Of a DNA stretch of 59,852 bases, positions 1 through 59,852 are shown piece after piece. The stretch lies in contig JAQWNP010000015.1 in NCBI GenBank assembly GCA_029268515.1, positions 1 through 59,852 of the forward strand. Reading direction: 5' to 3'. The notes beneath the pieces were generated by a model. It was not told the DNA's origin, ran no database searches, and saw only the letters and a program-made list of their open reading frames with translations. The stretch's first letter is position 1; each line of letters begins with the position of its first letter. This DNA is from Phycisphaerales bacterium. GTDB taxonomy: Bacteria; Planctomycetota; Phycisphaerae; Phycisphaerales; SM1A02. A program made the translations under genes and the position numbers.

Positions 1-1
1 T

Positions 2-178
2 CATCCCATTGGTCAGAACATCAAGGACCTTCATGCCACCGGCACCAAGACCAAGTGGATCATCGCCAACCCACCCGACATCAACTTGATGGATCCTAAG
101 AACATCGCCTCGGCACTGACGTCAGGTGCGCAGCGTGCCAATACGGAAGCCAAAGATATTGAAGCCTTCTGGGCGTAA
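2..178 (+). CDS. C-terminal end of an unrecognised protein (partial)
   Basis: An open frame enters from the left edge and ends at TAA 176-178, giving the last 58 residues of a soluble protein (TKWIIANPPDINLMDP... ending IEAFWA). Base use is protein-like and no stop interrupts it. I do not recognise the family. Its stretch at 53-75 recurs exactly at 482-504. The start lies outside the window, so function and operon context are unknown. Confidence 0.6.
   Translation, partial: HPIGQNIKDLHATGTKTKWIIANPPDINLMDPKNIASALTSGAQRANTEAKDIEAFWA
53..75 (+). repeat. 23-bp exact direct repeat, copy 1
   Basis: These 23 bases (starting AAGTGGATCATCGCC) are identical to 482-504. This copy encodes KWIIANPP inside the partial gene; the other copy is intergenic. 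Flanking bases differ on both sides. Confidence 0.7.
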
Positions 179-768
179 ATCAGATACGTTTAAAATGCTG
201 CGTGCCTAATACAGAGCATAGCCCTTCAGCAAAGCAGTGAGTCTTAACATCTAGATCTGATATGACCCAACCTACCCTACCGATAGGTACTGATTAACCG
301 TACGCCCCATCCTCGCAAGTCAACAAAACCTGAATTCAGTAATGCGAACCAATCTAGGAGTTACTGTCGATATTCTTAGCCCGTGTAAAAAAGTTCCCTA
401 GTCACGGATTGAATCAACAATATCCTCTACGCTTTTGGGTTGCGCCCTTTTACCGATAGCTGCCGCTAGCCTAACCAGGCTAAGTGGATCATCGCCAACC
501 CACCTGTATCTGAGCTGCAATGGTCGAGCCATCTTCGATGATCGATTTACCTCACCCCTGAACCATGCCCGGCGCTCGCTGAGAGTTGCTTTCATGAAAC
601 TGATAGCGAATCTTCACCTTAGCATGGCTTGTAATCCAACCTATTAACTCGATGGCCTACACACCATCCTTCGTATCAACACCATTCACGCTATCGCCTT
701 AGGACAATAGAACACGACCCTGATCAATGACCAGGGCCGCGTAGAAGAGAGTATTCGAACGTCAACAG
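179..768. other. 590-bp region without a convincing gene
   Basis: This stretch lies between the partial gene and the FAS1 gene. Both strands are mostly closed. The longest frame (398-595, minus, 65 codons) has a plausible C-terminal half (LSLVRLAAAIGKRA) but no Shine-Dalgarno sequence or recognised family, so I do not call it. The only other structure I see is the second copy of the 23-bp repeat at 482-504. Confidence 0.5.
482..504 (+). repeat. 23-bp exact direct repeat, copy 2
   Basis: Exact copy of 53-75, here in non-coding sequence. It could be a remnant of a local duplication or gene-conversion tract from the upstream gene. Nothing else nearby matches well. Confidence 0.7.
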
Positions 769-1383
769 TTACGGCAAGTCAACTGGGATGAGCACGCGAT
801 TGATCGAGTGAACACGACCATTGCTGGCACGAATGTTGAATGGCCAAGTCACTGATGGGTTTCGGAGATTTGGATCGTTATCGATTAGTGTAAAGAAGAA
901 GGGTTGGAAGGTGGCTCCAGCAGCAAGCGTCGTCAAAGGCTGCTGCAAAAAGGTCGCAAAGATCAGATTGATTGGACGGATATTGCCGTCAACGACGTGA
1001 TAAAGAAGGATGTCAGTCAATACTGGAATTGGATCGCCACCACCGAGTTCTGTAAGAGCGCCAACAAGGAATAGCCAGATTGCCTCTTCGTCATAACCAC
1101 CTTCGTAACCAAGATCACGAGCAAGACGGAAAAAGGCCCTGTCATTTGGAGCAAAGAGGGTCAGTGTCACGTCTGGATCGGCAAGTGCTTCAGCGAGCCC
1201 AGCGGTTACCACGGCTGTCAGCAGAATGTCATAGTCGCGCTTTTTGTTATCGAATTCGCCACCACTTCTAGAGATGACAATATCTGTGATGGTGCCATTA
1301 CCAGAAGATGCTTGGGCTTGCGGGACAGCAATGAATGAGATGGCAGCAACAACGGCGCAACAGCATGTACGTAGGGATAGCAT
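769..1383 (-). CDS. Secreted single-domain fasciclin (FAS1) protein
   Basis: Predicted 204-residue exported protein with one FAS1 (beta-Ig-H3/fasciclin) domain. The chosen start gives a signal peptide (MLSLRTCCCAVVAAISFIAVPQAQA cleavage region) and has AGGAG nine bases upstream; the open frame extends further 5' but would bury the signal. FAS1 landmarks are TLFAPNDRAF (H1-like), DILLYHVVDG and the terminal NGRVHSINRVLIPVD (H2-like). FAS1 domains mediate adhesion or bind unknown ligands outside the cell. In Rhodobacter a fasciclin-type protein belongs to the singlet-oxygen stimulon. Its promoter carries the same bracketed 9-bp repeats as the photolyase-linked FAS1 gene at 33368. The 5' UTR contains a GACGCC/GGCGTC hairpin (1430-1446). 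Confidence 0.88.
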   Translation of the reverse strand: MLSLRTCCCAVVAAISFIAVPQAQASSGNGTITDIVISRSGGEFDNKKRDYDILLTAVVTAGLAEALADPDVTLTLFAPNDRAFFRLARDLGYEGGYDEEAIWLFLVGALTELGGGDPIPVLTDILLYHVVDGNIRPINLIFATFLQQPLTTLAAGATFQPFFFTLIDNDPNLRNPSVTWPFNIRASNGRVHSINRVLIPVDLP

Positions 1384-1477
1384 GGGGGAAAACTCCTGTG
1401 TTCGGGATCTGGGGGGTTTGAGGGGGACAGACGCCCTAACGGCGTCACATTCAGTCAAGTAGTTCTAAGGGGCATAA

Positions 1478-1568
1478 ATCGTTCAAATCGTTCAATTAGT
1501 TAGGAATATACCCTCTGTAACAGATGAGTCAATAGGTTATTTGTAAATATATCGTTCAAATCGTTCTC
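1478..1568 (-). promoter_or_regulatory. Promoter bracketed by tandem 9-bp elements (copy A)
   Basis: On the minus strand two abutting copies of TTGAACGAT occupy 1478-1495 and a second pair (one exact copy, one 7/9 copy) occupies 1551-1568; the pair starts are 73 bp apart. Between them is a good sigma-70 promoter: TTGACT (1527-1532), 16-bp spacer, TATATT (1505-1510). The layout matches 33250-33340 almost exactly. The downstream pair would sit just after the transcription start. Likely operator of the CarH-like regulator encoded at 32331-33209 (inference). Confidence 0.75.
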
Positions 1569-1616
1569 TCTGGTGTATTGGCAAAATGGATGCCTATGCA
1601 CGATGGGGGGCGTCTG

Positions 1617-1748
1617 ATGACCTCTTTGCCGATCAGCTACACGCCAACGACCCGCGGTTTAATTGACTTAAATCGCCAGCGACAGCGGCTTCTTGATGCC
1701 TACACTGAAACCACAGAAAGTGAGGCTGACCATGTCGGGTTTTCATAG
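1617..1748 (+). CDS. Possible 43-residue small ORF overlapping the SDR start
   Basis: ATG 1617 to TAG 1746-1748 encodes a charged small protein (…LIDLNRQRQRLLDAYTE…). It sits six bases after a G-run and ends inside the SDR start region in another frame, which would allow translational coupling. No family is recognised. It may be chance; I include it because the amino-acid pattern looks helical and protein-like. Confidence 0.25.
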   Translation: MTSLPISYTPTTRGLIDLNRQRQRLLDAYTETTESEADHVGFS

Positions 1749-2454
1749 CGTTGTCATTGGAGGAGCTGGCGGTATTGGTCGAGCGCTTGTTCCTCGACTC
1801 CGAACCGCAGGACACAATGTCACCATCATCAGTCGTGATGGTGATAACCATGAGAACCTTGATGCAAACTGCATCGTTGGTGATGCGCGAGATATTGATG
1901 GACTGACCACAATTGTTCAGACAATTGGTGCAAGTCAACCCGTTACTGGAATGGTTTGCCTAGCTGGATCTATTCTCCTCAAACCAGCGCACATGACTTC
2001 CGCAGCGGAATGGTCACACACGCTTGAAACAAATCTGACGACTGCTTTTGCTTGTGTCCATGCTGCAGGAAAATGCATGCGCGGCGGTGGAAGTATTGTG
2101 CTGACTTCAACCGTTGCGGCTCACACTGGATTGCCAAATCATGAAGCAATTGCCGCTGCCAAGGCTGGAGTAGAGGGACTCACGAGAAGCGCGGCTGCAA
2201 CATATGCAAGCCGAGGCCTTCGATGTAATGCTGTTGCGCCGGGGCTTGTTGATACCCCATTAGCAAACCAGATCACTGGATCGGAACGTGCTCTCGAGCA
2301 CTCAAGAAAAATGCATCCGCTCGGACGTATTGGACAACCAGCTGATGTTGCAGCTGCCATTGCATGGCTTCTGTCGAGTGAAAGTGACTGGGTCACTGGA
2401 CAGGTACTGGGCATTGATGGAGGTTTGGGGCAGACGCGGGCTCAATCCAAATGA
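1732..2454 (+). CDS. SDR-family oxidoreductase lacking the catalytic Tyr
   Basis: Classical short-chain dehydrogenase fold, 240 residues. The start ATG 1732 follows GTGAGG and gives MSGFHSVVIGGAGGIGRAL, where GGAGGIG is the NAD(P)-binding glycine motif. NLTTAF and the Ser-containing IVLTSTVAA strand follow, then the region where YxxxK should be reads IAAAK, so the proton-donor Tyr is Ile. The C-terminal NAVAPGLVDTPL and VTGQVLGIDGGL are typical. A subgroup with HEAIAAAK in this position exists among bacterial SDRs, so this may be its normal state; activity is uncertain. The stop overlaps the next gene start (ATGA), so the two are translationally coupled. It is divergent from the FAS1 gene and could share its operator. 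Confidence 0.85.
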   Translation: MSGFHSVVIGGAGGIGRALVPRLRTAGHNVTIISRDGDNHENLDANCIVGDARDIDGLTTIVQTIGASQPVTGMVCLAGSILLKPAHMTSAAEWSHTLETNLTTAFACVHAAGKCMRGGGSIVLTSTVAAHTGLPNHEAIAAAKAGVEGLTRSAAATYASRGLRCNAVAPGLVDTPLANQITGSERALEHSRKMHPLGRIGQPADVAAAIAWLLSSESDWVTGQVLGIDGGLGQTRAQSK

Positions 2455-2879
2455 ATAAGAAGTATGTCGCACCATGGATGACTCCAGTGCTCATCCTAGC
2501 TGGCCTCTATAACATTGCGTTTGGTGTTTGGGTTGTTTTATGGCCTCATTGCGCCTTTGAGTTGGTTGGCATGGAAGTCCCCCGCTATCCATTTCTCTGG
2601 CAATGCATCGGAATGATCGTTGGTGTTTATGGATTGGGCTATTTAGCCTCAGCTCGCCGTCCACTACGCCACTGGCCCATCATTATGGTGGGACTGCTTG
2701 GAAAAATACTCGGGCCAATTGGTTTCTTACAAGCAGCATTGAGTGGATCGATTACTTGGTCATTCGGCGTCATCATTATCACAAATGATCTCATATGGTG
2801 GCTACCCTTTGCACTCTTACTTCGGGCCGCTTGGCTCAACTCAACCGCATTAGTTCTCGATAAATCTCAGGATCAGTAG
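2451..2879 (+). CDS. Small four-helix membrane protein, coupled to the SDR
   Basis: 142 residues with four hydrophobic segments (about 11-32, 48-67, 75-96 and 103-128). The start overlaps the SDR stop by four bases. No signal peptide or catalytic motif is seen and I do not recognise a named family. It resembles small integral proteins co-encoded with oxidoreductases. Its last 44 bases overlap the tail of the convergent dpaL gene (2836-2879), so the two mRNAs would be complementary at their 3' ends. Confidence 0.75.
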   Translation: MNKKYVAPWMTPVLILAGLYNIAFGVWVVLWPHCAFELVGMEVPRYPFLWQCIGMIVGVYGLGYLASARRPLRHWPIIMVGLLGKILGPIGFLQAALSGSITWSFGVIIITNDLIWWLPFALLLRAAWLNSTALVLDKSQDQ

Positions 2880-3981
2880 CGCCTTCCGTACCGAACACAA
2901 GCACGCGACTGTCTTCCGTCAACGCGAGTTGCTGCCAGAGGGCTTTATTTAAACGGGCCTCTGTCAAACCCGCTAAACCTGCAACGGCTGACTCTCCTGC
3001 AACGATTGAATAATCCTGAGCAAGCCTGCGCATCAATGGTGCAACCGGATCATCTGTGATTGTAAGAAATTCATCGGCAGCTGACTCCAGGATCGGCCAG
3101 GCAATCAAGGAGACCTCGCCACAGGAGAGGCCTGCCATCACACTCTCCCGCTTAATATTCACCGAGCGCAAACCACGAGCATGGGCACTCTCATAAAGAC
3201 ATGCCGCAGGCTCAGGTTCAACAATAATGAACGCCGGCTTATGAGCTCCATAATGGCACCACATGTCCAGGCACACGGCACCAGCAAGTCCCCCGCAACC
3301 TCCTTGTATAAACACATGTGTCGGTGGTGCTTGAAGTGGCCACTGAGACATGACCTCTTGGGTCATCACGGTATAGCCAGCCATGACACTTCTTGGAATC
3401 TCTAGATATTCTGGCCATGATGTGTCAGAAACGATCAGCCAGTTCTGTGCCTTTGCGTCGACCGCTGCGGCATGAACAGAATCATCGTAGTTCCCTTTTA
3501 CACGATGCACACAGGCACCAAGTAACTCAATTTCGTTCTGCCGACCGCGACTCACTTGATCGTGCATGTAGATCACACATTGGCAACCAAATCTTTTGGC
3601 GCCCCATGCGACCGAACGACCATGATTCCCATCAGTTGCTGTCACGACTGTAAAGCGACCAGCCATTTCGGGATAGCGAACTTGCTCAATCTCCTTGAGT
3701 GTGACATCTTGGCCAAGCTCCATGCTGATGCATTTTTGAAGGACCAACTGCACTGCATAAGCCCCGCCAAGAGCTTTAAAACTTGCCAACTCAAATCGTC
3801 TGCTCTCATCTTTGTAGTACAACGCACCAATTCCAAGTTCATCGGCAAAGTCACTCAGCTCAATCAGATCCGTGCTTTGATAACCCTGCCACCTGGTAAT
3901 TTCTTGAAACGCCTCTTGACGAGCCTGCTCAGGGATGGCCGCATACAGTAACTCTGGGCAGCGTTGCTCAGTGAGTACCAA
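2836..3981 (-). CDS. dpaL: Diaminopropionate ammonia-lyase
   Basis: PLP-dependent fold-II enzyme, 381 residues, converting 2,3-diaminopropionate to pyruvate and ammonia. It aligns by eye along its whole length with E. coli DpaL (YgeX). The PLP Lys lies in KDESRRFELASFKALGGAY, followed by TATDGNHGRSVAWGA, NYDDSV, the phosphate loop QGGCGGLAGAV, VMAGLSCGE and GESAVAGL, ending STEG-like FGTEGATDPE. The frame opens with TTG at 3981; no ATG is available upstream near a Shine-Dalgarno sequence, so the exact start is uncertain. It lies 67 bases downstream of the FAD oxidoreductase on the same strand and probably shares its transcript. Confidence 0.9.
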   Translation of the reverse strand: MVLTEQRCPELLYAAIPEQARQEAFQEITRWQGYQSTDLIELSDFADELGIGALYYKDESRRFELASFKALGGAYAVQLVLQKCISMELGQDVTLKEIEQVRYPEMAGRFTVVTATDGNHGRSVAWGAKRFGCQCVIYMHDQVSRGRQNEIELLGACVHRVKGNYDDSVHAAAVDAKAQNWLIVSDTSWPEYLEIPRSVMAGYTVMTQEVMSQWPLQAPPTHVFIQGGCGGLAGAVCLDMWCHYGAHKPAFIIVEPEPAACLYESAHARGLRSVNIKRESVMAGLSCGEVSLIAWPILESAADEFLTITDDPVAPLMRRLAQDYSIVAGESAVAGLAGLTEARLNKALWQQLALTEDSRVLVFGTEGATDPEIYRELMRLS

Positions 3982-4048
3982 ATCGTTATGACAATGCCGG
4001 TGAATCGTGATGGTGATCTCCTAGGCACACTACGATTATCTCGTGCGG

Positions 4049-5047
4049 TTAACTTGAATGATCACTTGCAAGGATCTGTATCGCCGCTTGAGAAGCCGCA
4101 TGCCCACTCTGAACTGCATGCTCTACTGTCTTTCCGAGACACCAATCACCACAGGCAACAATCCGCTGATCTGTGTCGGCCAACACGGGTATACCAACTG
4201 GATCTGAAACGACTCCATACCGCCAACGATGAACTTGAGCTGTAGCTGACAGATTGACGCCGGCCAGACGATTCGCCGATGCGAGCAGTGCATCAGCTAC
4301 TACGCGATGATCTTCTTCAAGATGCTCAAGACTCCAAGCGTAGGAAGCTAAGCCAACCCATGCACGGCCTGAATCGCGGTGAGGGCGAGCATGTTGAGCG
4401 ACCAACCACTGAAGTGGTTCTGTCTGCGAACCATAGAATTCAAAAGGCACCTCAGGTATATCTGGTCCTTCGATCAGCAAGGACCACACGGGGTGATAGC
4501 TCGCGTGGTGAAGCTGATCACGTTGGGAAAATGCATGCTCACCAAGCAAGCTCAATACTTGTGGTGCTGGAGTCGCCAAGATCACAAGATCTGACTCATA
4601 GCTTCTGACGCCGTCTTTCTCCTTCAGACACCAGCATTTTCCAGTTCTGTCGATGGAATCAACATGCCATTGTGTCAAGACATCGAGACCTTGGGCAAGT
4701 TTCTTGGCAACTACGCTCATCGTAGGTGTTCCTACTGCCCAATGATCGCCGGCAAAGTCTGGTGTTGGTGATCCTGGCGCCTGCTTGGCGTGCCATGGAA
4801 CAATCAGATCCGAATTCATCCAATCTGAGACATCAGAAATAGGTTGTTTCGAAGCTGATGATATGAACTGGCAACCGTGATCTAAGCGTATGTTGGACTG
4901 ACCACGTCGTGTGCACGTCCGCCCACCTGGCCCTCTTGCCTTTTCAAGAATTAAGACATCGTGACCAGCACTGCTGAGATCCTGCCCCGCTGTGAGTCCA
5001 GCCAATCCCGCTCCTACGATAACAACTTCATAACGTCTGACGCACAT
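4049..5047 (-). CDS. FAD-dependent amine-oxidase-like protein (renalase type)
   Basis: 332 residues. The start ATG 5047 follows AAGGA and places the Rossmann FAD motif at the extreme N terminus (VVIVGAGLAGLTAGQDL), then EKARGPGGRT, the second FAD-binding signature of flavin amine oxidases. HGCQFIS fits the renalase-like NAD(P)/FAD oxidoreductases. The C-terminal ACGDWCLGKTVEHAVQSG matches the final FAD-binding helix of this family. The substrate is unknown. It is transcribed toward dpaL; a shared role in amine or amino-acid turnover is plausible but only inferred. Confidence 0.85.
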   Translation of the reverse strand: MCVRRYEVVIVGAGLAGLTAGQDLSSAGHDVLILEKARGPGGRTCTRRGQSNIRLDHGCQFISSASKQPISDVSDWMNSDLIVPWHAKQAPGSPTPDFAGDHWAVGTPTMSVVAKKLAQGLDVLTQWHVDSIDRTGKCWCLKEKDGVRSYESDLVILATPAPQVLSLLGEHAFSQRDQLHHASYHPVWSLLIEGPDIPEVPFEFYGSQTEPLQWLVAQHARPHRDSGRAWVGLASYAWSLEHLEEDHRVVADALLASANRLAGVNLSATAQVHRWRYGVVSDPVGIPVLADTDQRIVACGDWCLGKTVEHAVQSGHAASQAAIQILASDHSS

Positions 5048-5244
5048 AACATTCCTTGGTTTATTGCAATCCAAAATGACTTTCTAATTTTAGCGTATCA
5101 AAAATTGACCCCTCGTATTTGGGCCTATTTCTGACTCTAATTGGCTCGCAGATTGACTTTATGTGACTACTCAAGAAAAAAATCAGATTGAAACATATCT
5201 GGTTCTTTTAGCAATTGACTTCAACGACTACCATAGGCTGACTG

Positions 5245-7167
5245 ATGGCAGACACCACCAATTCAAATCCTGAAGCTCGGGGCCCAGACCTCCCAATTGC
5301 CGATGCCGAGCAACAACTCCAACAATTGGTGGATACAGCTCTTGATGCTGTGATTACTTGTGATGCTGAGAGTCGAATTGTGGTGTGGAATAGCGGCGCC
5401 GAAAAGCTGTTTGGCTGGCCTGCCACTGAAGCAATTGGCATGACACTGACGGATACGATCATACCACTTGAATTTCGCGAAGCACATAACCGAGGAATGG
5501 CCCATTATCTAAAAACTGGCCAAGGCCCTGTTCTTGGCCAGCGCATCGAAATTGAAGCCATTAACCGAGACGGCCGCCGCTTCCCCGTCGAACTCTCTAT
5601 CAATCCAATCCGAACGAAACAAGGCCTTGGATTCAGTGGTTTTATTCGTGATATCTCAGATCGACTTGAAGCAGAGAAATTGATTCGTGAAGGCCAAGAG
5701 AGACTTCAATTCATTTTTGATGCTGCTCATGAGGGGGTTTGGGATTACCAGTTTGATGTAGATGGCGCTGTCATTGATTCGTTTTTCGGAGAAAAAACAA
5801 GGCAACTACTCGGTGAAGGCGCTAGCACGATTCCACCAAAACGCTCAAATATCTACCCCGAAGATCGAGATGGTGTAAATCGGGCCTGGGAACTTCACTG
5901 GAACCAAGTGCAAGCCACTTTTGAACTTGAATATCGCCTCCAACAACAAGACAGTAAGCATTCCCGTTGGGTCAGAGAACGTGGCATCATTGTGCGTCGC
6001 GATGATGATGGAAAACCACTAAGGGCAGTCGGTAGCGTTGTAGACATCACTGCTCAAAAACATCTTGAGATGACACTTCTTTCCGCTCAAAAACGTGAAG
6101 CATTGGGGCTTATTGCCGGCGGCTTTGCCCATGACATCAATAACGTCTTGAGTATCATTAAAAGCTATACATCAATCCAACAATTGAATAAAGAACTGCC
6201 CAAAGATACTTTGGATTCGCTTCAAACAATTGATCTTGCAGTATTGCGAGCACGCACTTTGACTCAGAATATGCTCCAACTTGGCCGGCCAATCAAGAGC
6301 CATAAACAGATTACTGGGGTCAAGAAATTACTATCGGAGACACTTCAACTTATACAGCCCTCGATACCGAATTCGATACAAGTAAGACGCAACATTGATC
6401 TCGATGAAACGGACAATGTCTTCCTAAACCCTGAACAACTACAGCAAGCAATCTTAAATCTTATGCTCAATGCGCGTGATGCCATGGGCCAAGGCGGCAC
6501 GTTGGAGATAAAAGCATCCAATGCATTATCACCTGCATCTGGCCAACCGAGCATTTTCATTGAGATCATCGATTCCGGATGCGGTATTGAGAAAGAATCA
6601 TTAGCGATGATCTTTGAGCCATTCTTTACGACAAAGGGCCAGAAGGGAACTGGCCTGGGTCTTTCAACGGTAAAGAAATTCGTTGAAAATTGCCATGGTA
6701 CGGTTTCAATTGATTCAGAAGTTAATCAAGGAACGTCGTTCAAAATTGAGTTGCCTTGGCACGCAGGCCAACCGGAGATTGAAACCTTACCAGCCATTGG
6801 CGACGGTGTTACTCCATCTCACATTCTTCTTGCAGAAGATCATCCCCTACTGCGCCCTATGCTCAAAAGTGCCATCGCTATCACAGGACATCACGTAGAG
6901 GTCGCTGAAGATGCAGCGCAAGTATTGGCGACGGGCACAGCATGTCAGCCTGATCTCATGGTCATGGATATCGATCTTCCCGGTGGACGAGGAGACAAGC
7001 TGGCTGCCGATCTTCGTGCCCATTGGAAGAAAGAGATTCCAGTTATTTTTATCACCGGTAATAGTAGTTTCAAAATTGATGATTCCGACACCACAATATT
7101 ACTCTATAAACCATTTGATTTAGAGCGGCTGATTGAAGCGATATCGAAGATGCTGACCAGTGACTGA
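5245..7167 (+). CDS. Hybrid sensor histidine kinase (PAS-PAS-HK-REC)
   Basis: 640 residues with no membrane segment, so a cytoplasmic sensor. Domains: PAS 1 (about 25-140), PAS 2 with PAC (about 150-272), a HisKA-like dimerisation helix with the phospho-acceptor His296 in GGFAHDINN, an HATPase domain with LNARDAM (N box), DSGCGI (G1), FEPFFTTK and GTGLGLSTV (G2), and a C-terminal receiver whose phospho-acceptor is Asp575 (MVMDIDLPGG), with the acidic pair AED and the conserved Lys in LLYKPF. The kinase class resembles NtrB-like orphan hybrids. No response regulator with an output domain lies beside it, so the downstream partner is unknown. Confidence 0.92.
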   Translation: MADTTNSNPEARGPDLPIADAEQQLQQLVDTALDAVITCDAESRIVVWNSGAEKLFGWPATEAIGMTLTDTIIPLEFREAHNRGMAHYLKTGQGPVLGQRIEIEAINRDGRRFPVELSINPIRTKQGLGFSGFIRDISDRLEAEKLIREGQERLQFIFDAAHEGVWDYQFDVDGAVIDSFFGEKTRQLLGEGASTIPPKRSNIYPEDRDGVNRAWELHWNQVQATFELEYRLQQQDSKHSRWVRERGIIVRRDDDGKPLRAVGSVVDITAQKHLEMTLLSAQKREALGLIAGGFAHDINNVLSIIKSYTSIQQLNKELPKDTLDSLQTIDLAVLRARTLTQNMLQLGRPIKSHKQITGVKKLLSETLQLIQPSIPNSIQVRRNIDLDETDNVFLNPEQLQQAILNLMLNARDAMGQGGTLEIKASNALSPASGQPSIFIEIIDSGCGIEKESLAMIFEPFFTTKGQKGTGLGLSTVKKFVENCHGTVSIDSEVNQGTSFKIELPWHAGQPEIETLPAIGDGVTPSHILLAEDHPLLRPMLKSAIAITGHHVEVAEDAAQVLATGTACQPDLMVMDIDLPGGRGDKLAADLRAHWKKEIPVIFITGNSSFKIDDSDTTILLYKPFDLERLIEAISKMLTSD

Positions 7168-7232
7168 TCGCCCATTCTGCTTGGCTCAATTACGCAAGAG
7201 ATAATTTCTTACATCAGACAGGATCTTTTTCT

Positions 7233-7712
7233 ATGAGAATTAGCTATTGCCTCTTTTTAGGAATTTGTTTCATGTTGACTTGCTGCTCAAGTAAGTCCAA
7301 CAACATCACTGGTAAAAACACCTCTGACCCAAGACTCAAAGGCAGTTTCATACTTTACAAGTTAGATGGGGATCGCTACCCAGGCGAGCCGGCGCCAGAA
7401 GGCGCAGAACTACTCCATGGCTGGGTCATTCTAAAAAAGTGTTCAATCACATCGCTCACGACGCGTGAAACACTCTTTAAAGCACTTGATAATGGCATCG
7501 ACCAATGGAGTGGTACGCCGGTTGATTGCTTCAATCCTCGTCATGCCATATCAGTTGAAATGGAAGGCATTAATGTCGACTATCTGATCTGCTTCCAATG
7601 CAAGAACTACTACATCTGGGAAGGTGACAAGCGTGTTTCTGGTGGCATGACGACAGCACAACCACGAAACACTTTCAATCGCATCTTAGATGAGTGCAGC
7701 CCTAATAACTGA
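7233..7712 (+). CDS. Unrecognised small exported protein, possible lipoprotein
   Basis: 159 residues beginning with a hydrophobic signal ending MLTCCSSK; one Cys could serve as a weak lipobox. The mature part has several Cys residues (KKCSIT, VDCFN, CFQCKNYY, DECSP) and aromatic-rich strands but no family I recognise. The stop lies in an inverted repeat shared with the convergent GH18 gene. Confidence 0.7.
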   Translation: MRISYCLFLGICFMLTCCSSKSNNITGKNTSDPRLKGSFILYKLDGDRYPGEPAPEGAELLHGWVILKKCSITSLTTRETLFKALDNGIDQWSGTPVDCFNPRHAISVEMEGINVDYLICFQCKNYYIWEGDKRVSGGMTTAQPRNTFNRILDECSPNN

Positions 7713-7731
7713 ACCTAACTGTTCAGTTATT
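7704..7731. terminator. Inverted repeat spanning two convergent stop codons
   Basis: AATAACTGAAC and GTTCAGTTATT form a perfect 11-bp stem with a 6-base loop. It covers the stop codons of the plus-strand lipoprotein gene (7710-7712) and the minus-strand GH18 gene (7723-7725). No strong U-run follows on either side, so its efficiency as a terminator is uncertain. Confidence 0.5.
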
Positions 7732-8580
7732 GGCAACTTCTTGAGCATCCGTATGCTTGATGACATCAGATACAACGTGAAGCATTGAATCGCGCGAAGT
7801 TGTATCTAAATCTGTTCGAAAAAGCATCACGCCAGCAAAATCTTTTTTGATTGCATACTCAGTTTTGCTTGCCACTAAATCATGATCGAACCCCTCATTG
7901 GCATCACCCCAACCCACCGCCATACCAACAACCATTTTTTCTGGCGGAACACCTTTCGATCGCCAGTAGTCAATCATGGCGTGCATCTCATCAAGATCTT
8001 GATACGACATCAATTGAATCCAATCGACTGCTGCAAGACCTTGTGTATTGAGCTCATCGCGAAAATACACATCAATGCTGACCGTTTTATTCAAGGGATG
8101 CAATGATTCTTTGGTCGCAATAACAAGATCACTGTATTGCTTCTGGTACTCAGGCGAGAATCCCCCACCAATCTCCCAATCAAAATCAACACCATCGATA
8201 TCTTGCTCGACTAAAAATTGGGTGAGATTGGAGATAAAGCGATCTCTAGATCCGTCCGCGTTGTCACTCATCGGCAAGAAGTTTTCTTCCCAATGCTCGC
8301 CATCAAAGCTCACAATCACCTTGACTTGATTGGCATGTGCCTGAGATACGACGTCACGTAGGTCCCAATGGGCAAGGTTGCCGTCACCATCAAACCCAAG
8401 AAAACCAGGAATAAAGTGGGTCATGTGTGCGTAACGCCACTGACCTCCTCCAAAAAAACCTATCACTTTGAATTCTTCGGCATTTGAGTCTGATACAGGT
8501 GTCACTGCGGCCTTTCTATTGGAGTGACAACTCACACACAGACAAACGACCATTATCAAAATCAACTCTTTTAAGTACAT
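7723..8580 (-). CDS. Glycoside hydrolase family 18 lipoprotein
   Basis: About 285 residues. The signal peptide with lipobox LCVSC favours the start at 8580 over the longer frame. The GH18 catalytic motif DxxDxDxE is present as DGVDFDWE; KVIVSFDGE fits the beta-3 strand SxGG-like region and DWIQLMSYQDL the beta-6 strand. GH18 enzymes cleave chitin or related N-acetylglucosamine polymers, and some endo-beta-N-acetylglucosaminidases share this fold. The protein would be anchored outside the cytoplasm. Short for a chitinase and without a carbohydrate-binding module. Confidence 0.85.
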   Translation of the reverse strand: MYLKELILIMVVCLCVSCHSNRKAAVTPVSDSNAEEFKVIGFFGGGQWRYAHMTHFIPGFLGFDGDGNLAHWDLRDVVSQAHANQVKVIVSFDGEHWEENFLPMSDNADGSRDRFISNLTQFLVEQDIDGVDFDWEIGGGFSPEYQKQYSDLVIATKESLHPLNKTVSIDVYFRDELNTQGLAAVDWIQLMSYQDLDEMHAMIDYWRSKGVPPEKMVVGMAVGWGDANEGFDHDLVASKTEYAIKKDFAGVMLFRTDLDTTSRDSMLHVVSDVIKHTDAQEVANN

Positions 8581-8665
8581 CGCAACACCATTTGCATGAG
8601 TCCACCGCTTAAATGACATCAGCCCATTCGTTTTTATTCAGCAGGCACCATCTATTTTTGACTAT

Positions 8666-8671
8666 TATAAT
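8666..8671 (+). promoter_or_regulatory. -10 element of trhO
   Basis: A perfect TATAAT lies at 8666-8671, giving an expected transcription start near 8678, about 20-30 bases before the coding start. No strong -35 is visible. Confidence 0.45.
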
Positions 8672-8708
8672 GCCTTGAATCAGAACACCATTCCTGTTGG
8701 AGCTCTTC

Positions 8709-9617
8709 TTGCAAGATATTTTTATTGCAAATTTCTATCTGTTCACCAAACTCGATGATCTCGCTTTCATTCAGAATGATGTACAAGCGTGCTGTGAGCA
8801 AAACGATGTTCGTGGGATTGTTCTGTTAGCTCCAGAGGGCATTAACGCCACGATTTCGGGGACGCACCCAGGCGTGATGAATGTGCTCGAACTCTTGAAA
8901 CGTGACCCGCGTTTTTCTGAATTGACCTGGAAGGAATCAACTGCGCAAGAGCAGCCATTTCGTAAGATTCGCGTCAGACTCAAGAAAGAAATTATAACCA
9001 TGGGTGTTCCAGACATTGATCCCACCCGACTCGCAGGAACCTATGTCAAACCAGAAGACTGGAATGAACTGATTAGCGATCCGAATGTCATCGTCATTGA
9101 TACGCGTAATGACTATGAAGTTGAAATTGGCTCATTCAAGAACGCGATCAACCCAGATATTCAATCCTTTGGGGAATTTCCTCAATGGCTAAATGATCAT
9201 ATTGACACATCCAAACAGCCACGGGTTGCAATGTTCTGCACTGGTGGCATTCGCTGTGAAAAGTCGACCGCCCTTCTCAAGCAAGCAGGCGTTCGTGAGG
9301 TCTACCATCTTGAGGGCGGCATACTTAAGTACCTTGAACAGATTCCAGAAGATCAAGGCCTCTGGTCAGGCCAATGCTTTGTCTTTGATCAGCGTGTGTC
9401 GGTGGGACATGGCCTTGAAGCCGGCCAATATGAACTCTGCAAAGCATGCCGTCGCCCCATTAGTGTTTCAGATAAGCAATCTGAGTCATATCGCAAAGGC
9501 ATCAGCTGTCCACACTGTCATGATCAGACCACAGAAGAACAGAAAGATCGATTTGCAGAGCGGCAAAAACAGATTGAGCTCGCAAAGGCACGTGGCGAAG
9601 ATCACTTCTCAGATTGA
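8709..9617 (+). CDS. trhO: tRNA uridine(34) hydroxylase, rhodanese family
   Basis: About 302 residues, matching YceA/TrhO, which makes 5-hydroxyuridine at the wobble position of tRNA. The N-terminal half carries LLAPEGINATISG and PFRKIRVRLKKEI; the rhodanese domain has VIDTRNDYEVEIG and the catalytic Cys loop MFCTGGIRCEKS; a Cys-rich C-terminal segment (CKACRRP...CPHCHD) follows. There is no ATG at the start. TTG 8709 is preceded by GGAG at an ideal distance; TTG 8697 is the alternative. It is monocistronic by position. Confidence 0.9.
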   Translation: MQDIFIANFYLFTKLDDLAFIQNDVQACCEQNDVRGIVLLAPEGINATISGTHPGVMNVLELLKRDPRFSELTWKESTAQEQPFRKIRVRLKKEIITMGVPDIDPTRLAGTYVKPEDWNELISDPNVIVIDTRNDYEVEIGSFKNAINPDIQSFGEFPQWLNDHIDTSKQPRVAMFCTGGIRCEKSTALLKQAGVREVYHLEGGILKYLEQIPEDQGLWSGQCFVFDQRVSVGHGLEAGQYELCKACRRPISVSDKQSESYRKGISCPHCHDQTTEEQKDRFAERQKQIELAKARGEDHFSD

Positions 9618-9660
9618 GTGACTTCTCAACAGCAACTCAAAGACATCCGAACAGCTTTAC

Positions 9661-10809
9661 TTACTTTTCAATGAACCGCTCTGTAATCCAAGCCGCGACC
9701 AGTACTAACACTTCTTCAGAGATTGTCTCATCAATTTGTGCATACTCTGATATTTGACCAGTTTTGCAGTGCTGCAATGGGTGATTCAATTGAGGGAATG
9801 ACTGAATCGTTGTATCACTATTACCTCCCTGGTTCAGCGCTGTCGCAATGCCCTCTAAATTCTCTTCACAGGATACCTGAAGATCAAGCTCACCATTAAT
9901 GGCAAGCACCGGGCAAGTTACTTGACTTAGTGTTGGTTGAGGATCATATCTAAGAAATGTTTTGAACCAGGGCGAGCTTATTTTGCCAATTAACTTTTCG
10001 CGATTGTCACGCTGAAAAGAAGCATCTGTATCTTGATTCAATTCAGGCATCGCCTCAATAATTTCGCGAATTTGATTATTTGCATTCTCTGGCTTCAGTT
10101 CTTCATTCAGTACGATTTCAAAGATTGCTTTCTGACCTACTCTACTTTGAGCTATTTCCTCCTCTGACGCACCACTCGCTCGCAACATCAGCTCATCTTG
10201 TCTTAACAACAACTGTTCACATGGAACACCGGGACCAGCTAATAGAATGATGAATGCAACTCGAGGATCGCGTGCCGCAACTATCGGCGCAATCATTCCA
10301 CCTTCACTATGACCAATAAGCCCAATACTTGCCGGGTCAATTTCACGCTGTGTCCTAAGAAATGAGATACCCGCCTCAACATCCTCTGCAAAGTCAAAAG
10401 AAGTAGCTGTCAATGGGGCGCCTCGACGGGTTGAGCCACCAACACCTCGATCATCCACACGCAGCACGGCAATACCTTGACGCGTCAGATAATCGGCAAT
10501 CACCCAAAAAGGTTTATGCCCAAAGACCTCTTCATCACGATTCTGTGGCCCGGATCCAGTGATCAATAGAACTGCTGGGAATAATCCATCACCGGCTGGA
10601 GTAGTTAACGTTCCAGCAAGAGTCACTCTAGCATTCTCATTGCGATAGCTGACTTCCTTAATTTGATAAGAAAATGGCCCTACAGGGTCTTGGGGCTTTC
10701 TCGTATTTTGATGTACTTGATTTATAGGTTGTTGAGATGGGGCCACCGAACACCCAAGACTGATCCATACGAATACACATAAATAACTACACGCTCTTAC
10801 TATTTTCAT
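9661..10809 (-). CDS. Alpha/beta hydrolase lipoprotein
   Basis: 382 residues with an N-terminal signal and lipobox (SLGC), so probably anchored in the envelope. The hydrolase core shows the oxyanion strand LLITGSGPQNRDE, VLRVDDRGVGGS and the nucleophile elbow GHSEGG; an Asp in INGELDLQV and a late His in LNHPLQH complete a plausible triad. It resembles prolyl-oligopeptidase-type esterases/peptidases of the YqiA/S9-like group. The substrate is unknown. It diverges from the gluzincin-like gene across a 324-bp intergenic region. Confidence 0.8.
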   Translation of the reverse strand: MKIVRACSYLCVFVWISLGCSVAPSQQPINQVHQNTRKPQDPVGPFSYQIKEVSYRNENARVTLAGTLTTPAGDGLFPAVLLITGSGPQNRDEEVFGHKPFWVIADYLTRQGIAVLRVDDRGVGGSTRRGAPLTATSFDFAEDVEAGISFLRTQREIDPASIGLIGHSEGGMIAPIVAARDPRVAFIILLAGPGVPCEQLLLRQDELMLRASGASEEEIAQSRVGQKAIFEIVLNEELKPENANNQIREIIEAMPELNQDTDASFQRDNREKLIGKISSPWFKTFLRYDPQPTLSQVTCPVLAINGELDLQVSCEENLEGIATALNQGGNSDTTIQSFPQLNHPLQHCKTGQISEYAQIDETISEEVLVLVAAWITERFIEK

Positions 10810-11133
10810 GAAGATGCTTCTCTGTGTTTTGCTGACATTGGCACATGCAATTATTTTTTTCGGATTAACTACTTTGAACCTGTAGGTTCGTGAAGACGCA
10901 CTAGCATATCATTTCCTTTTAATTTAGATAAGAATGCTTGTTGGCACAGGCTGCTTTATTGATTTAAGACAATATCAAGAAGCTGCAAAAGTCTAGTTGC
11001 GAAACCTTGATTTTTTCCCTGCAAATGGCCGAGCGTAGATGTGATGCCCCCAGCATCGTGTTATTGTGGGACAGCTGTCTCGCATTGAGATGAACAATGT
11101 TGGGTCTTGACTAATCTCAAAGGATCACCATAA
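10810..11133. other. Divergent promoter region, 324 bp
   Basis: This region separates divergently transcribed lipoprotein genes. The only symmetrical element I see is GAACCTGTAGGTTC (10876-10889), with 5-bp arms, which could be an operator. No small gene or RNA is evident. Confidence 0.35.
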
Positions 11134-12171
11134 GTGCTTCTTACTTTTTTTTCTCATCAGATGATGCGGTCTTTCTCTTGTTTGCTTATGACAGCTTGCT
11201 TAGGCAGCTGCCGCTCAACAACACCTCAGACAGATGTTTCAAGTGATGGTGCTGCAACTTCCCCATGGGCAGATGTCGAACCACTCGTTTCCACATCATC
11301 TGGTCCGACCTATCACGTTATTGATGGATACGATCCGATCTGGCTCACCTACATTCAGGAAGGGGTCGAACGCGCTCGCACTTATTGGGGCAGCTATGGA
11401 CCAGCACACGTTTGGGTCGTCGGCCAAGAAGATGGTAGTCCAATCAGCGAAGATGCCAAACAACAATTCATTGACGAATACTGTACTTGGCGTACTGCAT
11501 CATCTGAGCGAACAGTGAGCGAATGCCTACCTTATGCCCGCGAACGTTTCATCGAAGTGATGGAACAAGGCGAACCAGAAGCCTACCTCTCTGATGTTCG
11601 TGATACACAGCAACGCATGGCTGAGCTGATATTTATAAACGTTCATGAATGGTTTTATGAGGAAGACGCCATCCCTGATCCAGTTTTACGGGGCATCCAC
11701 GAGTACACACACGTCTTCCAACAGTCTGTTGGGCACATGCCAACATGGATGGTTGAAGGCGGCGCGGTCTTCACAGAAGCATGGCTGCCAAAGATCGATG
11801 GGCGACGTGATCCGAAGCGTGTCATGGGCTGGATCATGGAACGTGCCCAACGCATGCGGCACGCTGGTTTCACAATCGCGGACATGGAAGAAATTGAAAC
11901 TGCACCAGAAGAGGTTTCTCAGTACTACATGGAACTTGCCTATGACTCTGGTGGCTGGGCGACTGTTTTTATGATCCATCAGTCTCCAACCCAGAGCGCC
12001 TCTTCTCTTAAGAACGAGTTTTATCCACTGGTCAAAGAGCTTGGCTGGGAAGCGGCGCTTGCTCAGTATGTAGGAATGAAAAGCAAAGATGAGTTTTATG
12101 AGGCTTTTGAAGTCTTCATGGAATTACCTATCCAAAAACAACTTCTGACCTTAGACGCGATCAAGCCATAA
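11134..12171 (+). CDS. Gluzincin-like metallopeptidase lipoprotein
   Basis: 345 residues. GTG 11134 has AAAGGA nine bases upstream; ATG 11161 is an alternative that would begin just before the signal peptide. The lipobox is CLGSC. The mature domain contains HEYTH, matching HExxH, followed by WMVEGGAVFTEAW, the downstream zinc-ligand Glu helix of M1/M61-like gluzincins. A catalytic zinc site is therefore likely, although I cannot name the family. The protein is probably periplasmic or surface-anchored. Confidence 0.7.
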   Translation: MLLTFFSHQMMRSFSCLLMTACLGSCRSTTPQTDVSSDGAATSPWADVEPLVSTSSGPTYHVIDGYDPIWLTYIQEGVERARTYWGSYGPAHVWVVGQEDGSPISEDAKQQFIDEYCTWRTASSERTVSECLPYARERFIEVMEQGEPEAYLSDVRDTQQRMAELIFINVHEWFYEEDAIPDPVLRGIHEYTHVFQQSVGHMPTWMVEGGAVFTEAWLPKIDGRRDPKRVMGWIMERAQRMRHAGFTIADMEEIETAPEEVSQYYMELAYDSGGWATVFMIHQSPTQSASSLKNEFYPLVKELGWEAALAQYVGMKSKDEFYEAFEVFMELPIQKQLLTLDAIKP

Positions 12172-12206
12172 CAAGGCACTGACCAAAACGCATTTTCTTA
12201 TGGCTT
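12163..12206. terminator. Bidirectional terminator overlapping two stop codons
   Basis: AAGCCATAA (12163-12171) and TTATGGCTT (12198-12206) form a perfect 9-bp stem around a 26-base loop and are followed by TTTC on the plus strand. The arms contain the stop codons of both convergent genes. Confidence 0.5.
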
Positions 12207-13886
12207 TTTCTCTAGCGACTTGATCCCCTGCCAAGTCACAATCGGTACATACCCCACCGATAGCCCTTCTGGAGGCAAGACAAAGAGATGAGGATCAAAG
12301 CTGACCAATTCACCAGCACTGGGACCAGGAAGATAAGTACCATCAATCGCCCAAGAGGTATGCATTTTCACAATGATGCTTTGTAACGCGTCGCGCTCTT
12401 CCTGTGACCAATCGAATTGTTGAAACACTGGCTGGTCAATGAAGCGGTACCAGTAGTATCGCACGGTCGAACCATCCGCCAAGATTGTCTCAAAGGGTCC
12501 AGCCTTCGGGCCTGGCGATGCCCATGATCCTTGAAGTGGCTCTGCGGAATAAGGTGGAGGATTCACTTGGGGATTAGGAAATATTTGGCCAATTAGTTCC
12601 GTCTCTTTTGGAACTTCCGCTGCTGTAACCGCCTGCCGAATCTCTCCCCGCTCTTGGAAGTATGTTGGAAACTTGGCGACGCCCTTTTTAATGACTGCAT
12701 CCGGACTCCATTGAAGACCAAAGACATTTCCAGCAAATACCGTAGGCGTAGCAAGTTTGTTAATGCCTTCAATCTTCTTTTTATTCTGACGGTACGTCAC
12801 TGATCCCGTACCAATATCAGGCAGCGCAGCACCCGCTCTATTGAAAACCCCCGACGGCGCAGGCCCGCCGAGCCGCCATTGAAGAACATCGTTATAGAGT
12901 GCAACTTTTGAGTACATCGTGACATCTCGAACCAGTACCGTTTGCCGCTCTTGATTGACTGGAAACTGGAGCTGTGGAATCTTTGAATAAACCACACCTT
13001 TATCATCGGTAGCCAGAAATTCTGGAACAGTATTAATTTCCATCGAACCAGCCATCCCGCCTGCTGCTGGACGACTGTCAAGACAGCGCCCGTGATCAAA
13101 TGCATAGTCACGTGAAATGCGGCTCCAGCACTCAGGCAGGTAATAAGCCAGCGGTCCCTTAAAGTTCGCCGCATCAAGAAAGAGTGTCCAACTCTGAGGA
13201 CCGGTTGGCTGCGGGTCTTCGCGCGGCTCGGTTAATGGAAGTGCCATATAGGCATAGCCAAGCTGCTGTCCCATGGGCGTACCTTCGAAGGTAAGTCCAT
13301 CTGGTGGAATCAGAAGACGATTACTGAGTTGCGCGATACCGAGCATATCATCAGCAAGGGGCCGACTACTGTGAAAGAATGGCCAACCTGGCGAGGCAAC
13401 TTCGGTGTTATAGCAATTCGGCGTTGCATTCATCGAGAACTTGGGAGGCCCGTAGTGGAAACGATTACCCGCCCAATAGCCAAGGCCTCCTTCCATGGTC
13501 TGAAACACGCTTCCATACGTGGGGCCACGTTCGGGCCAATTATCACGAGCGATTGTTCCAACCGGACACAGTGGCTCGGTTGTATTGTCAGAATTTTCTG
13601 GCGTGAGCCATGTTGAAGGCAATCCAATCTGGAATCCACCAATAGGCTGCTCAATAAGAGACCACACTGAGGCATAAAAACCTGCACCGTAGCGATAGCT
13701 GCTTGGTGTCGCACCAGCATGCGACCCTATGTAGCCATGGAGACCGCGATACTGAAGCTTTATCTCACGCTCAGCAACCTGCGCAGCTGCGATGCCATTA
13801 ACACAGATGCTAAACCAACATACGACATAACCGCCGTATCGTGACATGACTTTGTGATGAGATAAGATTAGCGATTTCACACTCAT
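12198..13886 (-). CDS. Unrecognised exported protein, about 562 residues
   Basis: A hydrophobic N-terminal segment (YVVCWFSICVNGIAAAQ) looks like a signal peptide. The start is uncertain: 13886, 13847 or a TTG at 13925 are all possible, none with a strong Shine-Dalgarno sequence. The mature protein is rich in Gly, Pro and aromatic residues, with repeated Trp/Tyr-containing segments and few charged helices, suggesting a beta-rich extracellular fold. I do not recognise a domain or catalytic motif. It follows the bicupin gene by about 50 bases on the same strand, and an HSL-type hydrolase lies before that, so the three are probably one transcript. Confidence 0.7.
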   Translation of the reverse strand: MSVKSLILSHHKVMSRYGGYVVCWFSICVNGIAAAQVAEREIKLQYRGLHGYIGSHAGATPSSYRYGAGFYASVWSLIEQPIGGFQIGLPSTWLTPENSDNTTEPLCPVGTIARDNWPERGPTYGSVFQTMEGGLGYWAGNRFHYGPPKFSMNATPNCYNTEVASPGWPFFHSSRPLADDMLGIAQLSNRLLIPPDGLTFEGTPMGQQLGYAYMALPLTEPREDPQPTGPQSWTLFLDAANFKGPLAYYLPECWSRISRDYAFDHGRCLDSRPAAGGMAGSMEINTVPEFLATDDKGVVYSKIPQLQFPVNQERQTVLVRDVTMYSKVALYNDVLQWRLGGPAPSGVFNRAGAALPDIGTGSVTYRQNKKKIEGINKLATPTVFAGNVFGLQWSPDAVIKKGVAKFPTYFQERGEIRQAVTAAEVPKETELIGQIFPNPQVNPPPYSAEPLQGSWASPGPKAGPFETILADGSTVRYYWYRFIDQPVFQQFDWSQEERDALQSIIVKMHTSWAIDGTYLPGPSAGELVSFDPHLFVLPPEGLSVGYVPIVTWQGIKSLEKKP

Positions 13887-13937
13887 ATGATTCGCACGCC
13901 GCACTTCATCATCAACAAGAGTCAAGCACGTTCTCTT

Positions 13938-14948
13938 TTAGCTGGGAATAATAACCAGAGGACCACCTGGCTTATTGAGTTCCTTTAGTTGATCAGCCTT
14001 GAGCCCAAACGTAGAGGCAAGTACTTCATCTGAAAATGAACCCATTGCTTCCCCAAGACCTACATATGAGGACTCAGCGTTATTAAAGAACGCGATCCCC
14101 TCTACCTGACCATCACCGATATTATCAATACTGTGAAAATGACCGGCTGGCGCAAAGAAACCTTCCCCTGCACCAACATCATGCGTCTCTATATTCTTAT
14201 CAGGAGAGAGGACCATTCCTCGAATGCGCCCCTTGGTAATATAGACAATCTCACTCGAGTTCGGATGCCAATGAGGCTCGACCGCACCGCCAGGCTCCAG
14301 TCCAAAACCAAGAATACCAACTCCATTGAGTTCTGTGAGATTCACCTTAAGGCCAACTTGAAGGTAGCCACCGGTTGCAGAGATAACCTTGGCACTTCGT
14401 TCGATATCGAATTTATATCGATTCACACTGGAGTGCGCCCCCGGGCTCTTCTTACCAAGTGTCCCAATAAACGCATGGCTAGCGTTTTTCTTGAGGCAAC
14501 TGGCATATTCAGCAGTTGTTGAAAAATTCGATTGAATCACACCATCAGCCGTTGCATCTACTGCCAGCGACAAGAGCATATTTTCTGGATCATGATTATT
14601 CAGAGCAAACTTGACGATACCTTCACTCTCTGATGCATTCTCAATGTGATGAATCTGACATTGGGGAATGTAGAATATTTCACCAGCTTTGACTAAAAAC
14701 TGCTCACTGCCACCTGGGCCATGCATAGAAACCAATATTTTTCCATGCGTGCAATAACCAATCTTCTCTGCATTTGAATGCCAAAGCGGATTGAGTACAC
14801 CTTTGTTTTTGAGCTTTACTTCTAAAAATGACATTCCATTTAGCCCTGACAGCTCATGGGATGTCAGCATATGTATTGAACCGCCCTCACTATTCTCCAA
14901 CTCTTTAATGAGCCCTGAAGTAAAGAAATACTTACTTTGGTTTTGCAT
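13938..14948 (-). CDS. Bicupin, oxalate-decarboxylase/germin-like
   Basis: 336 residues with two cupin domains. The second has the metal motif PHWHPNSSEIVYITKG and a later GEGFFAPAGHFHSIDN, giving the usual three His and one Glu. The first has PLWHSNAEKIGYCTHG and GEIFYIPQCQIHHIEN; here the first His of HxH is replaced, so this site may be degenerate. No signal peptide is visible, so a cytoplasmic location is likely. The reaction is unknown; related proteins are oxalate decarboxylases and auxin-binding-like cupins. Confidence 0.82.
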   Translation of the reverse strand: MQNQSKYFFTSGLIKELENSEGGSIHMLTSHELSGLNGMSFLEVKLKNKGVLNPLWHSNAEKIGYCTHGKILVSMHGPGGSEQFLVKAGEIFYIPQCQIHHIENASESEGIVKFALNNHDPENMLLSLAVDATADGVIQSNFSTTAEYASCLKKNASHAFIGTLGKKSPGAHSSVNRYKFDIERSAKVISATGGYLQVGLKVNLTELNGVGILGFGLEPGGAVEPHWHPNSSEIVYITKGRIRGMVLSPDKNIETHDVGAGEGFFAPAGHFHSIDNIGDGQVEGIAFFNNAESSYVGLGEAMGSFSDEVLASTFGLKADQLKELNKPGGPLVIIPS

Positions 14949-15007
14949 TTTTTCTCGCCAGATTGCCTCTCAACCCAAATATAAACGCTGTTTTTTTAGC
15001 TCTTGAA

Positions 15008-16123
15008 TCAGTCTACGGATCGCAAGAAGTTACATGCTTCCGCAAGAGCTGCCTTCGCCGCAGGCGTGTCCTTCAGAGCATTAAGCATCATAAAATCGTG
15101 CGTGATGCCAAAGTATCTTGTCGCAGTCACTTCGACACCTGCAGAAATTAGATTCTTCGCATACGTTTCTCCAGAGGCATGAAGTGGACCACAATCATCA
15201 GTAATCACCATCGTGCGAGGCTGGCCAACAAGTTGATCCACAGTTGCATAGACAGGTGAAATGTACGGTGTCTTTAGATCATCTTTGCTTGTGAAATATG
15301 CGGACCAAGCCCACTTCAAGTTTGCTTTGCTCAACCAAGGGCCATCTTCCAATTTACCATAGTCAACCGCATCAGCGTCTAGATTGACGGCGGGATAGAA
15401 CAGAAGCTGCGCCTTGATTGCAGGACCATTGTGCTCTTTGGCCCTCAGTGAGCATGTTGCTGCCATTGCTCCACCGACACTATCACCTGCAATACTGACA
15501 TTGTTTGCCTCTATGCCGAACTCAGCTGGATGAGCATCAACATATTCGAGAACTGCATAGCATTGATGGTGGGCAGTGGGATACTTACCTTCGGGAGCAT
15601 TGGTGTATTCAACAAAGACAATCACCATGCCAGAACATGCTGCCAAATCACACATCAGTCGGGCATGCGTGATGGCGCTACCCATGACGAACCCACCACC
15701 ATGCATATAGACCAGACCTGGAGCCGGCTTCCTAAGGCCCTTCTTGGAATAGATCTTGACACCCGTTTCCCCAGTCGGGCCGACCTTCAGCACCATGTCC
15801 TTAACCTCAATGTCATCAGGAATCTGATATCCCGATTGCAACTTATTGAGGTTCTCCCAAGCTTGGTGAGGAGCCAGTGTTTGGAGCGGTGGGCCCTGTT
15901 CGGCTTTTGAGATAAAGGCGGCCACAATGGGATCCATAATGATGCCCCGCTCTTGATACTGAAGCTCAATAACATCTTCTTTCGCCCCGTCCTGTGTACT
16001 GGTGCGTTGAATACTATGCGTTTGTTCACTATCAACGAATTGCTCTGGCTCTGATACCCATGCGCCAAATGTGATCGCCATCGCAAAGAAAACGGTTACT
16101 GTCAGAATTTTTTTATAACTCAT
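15008..16123 (-). CDS. Exported HSL-family alpha/beta hydrolase
   Basis: 371 residues with an N-terminal signal or anchor (ILTVTVFFAMAITFGAWV). The hormone-sensitive-lipase signature is clear: oxyanion hole YMHGGGFVMGS, nucleophile elbow GDSVGG, and Asp in the VITDDCGPLH region with His in GITHDFMM. Such enzymes hydrolyse short acyl esters or lactones. It is first in a same-strand run with the bicupin and the unknown exported protein (59-base gap), suggesting a small pathway acting on an ester or carboxylate substrate; that role is inferred. Confidence 0.88.
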   Translation of the reverse strand: MSYKKILTVTVFFAMAITFGAWVSEPEQFVDSEQTHSIQRTSTQDGAKEDVIELQYQERGIIMDPIVAAFISKAEQGPPLQTLAPHQAWENLNKLQSGYQIPDDIEVKDMVLKVGPTGETGVKIYSKKGLRKPAPGLVYMHGGGFVMGSAITHARLMCDLAACSGMVIVFVEYTNAPEGKYPTAHHQCYAVLEYVDAHPAEFGIEANNVSIAGDSVGGAMAATCSLRAKEHNGPAIKAQLLFYPAVNLDADAVDYGKLEDGPWLSKANLKWAWSAYFTSKDDLKTPYISPVYATVDQLVGQPRTMVITDDCGPLHASGETYAKNLISAGVEVTATRYFGITHDFMMLNALKDTPAAKAALAEACNFLRSVD

Positions 16124-16399
16124 TCAAATACTCCCACTTCATACTTGTTATTTGAGAATGCAATTTTGCTCAACAATATATCGATTGCAAGAACCTCTTC
16201 TCGCCTTGTCAATCCCCCGCTTACTGTCGCAGATGTACTATGGTGCCATGAAGGCTACAGTCTTGTCAATGCCTTGTAATATATGCGATCCAGTTACCTG
16301 AAATATTTTTAGTTTTTTAAGATGATCTGCAAATTTGATGCGTTTTTGGGGATCAGTGTCTTATCTGATCAGGCCACAGCGTTGCAATGAGTGATCAAA

Positions 16400-16546
16400 C
16401 TAATCCCATCGCTGCTCAAGACTACCAGTCAAACCAATCGACATATTGACACCACCATGCTCACCAAACTCGTGGCGTAAATCCGCTAAACGCTCAACGG
16501 GATCGCTCGGCTGATTGCCTTTGGGTGCAGGCGTCTGATCATTCAT
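16400..16546 (-). pseudogene. Remnant of a Cys/Met-metabolism PLP enzyme N terminus
   Basis: A 48-codon frame on the minus strand reads DPVERLADLRHEFGEHGGVN..., which I recognise as the N-terminal signature of trans-sulfuration-type PLP enzymes (usually followed by MSIxxSTTFTVM). The similarity stops after residue 37 (about 16436), the tail becomes unrelated and a TAG follows. The rest of the roughly 400-residue enzyme is absent, so this is most likely the stump of a deleted gene. A real 48-residue protein cannot be excluded. Confidence 0.45.
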
Positions 16547-16670
16547 CTGATGTAGATCTTATTGCTATACAAAATAACGAACACAAGGCTCTACCGGCCT
16601 ATCACCACCTCAATGAGTAGCATGACACTAAGTGAGCCTCGCCTTAGCAAGCGTATCGTACAAAAGAGAA

Positions 16671-16704
16671 CAGAGGCCCCCATCGCTTTTGATGAGGGCC
16701 TCTG
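16671..16704 (-). terminator. Strong terminator hairpin after the repeat-rich gene
   Basis: CAGAGGCCC and GGGCCTCTG form a 9-bp stem, extended after one mismatch by CATC/GATG around a GCTTTT loop. On the minus strand it is followed by TTCTCTTTT. It lies 27 bases past the stop of the gene at 16732-17775. Confidence 0.7.
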
Positions 16705-16731
16705 GATTTGATTCTTATAAAACGGTACTGA

Positions 16732-17775
16732 TCAGCTGCCGCAGTCGGACTCTTTCCACTTCTTGCCGGCCTCTTCACGCGTGATCTCGCCGTTTCGCAC
16801 TGCTTCTCCAAGTGCTCGGCGCATTTCCATGCATTCATCTGAGGTCTTGTCTTGGTCGTCCCTTGAACCAGCTTGCTTCATGCGCTCTACCATCTGATTG
16901 AGTCGCGCATCGGCTTGCGCCTGCGTGATTTTTCCATCTTTGACCATCTGATCCATGTCCGCTTTTGCTTTGGCGTATCGTTCACGCATGGCACCACGAG
17001 CATCGCCAGTCTTTGACTTCATGCCCTCTACCATCCGATTGAGTCGCGCATCGGCTTGCGCCTGCGTGATTTTGCCATCCTTGACCATCTGATCCAGATC
17101 AGCTTTGGCTTTGGCGTATTGTTCACGCATCTCACCACGAGCATCGCCAGTCTTTGGCTTCATCATCTCTTTCATGACTGCAAGTCGATCGTCCATTTGC
17201 TGCTGTGTGAGCTTGCCACTGGCAACCATCTTCTGCATTGCATCTTGAGACTTACCAAATGACTCTCTGGTGAGACCCTCGTTCTTAAATGCTGAAAGCG
17301 TCTCGTAGGTACCAAGGGCTTCATCGGCTTGCGCCTGGGTCATGGCACCCTTCTGAATTGCTTTCTTCATGCTTTCAGTCATATCTTCAAGCATTTGTTC
17401 CTTGAGATCTTCCATATACTCACCGAGTAAAGGACGAATGTCTTCGCGGCTGATCTCGCCTGCTTGATGATCACTAATAAGCTGTTCTCTTAGTTTGACA
17501 AAAGAATTTTCGTCTTTGAGTCGGTCCTGAGAACCAAGAAGATATTGACCTAACTGTGTTGAGGTGATCTTCCCAGACTCAAATCCACCCATGAGTCGCG
17601 CCACCATGTCACTAACCGTAAAGGTCCGTGGAGCTTCTTGGGCGGCTCGCTGAGGCGCACGTTCACCACGTGACTGAGCCACAGCTGTCGTTGCCACAAA
17701 TCCACTGGCCAAAATCGTCGCAACTGCAACAAAGTTTTTGACCGTTGAAAATGGCCGTTCAATATGTTCAGACAT
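16732..17775 (-). CDS. Exported protein with SHOCT-like helical repeats
   Basis: 347 residues. An N-terminal signal sequence (FVAVATILASGFVATTAVAQ) is followed by a mostly helical, charged protein. It contains at least five copies of a short motif of the form V..GKITQAQADARL..M, for example MVASGKLTQQQMDDRL and AVRNGEITREEAGKK. The motif resembles the helix-turn-helix SHOCT pattern (L..G.ITxEEF...K). Two copies form an almost exact 141-bp duplication near 16876-17160. The same motif recurs in the tail of the M56 protein at 38700-41039. Function is unknown; a scaffold or sensor role outside the membrane is possible. Confidence 0.75.
   Translation of the reverse strand: MSEHIERPFSTVKNFVAVATILASGFVATTAVAQSRGERAPQRAAQEAPRTFTVSDMVARLMGGFESGKITSTQLGQYLLGSQDRLKDENSFVKLREQLISDHQAGEISREDIRPLLGEYMEDLKEQMLEDMTESMKKAIQKGAMTQAQADEALGTYETLSAFKNEGLTRESFGKSQDAMQKMVASGKLTQQQMDDRLAVMKEMMKPKTGDARGEMREQYAKAKADLDQMVKDGKITQAQADARLNRMVEGMKSKTGDARGAMRERYAKAKADMDQMVKDGKITQAQADARLNQMVERMKQAGSRDDQDKTSDECMEMRRALGEAVRNGEITREEAGKKWKESDCGS
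16876..17160 (-). repeat. 141-bp in-frame tandem duplication
   Basis: Two near-identical units of 47 codons (key residues MVKDGKITQAQADARLN and TGDARG) lie head to tail; for example TGACCATCTGATCCA recurs at 16941 and 17082. The high DNA identity implies recent duplication. Limits are approximate. Confidence 0.7.
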
Positions 17776-18152
17776 CAGTGCGTCTCCTCACTTGCTAGAA
17801 ATTCATCGTTGAAATAACTTCCACAATTCCGAGACAAGGATATTATTCACGAACACTTTCGTCAAGTATCACAAACCCATACCAGCCATACTCAAGACGA
17901 CGCTCACATTTGCCTCCTCTCAGGCTGCAAAAAGAGCCTTACATGCGCCCAGACCGGGTAAGGCAGATTCTGGATAATGCCAGAAACCAAGCTGGCTCAA
18001 CGTCGATAGTCGATATCGCAGGCATTGCTTCATAGAGATCTTTTACCTGCTCTCAACAGATACTCGCTCTTGATTATCATTCAACCTCAGCTTGAAATCT
18101 GTTCCTACTGGTGCAAGCCCACACAGGAACCAATAAAAGGAAGCCGAACACG
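17776..18152. other. 377-bp divergent intergenic region with clustered hairpins
   Basis: The region lies between two divergent genes. Two adjacent perfect stems are visible: GCCTTAC/GTAAGGC (17937-17943 with 17959-17965) and TTCTGG/CCAGAA (17969-17974 with 17981-17986). A competing AGGCT/AGCCT pairing precedes them. This could be a leader of the SMP-30 gene or a small RNA. I recognise no known riboswitch. Confidence 0.35.
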
Positions 18153-19088
18153 ATGGTCGTTATAGAGTCGCACACCGATGAAGTTTGGAAGTTAGTCGAT
18201 CAAGAAGCCACTCTTGAGAAGGTTGCAACTGACTGTGCTTTTACAGAAGGTCCTATTTGGCATCCGAAGCAACAATGCCTTCTGTTTTCTGATATTCCTA
18301 ATAATGCGCGTTGCAAGTACACGCCTGATGGACAAATGGTTACGACACGCCAACCATCAAATAAATGTAATGGCATGACCTATGACACAGATCTAAACCT
18401 GATCGTTTGCGAACATCTGACTTCGTCATTGGTCATGGAGTCTCCAGACGGAACTCGTAGCGTTCTTGCCTCTCACTATGAAGGCAAGCAGCTCAATAGT
18501 CCCAATGATGTGTGCATACGAGCTGATGGATCGATCTACTTTTCAGATCCGTCCTATGGACGAATGCCTGTCTTTGGTGAAGAACGCGAGCAGGAGCTGG
18601 ATTTTCAAGGCGTCTTTCGAGTGTCACCCCATGGCGGCGAGATCGAACTGGTCGTCGAACGTGACGCCTACGAACAACCCAATGGCCTCTGTTTCTCTCC
18701 TGACGAATCATTGATGTACATCGCCGATTCCCCCAGAGCTCTTATTGATGTCTACGAGGTCAGTAGTGACGGAAGTCTCAGCAACCGCCAACGCTTTGCG
18801 CAGCACATCGGTAACGGCCAAATGGAAGGCGGCATCCCTGATGGCATGAAATGTGACGAGTTCGGCAATATCTGGGTCAGTGGCCCGAAAGGCTTTTGGA
18901 TATTCAATAAAGGTGGCCAGCACATTGGCACGCTTCACATACCAGAACACGCCACCAATCTTCATTGGGGTGGTCCAGACTGGCATACCTTATATATAGC
19001 TGCAAACACCTCGATCTATGCGCTACGTACCTTGGTCGGACCGCATAAAGAGGCCTTTATGGGCTCGTCGTTCTACGCAAACCATTGA
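18153..19088 (+). CDS. SMP-30/gluconolactonase-family lactonase
   Basis: About 311 residues, no signal peptide, forming a six-bladed propeller with a divalent metal. Family signatures include FTEGPIWHPKQQCLLFSDI (metal Glu), SNKCNGMTYD, NSPNDVCIRADGSIYFSDPSYG (metal Asn), EQPNGLCFSPDES and GIPDGMKCDEFGNIWVSG (metal Asp). Such enzymes open sugar or other lactones. The start ATG 18153 (AAGGA about 11 bases upstream) is preferred to the GTG at 18111. No sugar dehydrogenase is beside it, so the substrate is open. Confidence 0.9.
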   Translation: MVVIESHTDEVWKLVDQEATLEKVATDCAFTEGPIWHPKQQCLLFSDIPNNARCKYTPDGQMVTTRQPSNKCNGMTYDTDLNLIVCEHLTSSLVMESPDGTRSVLASHYEGKQLNSPNDVCIRADGSIYFSDPSYGRMPVFGEEREQELDFQGVFRVSPHGGEIELVVERDAYEQPNGLCFSPDESLMYIADSPRALIDVYEVSSDGSLSNRQRFAQHIGNGQMEGGIPDGMKCDEFGNIWVSGPKGFWIFNKGGQHIGTLHIPEHATNLHWGGPDWHTLYIAANTSIYALRTLVGPHKEAFMGSSFYANH

Positions 19089-19178
19089 CCACGCCGCGTT
19101 CGGACAGCTCCCCATCCCTCAAGGCCAATAGTGTGCTTTTTCAGGCAGAAAGACGACTTTTTTCTCTAGGAGCCCAGG

Positions 19179-19278
19179 CTGTTGCCCCATCCAGGCCCCT
19201 CTTACGCGGTACCCCATAGAGCAAGGGTTTCTTTCGGCAGCAAACCTGCCGACAAACTCACAGAATGGGAGCAACCGA
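19179..19278 (+). promoter_or_regulatory. Conserved 100-base leader of beta-helix gene 1
   Basis: This leader matches 21041-21140 with six differences that I count. It contains the hairpin TCGGCAG-CAAAC-CTGCCGA (19234-19252) and a possible ACCC/GGGT pairing (19211-19214 with 19225-19228) that becomes ACCT/AGGT in the other copy. The Shine-Dalgarno GGGAG (19267-19271) is well placed. Conserved pairing suggests a structured 5' UTR. Confidence 0.5.
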
Positions 19279-20844
19279 ATGAAGACCGACAAATACATCA
19301 AGAGCATTGCGATCTCACTAGCGGCATCGGCAAGCTTGGGTATCGCGACCACAGCCATGGCAGACACGATCGTCGTGGATTGTATGGGTAGTGGCGACTA
19401 CGAAACACTTCAAGAGGCCGCTGATGCGGCCGAATCTGGTGACACCATCAACGTGCTTCCATGCACATACGTAGTTGACCACGTAGATGGGGATGTGTTG
19501 ATCGAATCCAAACAACTTCACATTGTCTCAACCGATGGCCCACAGACGACGTTCATCGAGGTTGATAAAATATTTTCCCTCATTGTCTCTGGTATCGGTC
19601 CAGATGTCAGCTTAGAGGGATTTACAATTCGCCAAAGCGATGCTGGCGCTCAGAACGCTGTCAGACAATTTGCTGGCGAGCTAACAATTACCAACTGTAT
19701 CTTTGCTGACAATGGACGATTTGCTGATAACGGTGGTGCTATTTACGCTACTGACTTTGATCAGTTATGGGTCCAGTCCACACGCTTCGAGAGCAATCAT
19801 GCCTCTCGAGGTGGCGCAATCTATGCAAAAGATGCCAATGAGCAAGGATATGTGGCGATCAGTTTCTGTGTTTTCGTCTCTAATGAGGCCATCAACACTG
19901 GCGGGGCCCTGCATCTAAAAGATACGTCTTTTGATGTCTTCCGGTGCCGCTTCAAAGACAATAAAGCTACCACTAATTCTGGTGGAGCGATCTACTACAG
20001 CACCGAAGAACCAAATCACGACGCCAGTATATCTGACTCACTATTCAATAAGAACACCGCTGAAAACAATGGAGGCGCGATATTAATTTCTAGCTCTAAA
20101 ACATCAGTAATCACTGAAAATTGCAGCTTTAAGAAAAACTCGACGACTGCACACGACTCGTATGGTGGCGCCGTCCAGGTCGAACATTCTTATAGCCGAT
20201 TCTACAACTGCTCTTTTAAAAATAATCAAAGTTACTATGCTGGCGCTATTGACGTCTATTCGAGTGAATCTTCCTTAGTGTCGTGCGACTTTGAAAAGAA
20301 TAAATCACTTAATGGTGCTGGTGCTCTCAATGTCGAGGAAGCAACAGCTTCACTCGAAGATGTTACGTTTGCAAAAAATAACGCCGGCGACGGCTGGGGT
20401 GGTGGCGCCTATTCCTGGTGGTCAACAGTAGAATTTACTAACGTAAGATTTTCTAAAAACAAGGCCATTCAGGGCGGAGGCCTTTTCACACAACTCTCTG
20501 ATGTTATCTTTGATGACGGACTTCTAGAAAAGAACAAAGCGACGAATTTTGTCGAGGGCTCTGAGAACATTGGCGGTGCTATTTACATGATTACTACAAC
20601 CATAAACTTGAAGAACCTCGAAGTCTTGAAAAACAAGACTGGAGAATCGATCGGTGGTATCAGCCTCACTAGCTGTGCTGGCATAATCGGCAAGTGCACG
20701 ATTGAAGACAATCAAGACCACGGCCTTAAGTTGGTTGACTCCCCTACCGTTGAGATCAAGAAAACCACTTCTTGTGGCAATGACGCCAAGGACATCAAGG
20801 GTGATTACATTGACGAAGGTGACAACACCTTCTGCAAAGAGTGA
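19279..20844 (+). CDS. Secreted right-handed beta-helix protein, copy 1
   Basis: 521 residues: signal peptide (ISLAASASLGIATTAMA), then a pectate-lyase-like or Pmp-like parallel beta-helix built from about 20-25-residue coils. Coils carry repeated GGAIY, GGALH or GGAI tripeptides and FxxNxA steps (FADNGGAIYA, FESNHASRGGAIYA, FNKNTAENNGGAIL). The N-terminal segment TIVVDCMGSGDYETLQEAADAAESGDTI-type motif is the cap common to planctomycete beta-helix proteins, and the C terminus (SCGNDAKDIKG...TFCKE) is a Cys-paired cap. No catalytic residues stand out. It probably acts as a surface or matrix protein. It is the upstream member of a tandem pair. Confidence 0.88.
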   Translation: MKTDKYIKSIAISLAASASLGIATTAMADTIVVDCMGSGDYETLQEAADAAESGDTINVLPCTYVVDHVDGDVLIESKQLHIVSTDGPQTTFIEVDKIFSLIVSGIGPDVSLEGFTIRQSDAGAQNAVRQFAGELTITNCIFADNGRFADNGGAIYATDFDQLWVQSTRFESNHASRGGAIYAKDANEQGYVAISFCVFVSNEAINTGGALHLKDTSFDVFRCRFKDNKATTNSGGAIYYSTEEPNHDASISDSLFNKNTAENNGGAILISSSKTSVITENCSFKKNSTTAHDSYGGAVQVEHSYSRFYNCSFKNNQSYYAGAIDVYSSESSLVSCDFEKNKSLNGAGALNVEEATASLEDVTFAKNNAGDGWGGGAYSWWSTVEFTNVRFSKNKAIQGGGLFTQLSDVIFDDGLLEKNKATNFVEGSENIGGAIYMITTTINLKNLEVLKNKTGESIGGISLTSCAGIIGKCTIEDNQDHGLKLVDSPTVEIKKTTSCGNDAKDIKGDYIDEGDNTFCKE

Positions 20845-20947
20845 TCAGCACAAACTGATTGCTCAATCAAGAACTTGATTCCTCACGCAGCCCGGCCCTC
20901 AAGGCCGGGCTGTTTCGTACATAAGCCAAGCCCCCTGAAATCTATAG
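20685..20947 (+). repeat. 263-bp near-identical 3' segment, copy 1
   Basis: Covers the last about 53 codons, the stop and the terminator of copy 1. It matches 22583-22845 with four differences that I count, far closer than the central coding region. This points to recent gene conversion or unequal recombination. Confidence 0.8.
20888..20912 (+). terminator. Rho-independent-type terminator, beta-helix gene 1
   Basis: CAGCCCGGCC-CTCAA-GGCCGGGCTG is a perfect 10-bp GC-rich stem followed by TTTC, 43 bases after the stop. An identical hairpin follows copy 2. Confidence 0.85.
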
Positions 20948-21040
20948 CCCCATACGGATTTCTGTCTCGATAAAGCTCCACAGGTCAAAGAAGTCGATCC
21001 ATAGATAAAAAAATGGCGTTTTTGGCCCTTGAAGCCGAGA

Positions 21041-21140
21041 CTGTTGCCCCATCCAGGCCCCTCTTACGCGGTACCTCATAGAGCAAAGGTTTCTTTAGGC
21101 AGCAAGCCTGCCGACAAACTCACAAAATGGGAGTAACCGA
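21041..21140 (+). promoter_or_regulatory. Conserved 100-base leader of beta-helix gene 2
   Basis: Counterpart of 19179-19278. Two of the six differences (C to T at 21076, G to A at 21087) keep the proposed 4-bp stem intact (ACCT with AGGT). The other hairpin here is shortened to GGCAG-CAAGC-CTGCC. Confidence 0.5.
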
Positions 21141-22742
21141 ATGAATACCGACAAATACATCAGGAGCACAGCTATATCTTTAGCGGCATCGGCGAGCTTG
21201 GCTGTAGCGGGCACCTCTCTCGCGGGACCACCCAGTTTGGATATAACGTTCCTGTCCGCCGACACGATTGTTGTCGATTGCATGGGTAGTGGCGACTATG
21301 AAACCCTGCAAGAGGCTGTTGATGCCGCCGAATCGGGTGACACGATCAGTGTCCTTCCCTGCACATACTTCGTTGACAGCATAGACAAGAATGTAGATAT
21401 CGACTCAAAGCAACTTCACATTGTCTCAACAGAGGGCCCTGACACAACATTCATCCAAATTGATAAAACGTTTACCATACTCGTAGACGGTGTTTCGCCT
21501 CAGCTGACACTTGAAGGATTCACGATTAGTCAAACCGTCATAGCTACGAATAGTGCTGTTAACCTACTCGCTGGTGAGCTGACTATAGACACGTGCCACT
21601 TTATCGATAATGGCTCAATTGGTAGTTTAGGCGGTGCCATCTATGCTAGTAATTTCGATGGCCTCGTCGTCGTAGACTCATACTTTAAGAACAACTATGC
21701 AACATATGGCGGCGCCATCTACGCAGAAGATTCCAATCCAGATGCCGTTCTTGAGATCGATCAAACTCAATTTATCTCGAATCAGGCCTCTGTAGCAGGA
21801 GGCGCTCTGTTTTTTGACGATTCGCCTTTTTTGATTACCAACGCTGATTTTAAAGGTAACGACGCTGCTAGTAGTGATGGTGGCGCGATCTTCATCGGAG
21901 ATACTAAATTCAGATTTATGACGGGTATACATGACACGGAATTCAAGAAAAATACTGCCGCAGACAATGGTGGAGCTGTGTCAATATATGACAGTGCGAG
22001 CGAGGTATTTTTCCGTCATTGCAAGTTCAATAAGAACTCGGTGAGCAGGCCTGGCTCGTATGGTGGCGCTGTACAGCTTCAATATTCTTCTGCCCACTTC
22101 GAAGAGTGTCTGTTCAGCCAGAACACGAGTGAGTTTGGTGGCGCCATCGACGTCTATACGAGTACCGCTTTCTTCTTCTCGAGCGATTTCAAGAAGAACT
22201 CCGCGAACGAAAACGCTGGCGCCATCAACATCGAAGAAGCCATGGCTTCATTCGAAGATGTTAGGTTTGTGAAAAATAACGTCGTTTACGGCACGGGCGG
22301 TGGCGCCAATTGCGATTGGGCAACAGTAGAATTCAATAACGTGAGCTTTTCAAAAAACAAGGCTTTCGAGGGTGGAGGCCTCTTCGCAGACACCTCTGAC
22401 GTTACCTTTGAGAACGGACTTCTAGAAAAGAACAAAGCGACGACCTTACTTGCAGGCCACGAAAACATTGGCGGTGCCATTTCCATGATTGACACCTCCA
22501 TACACTTCAAAGATCTCGAAGTTTTAAAAAACAAGACTGCACAATCGATCGGTGGCATCAGCCTCGTGAGCTGTACTGGTAAAATCGGCAAGTGCACGAT
22601 TGAAGACAATCAAGACCACGGCCTTAAGCTGGTTGACTCCCCTACCGTTGAGATCAAGAAAACCACTTCTTGTGGCAATGACGCCAAGGACATCAAGGGT
22701 GATTACATTGACAAAGGTGACAACACCTTCTGCAAAGAGTGA
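21141..22742 (+). CDS. Secreted right-handed beta-helix protein, copy 2
   Basis: 533 residues, homologous to the preceding gene over its whole length, with a signal peptide (ISLAASASLAVAGTSLAGP) and the same cap (SADTIVVDCMGSGDYETLQ). Coils again carry GGAIY/GGAL tripeptides. Both ends are almost identical to copy 1 at the DNA level, whereas the central coils have diverged in sequence and slightly in length. The gene carries its own leader and terminator, so the two copies can be transcribed independently. A surface or matrix role is inferred; no enzymatic motif is seen. Confidence 0.88.
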   Translation: MNTDKYIRSTAISLAASASLAVAGTSLAGPPSLDITFLSADTIVVDCMGSGDYETLQEAVDAAESGDTISVLPCTYFVDSIDKNVDIDSKQLHIVSTEGPDTTFIQIDKTFTILVDGVSPQLTLEGFTISQTVIATNSAVNLLAGELTIDTCHFIDNGSIGSLGGAIYASNFDGLVVVDSYFKNNYATYGGAIYAEDSNPDAVLEIDQTQFISNQASVAGGALFFDDSPFLITNADFKGNDAASSDGGAIFIGDTKFRFMTGIHDTEFKKNTAADNGGAVSIYDSASEVFFRHCKFNKNSVSRPGSYGGAVQLQYSSAHFEECLFSQNTSEFGGAIDVYTSTAFFFSSDFKKNSANENAGAINIEEAMASFEDVRFVKNNVVYGTGGGANCDWATVEFNNVSFSKNKAFEGGGLFADTSDVTFENGLLEKNKATTLLAGHENIGGAISMIDTSIHFKDLEVLKNKTAQSIGGISLVSCTGKIGKCTIEDNQDHGLKLVDSPTVEIKKTTSCGNDAKDIKGDYIDKGDNTFCKE

Positions 22743-22845
22743 TCCGCACAAACTGATTGCTCAATCAAGAACGTGATTCCTCACGCAGCCCGGCCCTCAA
22801 GGCCGGGCTGTTTCGTACATAAGCCAAGCCCCCTGAAATCTATAG
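22583..22845 (+). repeat. 263-bp near-identical 3' segment, copy 2
   Basis: Counterpart of 20685-20947, at a constant offset of 1898 bp. The 5' ends of the two genes are offset by 1862 bp; the 36-bp difference equals the 12 extra residues of copy 2. Confidence 0.8.
22786..22810 (+). terminator. Rho-independent-type terminator, beta-helix gene 2
   Basis: Identical 10-bp stem (CAGCCCGGCC/GGCCGGGCTG, loop CTCAA) followed by TTTC. Confidence 0.85.
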
Positions 22846-23224
22846 CTCTGTACCGTTTTCTATTTCAATGAAGGCGATGAAGATGTAAATCAGCTGATCC
22901 ATAGATCCAACAAAGGAAACGCCGGGTGGGCCGAAAGGCCCAAGATCCTGGTGATCTGATGCCACTGCTTCACCAATAACCTCGTATCTGGACCTTGAAA
23001 GGCCTTAAACCATCAGTAGGTTTGGCAATTCCTCCATCAATTACGACCTTTGTGAAGCCAGATCGAGTACTGTGTGGGGCTTGATCAGACGCCACTGGCA
23101 GAATCAGATGTGATTCTGACCGCGGGGGGAGGCGCTCTGTGTAGTACACAAGGTGAATTTAATCACATTCACAATATCCCCCCGCCAGGCTTTTTAAGCC
23201 ACTCTTAATACGGATCTAAAAACA
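22811..23224 (+). promoter_or_regulatory. Highly structured leader upstream of the DEAD-box gene
   Basis: About 410 bases without a gene but with dense helices: GGGCC-GAAA-GGCCC (22928-22941, GNRA tetraloop), AGATC/GATCT (22943-22957), CAGAATCA-GATG-TGATTCTG (23099-23118), then an outer stem GCGGGGGGA (23122-23130) with TCCCCCCGC (23177-23185) that encloses TGTG/CACA (23138-23150) and GTGAAT/ATTCAC (23153-23172), resembling a three-way junction. GGCTT/AAGCC follows at 23189-23200, 25 bases before the ATG. Helicase mRNAs often carry autoregulatory leaders; that role is inferred here. Confidence 0.6.
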
Positions 23225-25000
23225 ATGAGCTTCTCCGCACTGCAACTTGCAGAGCCTATCGTTCGTGCAGTCACAGACAAAGGCTATATCTCCGCTACCG
23301 AAATTCAAACCGCTGCGATACCACCTGCTTTGGCAGGGCGTGATATTCTCGGCACGGCTCAAACAGGCACGGGAAAAACCTGCGCCTTTGCACTGCCTAT
23401 CCTGCAGCGCCTTGCCGATCCCAAAAATCGAGAACAGAATCAAGATCTGAACCAACGGCGTCCCAATAAATATGGACGCAGAGCCCAGCCAAGAGCGGCT
23501 CGCGCACTGGTGCTTTGCCCCACCCGAGAACTGGCGACGCAAATCCATGAGAGCTTCGTTGATTATGGACGCAATCTCAAACTCAACTTTAGTGTCATCT
23601 ATGGCGGTGTCAGCCAATACCATCAAACCCGTTCAATTCGCCAAGGCGTAGATGTACTCATCGCAACACCTGGTCGTCTCAAAGATCTGTATGACCAGGG
23701 CATTGTTGACCTGTCCAAGATTGAGACGCTCGTTCTAGATGAATCTGATCGCATGCTTGACATGGGATTTATCACCGACATCCGGAAGCTTGTAACGCTC
23801 ATTCCTGAAAAACATCAAACGATGCTTTTTTCAGCGACCATCTCAAAGAATATTAGGCAACTCGCTAATGATCTTCTTTGTGATCCCGTTGTCATTGAAA
23901 CAGCACCAGAGGCAACAACTGTAGACACAATCAAACAACGTTTTTTCAAGGTCAAACAAGAAGCCAAGGGCCAACTTCTAATCTCGCTGATTAATAATGA
24001 GCAATTTGAACGCGCTTTAATTTTCACTCGTACGAAATACAAAGCCGATCGCGTTACACAATGGCTACGCCGATCTGGCATCAATGCTGATGCGATTCAC
24101 TCAAATAAAACTCAGGCAGCTCGAAATAATGCGATGAACGACTTTCGCAGAGGCAAAATACATGTGCTAGTCGCAACTGATATTGCCTCACGCGGAATTG
24201 ATGTAGATCAGATTTCTCATGTCATTAACTTTGACATGCCTATCGATCCTGAAACATATGTCCATCGTATTGGCCGCACTGCTCGTGCTGGCGCCAGTGG
24301 CATTGCGATTACATTCTGTGAGCCAGGCCAGAAGCGGATGCTCCAGTCAATTGAACGTAGGGCTGACATACAACTCGCACCTTTTGAACCGCTACCGGAG
24401 CTCGAGAAGCTTGCCCATCAAGAGGACCGGCCAGGCCAATCTCGCTCTTCACGTGATCATCGAGAAGAGAAACAGAGAACAGGACGTCGAGATCAACGCG
24501 ATACACAATCGCGTGATCGAAACAGCAGACATAAAAAGTCAGCAAGTTCCTTCTCCAAGGTTGGCTACAAACCACGCGATGAGCGTGATGGTGATAGCCA
24601 ACAGCAACGCCCTTTCAAGAAGAAGTTCAAAAAGTCCTACGGAACGTTTGCCAAGGGTGGCTACAAACCACGCGATGAGCGCGATGGCGACAACCAACAG
24701 CAACGCCCTTTCAAGAAGAAGTTCAAGAAGTCAGCAGGCTCCTTTGCAAAGGGTGGCTACAAACCACGCGATGAGCGCGATGGCGACAGCCAGCAGCAAC
24801 GCCCTTTCAAGAAGAAGTTCAAGAAGTCAGCAGGCTCCTTTGCCAAGGGTGGCTACAAACCACGTGACGAGCGCGATGGCAACAACCAGCAGCAACGCCC
24901 CTTCAAGAAGAAGTTCAAGAAGAACGGAACAACTCAGTTTAAGTCTGGCGGCTACCCCAAAGGCCAAGGCAAAAGAAAGTCAATGGCTCAGTCCTCATAA
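23225..25000 (+). CDS. DEAD-box RNA helicase, RhlE-like, with repeat tail
   Basis: 591 residues. Helicase motifs are in order: Q motif with F and SATEIQ, AQTGTGKT (45-52), PTRELA, TPGRL, motif II as DESD (172-175) instead of DEAD, SAT, IFTRTK, DIASRGIDV and HRIGRTARAG. The core resembles RhlE, used in ribosome assembly and RNA turnover at low temperature. After about residue 400 the tail is basic and disordered, with RSSRDHREEK-type residues and four near-identical 32-residue repeats (GYKPRDERDGD...RPFKKKFKK), probably an RNA-binding tether. The start ATG follows a structured leader with no strong Shine-Dalgarno sequence. Confidence 0.93.
   Translation: MSFSALQLAEPIVRAVTDKGYISATEIQTAAIPPALAGRDILGTAQTGTGKTCAFALPILQRLADPKNREQNQDLNQRRPNKYGRRAQPRAARALVLCPTRELATQIHESFVDYGRNLKLNFSVIYGGVSQYHQTRSIRQGVDVLIATPGRLKDLYDQGIVDLSKIETLVLDESDRMLDMGFITDIRKLVTLIPEKHQTMLFSATISKNIRQLANDLLCDPVVIETAPEATTVDTIKQRFFKVKQEAKGQLLISLINNEQFERALIFTRTKYKADRVTQWLRRSGINADAIHSNKTQAARNNAMNDFRRGKIHVLVATDIASRGIDVDQISHVINFDMPIDPETYVHRIGRTARAGASGIAITFCEPGQKRMLQSIERRADIQLAPFEPLPELEKLAHQEDRPGQSRSSRDHREEKQRTGRRDQRDTQSRDRNSRHKKSASSFSKVGYKPRDERDGDSQQQRPFKKKFKKSYGTFAKGGYKPRDERDGDNQQQRPFKKKFKKSAGSFAKGGYKPRDERDGDSQQQRPFKKKFKKSAGSFAKGGYKPRDERDGNNQQQRPFKKKFKKNGTTQFKSGGYPKGQGKRKSMAQSS
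24563..24946 (+). repeat. Four 96-bp tandem repeats in the helicase tail
   Basis: Units begin at 24563, 24659, 24755 and 24851. Each encodes 32 residues starting GYKPRDERDG and ending in a Lys/Phe-rich stretch. DNA identity is very high, so copy number is likely to vary between strains. Confidence 0.9.
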
Positions 25001-25116
25001 TTTCAGGGCACAATAGAGAAGGCTATCTGACCTCTTTTGAGGCCGCTGATCTATTGCAATATCTGCTCTGCCGTGCTGAACACCTCTACCCGCTCGAAAA
25101 CCAATCTGCACCATAT

Positions 25117-26133
25117 TTAGGAAGTCGTCGCCTTAGATTGGTTCTTGTTTCTTAAAAACGCAGCTGCTACCAGCTGCCGAGTAAAACCTTTATGCCCCGC
25201 TGGATCCAACGAGAGACAAATATCAGCTGCGCCATAATCCGCCGGCGGATAGTAGATGCCACAATTCGCATTAATCTCAAGCATAAATGGCGTGCCACTT
25301 TTGTCGACGCGAAGATCACATCGAGCAAAGCTTGCTGCCTTCAGTTGCACGAAAAATTTTGCGCATTCATCTCGAAGTCTGGCCGCAAGGACTGGATCTG
25401 GAACGGCAAAAGAAGAGAGACCTTCATATTCAACCCACTTTAGATCAGAGTGCTTAAAACTCTCTCCTTCAGGAAACTTATATTGTGCCGGCGTATAGGT
25501 TGTCGGGTTCCTTGGATCTTCAGGATTCTCTGCCAACAGCACCGTACATTCAATACCGGCTATGTATTCCTCAATGAGTGCTGCACCGTGGCGAGACATA
25601 ATCTTTTTTGCCTGAATGCGCAAGCCAGCTGAAGTTTTTACGCGTGAACGACGACTCAAATCAACACTTGCATAGCTGCTGTAGTGCTTCACAAACAGAG
25701 GAAACTTTAGTGTGGCAGCAGCACGCTCTACATCCTCAGTAGTGCGAGCCAGCACATAGTTCGGTGTCGCAATTCCCAAGGCATAACAGGCCTCCTTCAT
25801 TTCGACACGGCTTGGTTCATAACATTCTGAGGTTGCACCAGTGAATGGAACTCCAGCCTTCTCTAACGCATGTATCACCTCAATACCCGGTAGATCTTGA
25901 TCTGCGGCACCGTCACAAAGGTTAAAAAAGACATCATATTCATTTGATGCAATGAGTTTTTCTACCTGATTGACAGATGCTTCTTTACCAACAAGTGTGG
26001 CAACATGCCACAGAGCTTCTGGCATAAAAGGCCTCGGATCACATGGCCAGTCATCCTCCGGAAAAGGAGCAGCATCAAGCTCCTGAGTTGTGAGAAGACA
26101 TATGCGTAAGTTGTCAAGGTCAACGGTCGTCAT
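25117..26133 (-). CDS. ATP-grasp ligase, D-Ala-D-Ala ligase-like
   Basis: 338 residues. The N-terminal Rossmann-like domain has FNLCDGAADQDLPGIEV, similar to the substrate domain of D-Ala-D-Ala ligases. The ATP-grasp part follows with GVPFTGATSECYEPSRVEMKEA, the ATP-binding Lys in FPLFVKHY, IEEYIAGIECTVLL and the metal-binding end LEINANCGIYYPP. It lacks close similarity to Ddl and is not in a cell-wall cluster, so it probably joins another amino acid or peptide. It lies downstream of the molybdenum hydroxylase operon on the same strand after a 111-bp gap. Confidence 0.83.
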   Translation of the reverse strand: MTTVDLDNLRICLLTTQELDAAPFPEDDWPCDPRPFMPEALWHVATLVGKEASVNQVEKLIASNEYDVFFNLCDGAADQDLPGIEVIHALEKAGVPFTGATSECYEPSRVEMKEACYALGIATPNYVLARTTEDVERAAATLKFPLFVKHYSSYASVDLSRRSRVKTSAGLRIQAKKIMSRHGAALIEEYIAGIECTVLLAENPEDPRNPTTYTPAQYKFPEGESFKHSDLKWVEYEGLSSFAVPDPVLAARLRDECAKFFVQLKAASFARCDLRVDKSGTPFMLEINANCGIYYPPADYGAADICLSLDPAGHKGFTRQLVAAAFLRNKNQSKATTS

Positions 26134-26244
26134 TAGATTCGCACTTTAGCAAAACTGATTTGAGACTTCATGCAGAGTTGCCTGCAGTAAAAGATAGGTG
26201 CCCCATCTTCCTTTTACGTATCGGACCAGTTCACACCTAGAGGC

Positions 26245-26502
26245 TCATCTTTCTGAATCGCAATCATACTCACCCTCTATGGATACTGATCCATAGGTCA
26301 TGATCTGTGCCACTGTAGATCCAAACGAGTGCGAAGGAAGCTCTTGCCCACTGGTCAATTTAACCTGCCATACATTTGGCAATTCCGCGATGAGCTGCCG
26401 ACACCATACTGAGTCAAAAGCGTTTCCAAGCAGTAGGTTCTCTGGAACAAAATTCCAGTCAGTCTGATCAGACTTCGCGTGAACGTATTGCGTGGCGCTC
26501 AT
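26245..26502 (-). CDS. Small unrecognised protein in the xdh operon
   Basis: 85 residues, no signal peptide or membrane segment. It starts six bases after the mocA stop and has AAGAGA before its ATG, so it is probably co-transcribed with the hydroxylase genes. Its sequence (NVWQVKLTSGQELPSHSF...) is not from a family I recognise. An accessory role for the hydroxylase is only suggested by position. Confidence 0.6.
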   Translation of the reverse strand: MSATQYVHAKSDQTDWNFVPENLLLGNAFDSVWCRQLIAELPNVWQVKLTSGQELPSHSFGSTVAQIMTYGSVSIEGEYDCDSER

Positions 26503-26508
26503 TTTCTC

Positions 26509-27117
26509 TTATCTACTCATATTCTTTGATGCTATTATTCTTTCGACATCTTCTATGGTATCAATATCGACAACTACTGTAGCGTCATGGACATCGATCA
26601 TTTTTCGACTCAATGCATTCAAACGAAACCAATTAGATAGTCCTGTAGGTATTTCGGAATCAACAATTGTTTGAGCAAGACTTCTTGGAATCGCTATGGG
26701 ATGACCATTGCGTCCCTGGTAACAAGGCGTGACGGCTACATTATTTTGACAGGCCTCGCTAATGAGAGCCACCAGCGTTTGCGAAGAAACCTCAGGGTGA
26801 TCAGCAGGCTGAAGAATAATGCACTGACAATCCTTGGAAGCGAGCGCCTGCACTAAACCTAACTTTATCGAAGCAGACATTTCTCTACTTGGGTCAGCAG
26901 TAACTGAGATATAGGCACGGGGCACAAGCGCCTCTTCTACTTCTTGTTGCTGATATCCCAAGACAACGATCATTTCATCACAGGCAACTTGGAGATGATC
27001 AAAAGCACTACCAATAAGCGTGCCAGATCCATCTGGTGGTGGCCATGGTAGTAACTGCTTACCGCCACCCATCCGACGCCCTTGACCAGCTGCAAGCAGA
27101 AGACCGACAACACTCAA
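26509..27117 (-). CDS. mocA: Molybdenum cofactor cytidylyltransferase
   Basis: 202 residues with the nucleotidyltransferase signature LLAAGQGRRMGGGKQLLPW at the N terminus, then VLGYQQQEVE, LQPADHPEVSSQTL (metal-binding Asp) and GRNGHPIAIPRS. MocA joins CMP to molybdopterin to make the cytosine dinucleotide cofactor used by xanthine-oxidase-family hydroxylases. Its start overlaps the stop of the hydroxylase gene by four bases, so it probably matures that very enzyme. Confidence 0.9.
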   Translation of the reverse strand: MSVVGLLLAAGQGRRMGGGKQLLPWPPPDGSGTLIGSAFDHLQVACDEMIVVLGYQQQEVEEALVPRAYISVTADPSREMSASIKLGLVQALASKDCQCIILQPADHPEVSSQTLVALISEACQNNVAVTPCYQGRNGHPIAIPRSLAQTIVDSEIPTGLSNWFRLNALSRKMIDVHDATVVVDIDTIEDVERIIASKNMSR

Positions 27118-29843
27118 ATCTTTTCTCCCACACGTTTCTCAATTCCTTTGAGCACCGTGTGTGGCATGAGAGGCATTTCCTTGTAGCGAATTCCAACCGC
27201 ATGGTAGACAGCATTCGCTACCGCTGGGGCAACTGCGTGGATACCAATTTCTCCAATTGACTTCGCCCCCATGGTGCCATACCGATCATGGGTATCGATG
27301 AAGTCAATTTCCATTTCAGGCATATCAGCATATGCGGGCAGCCTGTAGTGCCGTATTGCATCATTGAGAATACGTCCTTGTTCATCCGCCAAAATACGCT
27401 CTGAGAGAATCCAACCGAGCCCCTGTGCTATCGCTCCTTCAATCTGCCCACGACACACCATTGGATTGATGAGCGTACCAACGTCAACACCTGCAACAAA
27501 TCTCAACACTCGGATGTGTCCATCGTACTTATTGACCGCAACACGGACACCTTGAGCACAAAACCCAATACTACTTGGATCGGCCTGGTGATTTCGAACA
27601 ACGCTACAAACCCGACCTTGATCGCTTATAAACTTGTGCAACTCAACAAGTGAGACAGAGCGGTCTTCCGTACAGATGACACCTTCAGAGAGCTTACTCT
27701 CTGCGGCCTCGCAACCTGTCATCTGACATACCTCATCTTTAAGTCGTTCGAGCATTGCCTCACCAGCCCGAACCGCGGCACCTCCTGCGACAAAAGTAGT
27801 TGCACCTGCAAAAGTGCCTGTATCAAAGGCGCCGCCAGCAGTATCACCCGCATGAATTTGAATTTGTTCAGTGCGGACACCCATCGCCTCAGCCAGAATT
27901 TGCACCAATGTTGTATCAGTACTGTTGCCCATATCTGCAGAACCAGTGTAATAATCAAACGCACCATCTGGCCGCAGCTCGAGTCTTGCCATTGAGCGAT
28001 GCACGGTGGGTGGCGTACAGCTTTGTAAAGCAACTGCGTAGCCATTACCACATACCCAACCTTCTTCTTCGGGAGGGTCTGAAACACCACCCTCTCCACT
28101 CATTCGTTCTTGCACGCGATCAATACACTCAGACAGACCATAGCTACCAATTTCATGTGTTCCATGATCATCACTGAACGCGGTGATCGCATCGCCGGGA
28201 CGAATCACATTTATTCGCCTGAGTTCGAGCGGATCAATATCAAGCTTCGTCGCCACCGCATCTAAGTGCGTCTCTATTGCATGTCCGGTCTGTGTTGCCC
28301 CATAGCCACGAAAACCACCGCTTGGTACGTTGTTGGTATAAACCGAAAAGCCGTTAATTTTCTTGTTGCGACATCGATAGAGTGACACAGGTTCATGACA
28401 AGCGGAGTACAACGTCTCTCCGCCGTGATTTCCGTAGGCACCCGTGTCAGAGATGACTTTTATCTGCAACGCGGTCATCGTGCCATCACTCTTGTGCCCA
28501 GTCTTGACACTTACTTTCATGGGATGGCGAAAAGAGGCCGCTATAAACTCTTCTTGCCTCGTAAAGTCGAACTTACATGGCCGCCTTGTCTTCATGGCCG
28601 CAAGGACGGCAAGATCTTCACTAATCACCTCTTGCTTTCCACCAAACCCTCCACCCACACGATCCTTATAGACCCTTATTTTTGGCATCGGCACACTAAA
28701 GATATGTGCCAGCTTCTCTCTGGCAATGAATGGCGCCTGAGTGCTTGTTCGCACTTCAAGATCGCCCTCGCCTGTAATCGACACAATGGAACAATGTGTC
28801 TCTAGATGCGCATGTTGCGCACGCGATGTTTGCACAATTGATTCATGGATCAAATCTGCTTCAGCAAATCCCTGGTCAATATCACCAACACCACCTTCTA
28901 GGGCCAACAACACATTTGATTTTGGAGCCAGAAGCACTGAACCATAATCATCATCATGAACACGGGGCGCGTCATCTTGCATGGCAAGCTCTGGATCATG
29001 TACTGACGGCTTCCGTTCATATTCGACTTCGAGTAGTTGGCACCCTTCCTGAGCAATAGAATCCGTTTCTGCGACCACTGCGGCAACGCGCTGGCCCACA
29101 AAACGAACCACATCATCCAGTACCCTTTTATCATCTGCATCAACTCTGTAATCATCGTGAAGCGCTGTGGAAAATCGTCGCCGAGGTGAATCTTCCCAGG
29201 TCAGCACTGCATGCACTCCCGGCAATGCCCGAGCTGCATCAGCATGAATGGCTTTTATCTTGCCCGCAGGAATCTCAGATCGCAATACACGCACATGAAG
29301 CATTCCCTCAGGCTCAACATCACCCGCATATTTTGTGGCGCCCGTGACCACTTCATGTGAGCATGAAAGTGGCTGACAAACACCAACACCACCGTTGGAT
29401 TCCGCCTTGTCAATGTTACAGACACCATGTAGAGCATCGCGAATAGAACGGTATCCAGTACATCGACAGAGATTACCTTTTAGTTTTTGAGGCAAGTCTT
29501 CATCGTCAACGTCGCCCAATGAAGCGGCTGTCATGATCATGCCCGAGGTACAAAATCCACATTGAAAACCCTGGGCATCATGGAACGCTTGTTGAATCGG
29601 TGCGAGACCATCATCAGTTGCCAAACCCTCGATTGTTGTTACATGTCGCTCCGCGCATCTCGGCGCAGGAACCAAACAACTATGCACAGGCTTATCATCC
29701 AGCCAGACCGTACAAGCTCCACAATCACCTTGATCACAACCACGGCGTACGCCTGTGAAACCCAGGCGTTTTAAATAACTCCGAAGGCACTCACCTGGCT
29801 CGGGAACACCCTCAGTCACAATGCCGTTTACTGTCAACTCCAT
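27114..29843 (-). CDS. XdhD-type molybdenum hydroxylase, fused Fe-S and Mo subunits
   Basis: About 909 residues. The N-terminal part has two [2Fe-2S] clusters: CDQGDCGACTVW plus a later Cys (SCLVPAP), then CGFCTSGM and CRCTGYRSI. The molybdopterin part follows with VGQRVAAVVAE, QTSRAQHAHLETHCS, DRVGGGFGGKQ, PSGGFRGYGATQ and the catalytic Glu in GAKSIGEIG. Such enzymes hydroxylate purines, other heterocycles or aldehydes; the fused layout is that of E. coli XdhD. The substrate is not determined. ATG 29843 is preferred to the frame start at 29852. It stands between its FAD subunit and mocA. Confidence 0.9.
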   Translation of the reverse strand: MELTVNGIVTEGVPEPGECLRSYLKRLGFTGVRRGCDQGDCGACTVWLDDKPVHSCLVPAPRCAERHVTTIEGLATDDGLAPIQQAFHDAQGFQCGFCTSGMIMTAASLGDVDDEDLPQKLKGNLCRCTGYRSIRDALHGVCNIDKAESNGGVGVCQPLSCSHEVVTGATKYAGDVEPEGMLHVRVLRSEIPAGKIKAIHADAARALPGVHAVLTWEDSPRRRFSTALHDDYRVDADDKRVLDDVVRFVGQRVAAVVAETDSIAQEGCQLLEVEYERKPSVHDPELAMQDDAPRVHDDDYGSVLLAPKSNVLLALEGGVGDIDQGFAEADLIHESIVQTSRAQHAHLETHCSIVSITGEGDLEVRTSTQAPFIAREKLAHIFSVPMPKIRVYKDRVGGGFGGKQEVISEDLAVLAAMKTRRPCKFDFTRQEEFIAASFRHPMKVSVKTGHKSDGTMTALQIKVISDTGAYGNHGGETLYSACHEPVSLYRCRNKKINGFSVYTNNVPSGGFRGYGATQTGHAIETHLDAVATKLDIDPLELRRINVIRPGDAITAFSDDHGTHEIGSYGLSECIDRVQERMSGEGGVSDPPEEEGWVCGNGYAVALQSCTPPTVHRSMARLELRPDGAFDYYTGSADMGNSTDTTLVQILAEAMGVRTEQIQIHAGDTAGGAFDTGTFAGATTFVAGGAAVRAGEAMLERLKDEVCQMTGCEAAESKLSEGVICTEDRSVSLVELHKFISDQGRVCSVVRNHQADPSSIGFCAQGVRVAVNKYDGHIRVLRFVAGVDVGTLINPMVCRGQIEGAIAQGLGWILSERILADEQGRILNDAIRHYRLPAYADMPEMEIDFIDTHDRYGTMGAKSIGEIGIHAVAPAVANAVYHAVGIRYKEMPLMPHTVLKGIEKRVGEKI

Positions 29844-29855
29844 TAAAGACACTGT

Positions 29856-30728
29856 TTACCTTGCTCCGTGGTCTATTTTAGAGCGCAACTGCTGAGCCAA
29901 ATAGTGCGACATTGATTCACGATAAAAAACATCCCCATGCTGATCATCAAAATACGCCTCTTTTGGAATCGCTTGCCGTATAGCGACATCCAGTTCACCT
30001 GAACTTGGTAGTTTTTTAAACGCAATTTGATACGGCTTGGTCACCGATGCTGTAAACGTGAACTCAACCTCTCTGGTTTTGTCATCAATTGTTGCGATCA
30101 CCAGCGCTGCTGAACGGCCAATGTGTGTCAAGGAGCGTAAATCCATGAAGACACGTCTTTTCAACCATGCTTTAGGTAAATGGATACTACGAAGTATGTC
30201 ACCGGGGCCTAAAGCATTATCAAGAATACCCCTGTGAAAATCGATTGACGAAGACTTGATCGGGTCTTCCCCATGAGGCCAGATGGTGTACTCGGCATGC
30301 AATGCTGCTGCCATGCTGATCATTGAACCAGCTGGTAGCGACATACAAATATTACCGCCCACTGTCGCTTCATTGAATATTTTGAATGATGCAGAAAGCG
30401 CCTTTGCACAATTCTCAAACAACTCGCAAGCATGCCAATCAGATGGATACTGATACTCAAGTAATTCGTGAATGCGACATGTGGCAGCAATCTCAAGACC
30501 AGATTCACTGACTTGTATTGGATCCCAATTCAGTGAAGTCAAATCAATGATTGTTTCAATGCCTGGGGCATCGTTACTGTCAACTTGCCCAGGTGTGATT
30601 CGCCCAGTCATCTGTGGTTCTGAATACAACCAGGTTCCACCCGCCAAGAATGCACTGCCCGGCTTCCATTGCCGAGCCTGTTCATCATTCGCTGGCTTTA
30701 AATAGTCACGGACGCCTGCGATATTCAT
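29856..30728 (-). CDS. FAD-binding subunit of the molybdenum hydroxylase
   Basis: 290 residues. Start 30728 has AAGGTG six bases upstream. FAD-binding motifs of the CO-dehydrogenase/xanthine-dehydrogenase medium subunit are FLAGGTWLYSEPQ and the second loop ATVGGNICMSLPAGSM. It accepts electrons from the Fe-S clusters of the neighbouring subunit and passes them to NAD+ or another acceptor. It is first in the operon, with a 12-base gap before the hydroxylase gene. Confidence 0.9.
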   Translation of the reverse strand: MNIAGVRDYLKPANDEQARQWKPGSAFLAGGTWLYSEPQMTGRITPGQVDSNDAPGIETIIDLTSLNWDPIQVSESGLEIAATCRIHELLEYQYPSDWHACELFENCAKALSASFKIFNEATVGGNICMSLPAGSMISMAAALHAEYTIWPHGEDPIKSSSIDFHRGILDNALGPGDILRSIHLPKAWLKRRVFMDLRSLTHIGRSAALVIATIDDKTREVEFTFTASVTKPYQIAFKKLPSSGELDVAIRQAIPKEAYFDDQHGDVFYRESMSHYLAQQLRSKIDHGAR

Positions 30729-30923
30729 GACATCACCTTGTAAACCCGTTCTTAAACCAAGCTTAAACAAACTACTTGGGACTAAACTTGCACCTATTCA
30801 ATTAGCTGTAGTAACAGTAAAACAGAACTACGGTACTGGATATTGTAAGATTGGTGATACCAGAATGATATCTGCAGTCACTTTTTATCAGCACCTTTCT
30901 CGAACATACCTTTGGATTTTTTG

Positions 30924-32222
30924 ATGACCACGAACCAGTCTATGACTCCAAAGACACTGCCGAATACAGCGTCCTGGTGGAATTGGGGCCTCGCAGCCCT
31001 CTATCTCATGTCTTGTGTATTTAGTGTCGTGTCATTTGCAGTACTGATGCCAATGATTGAGAAGGAAGCTGGATTATCAAAAGCAAATCTGAGTGCAATG
31101 ACTGGCCTGTTCTTTTTCGCTTATTCAATAGCACAGCTTGCTGCTGGCCTACTCATTGATCGGCTGGGAAGTCGCTGGCTCATTGGTGTAACAGCAGTGA
31201 TGGCAACCTTAGGCGGGCTCTTGTTCGTCTCATCAGATAGCGCATTCGTGATGTATCTAGGCAGATCACTTATGGCCATTGGCCTCTCCTCAGCATTCGT
31301 AGGTGCACTCTACTTGGCAAGCAAGTGGTTTCCCGTATCACGCTTTGGCTTAATGAGTGGCGTTACCAATATGTCTGCCAATATAGCGGGCGCAGTTGGA
31401 TCTTGGGCGATTGCTGGTTTGCCGTATAAACCGGTGATTCTTTGGTGGGCGATTATCAACGTTGTTATTGCGGCGTTGATTCTATTGATCGTCAAAAACA
31501 AGACGCCTCAAATCGAAATAGATGATGAAGAAGAAACCATGGGAATGATCAAAGGCTTTGCCTTTCTGTTTAGCTCATGGCAGGTTTGGCTTGCTTGCAT
31601 CTTCTTCACGGGCCTTTTTGGCACTTTTCTGTCCTACGCAGACTTCTGGAACATTCAAATCCAACAAGCATATGGTTACCCAATAGAGACTGCAGCTTTG
31701 TTGAATGCCCTCCTCCCTATCGGGCTTGGTTTCGGTAGTGTTTGTTTTGGTTGGTTTTCTGACATGATCGGAAAAGTAGCCTTTCCATGTCGCATTTGTG
31801 CGATCGCATCAGTTTTCTTACTCGGCTTACTAATTTACACACCCTATCTTCCTGTCATTGTGGTGCCCCTCCTGTTATTCCTATCTGGATTTTTCGTAGG
31901 TGGATCAACGCTTGCCTTTCCTGCAGCGATTCAGTATTGCCCACGAAGCGTTCAAGGCACGGCGATCGGTCTCGTCACAACATGTGGATACATAGGTGCT
32001 GGCATACTCAACCTTATCGTGCCCAGCATTCTCGGAAATGTTCCAGATTTTCACACACTTCCGTCAGCTTGGCTCAGCTACATGAATCTTGATAGCGATC
32101 AGATAGAAACTGTCTTTAGTTTTAGAATAAGCATGCTCCCACTTATGGCCGCAGTCATACTGGCAATCATCGCATCACTGTTTCTCCGCGATGTACCCAA
32201 AACTCAACCGAGCGATGGATGA
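30924..32222 (+). CDS. MFS transporter
   Basis: 432 residues with about 12 membrane segments. The loop motif LLIDRLGSRWLIG between helices 2 and 3 is the major-facilitator A motif; the second half has CFGWFSDMIGK in the equivalent place. The overall pattern resembles the GlpT/ACS anion-symporter branch. ATG 30924 follows TTTGGA. It is divergent from the molybdenum hydroxylase operon across 195 bp, so it may import that enzyme's substrate (inference). Confidence 0.88.
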   Translation: MTTNQSMTPKTLPNTASWWNWGLAALYLMSCVFSVVSFAVLMPMIEKEAGLSKANLSAMTGLFFFAYSIAQLAAGLLIDRLGSRWLIGVTAVMATLGGLLFVSSDSAFVMYLGRSLMAIGLSSAFVGALYLASKWFPVSRFGLMSGVTNMSANIAGAVGSWAIAGLPYKPVILWWAIINVVIAALILLIVKNKTPQIEIDDEEETMGMIKGFAFLFSSWQVWLACIFFTGLFGTFLSYADFWNIQIQQAYGYPIETAALLNALLPIGLGFGSVCFGWFSDMIGKVAFPCRICAIASVFLLGLLIYTPYLPVIVVPLLLFLSGFFVGGSTLAFPAAIQYCPRSVQGTAIGLVTTCGYIGAGILNLIVPSILGNVPDFHTLPSAWLSYMNLDSDQIETVFSFRISMLPLMAAVILAIIASLFLRDVPKTQPSDG

Positions 32223-32330
32223 GGCTAAGGTAAATTTTTGGACAAAGATATTCGGCGATGAGTCAACGAGCACAGTGTGATTCGACACAACGCAATCATT
32301 TTTGACTACAAAAATATAGTTTGAAGATAC

Positions 32331-33209
32331 TCAGCCAATCGACTTGGCTAATTCACTCAATGTCGCCATTGAGGTGTGAATACTGAGGCAAGGGAGCGCA
32401 TCAAGTGATAATTCTCCAACCTGCCGACCACCGACTGCGAGCAACACGCCAAGGGCCTGGCAATCATGTAACAGGTTATTGAGCTCTTCAGAGCGAGCAA
32501 CGGGATCTTTTACACTACTGATTGAAACCCACACCAGCTCTGGACGTTCCTCTTTGGGCAAATCAATACTGTTCATCCGAATCACCTCTACCGGGGTATT
32601 CGGTCCAATATTGCTGACCGAACCACCACAATCCTCAAGAACACTGGCGATAAATGCAGATGGCAATTGATACGGATCTCCAGCGAGCCCACCACCGGTT
32701 GCCGTAAAAAGCGGTTCTTGATGAACGGTCATTGAGCGGAGCGTGTGTACGACAGCCATTAAAATCTGCGTCGCACGATGTTCTATCAGTATTCCTTGAG
32801 TCGTATGCCCATCCGATCCTATTGAGTGCATCGCTGGACGAACGAAGCGATCTGCAAGTTCTGCCATGGAACAACCAGCTAAAAACTCTGATATCAGCAA
32901 CTGCTGAGTTGCATCCTGATCTCCAGCTCTTAAAGATGCCTCGAGCGCTTCTACCGGCGAGGTACTTGCCGAGACATCTGCGCCGATGAGATGCTCAATG
33001 CCTAACACCGCCGGATCGCGAATCTCCAGCCTGAGAGCCCGAACACCACTGAGCGCGTCAAGGACAGTAATTCTGCGATGACCTCCCGCCGTGCGAGTTG
33101 ATTGCAGGTGCCCCTGATCCACCCACCTCTTTACGGAAGATTCGCTCACACCAACTGCCTTGGCGAGATCACGAGGCGAAATCGTGCGGGATGTCCAGAC
33201 ATCAGCCAT
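32331..33209 (-). CDS. MerR-HTH regulator with B12-binding-like fold (CarH/LitR-related)
   Basis: 292 residues. The MerR/excisionase-type HTH (residues 8-60) has DLAKAVGVSESSVKRWVDQG and GGHRRI. A helical cap follows (about 85-160), then a Rossmann-like B12 domain (165-290). CarH and LitR repress light-induced genes in the dark while bound to adenosylcobalamin. Here the Glu-His of the cap motif (143-144) is kept but the Trp ten residues earlier is Asp133, and the DxHxxG-type loop that supplies the cobalt-ligating His reads GLAGDPYQLP, without His. It may therefore sense something else or act without B12. It is divergent from the FAS1-photolyase operon and next to the tandem 9-bp sites. Confidence 0.85.
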   Translation of the reverse strand: MADVWTSRTISPRDLAKAVGVSESSVKRWVDQGHLQSTRTAGGHRRITVLDALSGVRALRLEIRDPAVLGIEHLIGADVSASTSPVEALEASLRAGDQDATQQLLISEFLAGCSMAELADRFVRPAMHSIGSDGHTTQGILIEHRATQILMAVVHTLRSMTVHQEPLFTATGGGLAGDPYQLPSAFIASVLEDCGGSVSNIGPNTPVEVIRMNSIDLPKEERPELVWVSISSVKDPVARSEELNNLLHDCQALGVLLAVGGRQVGELSLDALPCLSIHTSMATLSELAKSIG

Positions 33210-33249
33210 ATAAGGAGTATATCGGCCATGATGGGATAAAACAAAAGAA

Positions 33250-33340
33250 TTGAATGTTTTGAACGTTTTTTTTGGGATATTGGCTTGACGAAGCCGTAAA
33301 TATACCTATCCTTCACACAGACTTGAACGATTTGAACGAT
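33250..33340 (+). promoter_or_regulatory. Promoter bracketed by tandem 9-bp elements (copy B)
   Basis: Upstream pair TTGAATGTT-TTGAACGTT (33250-33267) and downstream pair TTGAACGAT-TTGAACGAT (33323-33340) have starts 73 bp apart, as at 1478-1568. Between them: -35 TTGACG (33285-33290), 16-bp spacer, -10 TATCCT (33307-33312). The downstream pair covers the region just after the expected start of transcription. A spacing of 73 bp is close to seven helical turns, so both pairs face the same side and could be bridged by a tetramer. The binding protein is probably the adjacent regulator. Confidence 0.78.
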
Positions 33341-33367
33341 ATTTACCACTTTCACAAGGATTTCACC

Positions 33368-34297
33368 ATGCTCCTCGCCTCAGTCATCACAGCCTCAGCA
33401 ATCTTCGCACAGTGCGATAGCACGAACCAATCAGTACAAACCTCGATCAGCCAACCTGCACCCACAATTGTCGAAGTCGCTGCCAGCAATCCAGACTTTT
33501 CAACACTCGTCGCTGCGATCAATGCTGCAGAACTGACAGAGACATTGGCAGGCCCCGGCCCTTTTACGGTGTTTGCTCCAACCAACGCTGCCTTTGCCAA
33601 GTTGAAGCCAGGAACCGTCGAGATGTTGGTCAAACCAGAAAACAAGCAAGCGCTTACGGATATTCTGACGTACCACGTGGTTCCAGGGAATATGCCCGCC
33701 AGCAAGGTAATGTCGACCAACGGCGGACAGACGGCGGGTGGACGCTGGGTCCAATTTTCGCGGTCCGGAGACGCGGTCATGGTCGACGACGCCAAAGTCG
33801 TGACAGCTGACATCGTCTGCAAGAACGGCACCATTCATGTGATCGACACAGTGATGATGCCATCCGACGCCAGCATTGTAAAAACAGCAAAAGAAGCTGG
33901 GTCATTCAAAACACTGCTTGCTGCGGCTCAGGCGGCTGGACTTGCAGAAACGCTTGATACAAAGGGTCCGTTTACTGTCTTCGCACCCACCGATGATGCA
34001 TTCAATGCCCTGGGCAAAGAGACGATTGCGAATCTGCTGAAGCCTGAGAATCGTGACCAGCTTGCGACTATTTTGAAGCATCATGTGGTTGCAGGTCGGG
34101 TGTACTCACCAACCGCAGTCTCTGCTGGCTCCGCAACATCGCTCGCAGGCACGACTCTTCCGATCACGGTTCAGTCAAATGGAGCCATGGTTGGCAAAGC
34201 CAAAATCATTGCAACTGATATTGACACAAGTAACGGCGTCATCCACGTCATTGATCGCGTCATGATCCCAACCATGAAAACGACGCAATCGAACTGA
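33368..34297 (+). CDS. Secreted fasciclin protein with two FAS1 domains
   Basis: 309 residues. ATG 33368 (AAGGA seven bases upstream) begins a short signal sequence (LLASVITASAIFAQ). Two FAS1 domains follow, about 35-170 and 172-305. Each has the H1-like box (PFTVFAPTNAAF and PFTVFAPTDDAF), a YHVV or HHVV strand and the H2-like end (GTIHVIDTVMMP and GVIHVIDRVMIP). The protein acts outside the cytoplasm; its ligand is unknown. It heads the photolyase operon and has the bracketed promoter, which links it to light or photo-oxidative stress. Confidence 0.92.
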   Translation: MLLASVITASAIFAQCDSTNQSVQTSISQPAPTIVEVAASNPDFSTLVAAINAAELTETLAGPGPFTVFAPTNAAFAKLKPGTVEMLVKPENKQALTDILTYHVVPGNMPASKVMSTNGGQTAGGRWVQFSRSGDAVMVDDAKVVTADIVCKNGTIHVIDTVMMPSDASIVKTAKEAGSFKTLLAAAQAAGLAETLDTKGPFTVFAPTDDAFNALGKETIANLLKPENRDQLATILKHHVVAGRVYSPTAVSAGSATSLAGTTLPITVQSNGAMVGKAKIIATDIDTSNGVIHVIDRVMIPTMKTTQSN

Positions 34298-34357
34298 TCG
34301 CTCCTTCCTCTGCTCATTTGTTGAGAAGTAACTTCCCTAGCCCTCTTTCTTCCATTC

Positions 34358-34382
34358 GGGGAGGTGCCTCGAGCACCTCCCC
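34358..34382 (+). terminator. Perfect 10-bp hairpin between FAS1 and SDR genes
   Basis: GGGGAGGTGC-CTCGA-GCACCTCCCC lies just before the Shine-Dalgarno sequence of the next gene. No U-run follows, so partial termination, mRNA processing or occlusion of the ribosome site are alternatives to a true terminator. It could lower expression of the distal genes relative to FAS1. Confidence 0.5.
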
Positions 34383-34397
34383 TGAAGGATGAAAACA

Positions 34398-35897
34398 ATG
34401 AACCAACCAACTGAATCATCCAAACCAAAGCCTCGCATCGCCATACTCGGCGGAACCGGCTATGTCGGCTCTCGGCTCATATCACAGCTGCTGCGAAGCG
34501 GGTACCAGGTGCACTGCCTGGCTCGAAGTCCTCAAAAGCTCACTTCACGAGCATTCCCGAACCAAGCGAACCTGACCGTCGCAAAGTGCAATCTTGAAGA
34601 TACCGACGATATTGCCAAACAACTTGAAGGCCAGGAAATCGTCTTCTACTTAGTTCATTCGATGCGTTCAGCCGGGCGGTCTTACGCCACGGTCGACGAT
34701 GACCTTGCTAAAAACACCGCTCAGGCTGCTGAGCGAGCAGGTGTCCAGAGAATTATTTATCTCGGGGGACTTGGTGAGTCACAGGATCGTCTTAGTGAGC
34801 ATCTCCAATCGCGACGCGATGTTGAAGAGAGCCTCGCCGCTACGTCCATACCTCTGACCACGCTTCGAGCGGCCATGATTATTGGCAGCGGATCAGCGTC
34901 GTTTGAGATTCTTCGCTATCTCGTCGAGCGACTACCGATCATGGTCACACCAAGATGGGTTCGCACCGAGTCGCAACCAATTGCCATCGCTGATGTACTG
35001 CGATTACTTGAGGCATGCATTGAACATCCGGAGACCAGTGGCCAAACTTTAGATATCGGAGGGGCTGATGTTGTCGATTATCAATTCCTCATGCGACTGG
35101 TTGCCGTTCGACTTGGCCTCAAACCAAGACGCGTCATTCCTGTCCCCATCTTAACACCACGCCTCAGCGCTCTTTGGATCCATCTCGTCACGCCAGTCGA
35201 CGCTGCTATTGCCCAACCTCTTGCTGCCGGACTGAGCAACCGTGTTGTCTGTCGAGATAACGCTTCCCACGAATTGCTTGGCCGGAAACCTCTGACGGCC
35301 GCTGCTGCTATTGATGCTGCTTTGGAGCACACGCGTGACGACAGCGTTGAATCATCTTGGACAGATGCCGGCCCGTTGCCAGGAGATCCTGACTGGTCAG
35401 GCGGTCGCGTCTACACGGATTCACGCTCGATCACCGTCGATGCACCTGTTCATGCAGTCTATGAGGCCATTACGCTGATTGGTGGAGGCCACGGCTACTA
35501 CGCTGCAGACTGGCTCTGGAAACTTCGTGGCATCATGGACCGCCTTGCAGGAGGCCCTGGCTTGCGGCGTGGTCGGCGAACCGAACGCGTCATTAGCACC
35601 GGCGATGCCCTGGATTTCTGGCGGGTGCTTCACGCAGATCGTGACCGAAGATTGATCCTCTTTGCAGAAATGAAGCTGCCTGGCACGGCCACGCTCGAAT
35701 TCTCTCTGGAACAAACTGATGAAAACACCTCAATAGTTCAAACCGCACGTTTTCGTCCCAGAGGACTCTTTGGTATCGCTTATTGGATGGCGGTCAAACC
35801 ACTTCATGGAATTGTCTTCTCTGGCATGCTCAACGGGATTGTCCGGGAATCCCGAAGGCTTGCCGAGTCACTACCTGGGAGGCAAACCGATGTGTGA
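34398..35897 (+). CDS. SDR/NmrA-like oxidoreductase with DUF2867 domain
   Basis: 499 residues. ATG 34398, eight bases after GAAGGA, is preferred to ATG 34389. The N-terminal atypical SDR domain has RIAILGGTGYVGSRL and continues with IIYLGGLGE and TTLRAAMIIGSGSASFE. The C-terminal half (about 330-490) is DUF2867, an SRPBCC-like domain (YAADWLWKLRGIMD, DFWRVLHADRD, RFRPRGLFGIAYW). This two-domain protein often sits with photolyases and LitR/CarH-type regulators. Its reaction is unknown. The stop overlaps the photolyase start by eight bases. Confidence 0.88.
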   Translation: MNQPTESSKPKPRIAILGGTGYVGSRLISQLLRSGYQVHCLARSPQKLTSRAFPNQANLTVAKCNLEDTDDIAKQLEGQEIVFYLVHSMRSAGRSYATVDDDLAKNTAQAAERAGVQRIIYLGGLGESQDRLSEHLQSRRDVEESLAATSIPLTTLRAAMIIGSGSASFEILRYLVERLPIMVTPRWVRTESQPIAIADVLRLLEACIEHPETSGQTLDIGGADVVDYQFLMRLVAVRLGLKPRRVIPVPILTPRLSALWIHLVTPVDAAIAQPLAAGLSNRVVCRDNASHELLGRKPLTAAAAIDAALEHTRDDSVESSWTDAGPLPGDPDWSGGRVYTDSRSITVDAPVHAVYEAITLIGGGHGYYAADWLWKLRGIMDRLAGGPGLRRGRRTERVISTGDALDFWRVLHADRDRRLILFAEMKLPGTATLEFSLEQTDENTSIVQTARFRPRGLFGIAYWMAVKPLHGIVFSGMLNGIVRESRRLAESLPGRQTDV

Positions 35898-37260
35898 ACT
35901 TGTATGGTTTCGACATGATCTACGAGTGGCCGAGCAACCGGCGCTCAACGCAGCCTTGCGATCCTCTCAAGAGGTCGTCGGCCTTGTCATTGTGGATCGA
36001 ATCCAATGGAAAGCTCATGGATGGGGTATCCCATGCATGACCTGGTATACAGATACGGTACGAGCACTTGCGGATCAACTTGCCGCAATGGGCATTGTAC
36101 TTCGGGTTGAAATTGCAACGACATGTAAATCTCAATGCACCATCGTCTCAGAAGTGGCTCAAGACATGAAAGCGAAGTGCGTGCATGTCGGGCGTCAGGC
36201 TGGCTTTGATGAGCGAAGACGTGATCAGAACATCAAAAGAGAACTCAGTGATGTCGGAATCAAATTGGTTGAGCATACAACTGAGTCAATTCTTCCAGTG
36301 GAGCTCATCCGTAGCAAGTCAGACCTCCCCTACTCGGTGTACACCCCCTTTAGACGTGCCTGGGACGCTCAACTTAGTCAGGTGGGATTGCCTGATCTAG
36401 ATAAAGCGCATGCCTCGGCAACGCCAATAGCGAGTCCGCAAGTTCCCTATATCGATCTTGGTGAAGCGACTTGGAGTCATACCGCTTGGTGTGCTGGCAC
36501 AGCTTCGGCGTTAGAAAGGCTCAATACCTTTCTCCAAGGACCTATTGATCACTACCACACCAACCGTGACAGACCTGACCTCAATGGCACCAGCACCCTG
36601 TCACCTTGGCTTGCTGTTGGAGCAATCTCACCTGTCATGTGCCTTCGACCGTTAGTTGAGCGCTATGGACTGGACCCAGAACAATGGCCCGATGGACCGC
36701 GTGTATGGCGACAAGAACTGGTTTGGCGCGAGTTCTACCGACATGTCATGATGACACGTGACAAAGTTTCACAAAATCAGCCGATGCAGGATTGGACTGA
36801 AAAACTCGAATGGCGAAGTGACGCTGATGCACTCAATGCTTGGACGAATGGCCAAACTGGTTTTGATATCATCGATGCCGCTATGATTCAGTTGAGAGAG
36901 CTTGGTTGGATGCACAATCGACTTCGCATGGTTACTGCAATGTTTCTGACTAAGAACCTGATGGTCGACTGGCGTCTCGGCGAGCTACACTTTTCCAAGC
37001 ATTTGATTGACTATGATTTCGCGAGCAACAACGGCGGCTGGCAGTGGGCGGCTTCGACCGGAACCGATGCGGCACCTTACTTCAGAATATTCAACCCAGA
37101 GTCACAGGCAGAAAAGTTCGATCCCGATCGGCAATACCAAGCGCAATGGCTCAATGGGCATAGCCGCCCCACGCAAATTGTTGATCTAAAGACGACAAGA
37201 GCGTTTGCGATCCAAGCTTTTAAGTCTGCCAAGGCAGGAGCAACTGAAAGTGACAATTGA
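35890..37260 (+). CDS. phrB: Class I deoxyribodipyrimidine photolyase
   Basis: 456 residues. ATG 35890, preceded by GGGAGG, begins MCELVWFRHDLRV, the photolyase N terminus; the open frame extends further 5' but overlaps the SDR. The FAD-binding C-terminal domain is nearly canonical: ELVWREFYRH, GWMHNRLRMVTAMFLTKNL, VDWRLGE, then NNGGWQWAAS and APYFRIFNP. Trp residues corresponding to the electron-transfer chain are present. The enzyme repairs cyclobutane pyrimidine dimers using blue light. It lies inside a coupled operon with the SDR and the SRPBCC gene. Confidence 0.95.
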   Translation: MCELVWFRHDLRVAEQPALNAALRSSQEVVGLVIVDRIQWKAHGWGIPCMTWYTDTVRALADQLAAMGIVLRVEIATTCKSQCTIVSEVAQDMKAKCVHVGRQAGFDERRRDQNIKRELSDVGIKLVEHTTESILPVELIRSKSDLPYSVYTPFRRAWDAQLSQVGLPDLDKAHASATPIASPQVPYIDLGEATWSHTAWCAGTASALERLNTFLQGPIDHYHTNRDRPDLNGTSTLSPWLAVGAISPVMCLRPLVERYGLDPEQWPDGPRVWRQELVWREFYRHVMMTRDKVSQNQPMQDWTEKLEWRSDADALNAWTNGQTGFDIIDAAMIQLRELGWMHNRLRMVTAMFLTKNLMVDWRLGELHFSKHLIDYDFASNNGGWQWAASTGTDAAPYFRIFNPESQAEKFDPDRQYQAQWLNGHSRPTQIVDLKTTRAFAIQAFKSAKAGATESDN

Positions 37261-37738
37261 ACCTGATGTCCAACGCGAAAATGGTGACTTTGTCTTGCGA
37301 GCGAGAGCGCGCGTTGAACGTCCCCGTGATGAAGTATTCGATTTTTTTTCAAATGCGCGTAATCTAGAACGACTCACACCAGAGTTTCTGAATTTCAAAG
37401 TGCTCACGCCTGGGGAAATCAAAATGCACCAGGGCGCCTTGATTGACTACAAACTTCGTGTTCGAGGAATACCTATCCGGTGGAGAACAGAGATTACCGC
37501 ATGGGACCCGCCCTACAAATTTGAGGACAATCAGCTCAAAGGCCCATATCGCAAATGGCTTCACCAACATATCTTTATAGAGGATGGTGATAGCACCATC
37601 ATGGATGACATCGTCAGGTACCGCGTTTGGGGCGGTCGCCTGATTAATCGATTGATGGTTGAACGCGACGTACGCAAGATCTTCGCCTATCGAGGCGAAG
37701 TACTTGCTTCCTTTTTCCCAGGCACAAAGAACGAATGA
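37250..37738 (+). CDS. SRPBCC-family protein of the photolyase operon
   Basis: 162 residues. The start is GTG 37250 with AGGAG nine bases upstream, inside the last codons of phrB (11-base overlap). Motifs EVFDFFSNARNLERLTPEF, IDYKLRVRGIPIRWRTEI and GPYRKWLHQH match the SRPBCC proteins that accompany photolyases and DUF2867 SDRs. It would bind a hydrophobic ligand in the cytoplasm; the ligand is unknown. Its stop overlaps the next gene start. Confidence 0.85.
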   Translation: MTIEPDVQRENGDFVLRARARVERPRDEVFDFFSNARNLERLTPEFLNFKVLTPGEIKMHQGALIDYKLRVRGIPIRWRTEITAWDPPYKFEDNQLKGPYRKWLHQHIFIEDGDSTIMDDIVRYRVWGGRLINRLMVERDVRKIFAYRGEVLASFFPGTKNE

Positions 37739-38181
37739 CCACCGAATCGATACTGCTCATTGCACAGGCATTTGCCAGTTGTGGCATGTTTGGCCTTATA
37801 TGGCTTATCCAGCTCGCTCACTATCCGCTCCAAATTCATGTACCCGCCGATGGTTTTGTTGACTATCAAGCATCACACATGTTTCGTGTTACTTTTGTCG
37901 TCGGTCCATTAATGCTCATCGAGTTGATTGCCGCGGTTTGGCTCGTCCAATTACCGCTTCAAGGAATGATGCTCTTGGCTGCCTGGATTGGTGTGGCTCT
38001 CATTGTCATCATCTGGCTCTCGACCGCTGCCTTACAGATCCCCTGCCACTTCAAGCTAGAGCGGGCCAAGGACGATGCCGTCATCGCCAGATTGGTACTC
38101 ACCAACTGGGTCCGAACCATTGCATGGACAGGCCGCGCCGGCATTACAGTATGGATGCTCGCGATGGCGATGGCCAACTAG
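37735..38181 (+). CDS. Small four-helix membrane protein of the photolyase operon
   Basis: 148 residues with four predicted membrane helices and the conserved-looking pieces IQLAHYPLQ, WLSTAALQIPCH and NWVRTIAW. The start overlaps the SRPBCC stop (ATGA). This type of protein recurs at the end of photolyase/SDR clusters, although I know of no assigned activity. It is the last gene before the BlaI promoter. Confidence 0.75.
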   Translation: MTTESILLIAQAFASCGMFGLIWLIQLAHYPLQIHVPADGFVDYQASHMFRVTFVVGPLMLIELIAAVWLVQLPLQGMMLLAAWIGVALIVIIWLSTAALQIPCHFKLERAKDDAVIARLVLTNWVRTIAWTGRAGITVWMLAMAMAN

Positions 38182-38252
38182 CGCCGATCACCCTCGGACG
38201 GCTCCAAAACCATCGCTATCCGTCAAATCCTTATCCTTCGACACGCCACAAC

Positions 38253-38280
38253 TAGACTGACGAATTTCTTCGTGTATACT
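38253..38280 (+). promoter_or_regulatory. Promoter and probable BlaI operator
   Basis: -35 TAGACT (38253-38258), 16-bp spacer and -10 TATACT (38275-38280). An inverted repeat ACGAA-TTTC-TTCGT (38260-38273) lies in the spacer, where repressor binding would block polymerase. It fits autorepression by the BlaI-like gene downstream (inference). Confidence 0.5.
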
Positions 38281-38313
38281 CTCAACGATATCCCACACGA
38301 GGCAATACTCCAT

Positions 38314-38703
38314 ATGACCCAGAAAAAGAGCGCACGCAAACCAACCGATGCCGAATGCCAGATCCTGAATGTCATCTGGAGACGCGGCAGTGCTACTGTG
38401 CGCGAGGTCTATGATGATCTCAGTGACGAGAGTGAGATTGGCTATACAACTGTATTAAAGTTCATGCAGATCATGACAGACAAGGGCCTTTTGAGCCGCG
38501 ATACAAACGTGCGACCCCAGATTTATAAGGCCTGTCACTCACAAAAGAAAACACAGAAAACAATGGTTGCAGATCTTCTTGACCGAGCCTTTTGTGGCTC
38601 TCCAGGCAATCTTGTTCTCCAAGCACTTTCAATGCGAAAAACCACGCCGGAAGAACTTCAGGAAATACGTGACTTGGTCAAAAAACTGGAGCGGCAACAA
38701 TGA
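38314..38703 (+). CDS. BlaI/MecI/CopY-family repressor
   Basis: About 129 residues. ATG 38314 begins MTQKKSARKPTDAECQILNVIW, matching the family start; the frame extends further 5'. The winged helix is clear (ATVREVYDDLSDE, YTTVLKFMQIMTDKGLL), followed by the dimerisation helices. BlaI repressors are inactivated by cleavage triggered by a partner M56 protease. The stop overlaps the M56 gene (ATGA), forming the usual pair. No beta-lactamase is next to it. Confidence 0.93.
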   Translation: MTQKKSARKPTDAECQILNVIWRRGSATVREVYDDLSDESEIGYTTVLKFMQIMTDKGLLSRDTNVRPQIYKACHSQKKTQKTMVADLLDRAFCGSPGNLVLQALSMRKTTPEELQEIRDLVKKLERQQ

Positions 38704-41039
38704 ATGAAGCAACGCTCTTTTCCTACCTATGGCCCACACTGGGACTGACAATCGCCCACTTCCTATGGCAGGGCTTCTTGATCGCGGCCATTACGGCACT
38801 TGTGCTCGCCATCTTAAGACGAGCCACTCCAACATCTCGTTACATGGTGAATTGTGTTTCCATGATCTTTGGTCTTGTTGTTTTTGTAACCACTTTCATT
38901 CTGATCTTCTCACAAAGTGGTGAAGCACCCTTATCAGGGCTCGATAGCGACCTCCTGATGTCTTCAACCATACTTGCTGATTCACCTGTATCAGAAGCAC
39001 AACATCAAATCGATATGACAATGAGCATCATCGATGAAAGCACTGGAACATTGCCTGCTGAAAATGTCACCTTCTGGCAAATGGCAACCGCGCTCTGGAC
39101 TATTAATACCCTGGCCTGGATATGGCTTGCCGGCGCTCTCTTTATGTTGACGCGCTTCGCGGTGCAGTGGAATACTGCTCGCTATTTAAAAACCAATCTA
39201 GTCATCACTCCTGATCAAAAATGGCATCGCCTCTTTGATGAAATCAAAGCAAAACTGGGCATCAATAAAGGCATCAAAATACTTCAAAGTAGCCTCGTTG
39301 AAACGCCAATGGTTATTGGATGGATGAGTCCAGTGGTACTGATTCCGACATCAGTCTTTACCTCGCTGACAACAGATCAAATCCGAATGATCCTAACTCA
39401 TGAACTTGCACACATTCGCCGTTATGACCACCTGGTCAATATCGCCCAAGGTGCTATTGAAATAATGCTCTTTTTTCACCCAATGACTTGGTGGCTCTCA
39501 AAGAATATTCGTATCGAAAGAGAATATTGCTGTGATGACGCCGCAATAACAGTAACTAGCAAACCACGATTATTTGCTGAAGCACTTATCGAACTTGAAG
39601 CACTTCGCATTAAACGTCAAAACCAACTGCCAAATACCGCACTCGCACTGACCGGAGGTTCGCTCATGTCCCGTATCAAACGCATCGTTAATCCAGTTTC
39701 ATCTCAAGACGCAAATCGACTTCAATCGAAAACACCGCTGGCCCTACTCCTGACGCTACTTTTACTGATGAGCGGTATGACCTATGTTGCAAGCACTGCC
39801 TACGCCACCGCGAATGCTGGCAATGAGACCAGTGAGGCGATCCAAGATCATGACGGGCATAGCCACGCAGATCATGACGACCACGAGCATCATGATGACC
39901 ACGGCCATCACGACGAGCATGACATTGACTTTGAACACTTCCCTGATGACCAAGAGCTTCGCGACATGATTGCGGAAGGTGTAGAAGAAGGTGAAGTGAG
40001 TCGCCGACAGGCTGGTGACATTATGACACTGCACAAAGAGCTCCAAACACAGATCGCCGATGGTGAGCTATCAAAGCAGGAAGCCGCTCGCGTATTTCAT
40101 GAAGAAGTACTCCAACTCCTCGGCTGGAACGACCATGACGAAGATGAAACCGATTCACGCAGAATGATTTTCCCAACCCATGAAGCGCTGAGATCACGTA
40201 TTGAAGATGGCCTCAGAGAAGGCGACGTTAATCGCGAACAGGCTGCACAAATTATGGCCATTTACGAGCGATTCCAAGCCGGCATCGAATCAGGCCGAAT
40301 GTCACATGAAGACGCTGGCCCAGCATTTCGTAATCGTGTCATGGCGATGCTCGATGAAGAAAATGGTCATGGGCGAGAAGATCACCAGCACAGGGACGAC
40401 CATCATGACCAAGGGCACGACCATCATGACCAGGGGCACGACCGCATCATGGCTGCCCGCATTGGTGGCATGCTCATGACCCTCGGCGAAGCCGTTGAAT
40501 CTGGACGCATGTCTCCAGAAGATGCAATGCGGCAGATCATGGAAACCGCTGAACGCATGGGCATGATGCAGCACCATGAACATGATGAACGTCATGCTGA
40601 TTTTGAGCGACAAGAAAGAGAACTCATGGAAGCCGTTCGCCGTGGTGATATCAGTGAAGAAGATGCCCATCGACGCCTGAAAGAGATGGAGCGGCACATG
40701 ACGGGCCGTGATCAAGATCATCAAAGGCGTGGAGATCAAGGCGATGGTATGTCAAAAGAAGACTACAACCGTGCGGTCGATCGACTCAAGAGAGGTGTGG
40801 AATCAGGCAGAATCTCTGAAGAAGATGCAGACCGGCGTATCGAGGAGATGAAGCGAGAAATGAAGCGCCATTCACGTGGCGACAACGATCACATGAATGC
40901 CGATCAGCAAGAAGAGTACATGAAGCGCGTGGCTCAGCGACTCGAAAAGGCCGTTGAAAGCGGACGCATGACTGAAAGAGAAGCCAAAGATAAATACGCT
41001 GAGATGGAGCGAGAGATGCATGAACGCATGAGAGACTAA
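38700..41039 (+). CDS. BlaR1-like M56 metalloprotease with His-rich repeat tail
   Basis: 779 residues. The N-terminal part has about four membrane helices and the zinc motif H234-ELAH in LTHELAHIRRYDHL, with EREYCCDDAA as the third-ligand helix. The last membrane segment (LLLTLLLLMSGMTYVAST) is followed, instead of a penicillin-binding domain, by a His/Asp-rich linker (HDGHSHADHDDHEHHDD) and then some 340 residues of SHOCT-like helical repeats (AVESGRMSPEDA, AVRRGDISEEDAHRRL, GVESGRISEEDADRRI), interrupted by a second His-rich stretch. The tail should be periplasmic. It could sense metal ions or envelope state and then inactivate the BlaI repressor. It resembles the repeats in the protein at 16732-17775. 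Confidence 0.9.
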   Translation: MNEATLFSYLWPTLGLTIAHFLWQGFLIAAITALVLAILRRATPTSRYMVNCVSMIFGLVVFVTTFILIFSQSGEAPLSGLDSDLLMSSTILADSPVSEAQHQIDMTMSIIDESTGTLPAENVTFWQMATALWTINTLAWIWLAGALFMLTRFAVQWNTARYLKTNLVITPDQKWHRLFDEIKAKLGINKGIKILQSSLVETPMVIGWMSPVVLIPTSVFTSLTTDQIRMILTHELAHIRRYDHLVNIAQGAIEIMLFFHPMTWWLSKNIRIEREYCCDDAAITVTSKPRLFAEALIELEALRIKRQNQLPNTALALTGGSLMSRIKRIVNPVSSQDANRLQSKTPLALLLTLLLLMSGMTYVASTAYATANAGNETSEAIQDHDGHSHADHDDHEHHDDHGHHDEHDIDFEHFPDDQELRDMIAEGVEEGEVSRRQAGDIMTLHKELQTQIADGELSKQEAARVFHEEVLQLLGWNDHDEDETDSRRMIFPTHEALRSRIEDGLREGDVNREQAAQIMAIYERFQAGIESGRMSHEDAGPAFRNRVMAMLDEENGHGREDHQHRDDHHDQGHDHHDQGHDRIMAARIGGMLMTLGEAVESGRMSPEDAMRQIMETAERMGMMQHHEHDERHADFERQERELMEAVRRGDISEEDAHRRLKEMERHMTGRDQDHQRRGDQGDGMSKEDYNRAVDRLKRGVESGRISEEDADRRIEEMKREMKRHSRGDNDHMNADQQEEYMKRVAQRLEKAVESGRMTEREAKDKYAEMEREMHERMRD

Positions 41040-41120
41040 TCACCGTGTCTCTTTATTGCTCAATGCAATCGGCTGCGTGATTATTTTCTTCTTTGCTGTG
41101 CGCCATCAAGGAGCCACTTC

Positions 41121-41948
41121 ATGTCCGTCTTGCCAATATTGCTTTTATTGCTGACCCAACCCTCTGCACCGGATGATATCCTCGCAGCCTATGAACCAGG
41201 GCATACGACCATCATGGTTGAAGGCGCGGAAGCTACTTTTCCCTATCGTCTTCACCGCCCCACCACCGCCAGTGCCGACAACCCACTTCCCTTGGTCATC
41301 TTTCTCCATGGTCGTGGTGAGACCGGCAATGACAATCAAATGCAACTGAGGCGCTTTCCCAAACAGATGCTGACCGAACCACACCTGATGCGACATCAGG
41401 CATTTGTGCTCGCGCCGCAGTGCACTGGCGGAGGTTGGTCACCGCGCCCGCGCCGAGGCCAGGATCCGGTTGATCCAAATGTACCGACACCCTCAATGCA
41501 AGCGCTGATCAAGAAGATTCGTGAGCTCGCCCAAGATCCTTCCGTAGACCGTTCGCGCATCTATCTCACTGGTCTTTCCATGGGTGGCTTTGGATCATGG
41601 GACTTGGCCGCGCGCCATCCCGAGTGGTTTGCAGCCGTGGTTCCGATCTGCGGCGGCGGGCGTACTGCCACTGCTGAAACACTCGCTGAAAGCGATCTGC
41701 CAATTTGGAACTTCCATGGCGATAAAGATTCGGTGGTTGACATTAAGTATTCACGTAATCTCGTGAATGCGATTCGTGATGCTGGCGGCCAGGTGGGCCA
41801 CACCGAGCTACGTGGTGTTGGCCACAACGCTTGGGACATTGCTTACGGACCGCAAGGCGGCATAGAATGGATGTTTGCTCAGCAGCGCGCCAAGCCAGCT
41901 GAGATCCCTGCTGAGGAGCAGGCGACAGAGCAGCCCGTAAAGAACTAA
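41121..41948 (+). CDS. Secreted alpha/beta hydrolase, PHB-depolymerase/esterase-like
   Basis: 275 residues with a short signal peptide (MSVLPILLLLLTQPSAP). The hydrolase core shows the oxyanion strand FLHGRGETGND, nucleophile elbow GLSMGGFGSW, acid in HGDKDSVVD and the His of GVGHNAWD. It matches predicted phospholipase/carboxylesterase or feruloyl-esterase-like proteins. It follows the M56 gene by 81 bases on the same strand and may belong to the BlaI regulon. Confidence 0.87.
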   Translation: MSVLPILLLLLTQPSAPDDILAAYEPGHTTIMVEGAEATFPYRLHRPTTASADNPLPLVIFLHGRGETGNDNQMQLRRFPKQMLTEPHLMRHQAFVLAPQCTGGGWSPRPRRGQDPVDPNVPTPSMQALIKKIRELAQDPSVDRSRIYLTGLSMGGFGSWDLAARHPEWFAAVVPICGGGRTATAETLAESDLPIWNFHGDKDSVVDIKYSRNLVNAIRDAGGQVGHTELRGVGHNAWDIAYGPQGGIEWMFAQQRAKPAEIPAEEQATEQPVKN

Positions 41949-41970
41949 CTCGACCTATATAGCTCTCTGG

Positions 41971-42843
41971 TTAACTAGCAGGCTCACGATGGATTTTCCT
42001 CGTGCGTCGCCGCCAGCGGCGCCACAGTGCCAGGAGCACAAAGACCACAAGTAATGGTTCTGAAAGACCCCTTAAGCTGGCACCCTCTACGAGAGGCATA
42101 GGCACATTAGATAGTGCATGAATACCAACGGCAATAAAGATATTGTTGGTTAGCAAGAAGTAGGCTGTCAGAAAGAGACCAGAGATAAACAAACTTAATT
42201 GATCGTTCCAAACAGCCTGCCAATTTTCATAACGACCTTTGTAGAGGCGATTTGGTACGTGTCCAAGAGCAAAAATAAATTGTGAGACCAAGATAGCGAT
42301 AATGAGCATCGGTATTGTTCTTCGCATACCAGCAATGCGCAGTAGAACAAAGATCTGACTGATCAAGAACGCGCGGTAGAGAATCTCTTCATAGAGCGCA
42401 TTCCCAAAAATCTGCCCTAGAAAATTACCTATTAAATGTGTTCCCCACCCCAGAGCCCAAGTAGCATCTCCGCCACTTTCAATGAGCTGCACAATCTGGG
42501 CCGCACCCCAAATAACAACTGTCCAGGCAATACCAGGCAATATTTTTTTTCGAAACAAGGCCAGATCATGAAAACGGAGCCGTCCAATACACCAAAACAA
42601 TGTCCCGATGATAATAAATTGGATGATGTAGGCCTGAAGTGTGCCTCCGATCAGACCAGCGGTCGCCTGTGTGATCGGTGCCGACCATTCCTGTTTGAAA
42701 TAGACTAGGTTTAAGAAGCTGCTGGTTACAGTATGGACAAACAGAACCAGAACAATAAACCACCAAGCCGTTACTTTGACAGAACCCATCCACTCTAAGG
42801 ATGAACGGGAACCATCGGTTTGCTTGAGTAAGTCGATTGCCAT
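41971..42843 (-). CDS. CPBP-family intramembrane protease
   Basis: About 290 residues with several membrane helices. The catalytic EExxxR motif is at 152-157 (EEILYR), with FALGH and the later IHALSN supplying further conserved residues. CPBP proteins (Rce1-like/Abi) cleave or process membrane-associated peptides. The start 42843 (AGAGGA upstream) is chosen because the longer frame would run into mogA. It lies 16 bases downstream of mogA on the same strand. Confidence 0.85.
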   Translation of the reverse strand: MAIDLLKQTDGSRSSLEWMGSVKVTAWWFIVLVLFVHTVTSSFLNLVYFKQEWSAPITQATAGLIGGTLQAYIIQFIIIGTLFWCIGRLRFHDLALFRKKILPGIAWTVVIWGAAQIVQLIESGGDATWALGWGTHLIGNFLGQIFGNALYEEILYRAFLISQIFVLLRIAGMRRTIPMLIIAILVSQFIFALGHVPNRLYKGRYENWQAVWNDQLSLFISGLFLTAYFLLTNNIFIAVGIHALSNVPMPLVEGASLRGLSEPLLVVFVLLALWRRWRRRTRKIHREPAS

Positions 42844-42859
42844 ATAGAACTGAGTCCTC

Positions 42860-43399
42860 TTATTTTTTTGATTGCGGACGAAACGCTTGAATGATCTTCG
42901 GATTGGTTTCCAGATAGGGTCCACCAATCAAATCGATGCAATATGGCACCGCCGCAAAGACGGCATTGAGACACTCCGCAATGGCGGCTGGTTTTCCTGG
43001 CAAATTGATGATCAATGAAGAGCCACGCGTGCCAGCTATTTGCCGCGACAAAATCGCAGTCGGAACTGACTTGAGTGATTCGGTGCGCATCAACTCACCA
43101 AAGCCTGGCAGAATTCGGTGACAAACAGCTTCAGTCGCTTCGGGTGTGATATCTCTTAGCGCCGGACCAGTGCCTCCTGTCGTGACAATTAAACCGCACT
43201 TCAGTTCGTCACTTAATTCACACAAAGCTGCCTCAATCTGCGGCTGCTCGTCAGGCACCAGACGCCGTTCCGGTTGCCAAGGGCTCGTCAGCACTTCAAG
43301 AAGCCAGGCTTCAATGGCTGGGCCACTGCGATCTTCATAATCACCGCGAGAGGCGCGGTCAGAAATCGTCACAATGCCGATAGATGCTTTGGTTGACAT
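42860..43399 (-). CDS. mogA: Molybdopterin adenylyltransferase MogA/MoaB-type
   Basis: 179 residues from the start at 43399 (MSTKASIGIVTISDRASRGDYEDRSG), which aligns with MogA N termini; an upstream start at 43450 has a somewhat better Shine-Dalgarno sequence. Conserved motifs include IVTTGGTGPALRDITPEAT, INLPGKP and the terminal YCIDLIGG. It adenylates molybdopterin before molybdate insertion, supplying cofactor for the hydroxylase encoded at 27-31 kb. No other moa/moe genes are adjacent. Confidence 0.88.
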   Translation of the reverse strand: MSTKASIGIVTISDRASRGDYEDRSGPAIEAWLLEVLTSPWQPERRLVPDEQPQIEAALCELSDELKCGLIVTTGGTGPALRDITPEATEAVCHRILPGFGELMRTESLKSVPTAILSRQIAGTRGSSLIINLPGKPAAIAECLNAVFAAVPYCIDLIGGPYLETNPKIIQAFRPQSKK

Positions 43400-43528
43400 G
43401 CCATCAATGCTATCAGTAGACGTGTTTTTTTGCTCTGAAATGCATGCCATCGCTGTGAGGCACCTCTCAGTGGTCGCCTTAGGAACCAAGCTGCATGATT
43501 CTAAGAACATGGCTTAGAATGGTGGGTG

Positions 43529-44770
43529 ATGGCAAAGAATGTAACGCGCAACTATGACTCCAAACGCGATCGCGACCATGTCGCGCGTATCTATCATGAA
43601 GCGAATTGGATTGAGCATAGCGAATTTGAAAAAATCTCTGAGCTTGACGCTTGGTGGAAATCCGGTGACACACTGGTCACTGAACTTGATGGAGCCGCAG
43701 AAGTGCTGGCTCAATCAGTCAAAGGAACGATGCGTTATCTCACTGAGGATTTACCACTGAGTCATGTTTCTGATGTACTCACCAGCCGCATTGCGCGACA
43801 GCGCGGTTTGGCCAGTCGAACGACGGCTCTTCTCATGCAAAAGACAGCTGGCGCCGGCGCTGCCGTTGCTCGTTTGAGCGCCTTTGATCAAGGCTACTAC
43901 GATCGTCTCGGCTTCGGCTCTCTTTCATACCAACGGGAGCTGACCATCGACCCTGCGCAGTTACGCGTGCCTTCACTTACCCGCACGCCACGACGATTGA
44001 CCCTCGATGATGTTGAAGAGGTCCATCAAAACCGCCTGACGCGACTGAAGACACACGGCGCCTGTAATCTTGAAAGTAGTCTCGCCACAAAAAACAACTT
44101 TGTCTGGCGCCAAGATTTCTTTGGCCTTGGTTTTAACAACGATCAGGGACGCCTGACCCACCACTTGACCATGAAGCCAGGGCAAGAACATGGCCCATAC
44201 ACCCTTGGTTGGATGGCCTATGAAACGCCTGCGCAATTGATAGAGCTACTCAGCCTAGTTCGATCGCTGGCTGATCAGATTTATGGTGTCCGTCTTGAAG
44301 AACCGGCATTCGTACAGCTACAGGACTTATTGAAAGAACCATTTCGTGTGTTACGAACGCGCCGCAAAAGTGACTTTGACGTAAAACCATTTAGTCTGAG
44401 TTGGGAGCAGATCCGTATTCTCGATTTACCTACCTGTATTGCCGCCGTTCAACTCCCTGGTGATTCGGTCCGCTTCAACCTCGATCTCGATGATCCCATT
44501 GAGACCTATCTTGCTGACGATGAAGGTTGGCGTGGAATTGGTGGCCAGTGGTGTGTCACCCTGGGGCCATCGAGCTCTATTAAGAGCCAACATGAAAAAG
44601 GACTGCCCCTACTACGAGCATCTGCCGCCGCCTTTTCTCGTCTATGGTTTGGGGTGCAAACAGCAACTTCGCTAAGTGTTGGCGACAACCTCGAGGGCGA
44701 ACCTGATTTACTGGCGGCCATTGAAGGTGTGCTGCGTCTGCCCCGCCCCATCACAGATTGGGATGGATAG
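43529..44770 (+). CDS. Eis-like GNAT acetyltransferase with SCP2-type domain
   Basis: About 413 residues. The start is ATG 43529 or the GTG just before it; a G-rich stretch lies too close to be an ideal ribosome site. The N-terminal GNAT part has VARIYHEANW, VSDVLTSRIARQRGLASRTTALLM (acetyl-CoA loop region) and YYDRLGFGS. A second GNAT-like region and a C-terminal sterol-carrier-type domain (SVRFNLDL, VTLGPSSSI, LSRLWFGVQTA-like) complete the Eis layout. Eis enzymes acetylate amines such as aminoglycosides or lysines. The physiological substrate here is unknown. Confidence 0.82.
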   Translation: MAKNVTRNYDSKRDRDHVARIYHEANWIEHSEFEKISELDAWWKSGDTLVTELDGAAEVLAQSVKGTMRYLTEDLPLSHVSDVLTSRIARQRGLASRTTALLMQKTAGAGAAVARLSAFDQGYYDRLGFGSLSYQRELTIDPAQLRVPSLTRTPRRLTLDDVEEVHQNRLTRLKTHGACNLESSLATKNNFVWRQDFFGLGFNNDQGRLTHHLTMKPGQEHGPYTLGWMAYETPAQLIELLSLVRSLADQIYGVRLEEPAFVQLQDLLKEPFRVLRTRRKSDFDVKPFSLSWEQIRILDLPTCIAAVQLPGDSVRFNLDLDDPIETYLADDEGWRGIGGQWCVTLGPSSSIKSQHEKGLPLLRASAAAFSRLWFGVQTATSLSVGDNLEGEPDLLAAIEGVLRLPRPITDWDG

Positions 44771-44900
44771 TCTTATTGAGCCCGTTGGTCTCTTCGACCG
44801 TCGCCCTTGGCAAGAGGCGATCTGAGCAAGAATATTTTAAAAAGAGATCACTGCAATTGATCAGGCCTCTGGGGACATCTCTACCTGGTGGATCTTACTT

Positions 44901-46907
44901 ATGCCTGTCTATCGCCTCGTCTCCGCCACAGTGATCTCTGTACTCTTGGCTTACACGCCAATCCAAGCCGCTCAAGAAGGATGCGACGATGTGATGGCCT
45001 GGGGGCTTACCAAACAGCGTGACGTACCAAGTCCGCTGGTTGACGTGACTGCGATTGGCAGTGGAGAGAGCAACTCTATCGCGTTGCGCTCGGATGGCAT
45101 GGTCGTTGTTTGGGGCGAGGAAGAATCGGCCGTGCTCACAGGCAGCCACGGCCCTCCACCACTCATACCAGCATCTGCTCAGTTCACCACCAAAGCTGTT
45201 GCTTTTGGTGGTACTTGGATGCTGACACTCTCACATGATGGCAAGCTACAGGGACGCAATCGAGCCAACCTCAACCAGCGCTATCAATACAACAACCTGA
45301 CTGATGTGGTTGCTATTGCCGCTGGCACCGATGTTCATTTTTCCTTAATGCTGATGGCCGACGGAACAATCTTCACACATGGACGAGAGAACTGGACGCC
45401 TACCAATCTCACCAATGTCAAAGCTATTGCCGCCGGCTCAAACCATGCCATGGCGCTCCAAGGCGATGGCACCGTTGTGGTCTGGGGTGACAACCAACAT
45501 GGACAAACTGATGTACCAGCCGGCCTTGATGATGTTGTTTCGATCGCTTGTGGATACAACCACTGTTTAGCTGTGCGCCAAGACGGTACGGTCGTGACCT
45601 GGGGCAGCAATAGTCAACAGCAGTGTGATGTCCCAGCTGACCTACACAATGTCGTCTCGGTCGCCGGTGGCGCTTTTCACTCACTGGCCGTCCAAGCCAA
45701 TGGATCGGTGATTGGCTGGGGCCGCAACGCTGAAGGTCAAACCAGTATTCCCGCAGGCCTCACCAACGTTGATGTGGCTGCCTGCGGCGCTATGCATTCA
45801 ATGGCGCTCACAAGCAACGGCACGATCCTTGCATGGGGCGATGATTCTTCTGGCCAAGCAAGTGTCACCCCCACCGTCGACATGGACCTCACCAATGTCA
45901 AAGCGATCTCTGCATGTGAAGCCCACCTCTTAGCCTTACGCGATGATGGAAGTGTTGTCGCCTGGGGCTCGAATGAATCGGGACAGACAAACGTACCGGC
46001 AGATCTGACCGAGGTGATCGCCATTAACGGTGGCGATGCTTATTCGATGGCGCTGCAATCAAATGGATATGTTCGCGCGTGGGGCGCGAATCACGATGGC
46101 CAAATTGATGTACCAGCAGATTTGACCGATGTCATCGCCATCGGCGCTGGTAGCAAGCACGCCTTAGCCATTAACGCTGATGGCACTGTGACTGCATGGG
46201 GCAATAACAACTACGGGCAGTCAGAGGTGCCAACGACACTTTATGAAGCCACCATGATTGCCGGCGGCAAGCACCACAGCTTGGCGCTACAGTCAGACGG
46301 TACGGTGATGGCTTGGGGCCGCAACAACTACGGTCAAACGCAGGTCCCCCCCGGTTTAGATGATGTCGTTTCCATTGCATGTGGCTCAGATCATTGCCTT
46401 GCGGTCCGTGCAGATGGAACCGTTATTGGTTGGGGACGCAACAGCAACGGACAACTGAGCATTCCAGCCGATCTCGAAGATGTCACGGTCACTGATGGCG
46501 GCACAGAGCATTCGATTGCACTGACACGCCACGGCCAGATCGTTGCGTGGGGTGGCGTGGTTAACTCTGGCCCAGGCCCAGGCGGTGGTGGTGGTCCAAA
46601 CTCCATCTTCGGCCCCTTCCAATATGGTCAGGCTCGTGAACCAACGCTGATCAATGATCACGTTCTGGTCTCAGCAGGCGGCGACAACTCGATGGCTGTC
46701 CGAGATCGCTGCGCACCGTGCTCGCCAGCCGATTTCAATAACGACCAAATGGTTAATGTGTTTGACCTACTGTTTCTATTTGGTGTCCTTGGTCAAGGTT
46801 GCCAGGAAAGCTCACCAGATGCATGCCGCGCCGATCTCAACCATGATGGCGGCGTTGGGGCGGATGATCTGGGGCTACTCTTACAGCAATGGGGTCAATG
46901 CCCCTAA
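44901..46907 (+). CDS. Secreted RCC1-repeat propeller protein with dockerin-like end
   Basis: 668 residues with a signal peptide (LVSATVISVLLAYTPIQA). About a dozen RCC1-type repeats carry SMAL/SLAL, DGTVVVWG and NxxGQTxVPA elements, forming one or two beta-propellers. A Gly-rich linker (GPGGGGGP) precedes the last segment. The C terminus has two EF-hand-like calcium loops (ADFNNDQMVNVFDLL and ADLNHDGGVGADDLGLLL) with flanking Cys, the module typical of Phycisphaerae exported proteins. It may bind surface partners or assist sorting; no enzyme motif is seen. Confidence 0.92.
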   Translation: MPVYRLVSATVISVLLAYTPIQAAQEGCDDVMAWGLTKQRDVPSPLVDVTAIGSGESNSIALRSDGMVVVWGEEESAVLTGSHGPPPLIPASAQFTTKAVAFGGTWMLTLSHDGKLQGRNRANLNQRYQYNNLTDVVAIAAGTDVHFSLMLMADGTIFTHGRENWTPTNLTNVKAIAAGSNHAMALQGDGTVVVWGDNQHGQTDVPAGLDDVVSIACGYNHCLAVRQDGTVVTWGSNSQQQCDVPADLHNVVSVAGGAFHSLAVQANGSVIGWGRNAEGQTSIPAGLTNVDVAACGAMHSMALTSNGTILAWGDDSSGQASVTPTVDMDLTNVKAISACEAHLLALRDDGSVVAWGSNESGQTNVPADLTEVIAINGGDAYSMALQSNGYVRAWGANHDGQIDVPADLTDVIAIGAGSKHALAINADGTVTAWGNNNYGQSEVPTTLYEATMIAGGKHHSLALQSDGTVMAWGRNNYGQTQVPPGLDDVVSIACGSDHCLAVRADGTVIGWGRNSNGQLSIPADLEDVTVTDGGTEHSIALTRHGQIVAWGGVVNSGPGPGGGGGPNSIFGPFQYGQAREPTLINDHVLVSAGGDNSMAVRDRCAPCSPADFNNDQMVNVFDLLFLFGVLGQGCQESSPDACRADLNHDGGVGADDLGLLLQQWGQCP

Positions 46908-46970
46908 AGCATCAAATATCATGCGCAAGAAAAGCAAGGCTTATCTTCGGCGATAAATACTGACTCAATG

Positions 46971-47909
46971 CTATTTAATGTTTTTGTTTTCAATTTGATG
47001 TTGTCGTAGACGAACGGCCTCACTTAAGCGATGCATTCGCAAACGCTGCGCCAGACCTGCTGTCAACCAATTCTTAAAACCATATCGCTTAATACGTCCA
47101 TGGTAAATCGATGCTCGGTTCCGAACATTCAATAAGAGCTTGCGAGGCCCAGCCAATGGCTTTGGTGGATGACCGCTTGGTTGATAGCCGCACGACTCAA
47201 GAAGTGGCCCAATGCGCGCTTCGACTAAACCAATCTCGTACGGGGTTTGTTTTCTTTTCCACTGATACGTCAACGACACATCCGGCTTCGAATAAGTCGA
47301 TCGTTGATCATAGTTCAGCATGTCATAATCAAAATCAAAACCTATAAATTCACACAGCCGTTGCAATTGGGATTCGGGTTCTTTAATCAGCTTTTCATAG
47401 TGCAAAGTCAACACCTGATGCGCGGGAAGCTTCGTACCGTATTGGGCCCATAAAAGCTCTGTATCAATCCAATGTGAAGCTCCGTGATAGACATTGCTGG
47501 CCCAATTCATAGCGATTGAAGATCTTGCCACATCCCTAGGATCGCGCAGCAGATGAATAATCTTCATATCTGGGTAGATATCGAGTATTCGATCAAGGTG
47601 ACGGTGCAACATCAAGATGCCGTGTTGCTCCTTTTCAAACAAGCAGCCAACGATGAACTCCGGAGACATTGGTGTGGGTAACGGATCCGGAAATTTCGAA
47701 CGATGAATCTGGAAAATTCGATCTTGGTTCAGTGCATGCACTTCGCAGTGCCAGACGCCACGCTCATCCTGCTTAAGATGATCAAAAACATAATCGGTTT
47801 CGCCGGGGCAAGAAACATCTTGATGTTGGTCCAGCATGAGCCGCAAAAGCGTCGTACCGGAACGCATGGCTCCATAAACGGCGATTAGTTTTTCTGTTTG
47901 CTTAGTCAT
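46971..47909 (-). CDS. PAPS-dependent sulfotransferase
   Basis: About 312 residues. The phosphosulfate loop is AVYGAMRSGTTLLRLML and the 3'-phosphate loop IHLLRDPRDVARSS; LHYEKLIKEPE and LCEFIGFDFD are also typical. The enzyme would transfer sulfate from PAPS to a carbohydrate, lipid or protein. ATG 47909 is preferred to the frame start at 47924. A sulfatase is encoded 8 kb away, but no link is implied by position. Confidence 0.9.
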   Translation of the reverse strand: MTKQTEKLIAVYGAMRSGTTLLRLMLDQHQDVSCPGETDYVFDHLKQDERGVWHCEVHALNQDRIFQIHRSKFPDPLPTPMSPEFIVGCLFEKEQHGILMLHRHLDRILDIYPDMKIIHLLRDPRDVARSSIAMNWASNVYHGASHWIDTELLWAQYGTKLPAHQVLTLHYEKLIKEPESQLQRLCEFIGFDFDYDMLNYDQRSTYSKPDVSLTYQWKRKQTPYEIGLVEARIGPLLESCGYQPSGHPPKPLAGPRKLLLNVRNRASIYHGRIKRYGFKNWLTAGLAQRLRMHRLSEAVRLRQHQIENKNIK

Positions 47910-48076
47910 GATTCTTATCAGCAATAATGCACTGGTGTCGACTGAATAACAAGATATCGCCTGTTTGGTTACTATCGGCGTGACGGCTACATTTACAACA
48001 ATGGCCTAAAAGCTCTTCTTCTAAGCTGAAGCCCTTTACAACAAAAAACACTACCTGACCTACATCATTGTGTTTT

Positions 48077-49237
48077 CTAGGTAACGAGCACCAGCCGAAC
48101 ATTGTGCTGATGGCTCCAAAGTCGTTGTTCCTGCGCATCAATGCTGAGAGGTCTGAGCTGATCAAGCCCACTGGTCTTAGGTGCTGACTTGTCTTTGTCA
48201 TCACTCTTAGGTACCACTTTATTTGTCTCACTCACATTGGGCACTGGATTATCAGTCGCGTTATGGAAATGACCATCTCTCTTAAACACATCTGGATCAC
48301 GATTACTCAGCAGAATGAGCACGATCGCCAGCGTGATAATTGAGAGGATCGTGGCGCTGGCCACAATAGCTGCTGTTTCCTCAACGTAGATGTGCTTTTG
48401 CTTGGCCAGTGCGTATTGGCACTTTGCTGATGCCACAGAACTACAAAGTACGACAGCAACATAAGAAGCTGGTGAAAGACCCATCCAAGCGGCTAAAAAC
48501 CACGCCAAGATCGGCATCAAGATAAGCTTGAACACAACTGATTCGCATATCGCTCGAAGATGTCTTTTGAAGACCGAGAAATCTAAGTCTAATCCGACAG
48601 CAAACAGTGCCACTGGCGCTGTGGTATTACCCAGCCAAGTCAATGTGATATTGATGGTTGAAGGGATTGTTAAATCTGCCACTGAGAGGATGATGCCAAT
48701 GATCATCGCGACAAAGTAAGGCTGCTTAGCCGCGCTCCAAAGTGACTTCAAGGTACTGTTTAAAACTGAGTCGCCGTCTTCCCCATGGTGATAGTCATAG
48801 ATGACTGACATCACCTGCAAGCCAATGATGAGCACAATGACACCAAGAATTCCGTAGACCGCGCCCGGCTTGCCCATCAGCAACACTAAAATTGGCAGTG
48901 CAATCATGCATGTATTTGAAAGACAAGCGGTTGCTGAAAAGTATGAGCCTTCCAGCATTGGCATGCCTCTGAACCGTGCAAAGACGAGCGCCACAATAAA
49001 AATGATGACTGTGATGAGAAGAAACGTGCCAAAGAAGGCTAAATACTGGAGGTATTCTTCGACTGGCTCGCTGGCCAAGGCCACGATAATCATGCTAGGG
49101 ATCGCAACTTTCATGACGTAGCCAATCAGATTGCCCGATTGGCTGGCATCAAACTTGCCCAACTTTCGAAAAATATAGCCCGCCACGACGAATAAAAAGA
49201 TCGGTATCACCACATACATTATGACGTCATAAGACAT
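48077..49237 (-). CDS. AEC-family membrane carrier
   Basis: 386 residues with about ten membrane helices in two sets of five, as in auxin-efflux-carrier/bile-acid-symporter-like transporters (VVIPIFLFVVAGYIFRKLG start, ALPILVLLMG, ALFAVGLDLDF, SVASAKCQYALA). An unusually long hydrophilic tail of about 70 residues (Lys/Asp/Ser-rich) follows the last helix. The substrate is unknown; relatives export or import malate and other organic acids. No obvious partner gene is nearby. Confidence 0.87.
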   Translation of the reverse strand: MSYDVIMYVVIPIFLFVVAGYIFRKLGKFDASQSGNLIGYVMKVAIPSMIIVALASEPVEEYLQYLAFFGTFLLITVIIFIVALVFARFRGMPMLEGSYFSATACLSNTCMIALPILVLLMGKPGAVYGILGVIVLIIGLQVMSVIYDYHHGEDGDSVLNSTLKSLWSAAKQPYFVAMIIGIILSVADLTIPSTINITLTWLGNTTAPVALFAVGLDLDFSVFKRHLRAICESVVFKLILMPILAWFLAAWMGLSPASYVAVVLCSSVASAKCQYALAKQKHIYVEETAAIVASATILSIITLAIVLILLSNRDPDVFKRDGHFHNATDNPVPNVSETNKVVPKSDDKDKSAPKTSGLDQLRPLSIDAQEQRLWSHQHNVRLVLVT

Positions 49238-49456
49238 AAGCTCGCTTTACCTCTTTTTATAGATCAGAGTCTCAGAATCTGTGTGATGGGCTATCAGCTG
49301 GCAAACGTGTGTATCGTAAAAACCTGCCTCTTGACAGGATTTCTTTTTCGAAACGCCCCCAGGAATCATAATTCTAAGAAAGACAATGGCTCAGCAAACC
49401 ATTTAGAGCACAAGGTTTGTGTCTAGAAACAAGTTATCCACCTCGCCTATGTTCTA

Positions 49457-49486
49457 TTGACATGAGATATCCAGAACCCCAATACT
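49457..49486 (+). promoter_or_regulatory. Promoter of the first DUF4870 gene, possibly leaderless
   Basis: TTGACA (49457-49462), 18-bp spacer and AATACT (49481-49486). The ATG at 49493 lies only six bases after the -10, so the mRNA would start at or very near the start codon. Confidence 0.4.
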
Positions 49487-49492
49487 GCTTCT

Positions 49493-49935
49493 ATGGATGA
49501 ACACAACGAACACAACTCGTCAAAGATGTCCGAAATGAAATCTGAAATAAAAGAGACCACGGGCCTACAAAGTCCCTCTGGCTCGGGTGCGGCAAATCCG
49601 GAAGCTGGTATTGCCTCAGTCCCTCACTGGATGGTGATCTTCAGTTGGCCTGGGTCATTAACATCATTTTGCTGGTCGTTAAAGGCAAAGAAAGTGCCTA
49701 CTTTCGCACCAACGTGATTGAGGCGATCAATGTAGGCATTTGGCGTGTCATCTTAGATATCATTACGATTGTCATGGCTGTTACAGTCATACTTCTATTG
49801 CCTGCATGGATCTTGGGGTGCCTTGTTTTTCTCTACTGCACGGTCTTCGGCATCATTGCTGGCATTTATACAATCCAAGCAAAGACCGACACACCGTCAT
49901 ATCGCTATGCACTTCCGTTTCGATTTATCAAGTAA
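49493..49935 (+). pseudogene. DUF4870-family membrane protein, frameshifted
   Basis: Two frames must be joined to give a full protein. Frame 1 (49493-49717) encodes a hydrophilic N terminus ending PEAGIASVPHWMV; near 49640-49660 the reading shifts to the frame of 49645-49935 (AWVINIILLVVKGKESAYFRTNVIEAINVGIW...). The second half aligns with the intact neighbour at 50035 (TKGKESKFVRETSIEAINF). DUF4870 proteins are small membrane proteins with three to four helices. A sequencing error or a real inactivating indel would look the same. Confidence 0.7.
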
Positions 49936-50034
49936 CAGAAATCTAGCGATCACGAACGTTACTTCAATAGATTACACTTATACAGAATTGTTCTACCAAC
50001 AAGAAACAGACTGCTCATAAGTGAAAGTACGACA

Positions 50035-50430
50035 ATGAATGAACTCCCAGAAATGACGCCTCCGAGTCCAACCAGTAGCCCTGGTACGCCACGGCCAGAC
50101 GCTGGCATTGCGTCACTTGCCTTCTGGGCATTTGTTATACCAATTCCATTTGCCAGCTTGATCATTCCTATCGTTCTCTTAAACACAAAAGGTAAAGAGA
50201 GCAAATTCGTTCGTGAAACCTCGATAGAAGCGATTAACTTCTTGATCTTTTGTTTCATCGTTGGCGTTGCCGGCGGAATTCTTGTTTTGGTGCTGGTCGG
50301 CATTTTCGTACTCATTGCACTGTACGTTTACTCACTGATTATTTGCTTGGTGGCAGCTATTCAAACAATGAGCGCGACCGAAGATACGCCCCCCTACCGC
50401 ATACCATTCACAATTCGCTTGATTAATTAG
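50035..50430 (+). CDS. DUF4870-family small membrane protein
   Basis: 131 residues: a Pro/Ser-rich start, then hydrophobic helices (about 27-47, 65-88, 90-115) around the family signature NTKGKESKFVRETSIEAINF. Function is unknown. It is a paralogue of the frameshifted gene 100 bases upstream and retains the middle part that the broken copy has lost, so it probably carries the remaining function. Confidence 0.8.
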   Translation: MNELPEMTPPSPTSSPGTPRPDAGIASLAFWAFVIPIPFASLIIPIVLLNTKGKESKFVRETSIEAINFLIFCFIVGVAGGILVLVLVGIFVLIALYVYSLIICLVAAIQTMSATEDTPPYRIPFTIRLIN

Positions 50431-50499
50431 CTCTCATAAAGAGCAATTGCTGTCCTGAAAACATCCAAAGATCACGGATCAGACTTGCGAGCCCCTGTC

Positions 50500-51828
50500 T
50501 CAAGGGCATTCGCTCTTCATTTGCTGACTCGATCTGACCCAGCGAAGTCCTGTCCAAAGCATGGTGAAGAACACCAGCAGCGCGCACCAGGTCGGCCCAC
50601 CTTCACGGCGCCATTGCTCACGCCACTCCGCCATCGACTCTGGTGATCCTGGCGGCAAGGTAAAACCAATCATCATGACGATCAGGCTAATCAAAAGTGG
50701 CAAACGCCAAACACCCTGACGGCGAACGACTAACAGCTGTACTGTGAGCATGATGACCGGAAGCAAAAAGACCAGGTGCCGCATCTTGGTTTGCGGCGCA
50801 AACGCCACCATTGCGACCAACAGACCAAGCCACTCCAATGCAATTAATGGCTGCTGCGATTCATCCGTTCGACCATGGAGGCCAGTACGACCACAGAAAA
50901 GTGATTGGCCATTGATACGATAGAGAAGCCAAGCAAACAAGAAACAGATCAGCGCGGCCAGACCAATCATGCCAATGACGACCGCACCATGATCACTCCA
51001 CCGGGCAAATGTACTCGCTAGTGACAAGCTGTCGCCCCAGTCCATTGGTCGAATGACCGGCAGCGGACCTTCTCCCGCTGGTAAGCCAAGCATGGACGCC
51101 ATGCCCGCAAAGGCTCGCCGAAGATAATCAAGGTTGCCATACCAACCGAATACCAAGACTCCAGAAAGGACGCCGGCCAGCGCTCCTGCAATAAATCCAA
51201 TCGCTGCCGACCACCAACCACGCACCACAAAGAAGGGCAGAAAAATAATGGTCTGATATTTGATGTTCGCGGCAAGGCCCAGTGCAATGCCAGCCAGCAC
51301 TGGGTAGCGATTGATCCAAATCAGCCCAAGGATAATGGCCAACAAGACAATAAAGTCGATCTGGCCTTGATCAAGTTCTGCTTTGATGCGCGGAAAAAAC
51401 AACAACACGCTGATAAAGAGAACCACCGGCAAAGTAGCCACATCGATCCGAGCTTTAAACCTTTTTAGAAAATTCCTGCCGCCAAACACAAGGCAAGCGG
51501 CAAGCAAAAGCACGCTGATGACCGTCCATACTACCGCCGCTGATTCAAGAGACAGCAGCGTCAGTGGAGTGAAGACAATAGCAAGTAGAGGCGGGTATAT
51601 ATAAGTGAGATATGGATCATCACTGTAAGCTGCAAACAGATCATCACCGTTGCGCACGGCCAGCGCCGCATCGTAGAACACGCGGATATCCATATCTGCA
51701 ATTTCTGTAAATGCGGCGGCATGTATCCAGCCCAGCACAATCAACACGAGGCTCATGCCCAGCCAGCACACAAGTGCCAAAACAAGCGTCGGATGAATGC
51801 CACTCAAAGAAGATGATTGCGATGTCAT
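50500..51828 (-). CDS. Glycosyltransferase family 87 (DUF2029) membrane protein
   Basis: 442 residues with about ten or more membrane helices. The first periplasmic loop has DMDIRVFYDAA and YIYPPLLAIVFTPLTLLS, the GT87 signature with the catalytic Asp region; KAELDQGQIDFIVLL and GIALGLAANIKYQT follow. GT87 enzymes use polyprenyl-phosphate sugars (for example mannose) outside the membrane. The acceptor is unknown. It starts 105 bases downstream of the DUF2891 gene on the same strand. Confidence 0.87.
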   Translation of the reverse strand: MTSQSSSLSGIHPTLVLALVCWLGMSLVLIVLGWIHAAAFTEIADMDIRVFYDAALAVRNGDDLFAAYSDDPYLTYIYPPLLAIVFTPLTLLSLESAAVVWTVISVLLLAACLVFGGRNFLKRFKARIDVATLPVVLFISVLLFFPRIKAELDQGQIDFIVLLAIILGLIWINRYPVLAGIALGLAANIKYQTIIFLPFFVVRGWWSAAIGFIAGALAGVLSGVLVFGWYGNLDYLRRAFAGMASMLGLPAGEGPLPVIRPMDWGDSLSLASTFARWSDHGAVVIGMIGLAALICFLFAWLLYRINGQSLFCGRTGLHGRTDESQQPLIALEWLGLLVAMVAFAPQTKMRHLVFLLPVIMLTVQLLVVRRQGVWRLPLLISLIVMMIGFTLPPGSPESMAEWREQWRREGGPTWCALLVFFTMLWTGLRWVRSSQQMKSECP

Positions 51829-51933
51829 TTGTTTGATACGGTTATTCCGTGCTGGCCGTCATACGATCTGATCAAATCTCTTTTTGTCTGATAAACCCAG
51901 GCTCTGTTCGCACTGTCGGCCCCTTTGGCATGC

Positions 51934-52923
51934 CTAGCTATATAGAAGGTAGGCCGCAAATGTACCGAGCCAGTGTGATCCACTGTAGTGACCCGATTGA
52001 AGCCCTTCCATACCGGCTGCTTGATGTGACTCAGCAGATGCCTGAAGCTGAGATACTCGTGAATCTTTATTCTCGATTTTCGCTGCGATGGCCGCGAGCA
52101 TCCAGGCTCGACTGAGGTTAAGCCCATCAAGATGGCAGAGTCTTCCATCACTTCGATCACTTGGCAGGGCCGGCTCAAAAACAAAGTCCCGACCAAGCCC
52201 GGGCATGGTTCGATCAAGCCAGTCGCCAAACGCATCTTTCTTAAGAATGCGAGTCATGAGCCATGCGGCGCTCAGTGATGGGGATAAAAAGTCTTCGCCC
52301 CCTGGTTCTAAATGGAGCGCATAGTCACGGTCATCTGCAAAGTAGACCATCGCTCGATCCTTAATGAGGTTCACCATCGCCTTACAATCGACCAGTGTTG
52401 CCCAATCAAATGCCAACGTCATTGCAAAGGCAGTCTGATTGTGCGTACCAGACCGCACGGGATAGGTAAGCTTCGGAAGCCACGAAGATAAATGATCGAC
52501 GGTGACTTCTACCAGCGGCTGCAGGCTCGAACGCCACTGGGCTGCTTGTTTATCTTGATGTAAAGATAGTTCAGCATCAAGCATCAGCAGCCACGCCAAA
52601 CCATAGGGACGCTCAAAGCCAGGGCGACTGGAAACATATTCAGATTCGGTTTTCAGGTTTTCTTTGGTCAGACTCTGCGACAACGCTGCTCGACAGGCGG
52701 CCCCGAAATCACTGTTGCCTTCATGTCGTACCGCAAGTGCCAAGAGCCAATGACCATGCACTGCGGAGTGCCAATCAAAACAACCATAGAACGCAGGCGT
52801 CAGAGACTGTGGTGATGCGATGGCTCCAGGCGATTGCATCACATGGGTCAGATGGTATGGATATGGTCGATGCACACTATCCAGTGCCAGCTGAGCCAAC
52901 CGTTGTATTTTCTGATCACTCAT
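51934..52923 (-). CDS. DUF2891-family protein
   Basis: 329 residues, no signal peptide. The sequence matches DUF2891: HPxFYGCFDWHSAVHGHWLL, RPYGLAWLLMLDAEL, PVRSGTHNQTAFAMTLAFDW, EPGGEDFLSPSLSAAWLM and the final SGHYSGSHWLGTFAAYLL. The fold is probably an alpha/alpha barrel similar to glycoside hydrolases or epimerases, but the reaction is not known to me. It is followed by GT87 and preceded by icd, all on the minus strand. Confidence 0.87.
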   Translation of the reverse strand: MSDQKIQRLAQLALDSVHRPYPYHLTHVMQSPGAIASPQSLTPAFYGCFDWHSAVHGHWLLALAVRHEGNSDFGAACRAALSQSLTKENLKTESEYVSSRPGFERPYGLAWLLMLDAELSLHQDKQAAQWRSSLQPLVEVTVDHLSSWLPKLTYPVRSGTHNQTAFAMTLAFDWATLVDCKAMVNLIKDRAMVYFADDRDYALHLEPGGEDFLSPSLSAAWLMTRILKKDAFGDWLDRTMPGLGRDFVFEPALPSDRSDGRLCHLDGLNLSRAWMLAAIAAKIENKDSRVSQLQASAESHQAAGMEGLQSGHYSGSHWLGTFAAYLLYS

Positions 52924-52953
52924 AAATAGACCGTGTGCACCAGAACACGTTGA

Positions 52954-55206
52954 TTAGCGACTTGTCTCACAGCACTGGGCTGCGCAAGCGTCCACAATTT
53001 TATTGAACGTTGGGCTTGGCCGCATTGCCTGATTCGCCTGATCTGGATCTGGCATGTAGTAACCACCGATATTCATTGCTTGGCCTTGCACGCCATTGAG
53101 CTCATCGACAATCACACTTTCACTGGCTGCTAACTGCTCGGCGATTTCCACGAATTGAGCTGCTAATTCAGCATCTGCTGTTTGCGATGCCAGCGCCTGA
53201 GCCCAGTACATCGCGACATAAAAGTGGCTACCACGATTATCAAGCTCACCACACTTTCGTGATGGAGACTTATTTTCGATGAGATACTGAGCAGTTGCCT
53301 CATCAAGCGTTTCCGCAAGCACTTTCGCATGGGCATCGTTGTACTGTTCGCCAAGGTGGGCTAGCGAAGCAGCCAGTGCGAGAAACTCGCCCAACGAATC
53401 CCAGCGCAGGTGATTCTCTTTTTCAAACTGCTGCACATGTTTTGGCGCCGAACCACCAGCACCGGTTTCAAAGAGTCCCCCACCGTTCATCAGTGGAACA
53501 ATGGAGAGCATCTTAGCGCTGGTGCCAACTTCAAGAATTGGAAACAGATCAGTCAAATAATCACGCAGCACGTTTCCAGTAACTGAAATCGTATCTTCCC
53601 CTGCCTTGAGTCTCTCTAGAGAGAATGTTGCTGCATCAACTGGGGCCATGATGTGGAATTCGAGTCCCTTAGTATCGTGGTCTCGGAGATAGATCTCGAT
53701 CTTCTTAATGAGGTTTTCATCATGGGGCCGAGCACTATTAAGCCAGAACACCGCTGGAGCGCCAGTCGCACGTGCGCGAGAGACGGCGAGTTTGACCCAA
53801 TCACTGACTGCGGCATCTTTCACCTGACACATACGCCAAATGTCACCCGTTTGAACTTCATGATGCATGAGCGTGTCGCCTGCTGCATCAACCACCCGCA
53901 CTGTTCCAGGTGATTCAATTTCGAATGTCTTGTCGTGTGAACCATACTCTTCTGCCTTTTGTGCCATCAGACCAACGTTGGAAACACTTCCCATGGTCGT
54001 CGGATCAAAGGCACCGTGCTTTTGGCAAAACGCGATGGTTGCTTGATAAACCCCCGCATAACTGCTGTCAGGAATGACCGCGAGTGTGTCTTGTAGTTCA
54101 CCAGCAGGATTCCACATCTGACCTGAGGCGCGGATCATTGCTGGCATTGAAGCATCAATAATGACATCACTTGGTACATGCAGGTTGGTAATTCCGCGAT
54201 CAGAGTCAACCATCGCTAAATCGGGGCAGCTTTCATAGATCTTCTTAATGTCATTTTCAATGGCTTGCTTTTGATCTGCAGGCAAGCTTTCAATCTTGCT
54301 CATCAGATCGCCGAAGCCGTTGTTGACGTCGACACCAAGCTTATTGAAGGTCTGACCATATTCTTCAAAGAGTGCTTTGAAATACACACGCACAGCATGT
54401 CCAAAGATGATGGGATCTGAGATCTTCATCATCGTCGCCTTCATGTGCAGCGAAAAGAGCAAGCCTTGCGATCGAGCATCAGCAACTTGTTTCTCTAGAA
54501 AGTGAATCAGAGCCGCTTTGCTCATGAAAGTTGCGTCAATGATCTCGCCAGCAAGTAGCTCAATATCTTCTTTCAGAACAGTCACGGTGCCATCACTGGA
54601 CACATGTTCAATGCGAACCTTGGTGGCCTCTCGAACCTCTACTGATTTTTCATTTGAAAAGAAGTCGCCTTCTGACATCGTGACCACATGGGTCTTGCTT
54701 TGGGGTGACCACGCGCCCATGGAGTGTGGGTTCTGACGGGCATATTCTTTGACGGCCTTGGGGGCACGTCGGTCAGAATTGCCTTGACGCAAGACAGGGT
54801 TGACGGCGCTGCCCTTGACCATGTCATAGCGTTCTTTGATCTGCCGCTCTTCATCATTGGATGGCTCTTCTGGATAATCAGGCAGGTCGTATCCCCGTGC
54901 TTGCAGCTCGGCAATCGCTGCTTGAAGCTGTGGCACTGATGCGCTGATATTGGGCAGCTTGATGATGTTTGCATCGGGAGATTCAGCAAGCTCACCAAGC
55001 TCAGTGAGCGCATCAGGTATTTGCTGGTCCTTGGTGAGCCGATCAGGAAAATGCGCCACGATTCGGCCGGACAAAGAGATATCCCGCGTTTCAATCTCGA
55101 TGTTGGTATGCCCGGCAAAAGCGCGAACAATCGGCAAAAAAGAATACGTTGCGAGGGCTGGGGCCTCATCGGTGTGGGTATAAATGATGGTTGGTGATGC
55201 TGACAT
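52954..55206 (-). CDS. icd: Monomeric NADP-dependent isocitrate dehydrogenase
   Basis: 750 residues, the usual length of the monomeric type (about 740). The start at 55206 gives [25 protein letters not shown], the family N terminus; the longer frame is not conserved. Further motifs: [70 protein letters not shown] and [16 protein letters not shown]. The enzyme converts isocitrate to 2-oxoglutarate and CO2 in the TCA cycle and makes NADPH. No other TCA gene is adjacent. Confidence 0.96.
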
Positions 55207-55427
55207 GCTGGTGCTTATTCTCGCTAAAAATGAAAGGTCAGAAAATGGGCTCATTGGGAATCCCAGAGCCACGTATTCTAACCGATCTGAAGGCCGCTGA
55301 TGCTCAACACCATGTCAACCATTCGAGCCTGCTAGGCACTGCCAAATAGCGCGACGGCAGCGCTACTGCGACGGAAACAGGCCGTTCTGGAATCAACCAA
55401 GAATCTGAGATGGGGCTGGTCGCTGAC

Positions 55428-55997
55428 CTATTGGAAGAGAAGGTAGCTGTCTGGATTATCTGGCAAGAACCAGTGCCAACCAGAAATCGCCAGTGCGTTA
55501 AAGGCGTTGGCAAGAATCACGATGCCGAAAATCCAAATGGTGACATGCGAGAACCAGCGCATCTTGCGATTGTTTTCGGCCACCAACTTGTCACCAACTA
55601 ACAGGGTGATACCACTGATAATGATGATCACTAAGAAGATCACGACAGACCATGTATAGAGGTGCCAACCAAAGACTGGTGTGCCATATCCTTTGTCACC
55701 AGGCGCGATGTGCAGCAAGTCTTGACGAGCCGCTTGGGAAAGACCGCCAACCGCAGCCAAAATGGCCATGCCAAAACCAGCGGCCAAGACTGACATGCCA
55801 ATGTGGTGATGACGACGCCCACTGAGAATAATGTAGGCTGGTCCCATCGCTGCCAGAATCATCGACATGCGCTGCAAGAGACACAGCGGACATGGAAACT
55901 CTTTCCCAGAAATTTGGACAACAAAGGCACCAACCAGCACCGCGCAGATGCCAAGGATGTATAAGTGAAGCAAGACATATTCAATCTTTGACCACAT
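55428..55997 (-). CDS. DsbB-like disulfide oxidoreductase with one Cys pair
   Basis: 189 residues with five hydrophobic segments. The first periplasmic loop has the redox motif CPLC (GKEFPCPLCLLQRM), as in DsbB, which reoxidises DsbA with quinone. The second Cys pair of E. coli DsbB is missing; that loop reads APGDKGYGTPVFGWHLYTW. Proteins of this subtype occur in marine bacteria beside a tiny DUF5993 protein, and such a gene is present here (56007-56165). How electrons pass without the second pair is unclear. Confidence 0.88.
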   Translation of the reverse strand: MWSKIEYVLLHLYILGICAVLVGAFVVQISGKEFPCPLCLLQRMSMILAAMGPAYIILSGRRHHHIGMSVLAAGFGMAILAAVGGLSQAARQDLLHIAPGDKGYGTPVFGWHLYTWSVVIFLVIIIISGITLLVGDKLVAENNRKMRWFSHVTIWIFGIVILANAFNALAISGWHWFLPDNPDSYLLFQ

Positions 55998-56006
55998 AAA
56001 TATTGC

Positions 56007-56165
56007 TCACAGACTGATGGGGAGAGGGTCGGTAACGTGATGCCAGAACAGAAGTGAGATAATGACTAAGCAACTGATAAAGAGAGAAACCACTAACCAG
56101 CGTTTCTGGATACGGGCGCTGACCAGCGTGGCAAACAGCAGAAGAAATATCAGTGCAGCAACCAT
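56007..56165 (-). CDS. Small membrane protein, DUF5993-like, DsbB partner
   Basis: A 52-residue frame immediately upstream of the dsbB-like gene (nine bases apart) and in the same direction. It has two hydrophobic helices (about 2-17 and 24-40) separated by RIQKRW and ends FWHHVTDPLPISL. The HHxTDPL ending is what I recall for DUF5993 proteins, which are found next to this DsbB subtype. It is probably a dedicated subunit or assembly factor. It is shorter than usual gene-calling limits and easily missed. Confidence 0.72.
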   Translation of the reverse strand: MVAALIFLLLFATLVSARIQKRWLVVSLFISCLVIISLLFWHHVTDPLPISL

Positions 56166-56353
56166 TTCATCGCTCCAAAGGTTATGAGAGGTCTTCAGGC
56201 CTCATCATGATGCCGTCTTATCAGGCCACAAGAACGACTCACGCCTGTCTGAGAATCTTCATCGGCCCAGAGGGGTCGGCAAGCAGCAACAATTTTCTGT
56301 TTGCCTCCTTTTTGTCCCCTTTCATACATAGACCACCAATAGGATGTGGAACC

Positions 56354-57871
56354 ATGAGATCAAGCATTGCCATCTTGACGACCACCACATCGCTTCTTGC
56401 GATGAGTTGCATCTTGAGCATCTCAGCCCTTGCTGATGCGAAACAAGACAGTCCTACCCCAGAAACGAAACCTGCGACCCCAGCCTCAAAGCAACCCAAC
56501 ATCATTCTTTTGATCTCTGATGATCAATCGTGGGATGGCCTTTCGGTTCGTATGGATCCGCAGAACCCACGTTCAGCCAGTCCACTGGTGCAAACGCCCA
56601 ACCTTGAAAAGCTTGCTGCCCAGGGCACTCGTTTTTCAAACGCCTATGCACCGGCGCCGGTGTGTTCACCAACGCGGGCCAGCATTCTCACCGGCAAAAG
56701 TCCAGGGCAGTTGCACTGGACGAAGGCTGGTCCCAATGTGCGCGCTACGCAAGGCTACAAACTTAATCCACCGACCAACAAACAACGTGTCGACAGTGCA
56801 GAAGCGACGGTGGCCGAAATGCTTAAGCGCGCTGGTTACCGCACCGCTCACTTTGGCAAGTGGCATCTCAATAGCAACGGACCTGGCGCCCACGGCTATG
56901 ACGTTCATGATGGCATGACTGGCAATGAAGATGCCATCCCCCATAAAGACCCCAACCCCGTTGATATCTTTGGCATGACCGAACGAGCCGAAGCCTTTAT
57001 TGATCAGAGCGTTGCTGAAAAGAAACCTTTCTTTATACAGATGTCTTACTACGCGCTGCATCACCCTGAGAATGCCAACGCTGCCACCATTGAAAAATAC
57101 CGGCAACGAAGTCGGCGCGGCAACGAACGCGCTCTTGGCATGGCGGCGCTCGCTGAAGATCTCGACACGGGTGTCGGGCAACTCATTGATTACGTTGACC
57201 AAATTGGGTTAGGCGACAACACCTACATCATCTATATGTCTGACAATGGTGGCGCTCGTAGCGCTTTGCGTGGCGGTAAGGGTGGCTTGTGGGAAGGTGG
57301 CATTCGCGTACCGTTCATTATGCGCGGCCCTGGTATCGCGGCCAATGCGACGCAAGACACCACGATTGTTGGCTATGACCTGCTACCGACCTTTGTTGAG
57401 ATGGCCGGGAGCGAAGAAGCAATTCCCCAAGGTGTTGAAGGTGGCAGCTTCCTCCCTCTGGCGACTGGAAAAACAGATCAGGTCACGCGTTCGAAAGACT
57501 TTGTCACGTTCCACTTCCCCCACTATCAGGGGTCAGATGGACCACAGTCAGCGCTGATCCAAGGCAACATGAAGCTGGTTGAAAATTATGACAGCGGCAA
57601 AGTCTTGCTCTTTGATCTTTCGACCGATCCTGGCGAATCACAGGATCTCTCCCTGGCCCAGCCACAGCGAGCCGCTGAGCTTCAGCGTCTGATGCGGACC
57701 CACCTCGACGAGATTCAGGTGGGCTGGCCAACCCAAAACCCGGTTTATGATCCGAATCGTCCTGCTTCCGAGCAACCTGACAAGGTGGAGCGTCCTCGGC
57801 GAGAGAACCAAGGTGGTGGGCGTGGGGGTCGCGGTGGACGCGGTGGACGCGGCAATCAGGGCGGCTTCTGA
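56354..57871 (+). CDS. Secreted FGly-type sulfatase with RGG-rich tail
   Basis: About 505 residues. ATG 56354 (AGGA upstream) precedes a signal peptide (TTSLLAMSCILSISALA); the frame upstream is not coding. The sulfatase signature is C104-SPTRASILTG, where the Cys becomes formylglycine; ILLISDDQSWDG carries the metal Asp pair, and FGKWHL and MSDNGG are further active-site pieces. It desulfates an unknown ester, perhaps an algal polysaccharide. The last about 18 residues are repeated Arg-Gly-Gly, which is unusual for an exported enzyme. An anaerobic maturase or FGE gene is not in the window. Confidence 0.92.
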   Translation: MRSSIAILTTTTSLLAMSCILSISALADAKQDSPTPETKPATPASKQPNIILLISDDQSWDGLSVRMDPQNPRSASPLVQTPNLEKLAAQGTRFSNAYAPAPVCSPTRASILTGKSPGQLHWTKAGPNVRATQGYKLNPPTNKQRVDSAEATVAEMLKRAGYRTAHFGKWHLNSNGPGAHGYDVHDGMTGNEDAIPHKDPNPVDIFGMTERAEAFIDQSVAEKKPFFIQMSYYALHHPENANAATIEKYRQRSRRGNERALGMAALAEDLDTGVGQLIDYVDQIGLGDNTYIIYMSDNGGARSALRGGKGGLWEGGIRVPFIMRGPGIAANATQDTTIVGYDLLPTFVEMAGSEEAIPQGVEGGSFLPLATGKTDQVTRSKDFVTFHFPHYQGSDGPQSALIQGNMKLVENYDSGKVLLFDLSTDPGESQDLSLAQPQRAAELQRLMRTHLDEIQVGWPTQNPVYDPNRPASEQPDKVERPRRENQGGGRGGRGGRGGRGNQGGF

Positions 57872-57916
57872 ATCACACTATTTTGCAACTACTGCCGGCG
57901 TCGATAAATTGGCCAT

Positions 57917-59137
57917 ATGGTCACCCCTGAAGAGAAGTCAACAGACACCCCACCGGTCACGCCGAAGAATAAGATTGAAGGCCAGCCAGAAGTCACCCCA
58001 TCGCTGACAGGCAGCGAACATGCAGCGGTGATCCCCACGGCTTACGACTTCTTTATCGCTGTGACAGCGGTGGTCACAATCTTCCTCACGATCTGGCGAC
58101 TGCTTCTGACTGATGGCAGTGAGTCTGCTCGGCTGCTCGACATTTTCGATTACTTTTTCTGTCTCATCTTCTTCATCGACTTTCTGCGCAACTTTATTAA
58201 AGCGCCGTCCAAGAAGCACTACATGATCACCTGGGGTTGGTTGGATCTCATTTCATCTATTCCTGCCACCCCTACCTTGCGCTTTATCAGGGTCTTGCAC
58301 ATCCTGCGCATTTTGCGTGTGATTCGCTCGATCCGAATTTTGACTGATGTGTTCCAGCGTGATCGCCCCGCGGCGGTGATTGCTCTTGCTTTGATACTCG
58401 TCATCGCTGGCATGATGGGCATTTGTGTAGCCGTGCTCGCCGTGGAACGACAGGCCCCAGGTGCCAACATCAAGACTGCTGAAGATGTCGCTTGGTGGGC
58501 GGTGGTCACCGCCTCAACGGTTGGCTATGGCGAACACTATCCGATCACACACACGGGTCAGATTCTCGCCGTGGTCCTGATGATCTTTGGCATCGGCATG
58601 TTCGCCGCTTTGGCTGGTAGCTTGGCGGGGATTCTCTTGCAGCCTGCTTCACGAGAACGAGAGACCACTCAGATTCTTAAACAGATGCGACAACTGCACA
58701 GTCGTATGTATGACATTGAGGGTCATGTCAGGACGCATCGACGAAGTCACTACTCGGCTGCTGAAGCCAACAAGTGGTTTGAGCAGTTCCAGTGGTTACA
58801 GCGCATGTTGGTGGTCAACGGACCTCGGGGTTTAGTCAACGACCAATTCACTGAACTTGATGTCCAGCGTGATGGTGTGTTGGAGCGTGACCTGCTGGTG
58901 ATTGATATTAATCACAAGATGGGTGCGGTGCATATGGGTAGTTTGCGAGATATTCCTGAATCGACGCATTTTTCAGCACGGTTTGACATTCCTGCCGATG
59001 GCCATTTTCATGCGGTTTTGATTGGCAAAGATGGCGAGGTCAAGGTTCGCCGTGAAGAGATCATCAAAGTGAAGGAACTCTTTAAGATTATTGACTCGAT
59101 GCCGATGCGACAAGATGAGATCAATGCCAAAAAATAA
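57917..59137 (+). CDS. Voltage-gated-type K+ channel fused to a DUF4174 domain
   Basis: 406 residues. A hydrophilic N terminus is followed by six helices S1-S6 (about 42-64, 74-93, 103-118, 120-140, 152-176 and 214-240). S4 has regularly spaced Arg (RFIRVLHILRILRVIRSIR) and the pore filter is TVGYG at 201-205, the potassium signature. A short coiled coil (250-272) leads to residues 285-402, which match DUF4174: RMLVVNGP, RDLLVIDI, VLIGKDGEVKVRR and IIDSMPMRQDE. In a six-helix channel this domain should be cytoplasmic. The next gene encodes the same domain as a lipoprotein 11 bases on. Confidence 0.9.
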   Translation: MVTPEEKSTDTPPVTPKNKIEGQPEVTPSLTGSEHAAVIPTAYDFFIAVTAVVTIFLTIWRLLLTDGSESARLLDIFDYFFCLIFFIDFLRNFIKAPSKKHYMITWGWLDLISSIPATPTLRFIRVLHILRILRVIRSIRILTDVFQRDRPAAVIALALILVIAGMMGICVAVLAVERQAPGANIKTAEDVAWWAVVTASTVGYGEHYPITHTGQILAVVLMIFGIGMFAALAGSLAGILLQPASRERETTQILKQMRQLHSRMYDIEGHVRTHRRSHYSAAEANKWFEQFQWLQRMLVVNGPRGLVNDQFTELDVQRDGVLERDLLVIDINHKMGAVHMGSLRDIPESTHFSARFDIPADGHFHAVLIGKDGEVKVRREEIIKVKELFKIIDSMPMRQDEINAKK

Positions 59138-59148
59138 CAAAGAACGTT

Positions 59149-59673
59149 ATGCTAGTCATTGATATGCGAGCATTGCACGACGTGTTGCGAATCACATTAG
59201 GGCTTCTGCTCGTTGCATCAATACTCATGGCTTGTGGGAATAAGAATATGACAACTGATCAACCGAACACTGATTCACAGCCTCAATTTTCCAAAGCCCA
59301 GTCCAACGAGTGGTTTGGCACGGCTCGCTGGCAGAATCGCATGTTGGTTTTTTGCGGCCCCGCGGCGACCACTGAGCGTCAGCTTGCGGTGATGCAAGCG
59401 GCGCAAGCGGAAGTACTCGATCGTGACATGTTGATCATTGACATCAACGGTCCCATGGCGGCAGTGCATCTTGGCGAAGCTGAACCGGCCCCTGATTCAC
59501 TTTATTTTACCGATCGTTTTGAGATGCCCACGGACGGTTCGTTCCAGGTTGTGTTGATTGGTAAGGATGGCTTGGTCAAGGAGCGCCGCGACGATGTCTT
59601 TGAAGTAGCGGAGATGGTCTCAATCATCGACGCCATGCCGATGCGACGTGATGAGATGCGCGGCGACGAGTAA
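59149..59673 (+). CDS. DUF4174-family lipoprotein
   Basis: 174 residues. Signal sequence with lipobox LMACG, so the mature protein would be lipid-anchored outside the cytoplasm. A short linker precedes the DUF4174 domain (RMLVFCGPA, RDMLIIDI, VVLIGKDGLVKERR, IIDAMPMRRDEM), clearly paralogous to the C-terminal domain of the channel just upstream. Function of DUF4174 is unknown; its core resembles a thioredoxin-like alpha/beta fold. It is probably co-transcribed with the channel. Confidence 0.87.
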   Translation: MLVIDMRALHDVLRITLGLLLVASILMACGNKNMTTDQPNTDSQPQFSKAQSNEWFGTARWQNRMLVFCGPAATTERQLAVMQAAQAEVLDRDMLIIDINGPMAAVHLGEAEPAPDSLYFTDRFEMPTDGSFQVVLIGKDGLVKERRDDVFEVAEMVSIIDAMPMRRDEMRGDE

Positions 59674-59711
59674 GCCTCGCCGGTAGCGCAAATAAAGCAC
59701 TCGGCGAAGGC
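59674..59711 (+). terminator. Hairpin after the DUF4174 gene
   Basis: GCCTCGCCG pairs with CGGCGAAGGC (one bulged A) immediately past the stop codon. No U-run follows, so it may be an mRNA-stabilising hairpin. The remaining 140 bases hold no gene that I can support; an ATG at 59832 runs off the edge. Confidence 0.4.
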
Positions 59712-59852
59712 TATTAGTCCTGTCATATTTTTATCTTGCCTGAGACCCTCTCTACTGCGATCTGGGTCGGCGCTGCCACTTGTCTTGGTCAGTCGGGGTA
59801 AGATGGTTTTTTGCGTCAGAGTGCATCACCCATGAGCTGGTGTGACTTGCCA

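Follow-up and report, generated by a model that had tools for sequence, protein, structure and literature searches.

CarH, an AdoCbl photoreceptor and repressor known from Thermus thermophilus, Bacillus megaterium and myxobacteria, joins a MerR winged helix to a four-helix/Rossmann B12 fold. In Thermus, its gene is divergent from those of phytoene synthase and photolyase, and its promoter operator is made of tandem direct repeats. These operators are 11-bp repeats of the form nnnnTnnACAn, on which the B12-fold domain assembles a direct-repeat binder that is dismantled by light (PMC9304148, in part). CarH forms its tetramer in dependence on AdoCbl, and light dissociates it. The key AdoCbl residues named for CarH are Trp131, Glu141, His142 and His177, and the related CtMerR of Chloracidobacterium thermophilum binds AdoCbl, responds to light and has had an alternative DNA site suggested for it (PMC11796333, in part). 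CarA of Myxococcus xanthus is a CarH-like repressor that works without B12 and has CarS as its antagonist, and its operator is described as two inverted repeats, 11-bp repeats being discerned as well (PMC9304148, in part). The class II LitR proteins of Pseudomonas (PplR1 and PmlR2) repress light-inducible genes from sites of the form T(G/A)TACA-N12-TGTA(C/T)A, whose two halves lie 18 bp from each other, or two steps of 9 bp, and PmlR2 has one site over the -35 and one past the start of a TTGACT-N16-TATGAT promoter (PMC9758184, in part). BldC of Streptomyces, a small developmental regulator with the repeat AATTXXXX(C) and with no effector or dimerisation domain, binds 9-bp direct repeats in varying number head to tail (PMC5859096, in part).

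The locus that we describe here has features of several of these systems. With CarH it shares the MerR winged helix and B12 fold of its regulator, a light-gene setting and an operator of tandem direct repeats, and the CarH core TnnACA is close to the T-nn-ACG held in the unit TTGAACG found here. It differs from CarH in a period of 9 rather than 11 bp, lag 11 being no commoner than other lags, and in the position of the operator, which lies mostly just past the -10 and not over the -35. The DNA-binding domain is less like that of CarH than like that of BldC (PDB 6AMA and 6AMK), which is the closest after that of CtMerR, and BldC would also share the period and the variable number of units. In contrast with BldC, the regulator is a protein of 292 aa with a B12-fold domain, and the unit is TTGAACGWT. 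The 18-bp step of class II LitR parallels the 9-bp period, although the LitR half-site is TGTACA, only the four-helix part of the B12 domain is present and a LOV protein gives the light signal, whereas the regulator here has the Rossmann part.

As the original prediction had supposed, the operator is unlike the CarH and LitR operators set out in the available parts of PMC9304148 and PMC9758184. In the open-licence PMC literature we found no paper joining CarH with BldC or giving the operator letters in four spellings, none linking MerR, fasciclin, photolyase and light, and none linking CarH, operator direct repeats and photolyase. A widespread 9-bp tandem operator of a CarH-related B12-fold repressor is thus apparently undescribed.

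Tandem 9-mers at two promoters of the window

The window, i.e. the whole stretch of 59,852 nucleotides that was analysed (Phycisphaerales bacterium, assembly GCA_029268515.1, contig JAQWNP010000015.1), holds two FAS1 promoters with two pairs of tandem 9-mers each (Table 1). At the FAS1-photolyase promoter, a base-by-base check gave TTGAATGTTTTGAACGTT for operator A and TTGAACGATTTGAACGAT for operator B; at the unlinked FAS1 promoter the upstream pair A, which has two mismatches in its outer unit, reads GAGAACGATTTGAACGAT, and B is again TTGAACGATTTGAACGAT. The pairs start 73 bp apart at both promoters and enclose a -35, a 16-bp spacer and a -10 that were recognized by eye, and the remaining spacer sequence differs between the two. 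Apart from the two mismatches, all of this had been predicted, and it held exactly to the base. Classical MerR activators have an inverted-repeat operator within a 19-20 bp spacer; such a site was rejected, since the repeats at both window promoters are direct and lie outside the 16-bp spacer.

Table 1. Promoter elements and genes at the two FAS1 loci of the window
Feature	Position	Strand	Score or basis
Operator A, FAS1-photolyase promoter, two tandem 9-bp units 5' of the -35	33250..33267	+	26.4 bits
-35 TTGACG, FAS1-photolyase promoter	33285..33290	+	by eye and script
-10 TATCCT, 16-bp spacer, FAS1-photolyase promoter	33307..33312	+	by eye and script
Operator B, FAS1-photolyase promoter, 10 bp past the -10, on the expected start site	33323..33340	+	29.3 bits
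Operator A, unlinked FAS1 promoter	1551..1568	-	22.6 bits
-35 TTGACT, unlinked FAS1 promoter	1527..1532	-	by eye
-10 TATATT, 16-bp spacer, unlinked FAS1 promoter	1505..1510	-	by eye
Operator B, unlinked FAS1 promoter, 9 bp past the -10	1478..1495	-	29.3 bits
Regulator, BldC-like MerR winged helix and CarH-like B12-fold domain, 292 aa	32331..33209	-	
FAS1 (fasciclin) gene	33368..34297	+	ATG picked by eye within ORF 33272-34297
NmrA/DUF2867 protein	34389..35897	+	
DNA photolyase ORF; true start probably further in	35770..37260	+	
SRPBCC (Polyketide_cyc) protein	37205..37738	+	
148-aa protein, probably membrane-bound, without Pfam match; relatives' homologues 3' of this operator	37735..38181	+	
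Unlinked FAS1 gene	769..1383	-	ATG picked by eye within ORF 769-1458
Divergent short-chain dehydrogenase; may also be a target of operator A at 1551-1568	1693..2454	+	
142-aa protein after the dehydrogenase	2451..2879	+	

The rarity of the pair was assessed in the genome (3,195,770 bases in 20 contigs), with the pattern written backwards as the control. With up to one mismatch, the 18-bp pattern TTGAACGNTTTGAACGNT occurred at three places genome-wide, all in the two window promoters named by the original prediction, and the backward control gave none, so that chance repeats were rejected as an explanation. With up to two mismatches there were eight places (control 4), namely the four window pairs and one each on contigs C6, C10, C11 and C17, each of the latter lying within an ORF of 150 aa or more. 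A looser 17-bp pattern gave seven places with up to two mismatches (the four target pairs, those on C6 and C11 and one on C16) and reached background level with up to three (63 places against 58 in the control), and the single 9-mer with one mismatch occurred in the window at chance level (23 found, 18.9 expected). It is the tandem pairing and its position that are special, not the single 9-mer. An exact-pattern scan of viral contigs gave 17 stretches. A weaker pair of the window, TTGAATATTTTGAATGAT at 30373-30390 (+; 18.0 bits), lies inside ORF 29856-30770 and 5' of a transporter gene, and is probably a chance occurrence.

The operator and the regulator gene in related genomes

Homologues of the window regulator (E < 1e-20) were present in 20 of 61 genomes, i.e. 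the window's own and 60 relatives. The operator, with up to one mismatch, was found in 12 of these 20, compared with two of the 41 genomes that have no regulator (Fisher p = 4.7e-6), and in those two the sites lie inside ORFs. In the same-genus genome G001, which is 89% complete, neither operator nor regulator was found.

The period of the repeats was examined by a motif-free test, in which self-match at a given lag was scored in the 300 bp 5' of regulator genes in three sets (L150, with an upstream stretch shorter than 200 bases, was excluded from the 80 named loci). Here and in the matrix and promoter tests below, the shuffles preserve base composition only. Lag 9 was detected at 19/22, 18/19 and 48/60 regulators (2, 3 and 11 after shuffling) and lag 11 at 8/22, 4/19 and 15/60 (3, 2 and 10 after shuffling); the coding control was also raised at lag 9, as at other multiples of three (11/22, 8/19 and 27/60). 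With duplicate genomes removed, 59 of 71 regulators of less than 60% identity displayed lag 9, against a mean of 14.3 and a maximum of 20 in 20 shuffles, and lags 18 and 27 were also up, at 34 and 28. As 21 of the 71 had lag 11 and the other lags averaged 18.4, a CarH-type 11-bp operator was rejected.

A matrix with the consensus wTGAACGWTwTGAACGWT, which was trained on the regions that it scored, was applied to 98 upstream regions. On the strand that points away from the regulator it scored above 11 bits in 85 of them, compared with 6/98 on the opposite strand and 0/98 after shuffling; 12 of the 98 had no cluster above 6 bits. The 98 contain five genomes twice (G036/L105, G032/L124, G040/L128, G007/L147 and G039/L173), and without these duplicates the count is 80/93. 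In independent planctomycete genomes, which share 40-mers neither among themselves nor with the training regions, 8/12 regions were above 11 bits and 4/12 below, with 0/12 both on the other strand and after shuffling. In the 333 kb around 20 regulators, 38 of 39 sites above 15 bits lie within 350 bp 5' of a regulator, although these are the training regions themselves. Many clusters have three to five units. Regulators of this branch were found in planctomycetes, Acidobacteriota and bins that are labelled deltaproteobacteria, Opitutia, Omnitrophota and Sericytochromatia.

The 9-bp period of the operator, its link to the regulator gene, its placement at promoters and the genes that follow it are observed directly, and we infer, at a probability of roughly 0.85, that the tandem 9-mers serve as operator for the regulator at 32331-33209, which would repress through BldC-type head-to-tail reading of 9 bp. 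The original prediction of one regulator for both loci, most probably the adjoining MerR/B12-fold protein, gains from the occurrence of the repeats beside its gene in several phyla and from their co-occurrence in the 61 genomes. In the proposed mechanism, short winged helices of BldC type would bind the direct repeats head to tail, at least two per cluster, and the CarH-type C-terminal domain would keep the protomers together; the simplest model thus joins the head-to-tail reading of BldC with the light-labile assembly of CarH. Operator B is predicted to sit on the start site of a complete and normally spaced promoter (TTGACN-16-TATNNT), so that the bound protein would be a repressor, and repression is its likely action. 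Operator A would be a second cluster 5' of the -35; its counterpart in many relatives adjoins the -10 of the promoter that drives the regulator gene, which points to autoregulation. FAS1, photolyase and their partners would then be turned on when light or photo-oxidative stress releases the repressor. B12-fold regulators form a large group that is known mostly from metagenome bins, and for these the 9-mers would provide a concrete operator.

Cluster spacing and promoter architecture

In relatives, the cluster on the operon side mostly begins no more than 10 bp from the -10 of a TTGACN-16/17-TANNNT promoter, this position being uncertain where the promoter score is low, and a script gave spacers of 16-18 bp at these promoters. 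The distance between clusters fell into two ranges, 62-81 bp with a mode of 70-73 (24 rows from 22 genomes, the window included) and 96-253 bp (37 rows from 34 genomes), the latter often with one cluster per divergent promoter. The fixed spacing of 73 bp, or seven helical turns, in the original prediction therefore does not hold, and helical phasing as a general rule was rejected because it is absent in the 37 wide rows (R = 0.08 at 10.5 bp).

One explanation, to which we give somewhat less than an even chance, is that no bridging occurs and that each promoter has its own operator: B would repress the FAS1 operon and A a divergent promoter, either that of the regulator or, at the unlinked locus, that of the dehydrogenase, with the 73 bp as a by-product of compact divergent promoters. 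A promoter towards the regulator with a score of at least 8 abuts cluster A in 18 of the 37 wide rows and in 0/37 when shuffled (shuffled scores are for the regulator side), which argues for it. So does the presence of dehydrogenase and 142-aa homologues behind this operator in other genomes: the former were found in 3/98 regions, one of them on the wrong strand and those of G023 and L144 in operon direction, and the latter 3' of the regulator's operator region in 3/98 (G041, L158 and L170). However, a good regulator promoter abuts A in only 1/24 close rows, which is also the shuffled figure (1/24), no convincing dehydrogenase -35 was seen by eye next to 1551-1568, and at L294 and L308 two clusters surround one promoter with no regulator gene.

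The other explanation, in which a single regulator would span two sites separated by about seven helical turns and the mechanism would centre on the 73-bp loop, we regard as possible, with the odds against it. As A and B bracket one promoter at this distance in the window's clade, one tetramer (2+2 domains) could clamp the promoter. Consistent with bridging are the 73 bp at both window promoters, the tight range in the 24 close rows, with a 10.5-bp phase concentration of R = 0.57 (jitter P ~2e-4), the near lack of a good regulator promoter beside A in these rows and the paired clusters at other unlinked promoters of the clade, spaced by 71 bp at L294, 60 bp at L081 and 52 bp at both L308 and L324. 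Yet the close rows are kin: in the tree, 22 of the 24 belong to one marine Phycisphaerales clade together with the window's protein (G055 and L153 lie elsewhere), so that the bracket looks derived. Furthermore, a 9-bp period fits the spacing equally well (R = 0.61), as a choice of repeat register would give, and the 37 wide rows have no 10.5-bp phase preference. Within the same clade, other unlinked targets (L295, L301 and two rhodopsin loci) have a single cluster, so the bracket is not required everywhere, and clusters of three to five units fit a strict 2+2 tetramer poorly. Bridging is thus a fair hypothesis for the window's clade only, with one operator per divergent promoter as its main rival. 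In this clade's part of the tree, proteins that lack Trp131 are scattered among those that keep it.

The regulator, its relatives and the genes behind the operator

The only Pfam match of the regulator is a MerR helix-turn-helix, and a B12-binding domain was not found at E values up to 0.001. Its structural model (pLDDT 95.1, pTM 0.90) has CtMerR (8jbs/8jbt) and CarH as top folds, and a profile of 60 homologues matches CtMerR and CarH (the latter at 2e-14). The predicted structure and the profile thus both indicate a MerR winged helix, a four-helix bundle and a Rossmann B12 fold. In a phmmer search of the PDB with the first 62 residues, we obtained CtMerR (2e-8), BldC (1e-4; 6ama and 6amk) and RacA (0.01), and did not find CarH at E values up to 1. 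A plasmid search with the window regulator gave no match; the Thermus plasmid MerR regulator that was matched by a relative's protein is taken to be CarH.

Numbered as in the Thermus protein, the pocket residues Trp131, Glu141 and His142 are present in 87, 101 and 100 of 102 homologues respectively (repeated genomes included), whereas His177, the cobalt ligand of CarH, is kept in two and replaced by Tyr in 95. The window regulator has Glu141 and His142 but neither the light-sensing Trp131 nor His177. By sequence, the system would be described as CarH-type repression with a BldC-like reading mode, departing from CarH in its AdoCbl pocket residues and 11-bp operator. For the CarH family, this would set two modules apart, the reading mode (9 or 11 bp) and the cofactor pocket (His or Tyr).

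CtMerR (PDB 8JBS/8JBT) is the best solved relative of the window regulator, and it keeps the cobalt-ligand His that the latter is without. Upstream of the Acidobacteriota homologues that are 96% and 90% identical to the CtMerR fragment lies GTGAACGTTTTGAACGTT (27.8 bits), and those at 82, 51 and 49% score 16.7 to 21.0 bits. All five CtMerR-like regions (L264-L268) are above 16 bits and all five proteins keep the His motif (GDLH, GDWH or GDFH). The homologues of 96, 90 and 82% identity share the operator with the window and, as L264, L265 and L266 carry it, a 9-bp site is predicted for CtMerR itself; this light-responsive protein of solved structure could then supply optogenetics with an operator of different specificity. 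Across the Acidobacteriota regions outside the training set, 8/18 exceeded 11 bits (L264-L268, L277, L278 and L290) and 10/18 failed on the expected strand, comprising eight upstream regions without a match (L271-L276, L279 and L280), L269, which scored 13.5 bits on the other strand, and L270, weak on both. These two belong to more distant MerR proteins, and L269, and more weakly L270, has reversed 9-bp repeats just past a -10-like element.

For the genes behind the operator, we surveyed 98 regions, mostly of up to 5 kb and including the window's own. Homologues of the window genes were those of FAS1 (32 regions), NmrA-DUF2867 (25), photolyase (21), SRPBCC (7) and the 148-aa protein (7). Alignment and a Pfam scan covered 100 of the 202 ORFs listed from these regions, and the matches among the 100 include fasciclin (10), GTP cyclohydrolase I (9), amine oxidase (9), photolyase (7), sigma-70 region 2 (6), MarC (4), TspO (2) and glutathione peroxidase (2). 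Unlinked sites were found before FAS1 (L079, L081, L086, L295 and L308), before a SOUL protein (L083), before rhodopsin (L321 and L327), before sigma-70-like genes (L082, L085 and L331), before genes without a clear link to light (a methyltransferase at L084, an ammonium transporter at L087, a HAD hydrolase at L088 and a molybdopterin enzyme at L329) and before genes without a Pfam match (L294, L326 and L333). The two homologues of the unlinked FAS1 gene that were found (G007 and G022) have no operator. It had been set beforehand that the original prediction would be refuted if related genomes had no such pairs before FAS1 or photolyase genes; pairs were found there, and the photo-oxidative gene set that it foresaw is borne out by photolyase, FAS1, GTP cyclohydrolase I and, in some genomes, rhodopsin.

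Rhodopsin genes were detected in six of 21 genomes searched, and three of them, in one subclade (G652, G653 and G014), have the operator, at 29.3, 23.6 and 24.3 bits respectively, while it is absent at the other three; rhodopsin was not found in the window's genome. In these three related marine Phycisphaerales genomes the operator lies directly 5' of the Bac_rhodopsin gene, the sites being at L334:3053-3070 (gene 2162-2977, -), at L327:2169-2186 (ORF to 3077, +) and in L342. The survey points to a light or photo-oxidative gene set in marine planctomycetes, reaching rhodopsin in one subclade, and with CtMerR as the analogy light is a plausible signal.

Whether AdoCbl would be the sensor is a separate matter. 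That the window regulator senses light through AdoCbl, as CarH and CtMerR do, with Tyr standing in for the His ligand without functional loss, fits the light-type genes, the retention of Glu141, His142 and Trp131 in most homologues and the finding that L264-L268 keep His and have the same operator. Set against this are the change of His177 to Tyr in 95/102, the additional loss of Trp131 in the window regulator and the Pfam result given above, and we consider an AdoCbl sensor doubtful. A much broader proposal, unlikely in its entirety, is that a branch of the CarH superfamily reads DNA in the 9-bp head-to-tail mode of BldC, with a cobalt ligand that is mostly Tyr, a Trp often lost in the marine clade, an operator split around the promoter and clamped by a tetramer, and a new chemistry (Tyr-ligated haem, another tetrapyrrole or no cofactor), and has photolyase, FAS1 and, in one subclade, rhodopsin under its control. 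Finally, it is very improbable that the 9-mers serve as promoter elements for an alternative sigma factor or are recognized by some other protein, as the sigma-70-like genes behind the operator at L082, L085 and L331 might hint, given that the repeats occur at this regulator's gene across phyla, co-occur with it and stand beside a standard -35 and -10.

The sigma-70-like genes at these three loci encode regions 2 and 4, suggesting a regulatory cascade. On the + strand of the window, at 38272-41039, a BlaI-type repressor (38272-38703) precedes an ORF recognized by eye as BlaR1/M56 protease-like, the long C-terminal part of which is rich in His, Asp and Glu.
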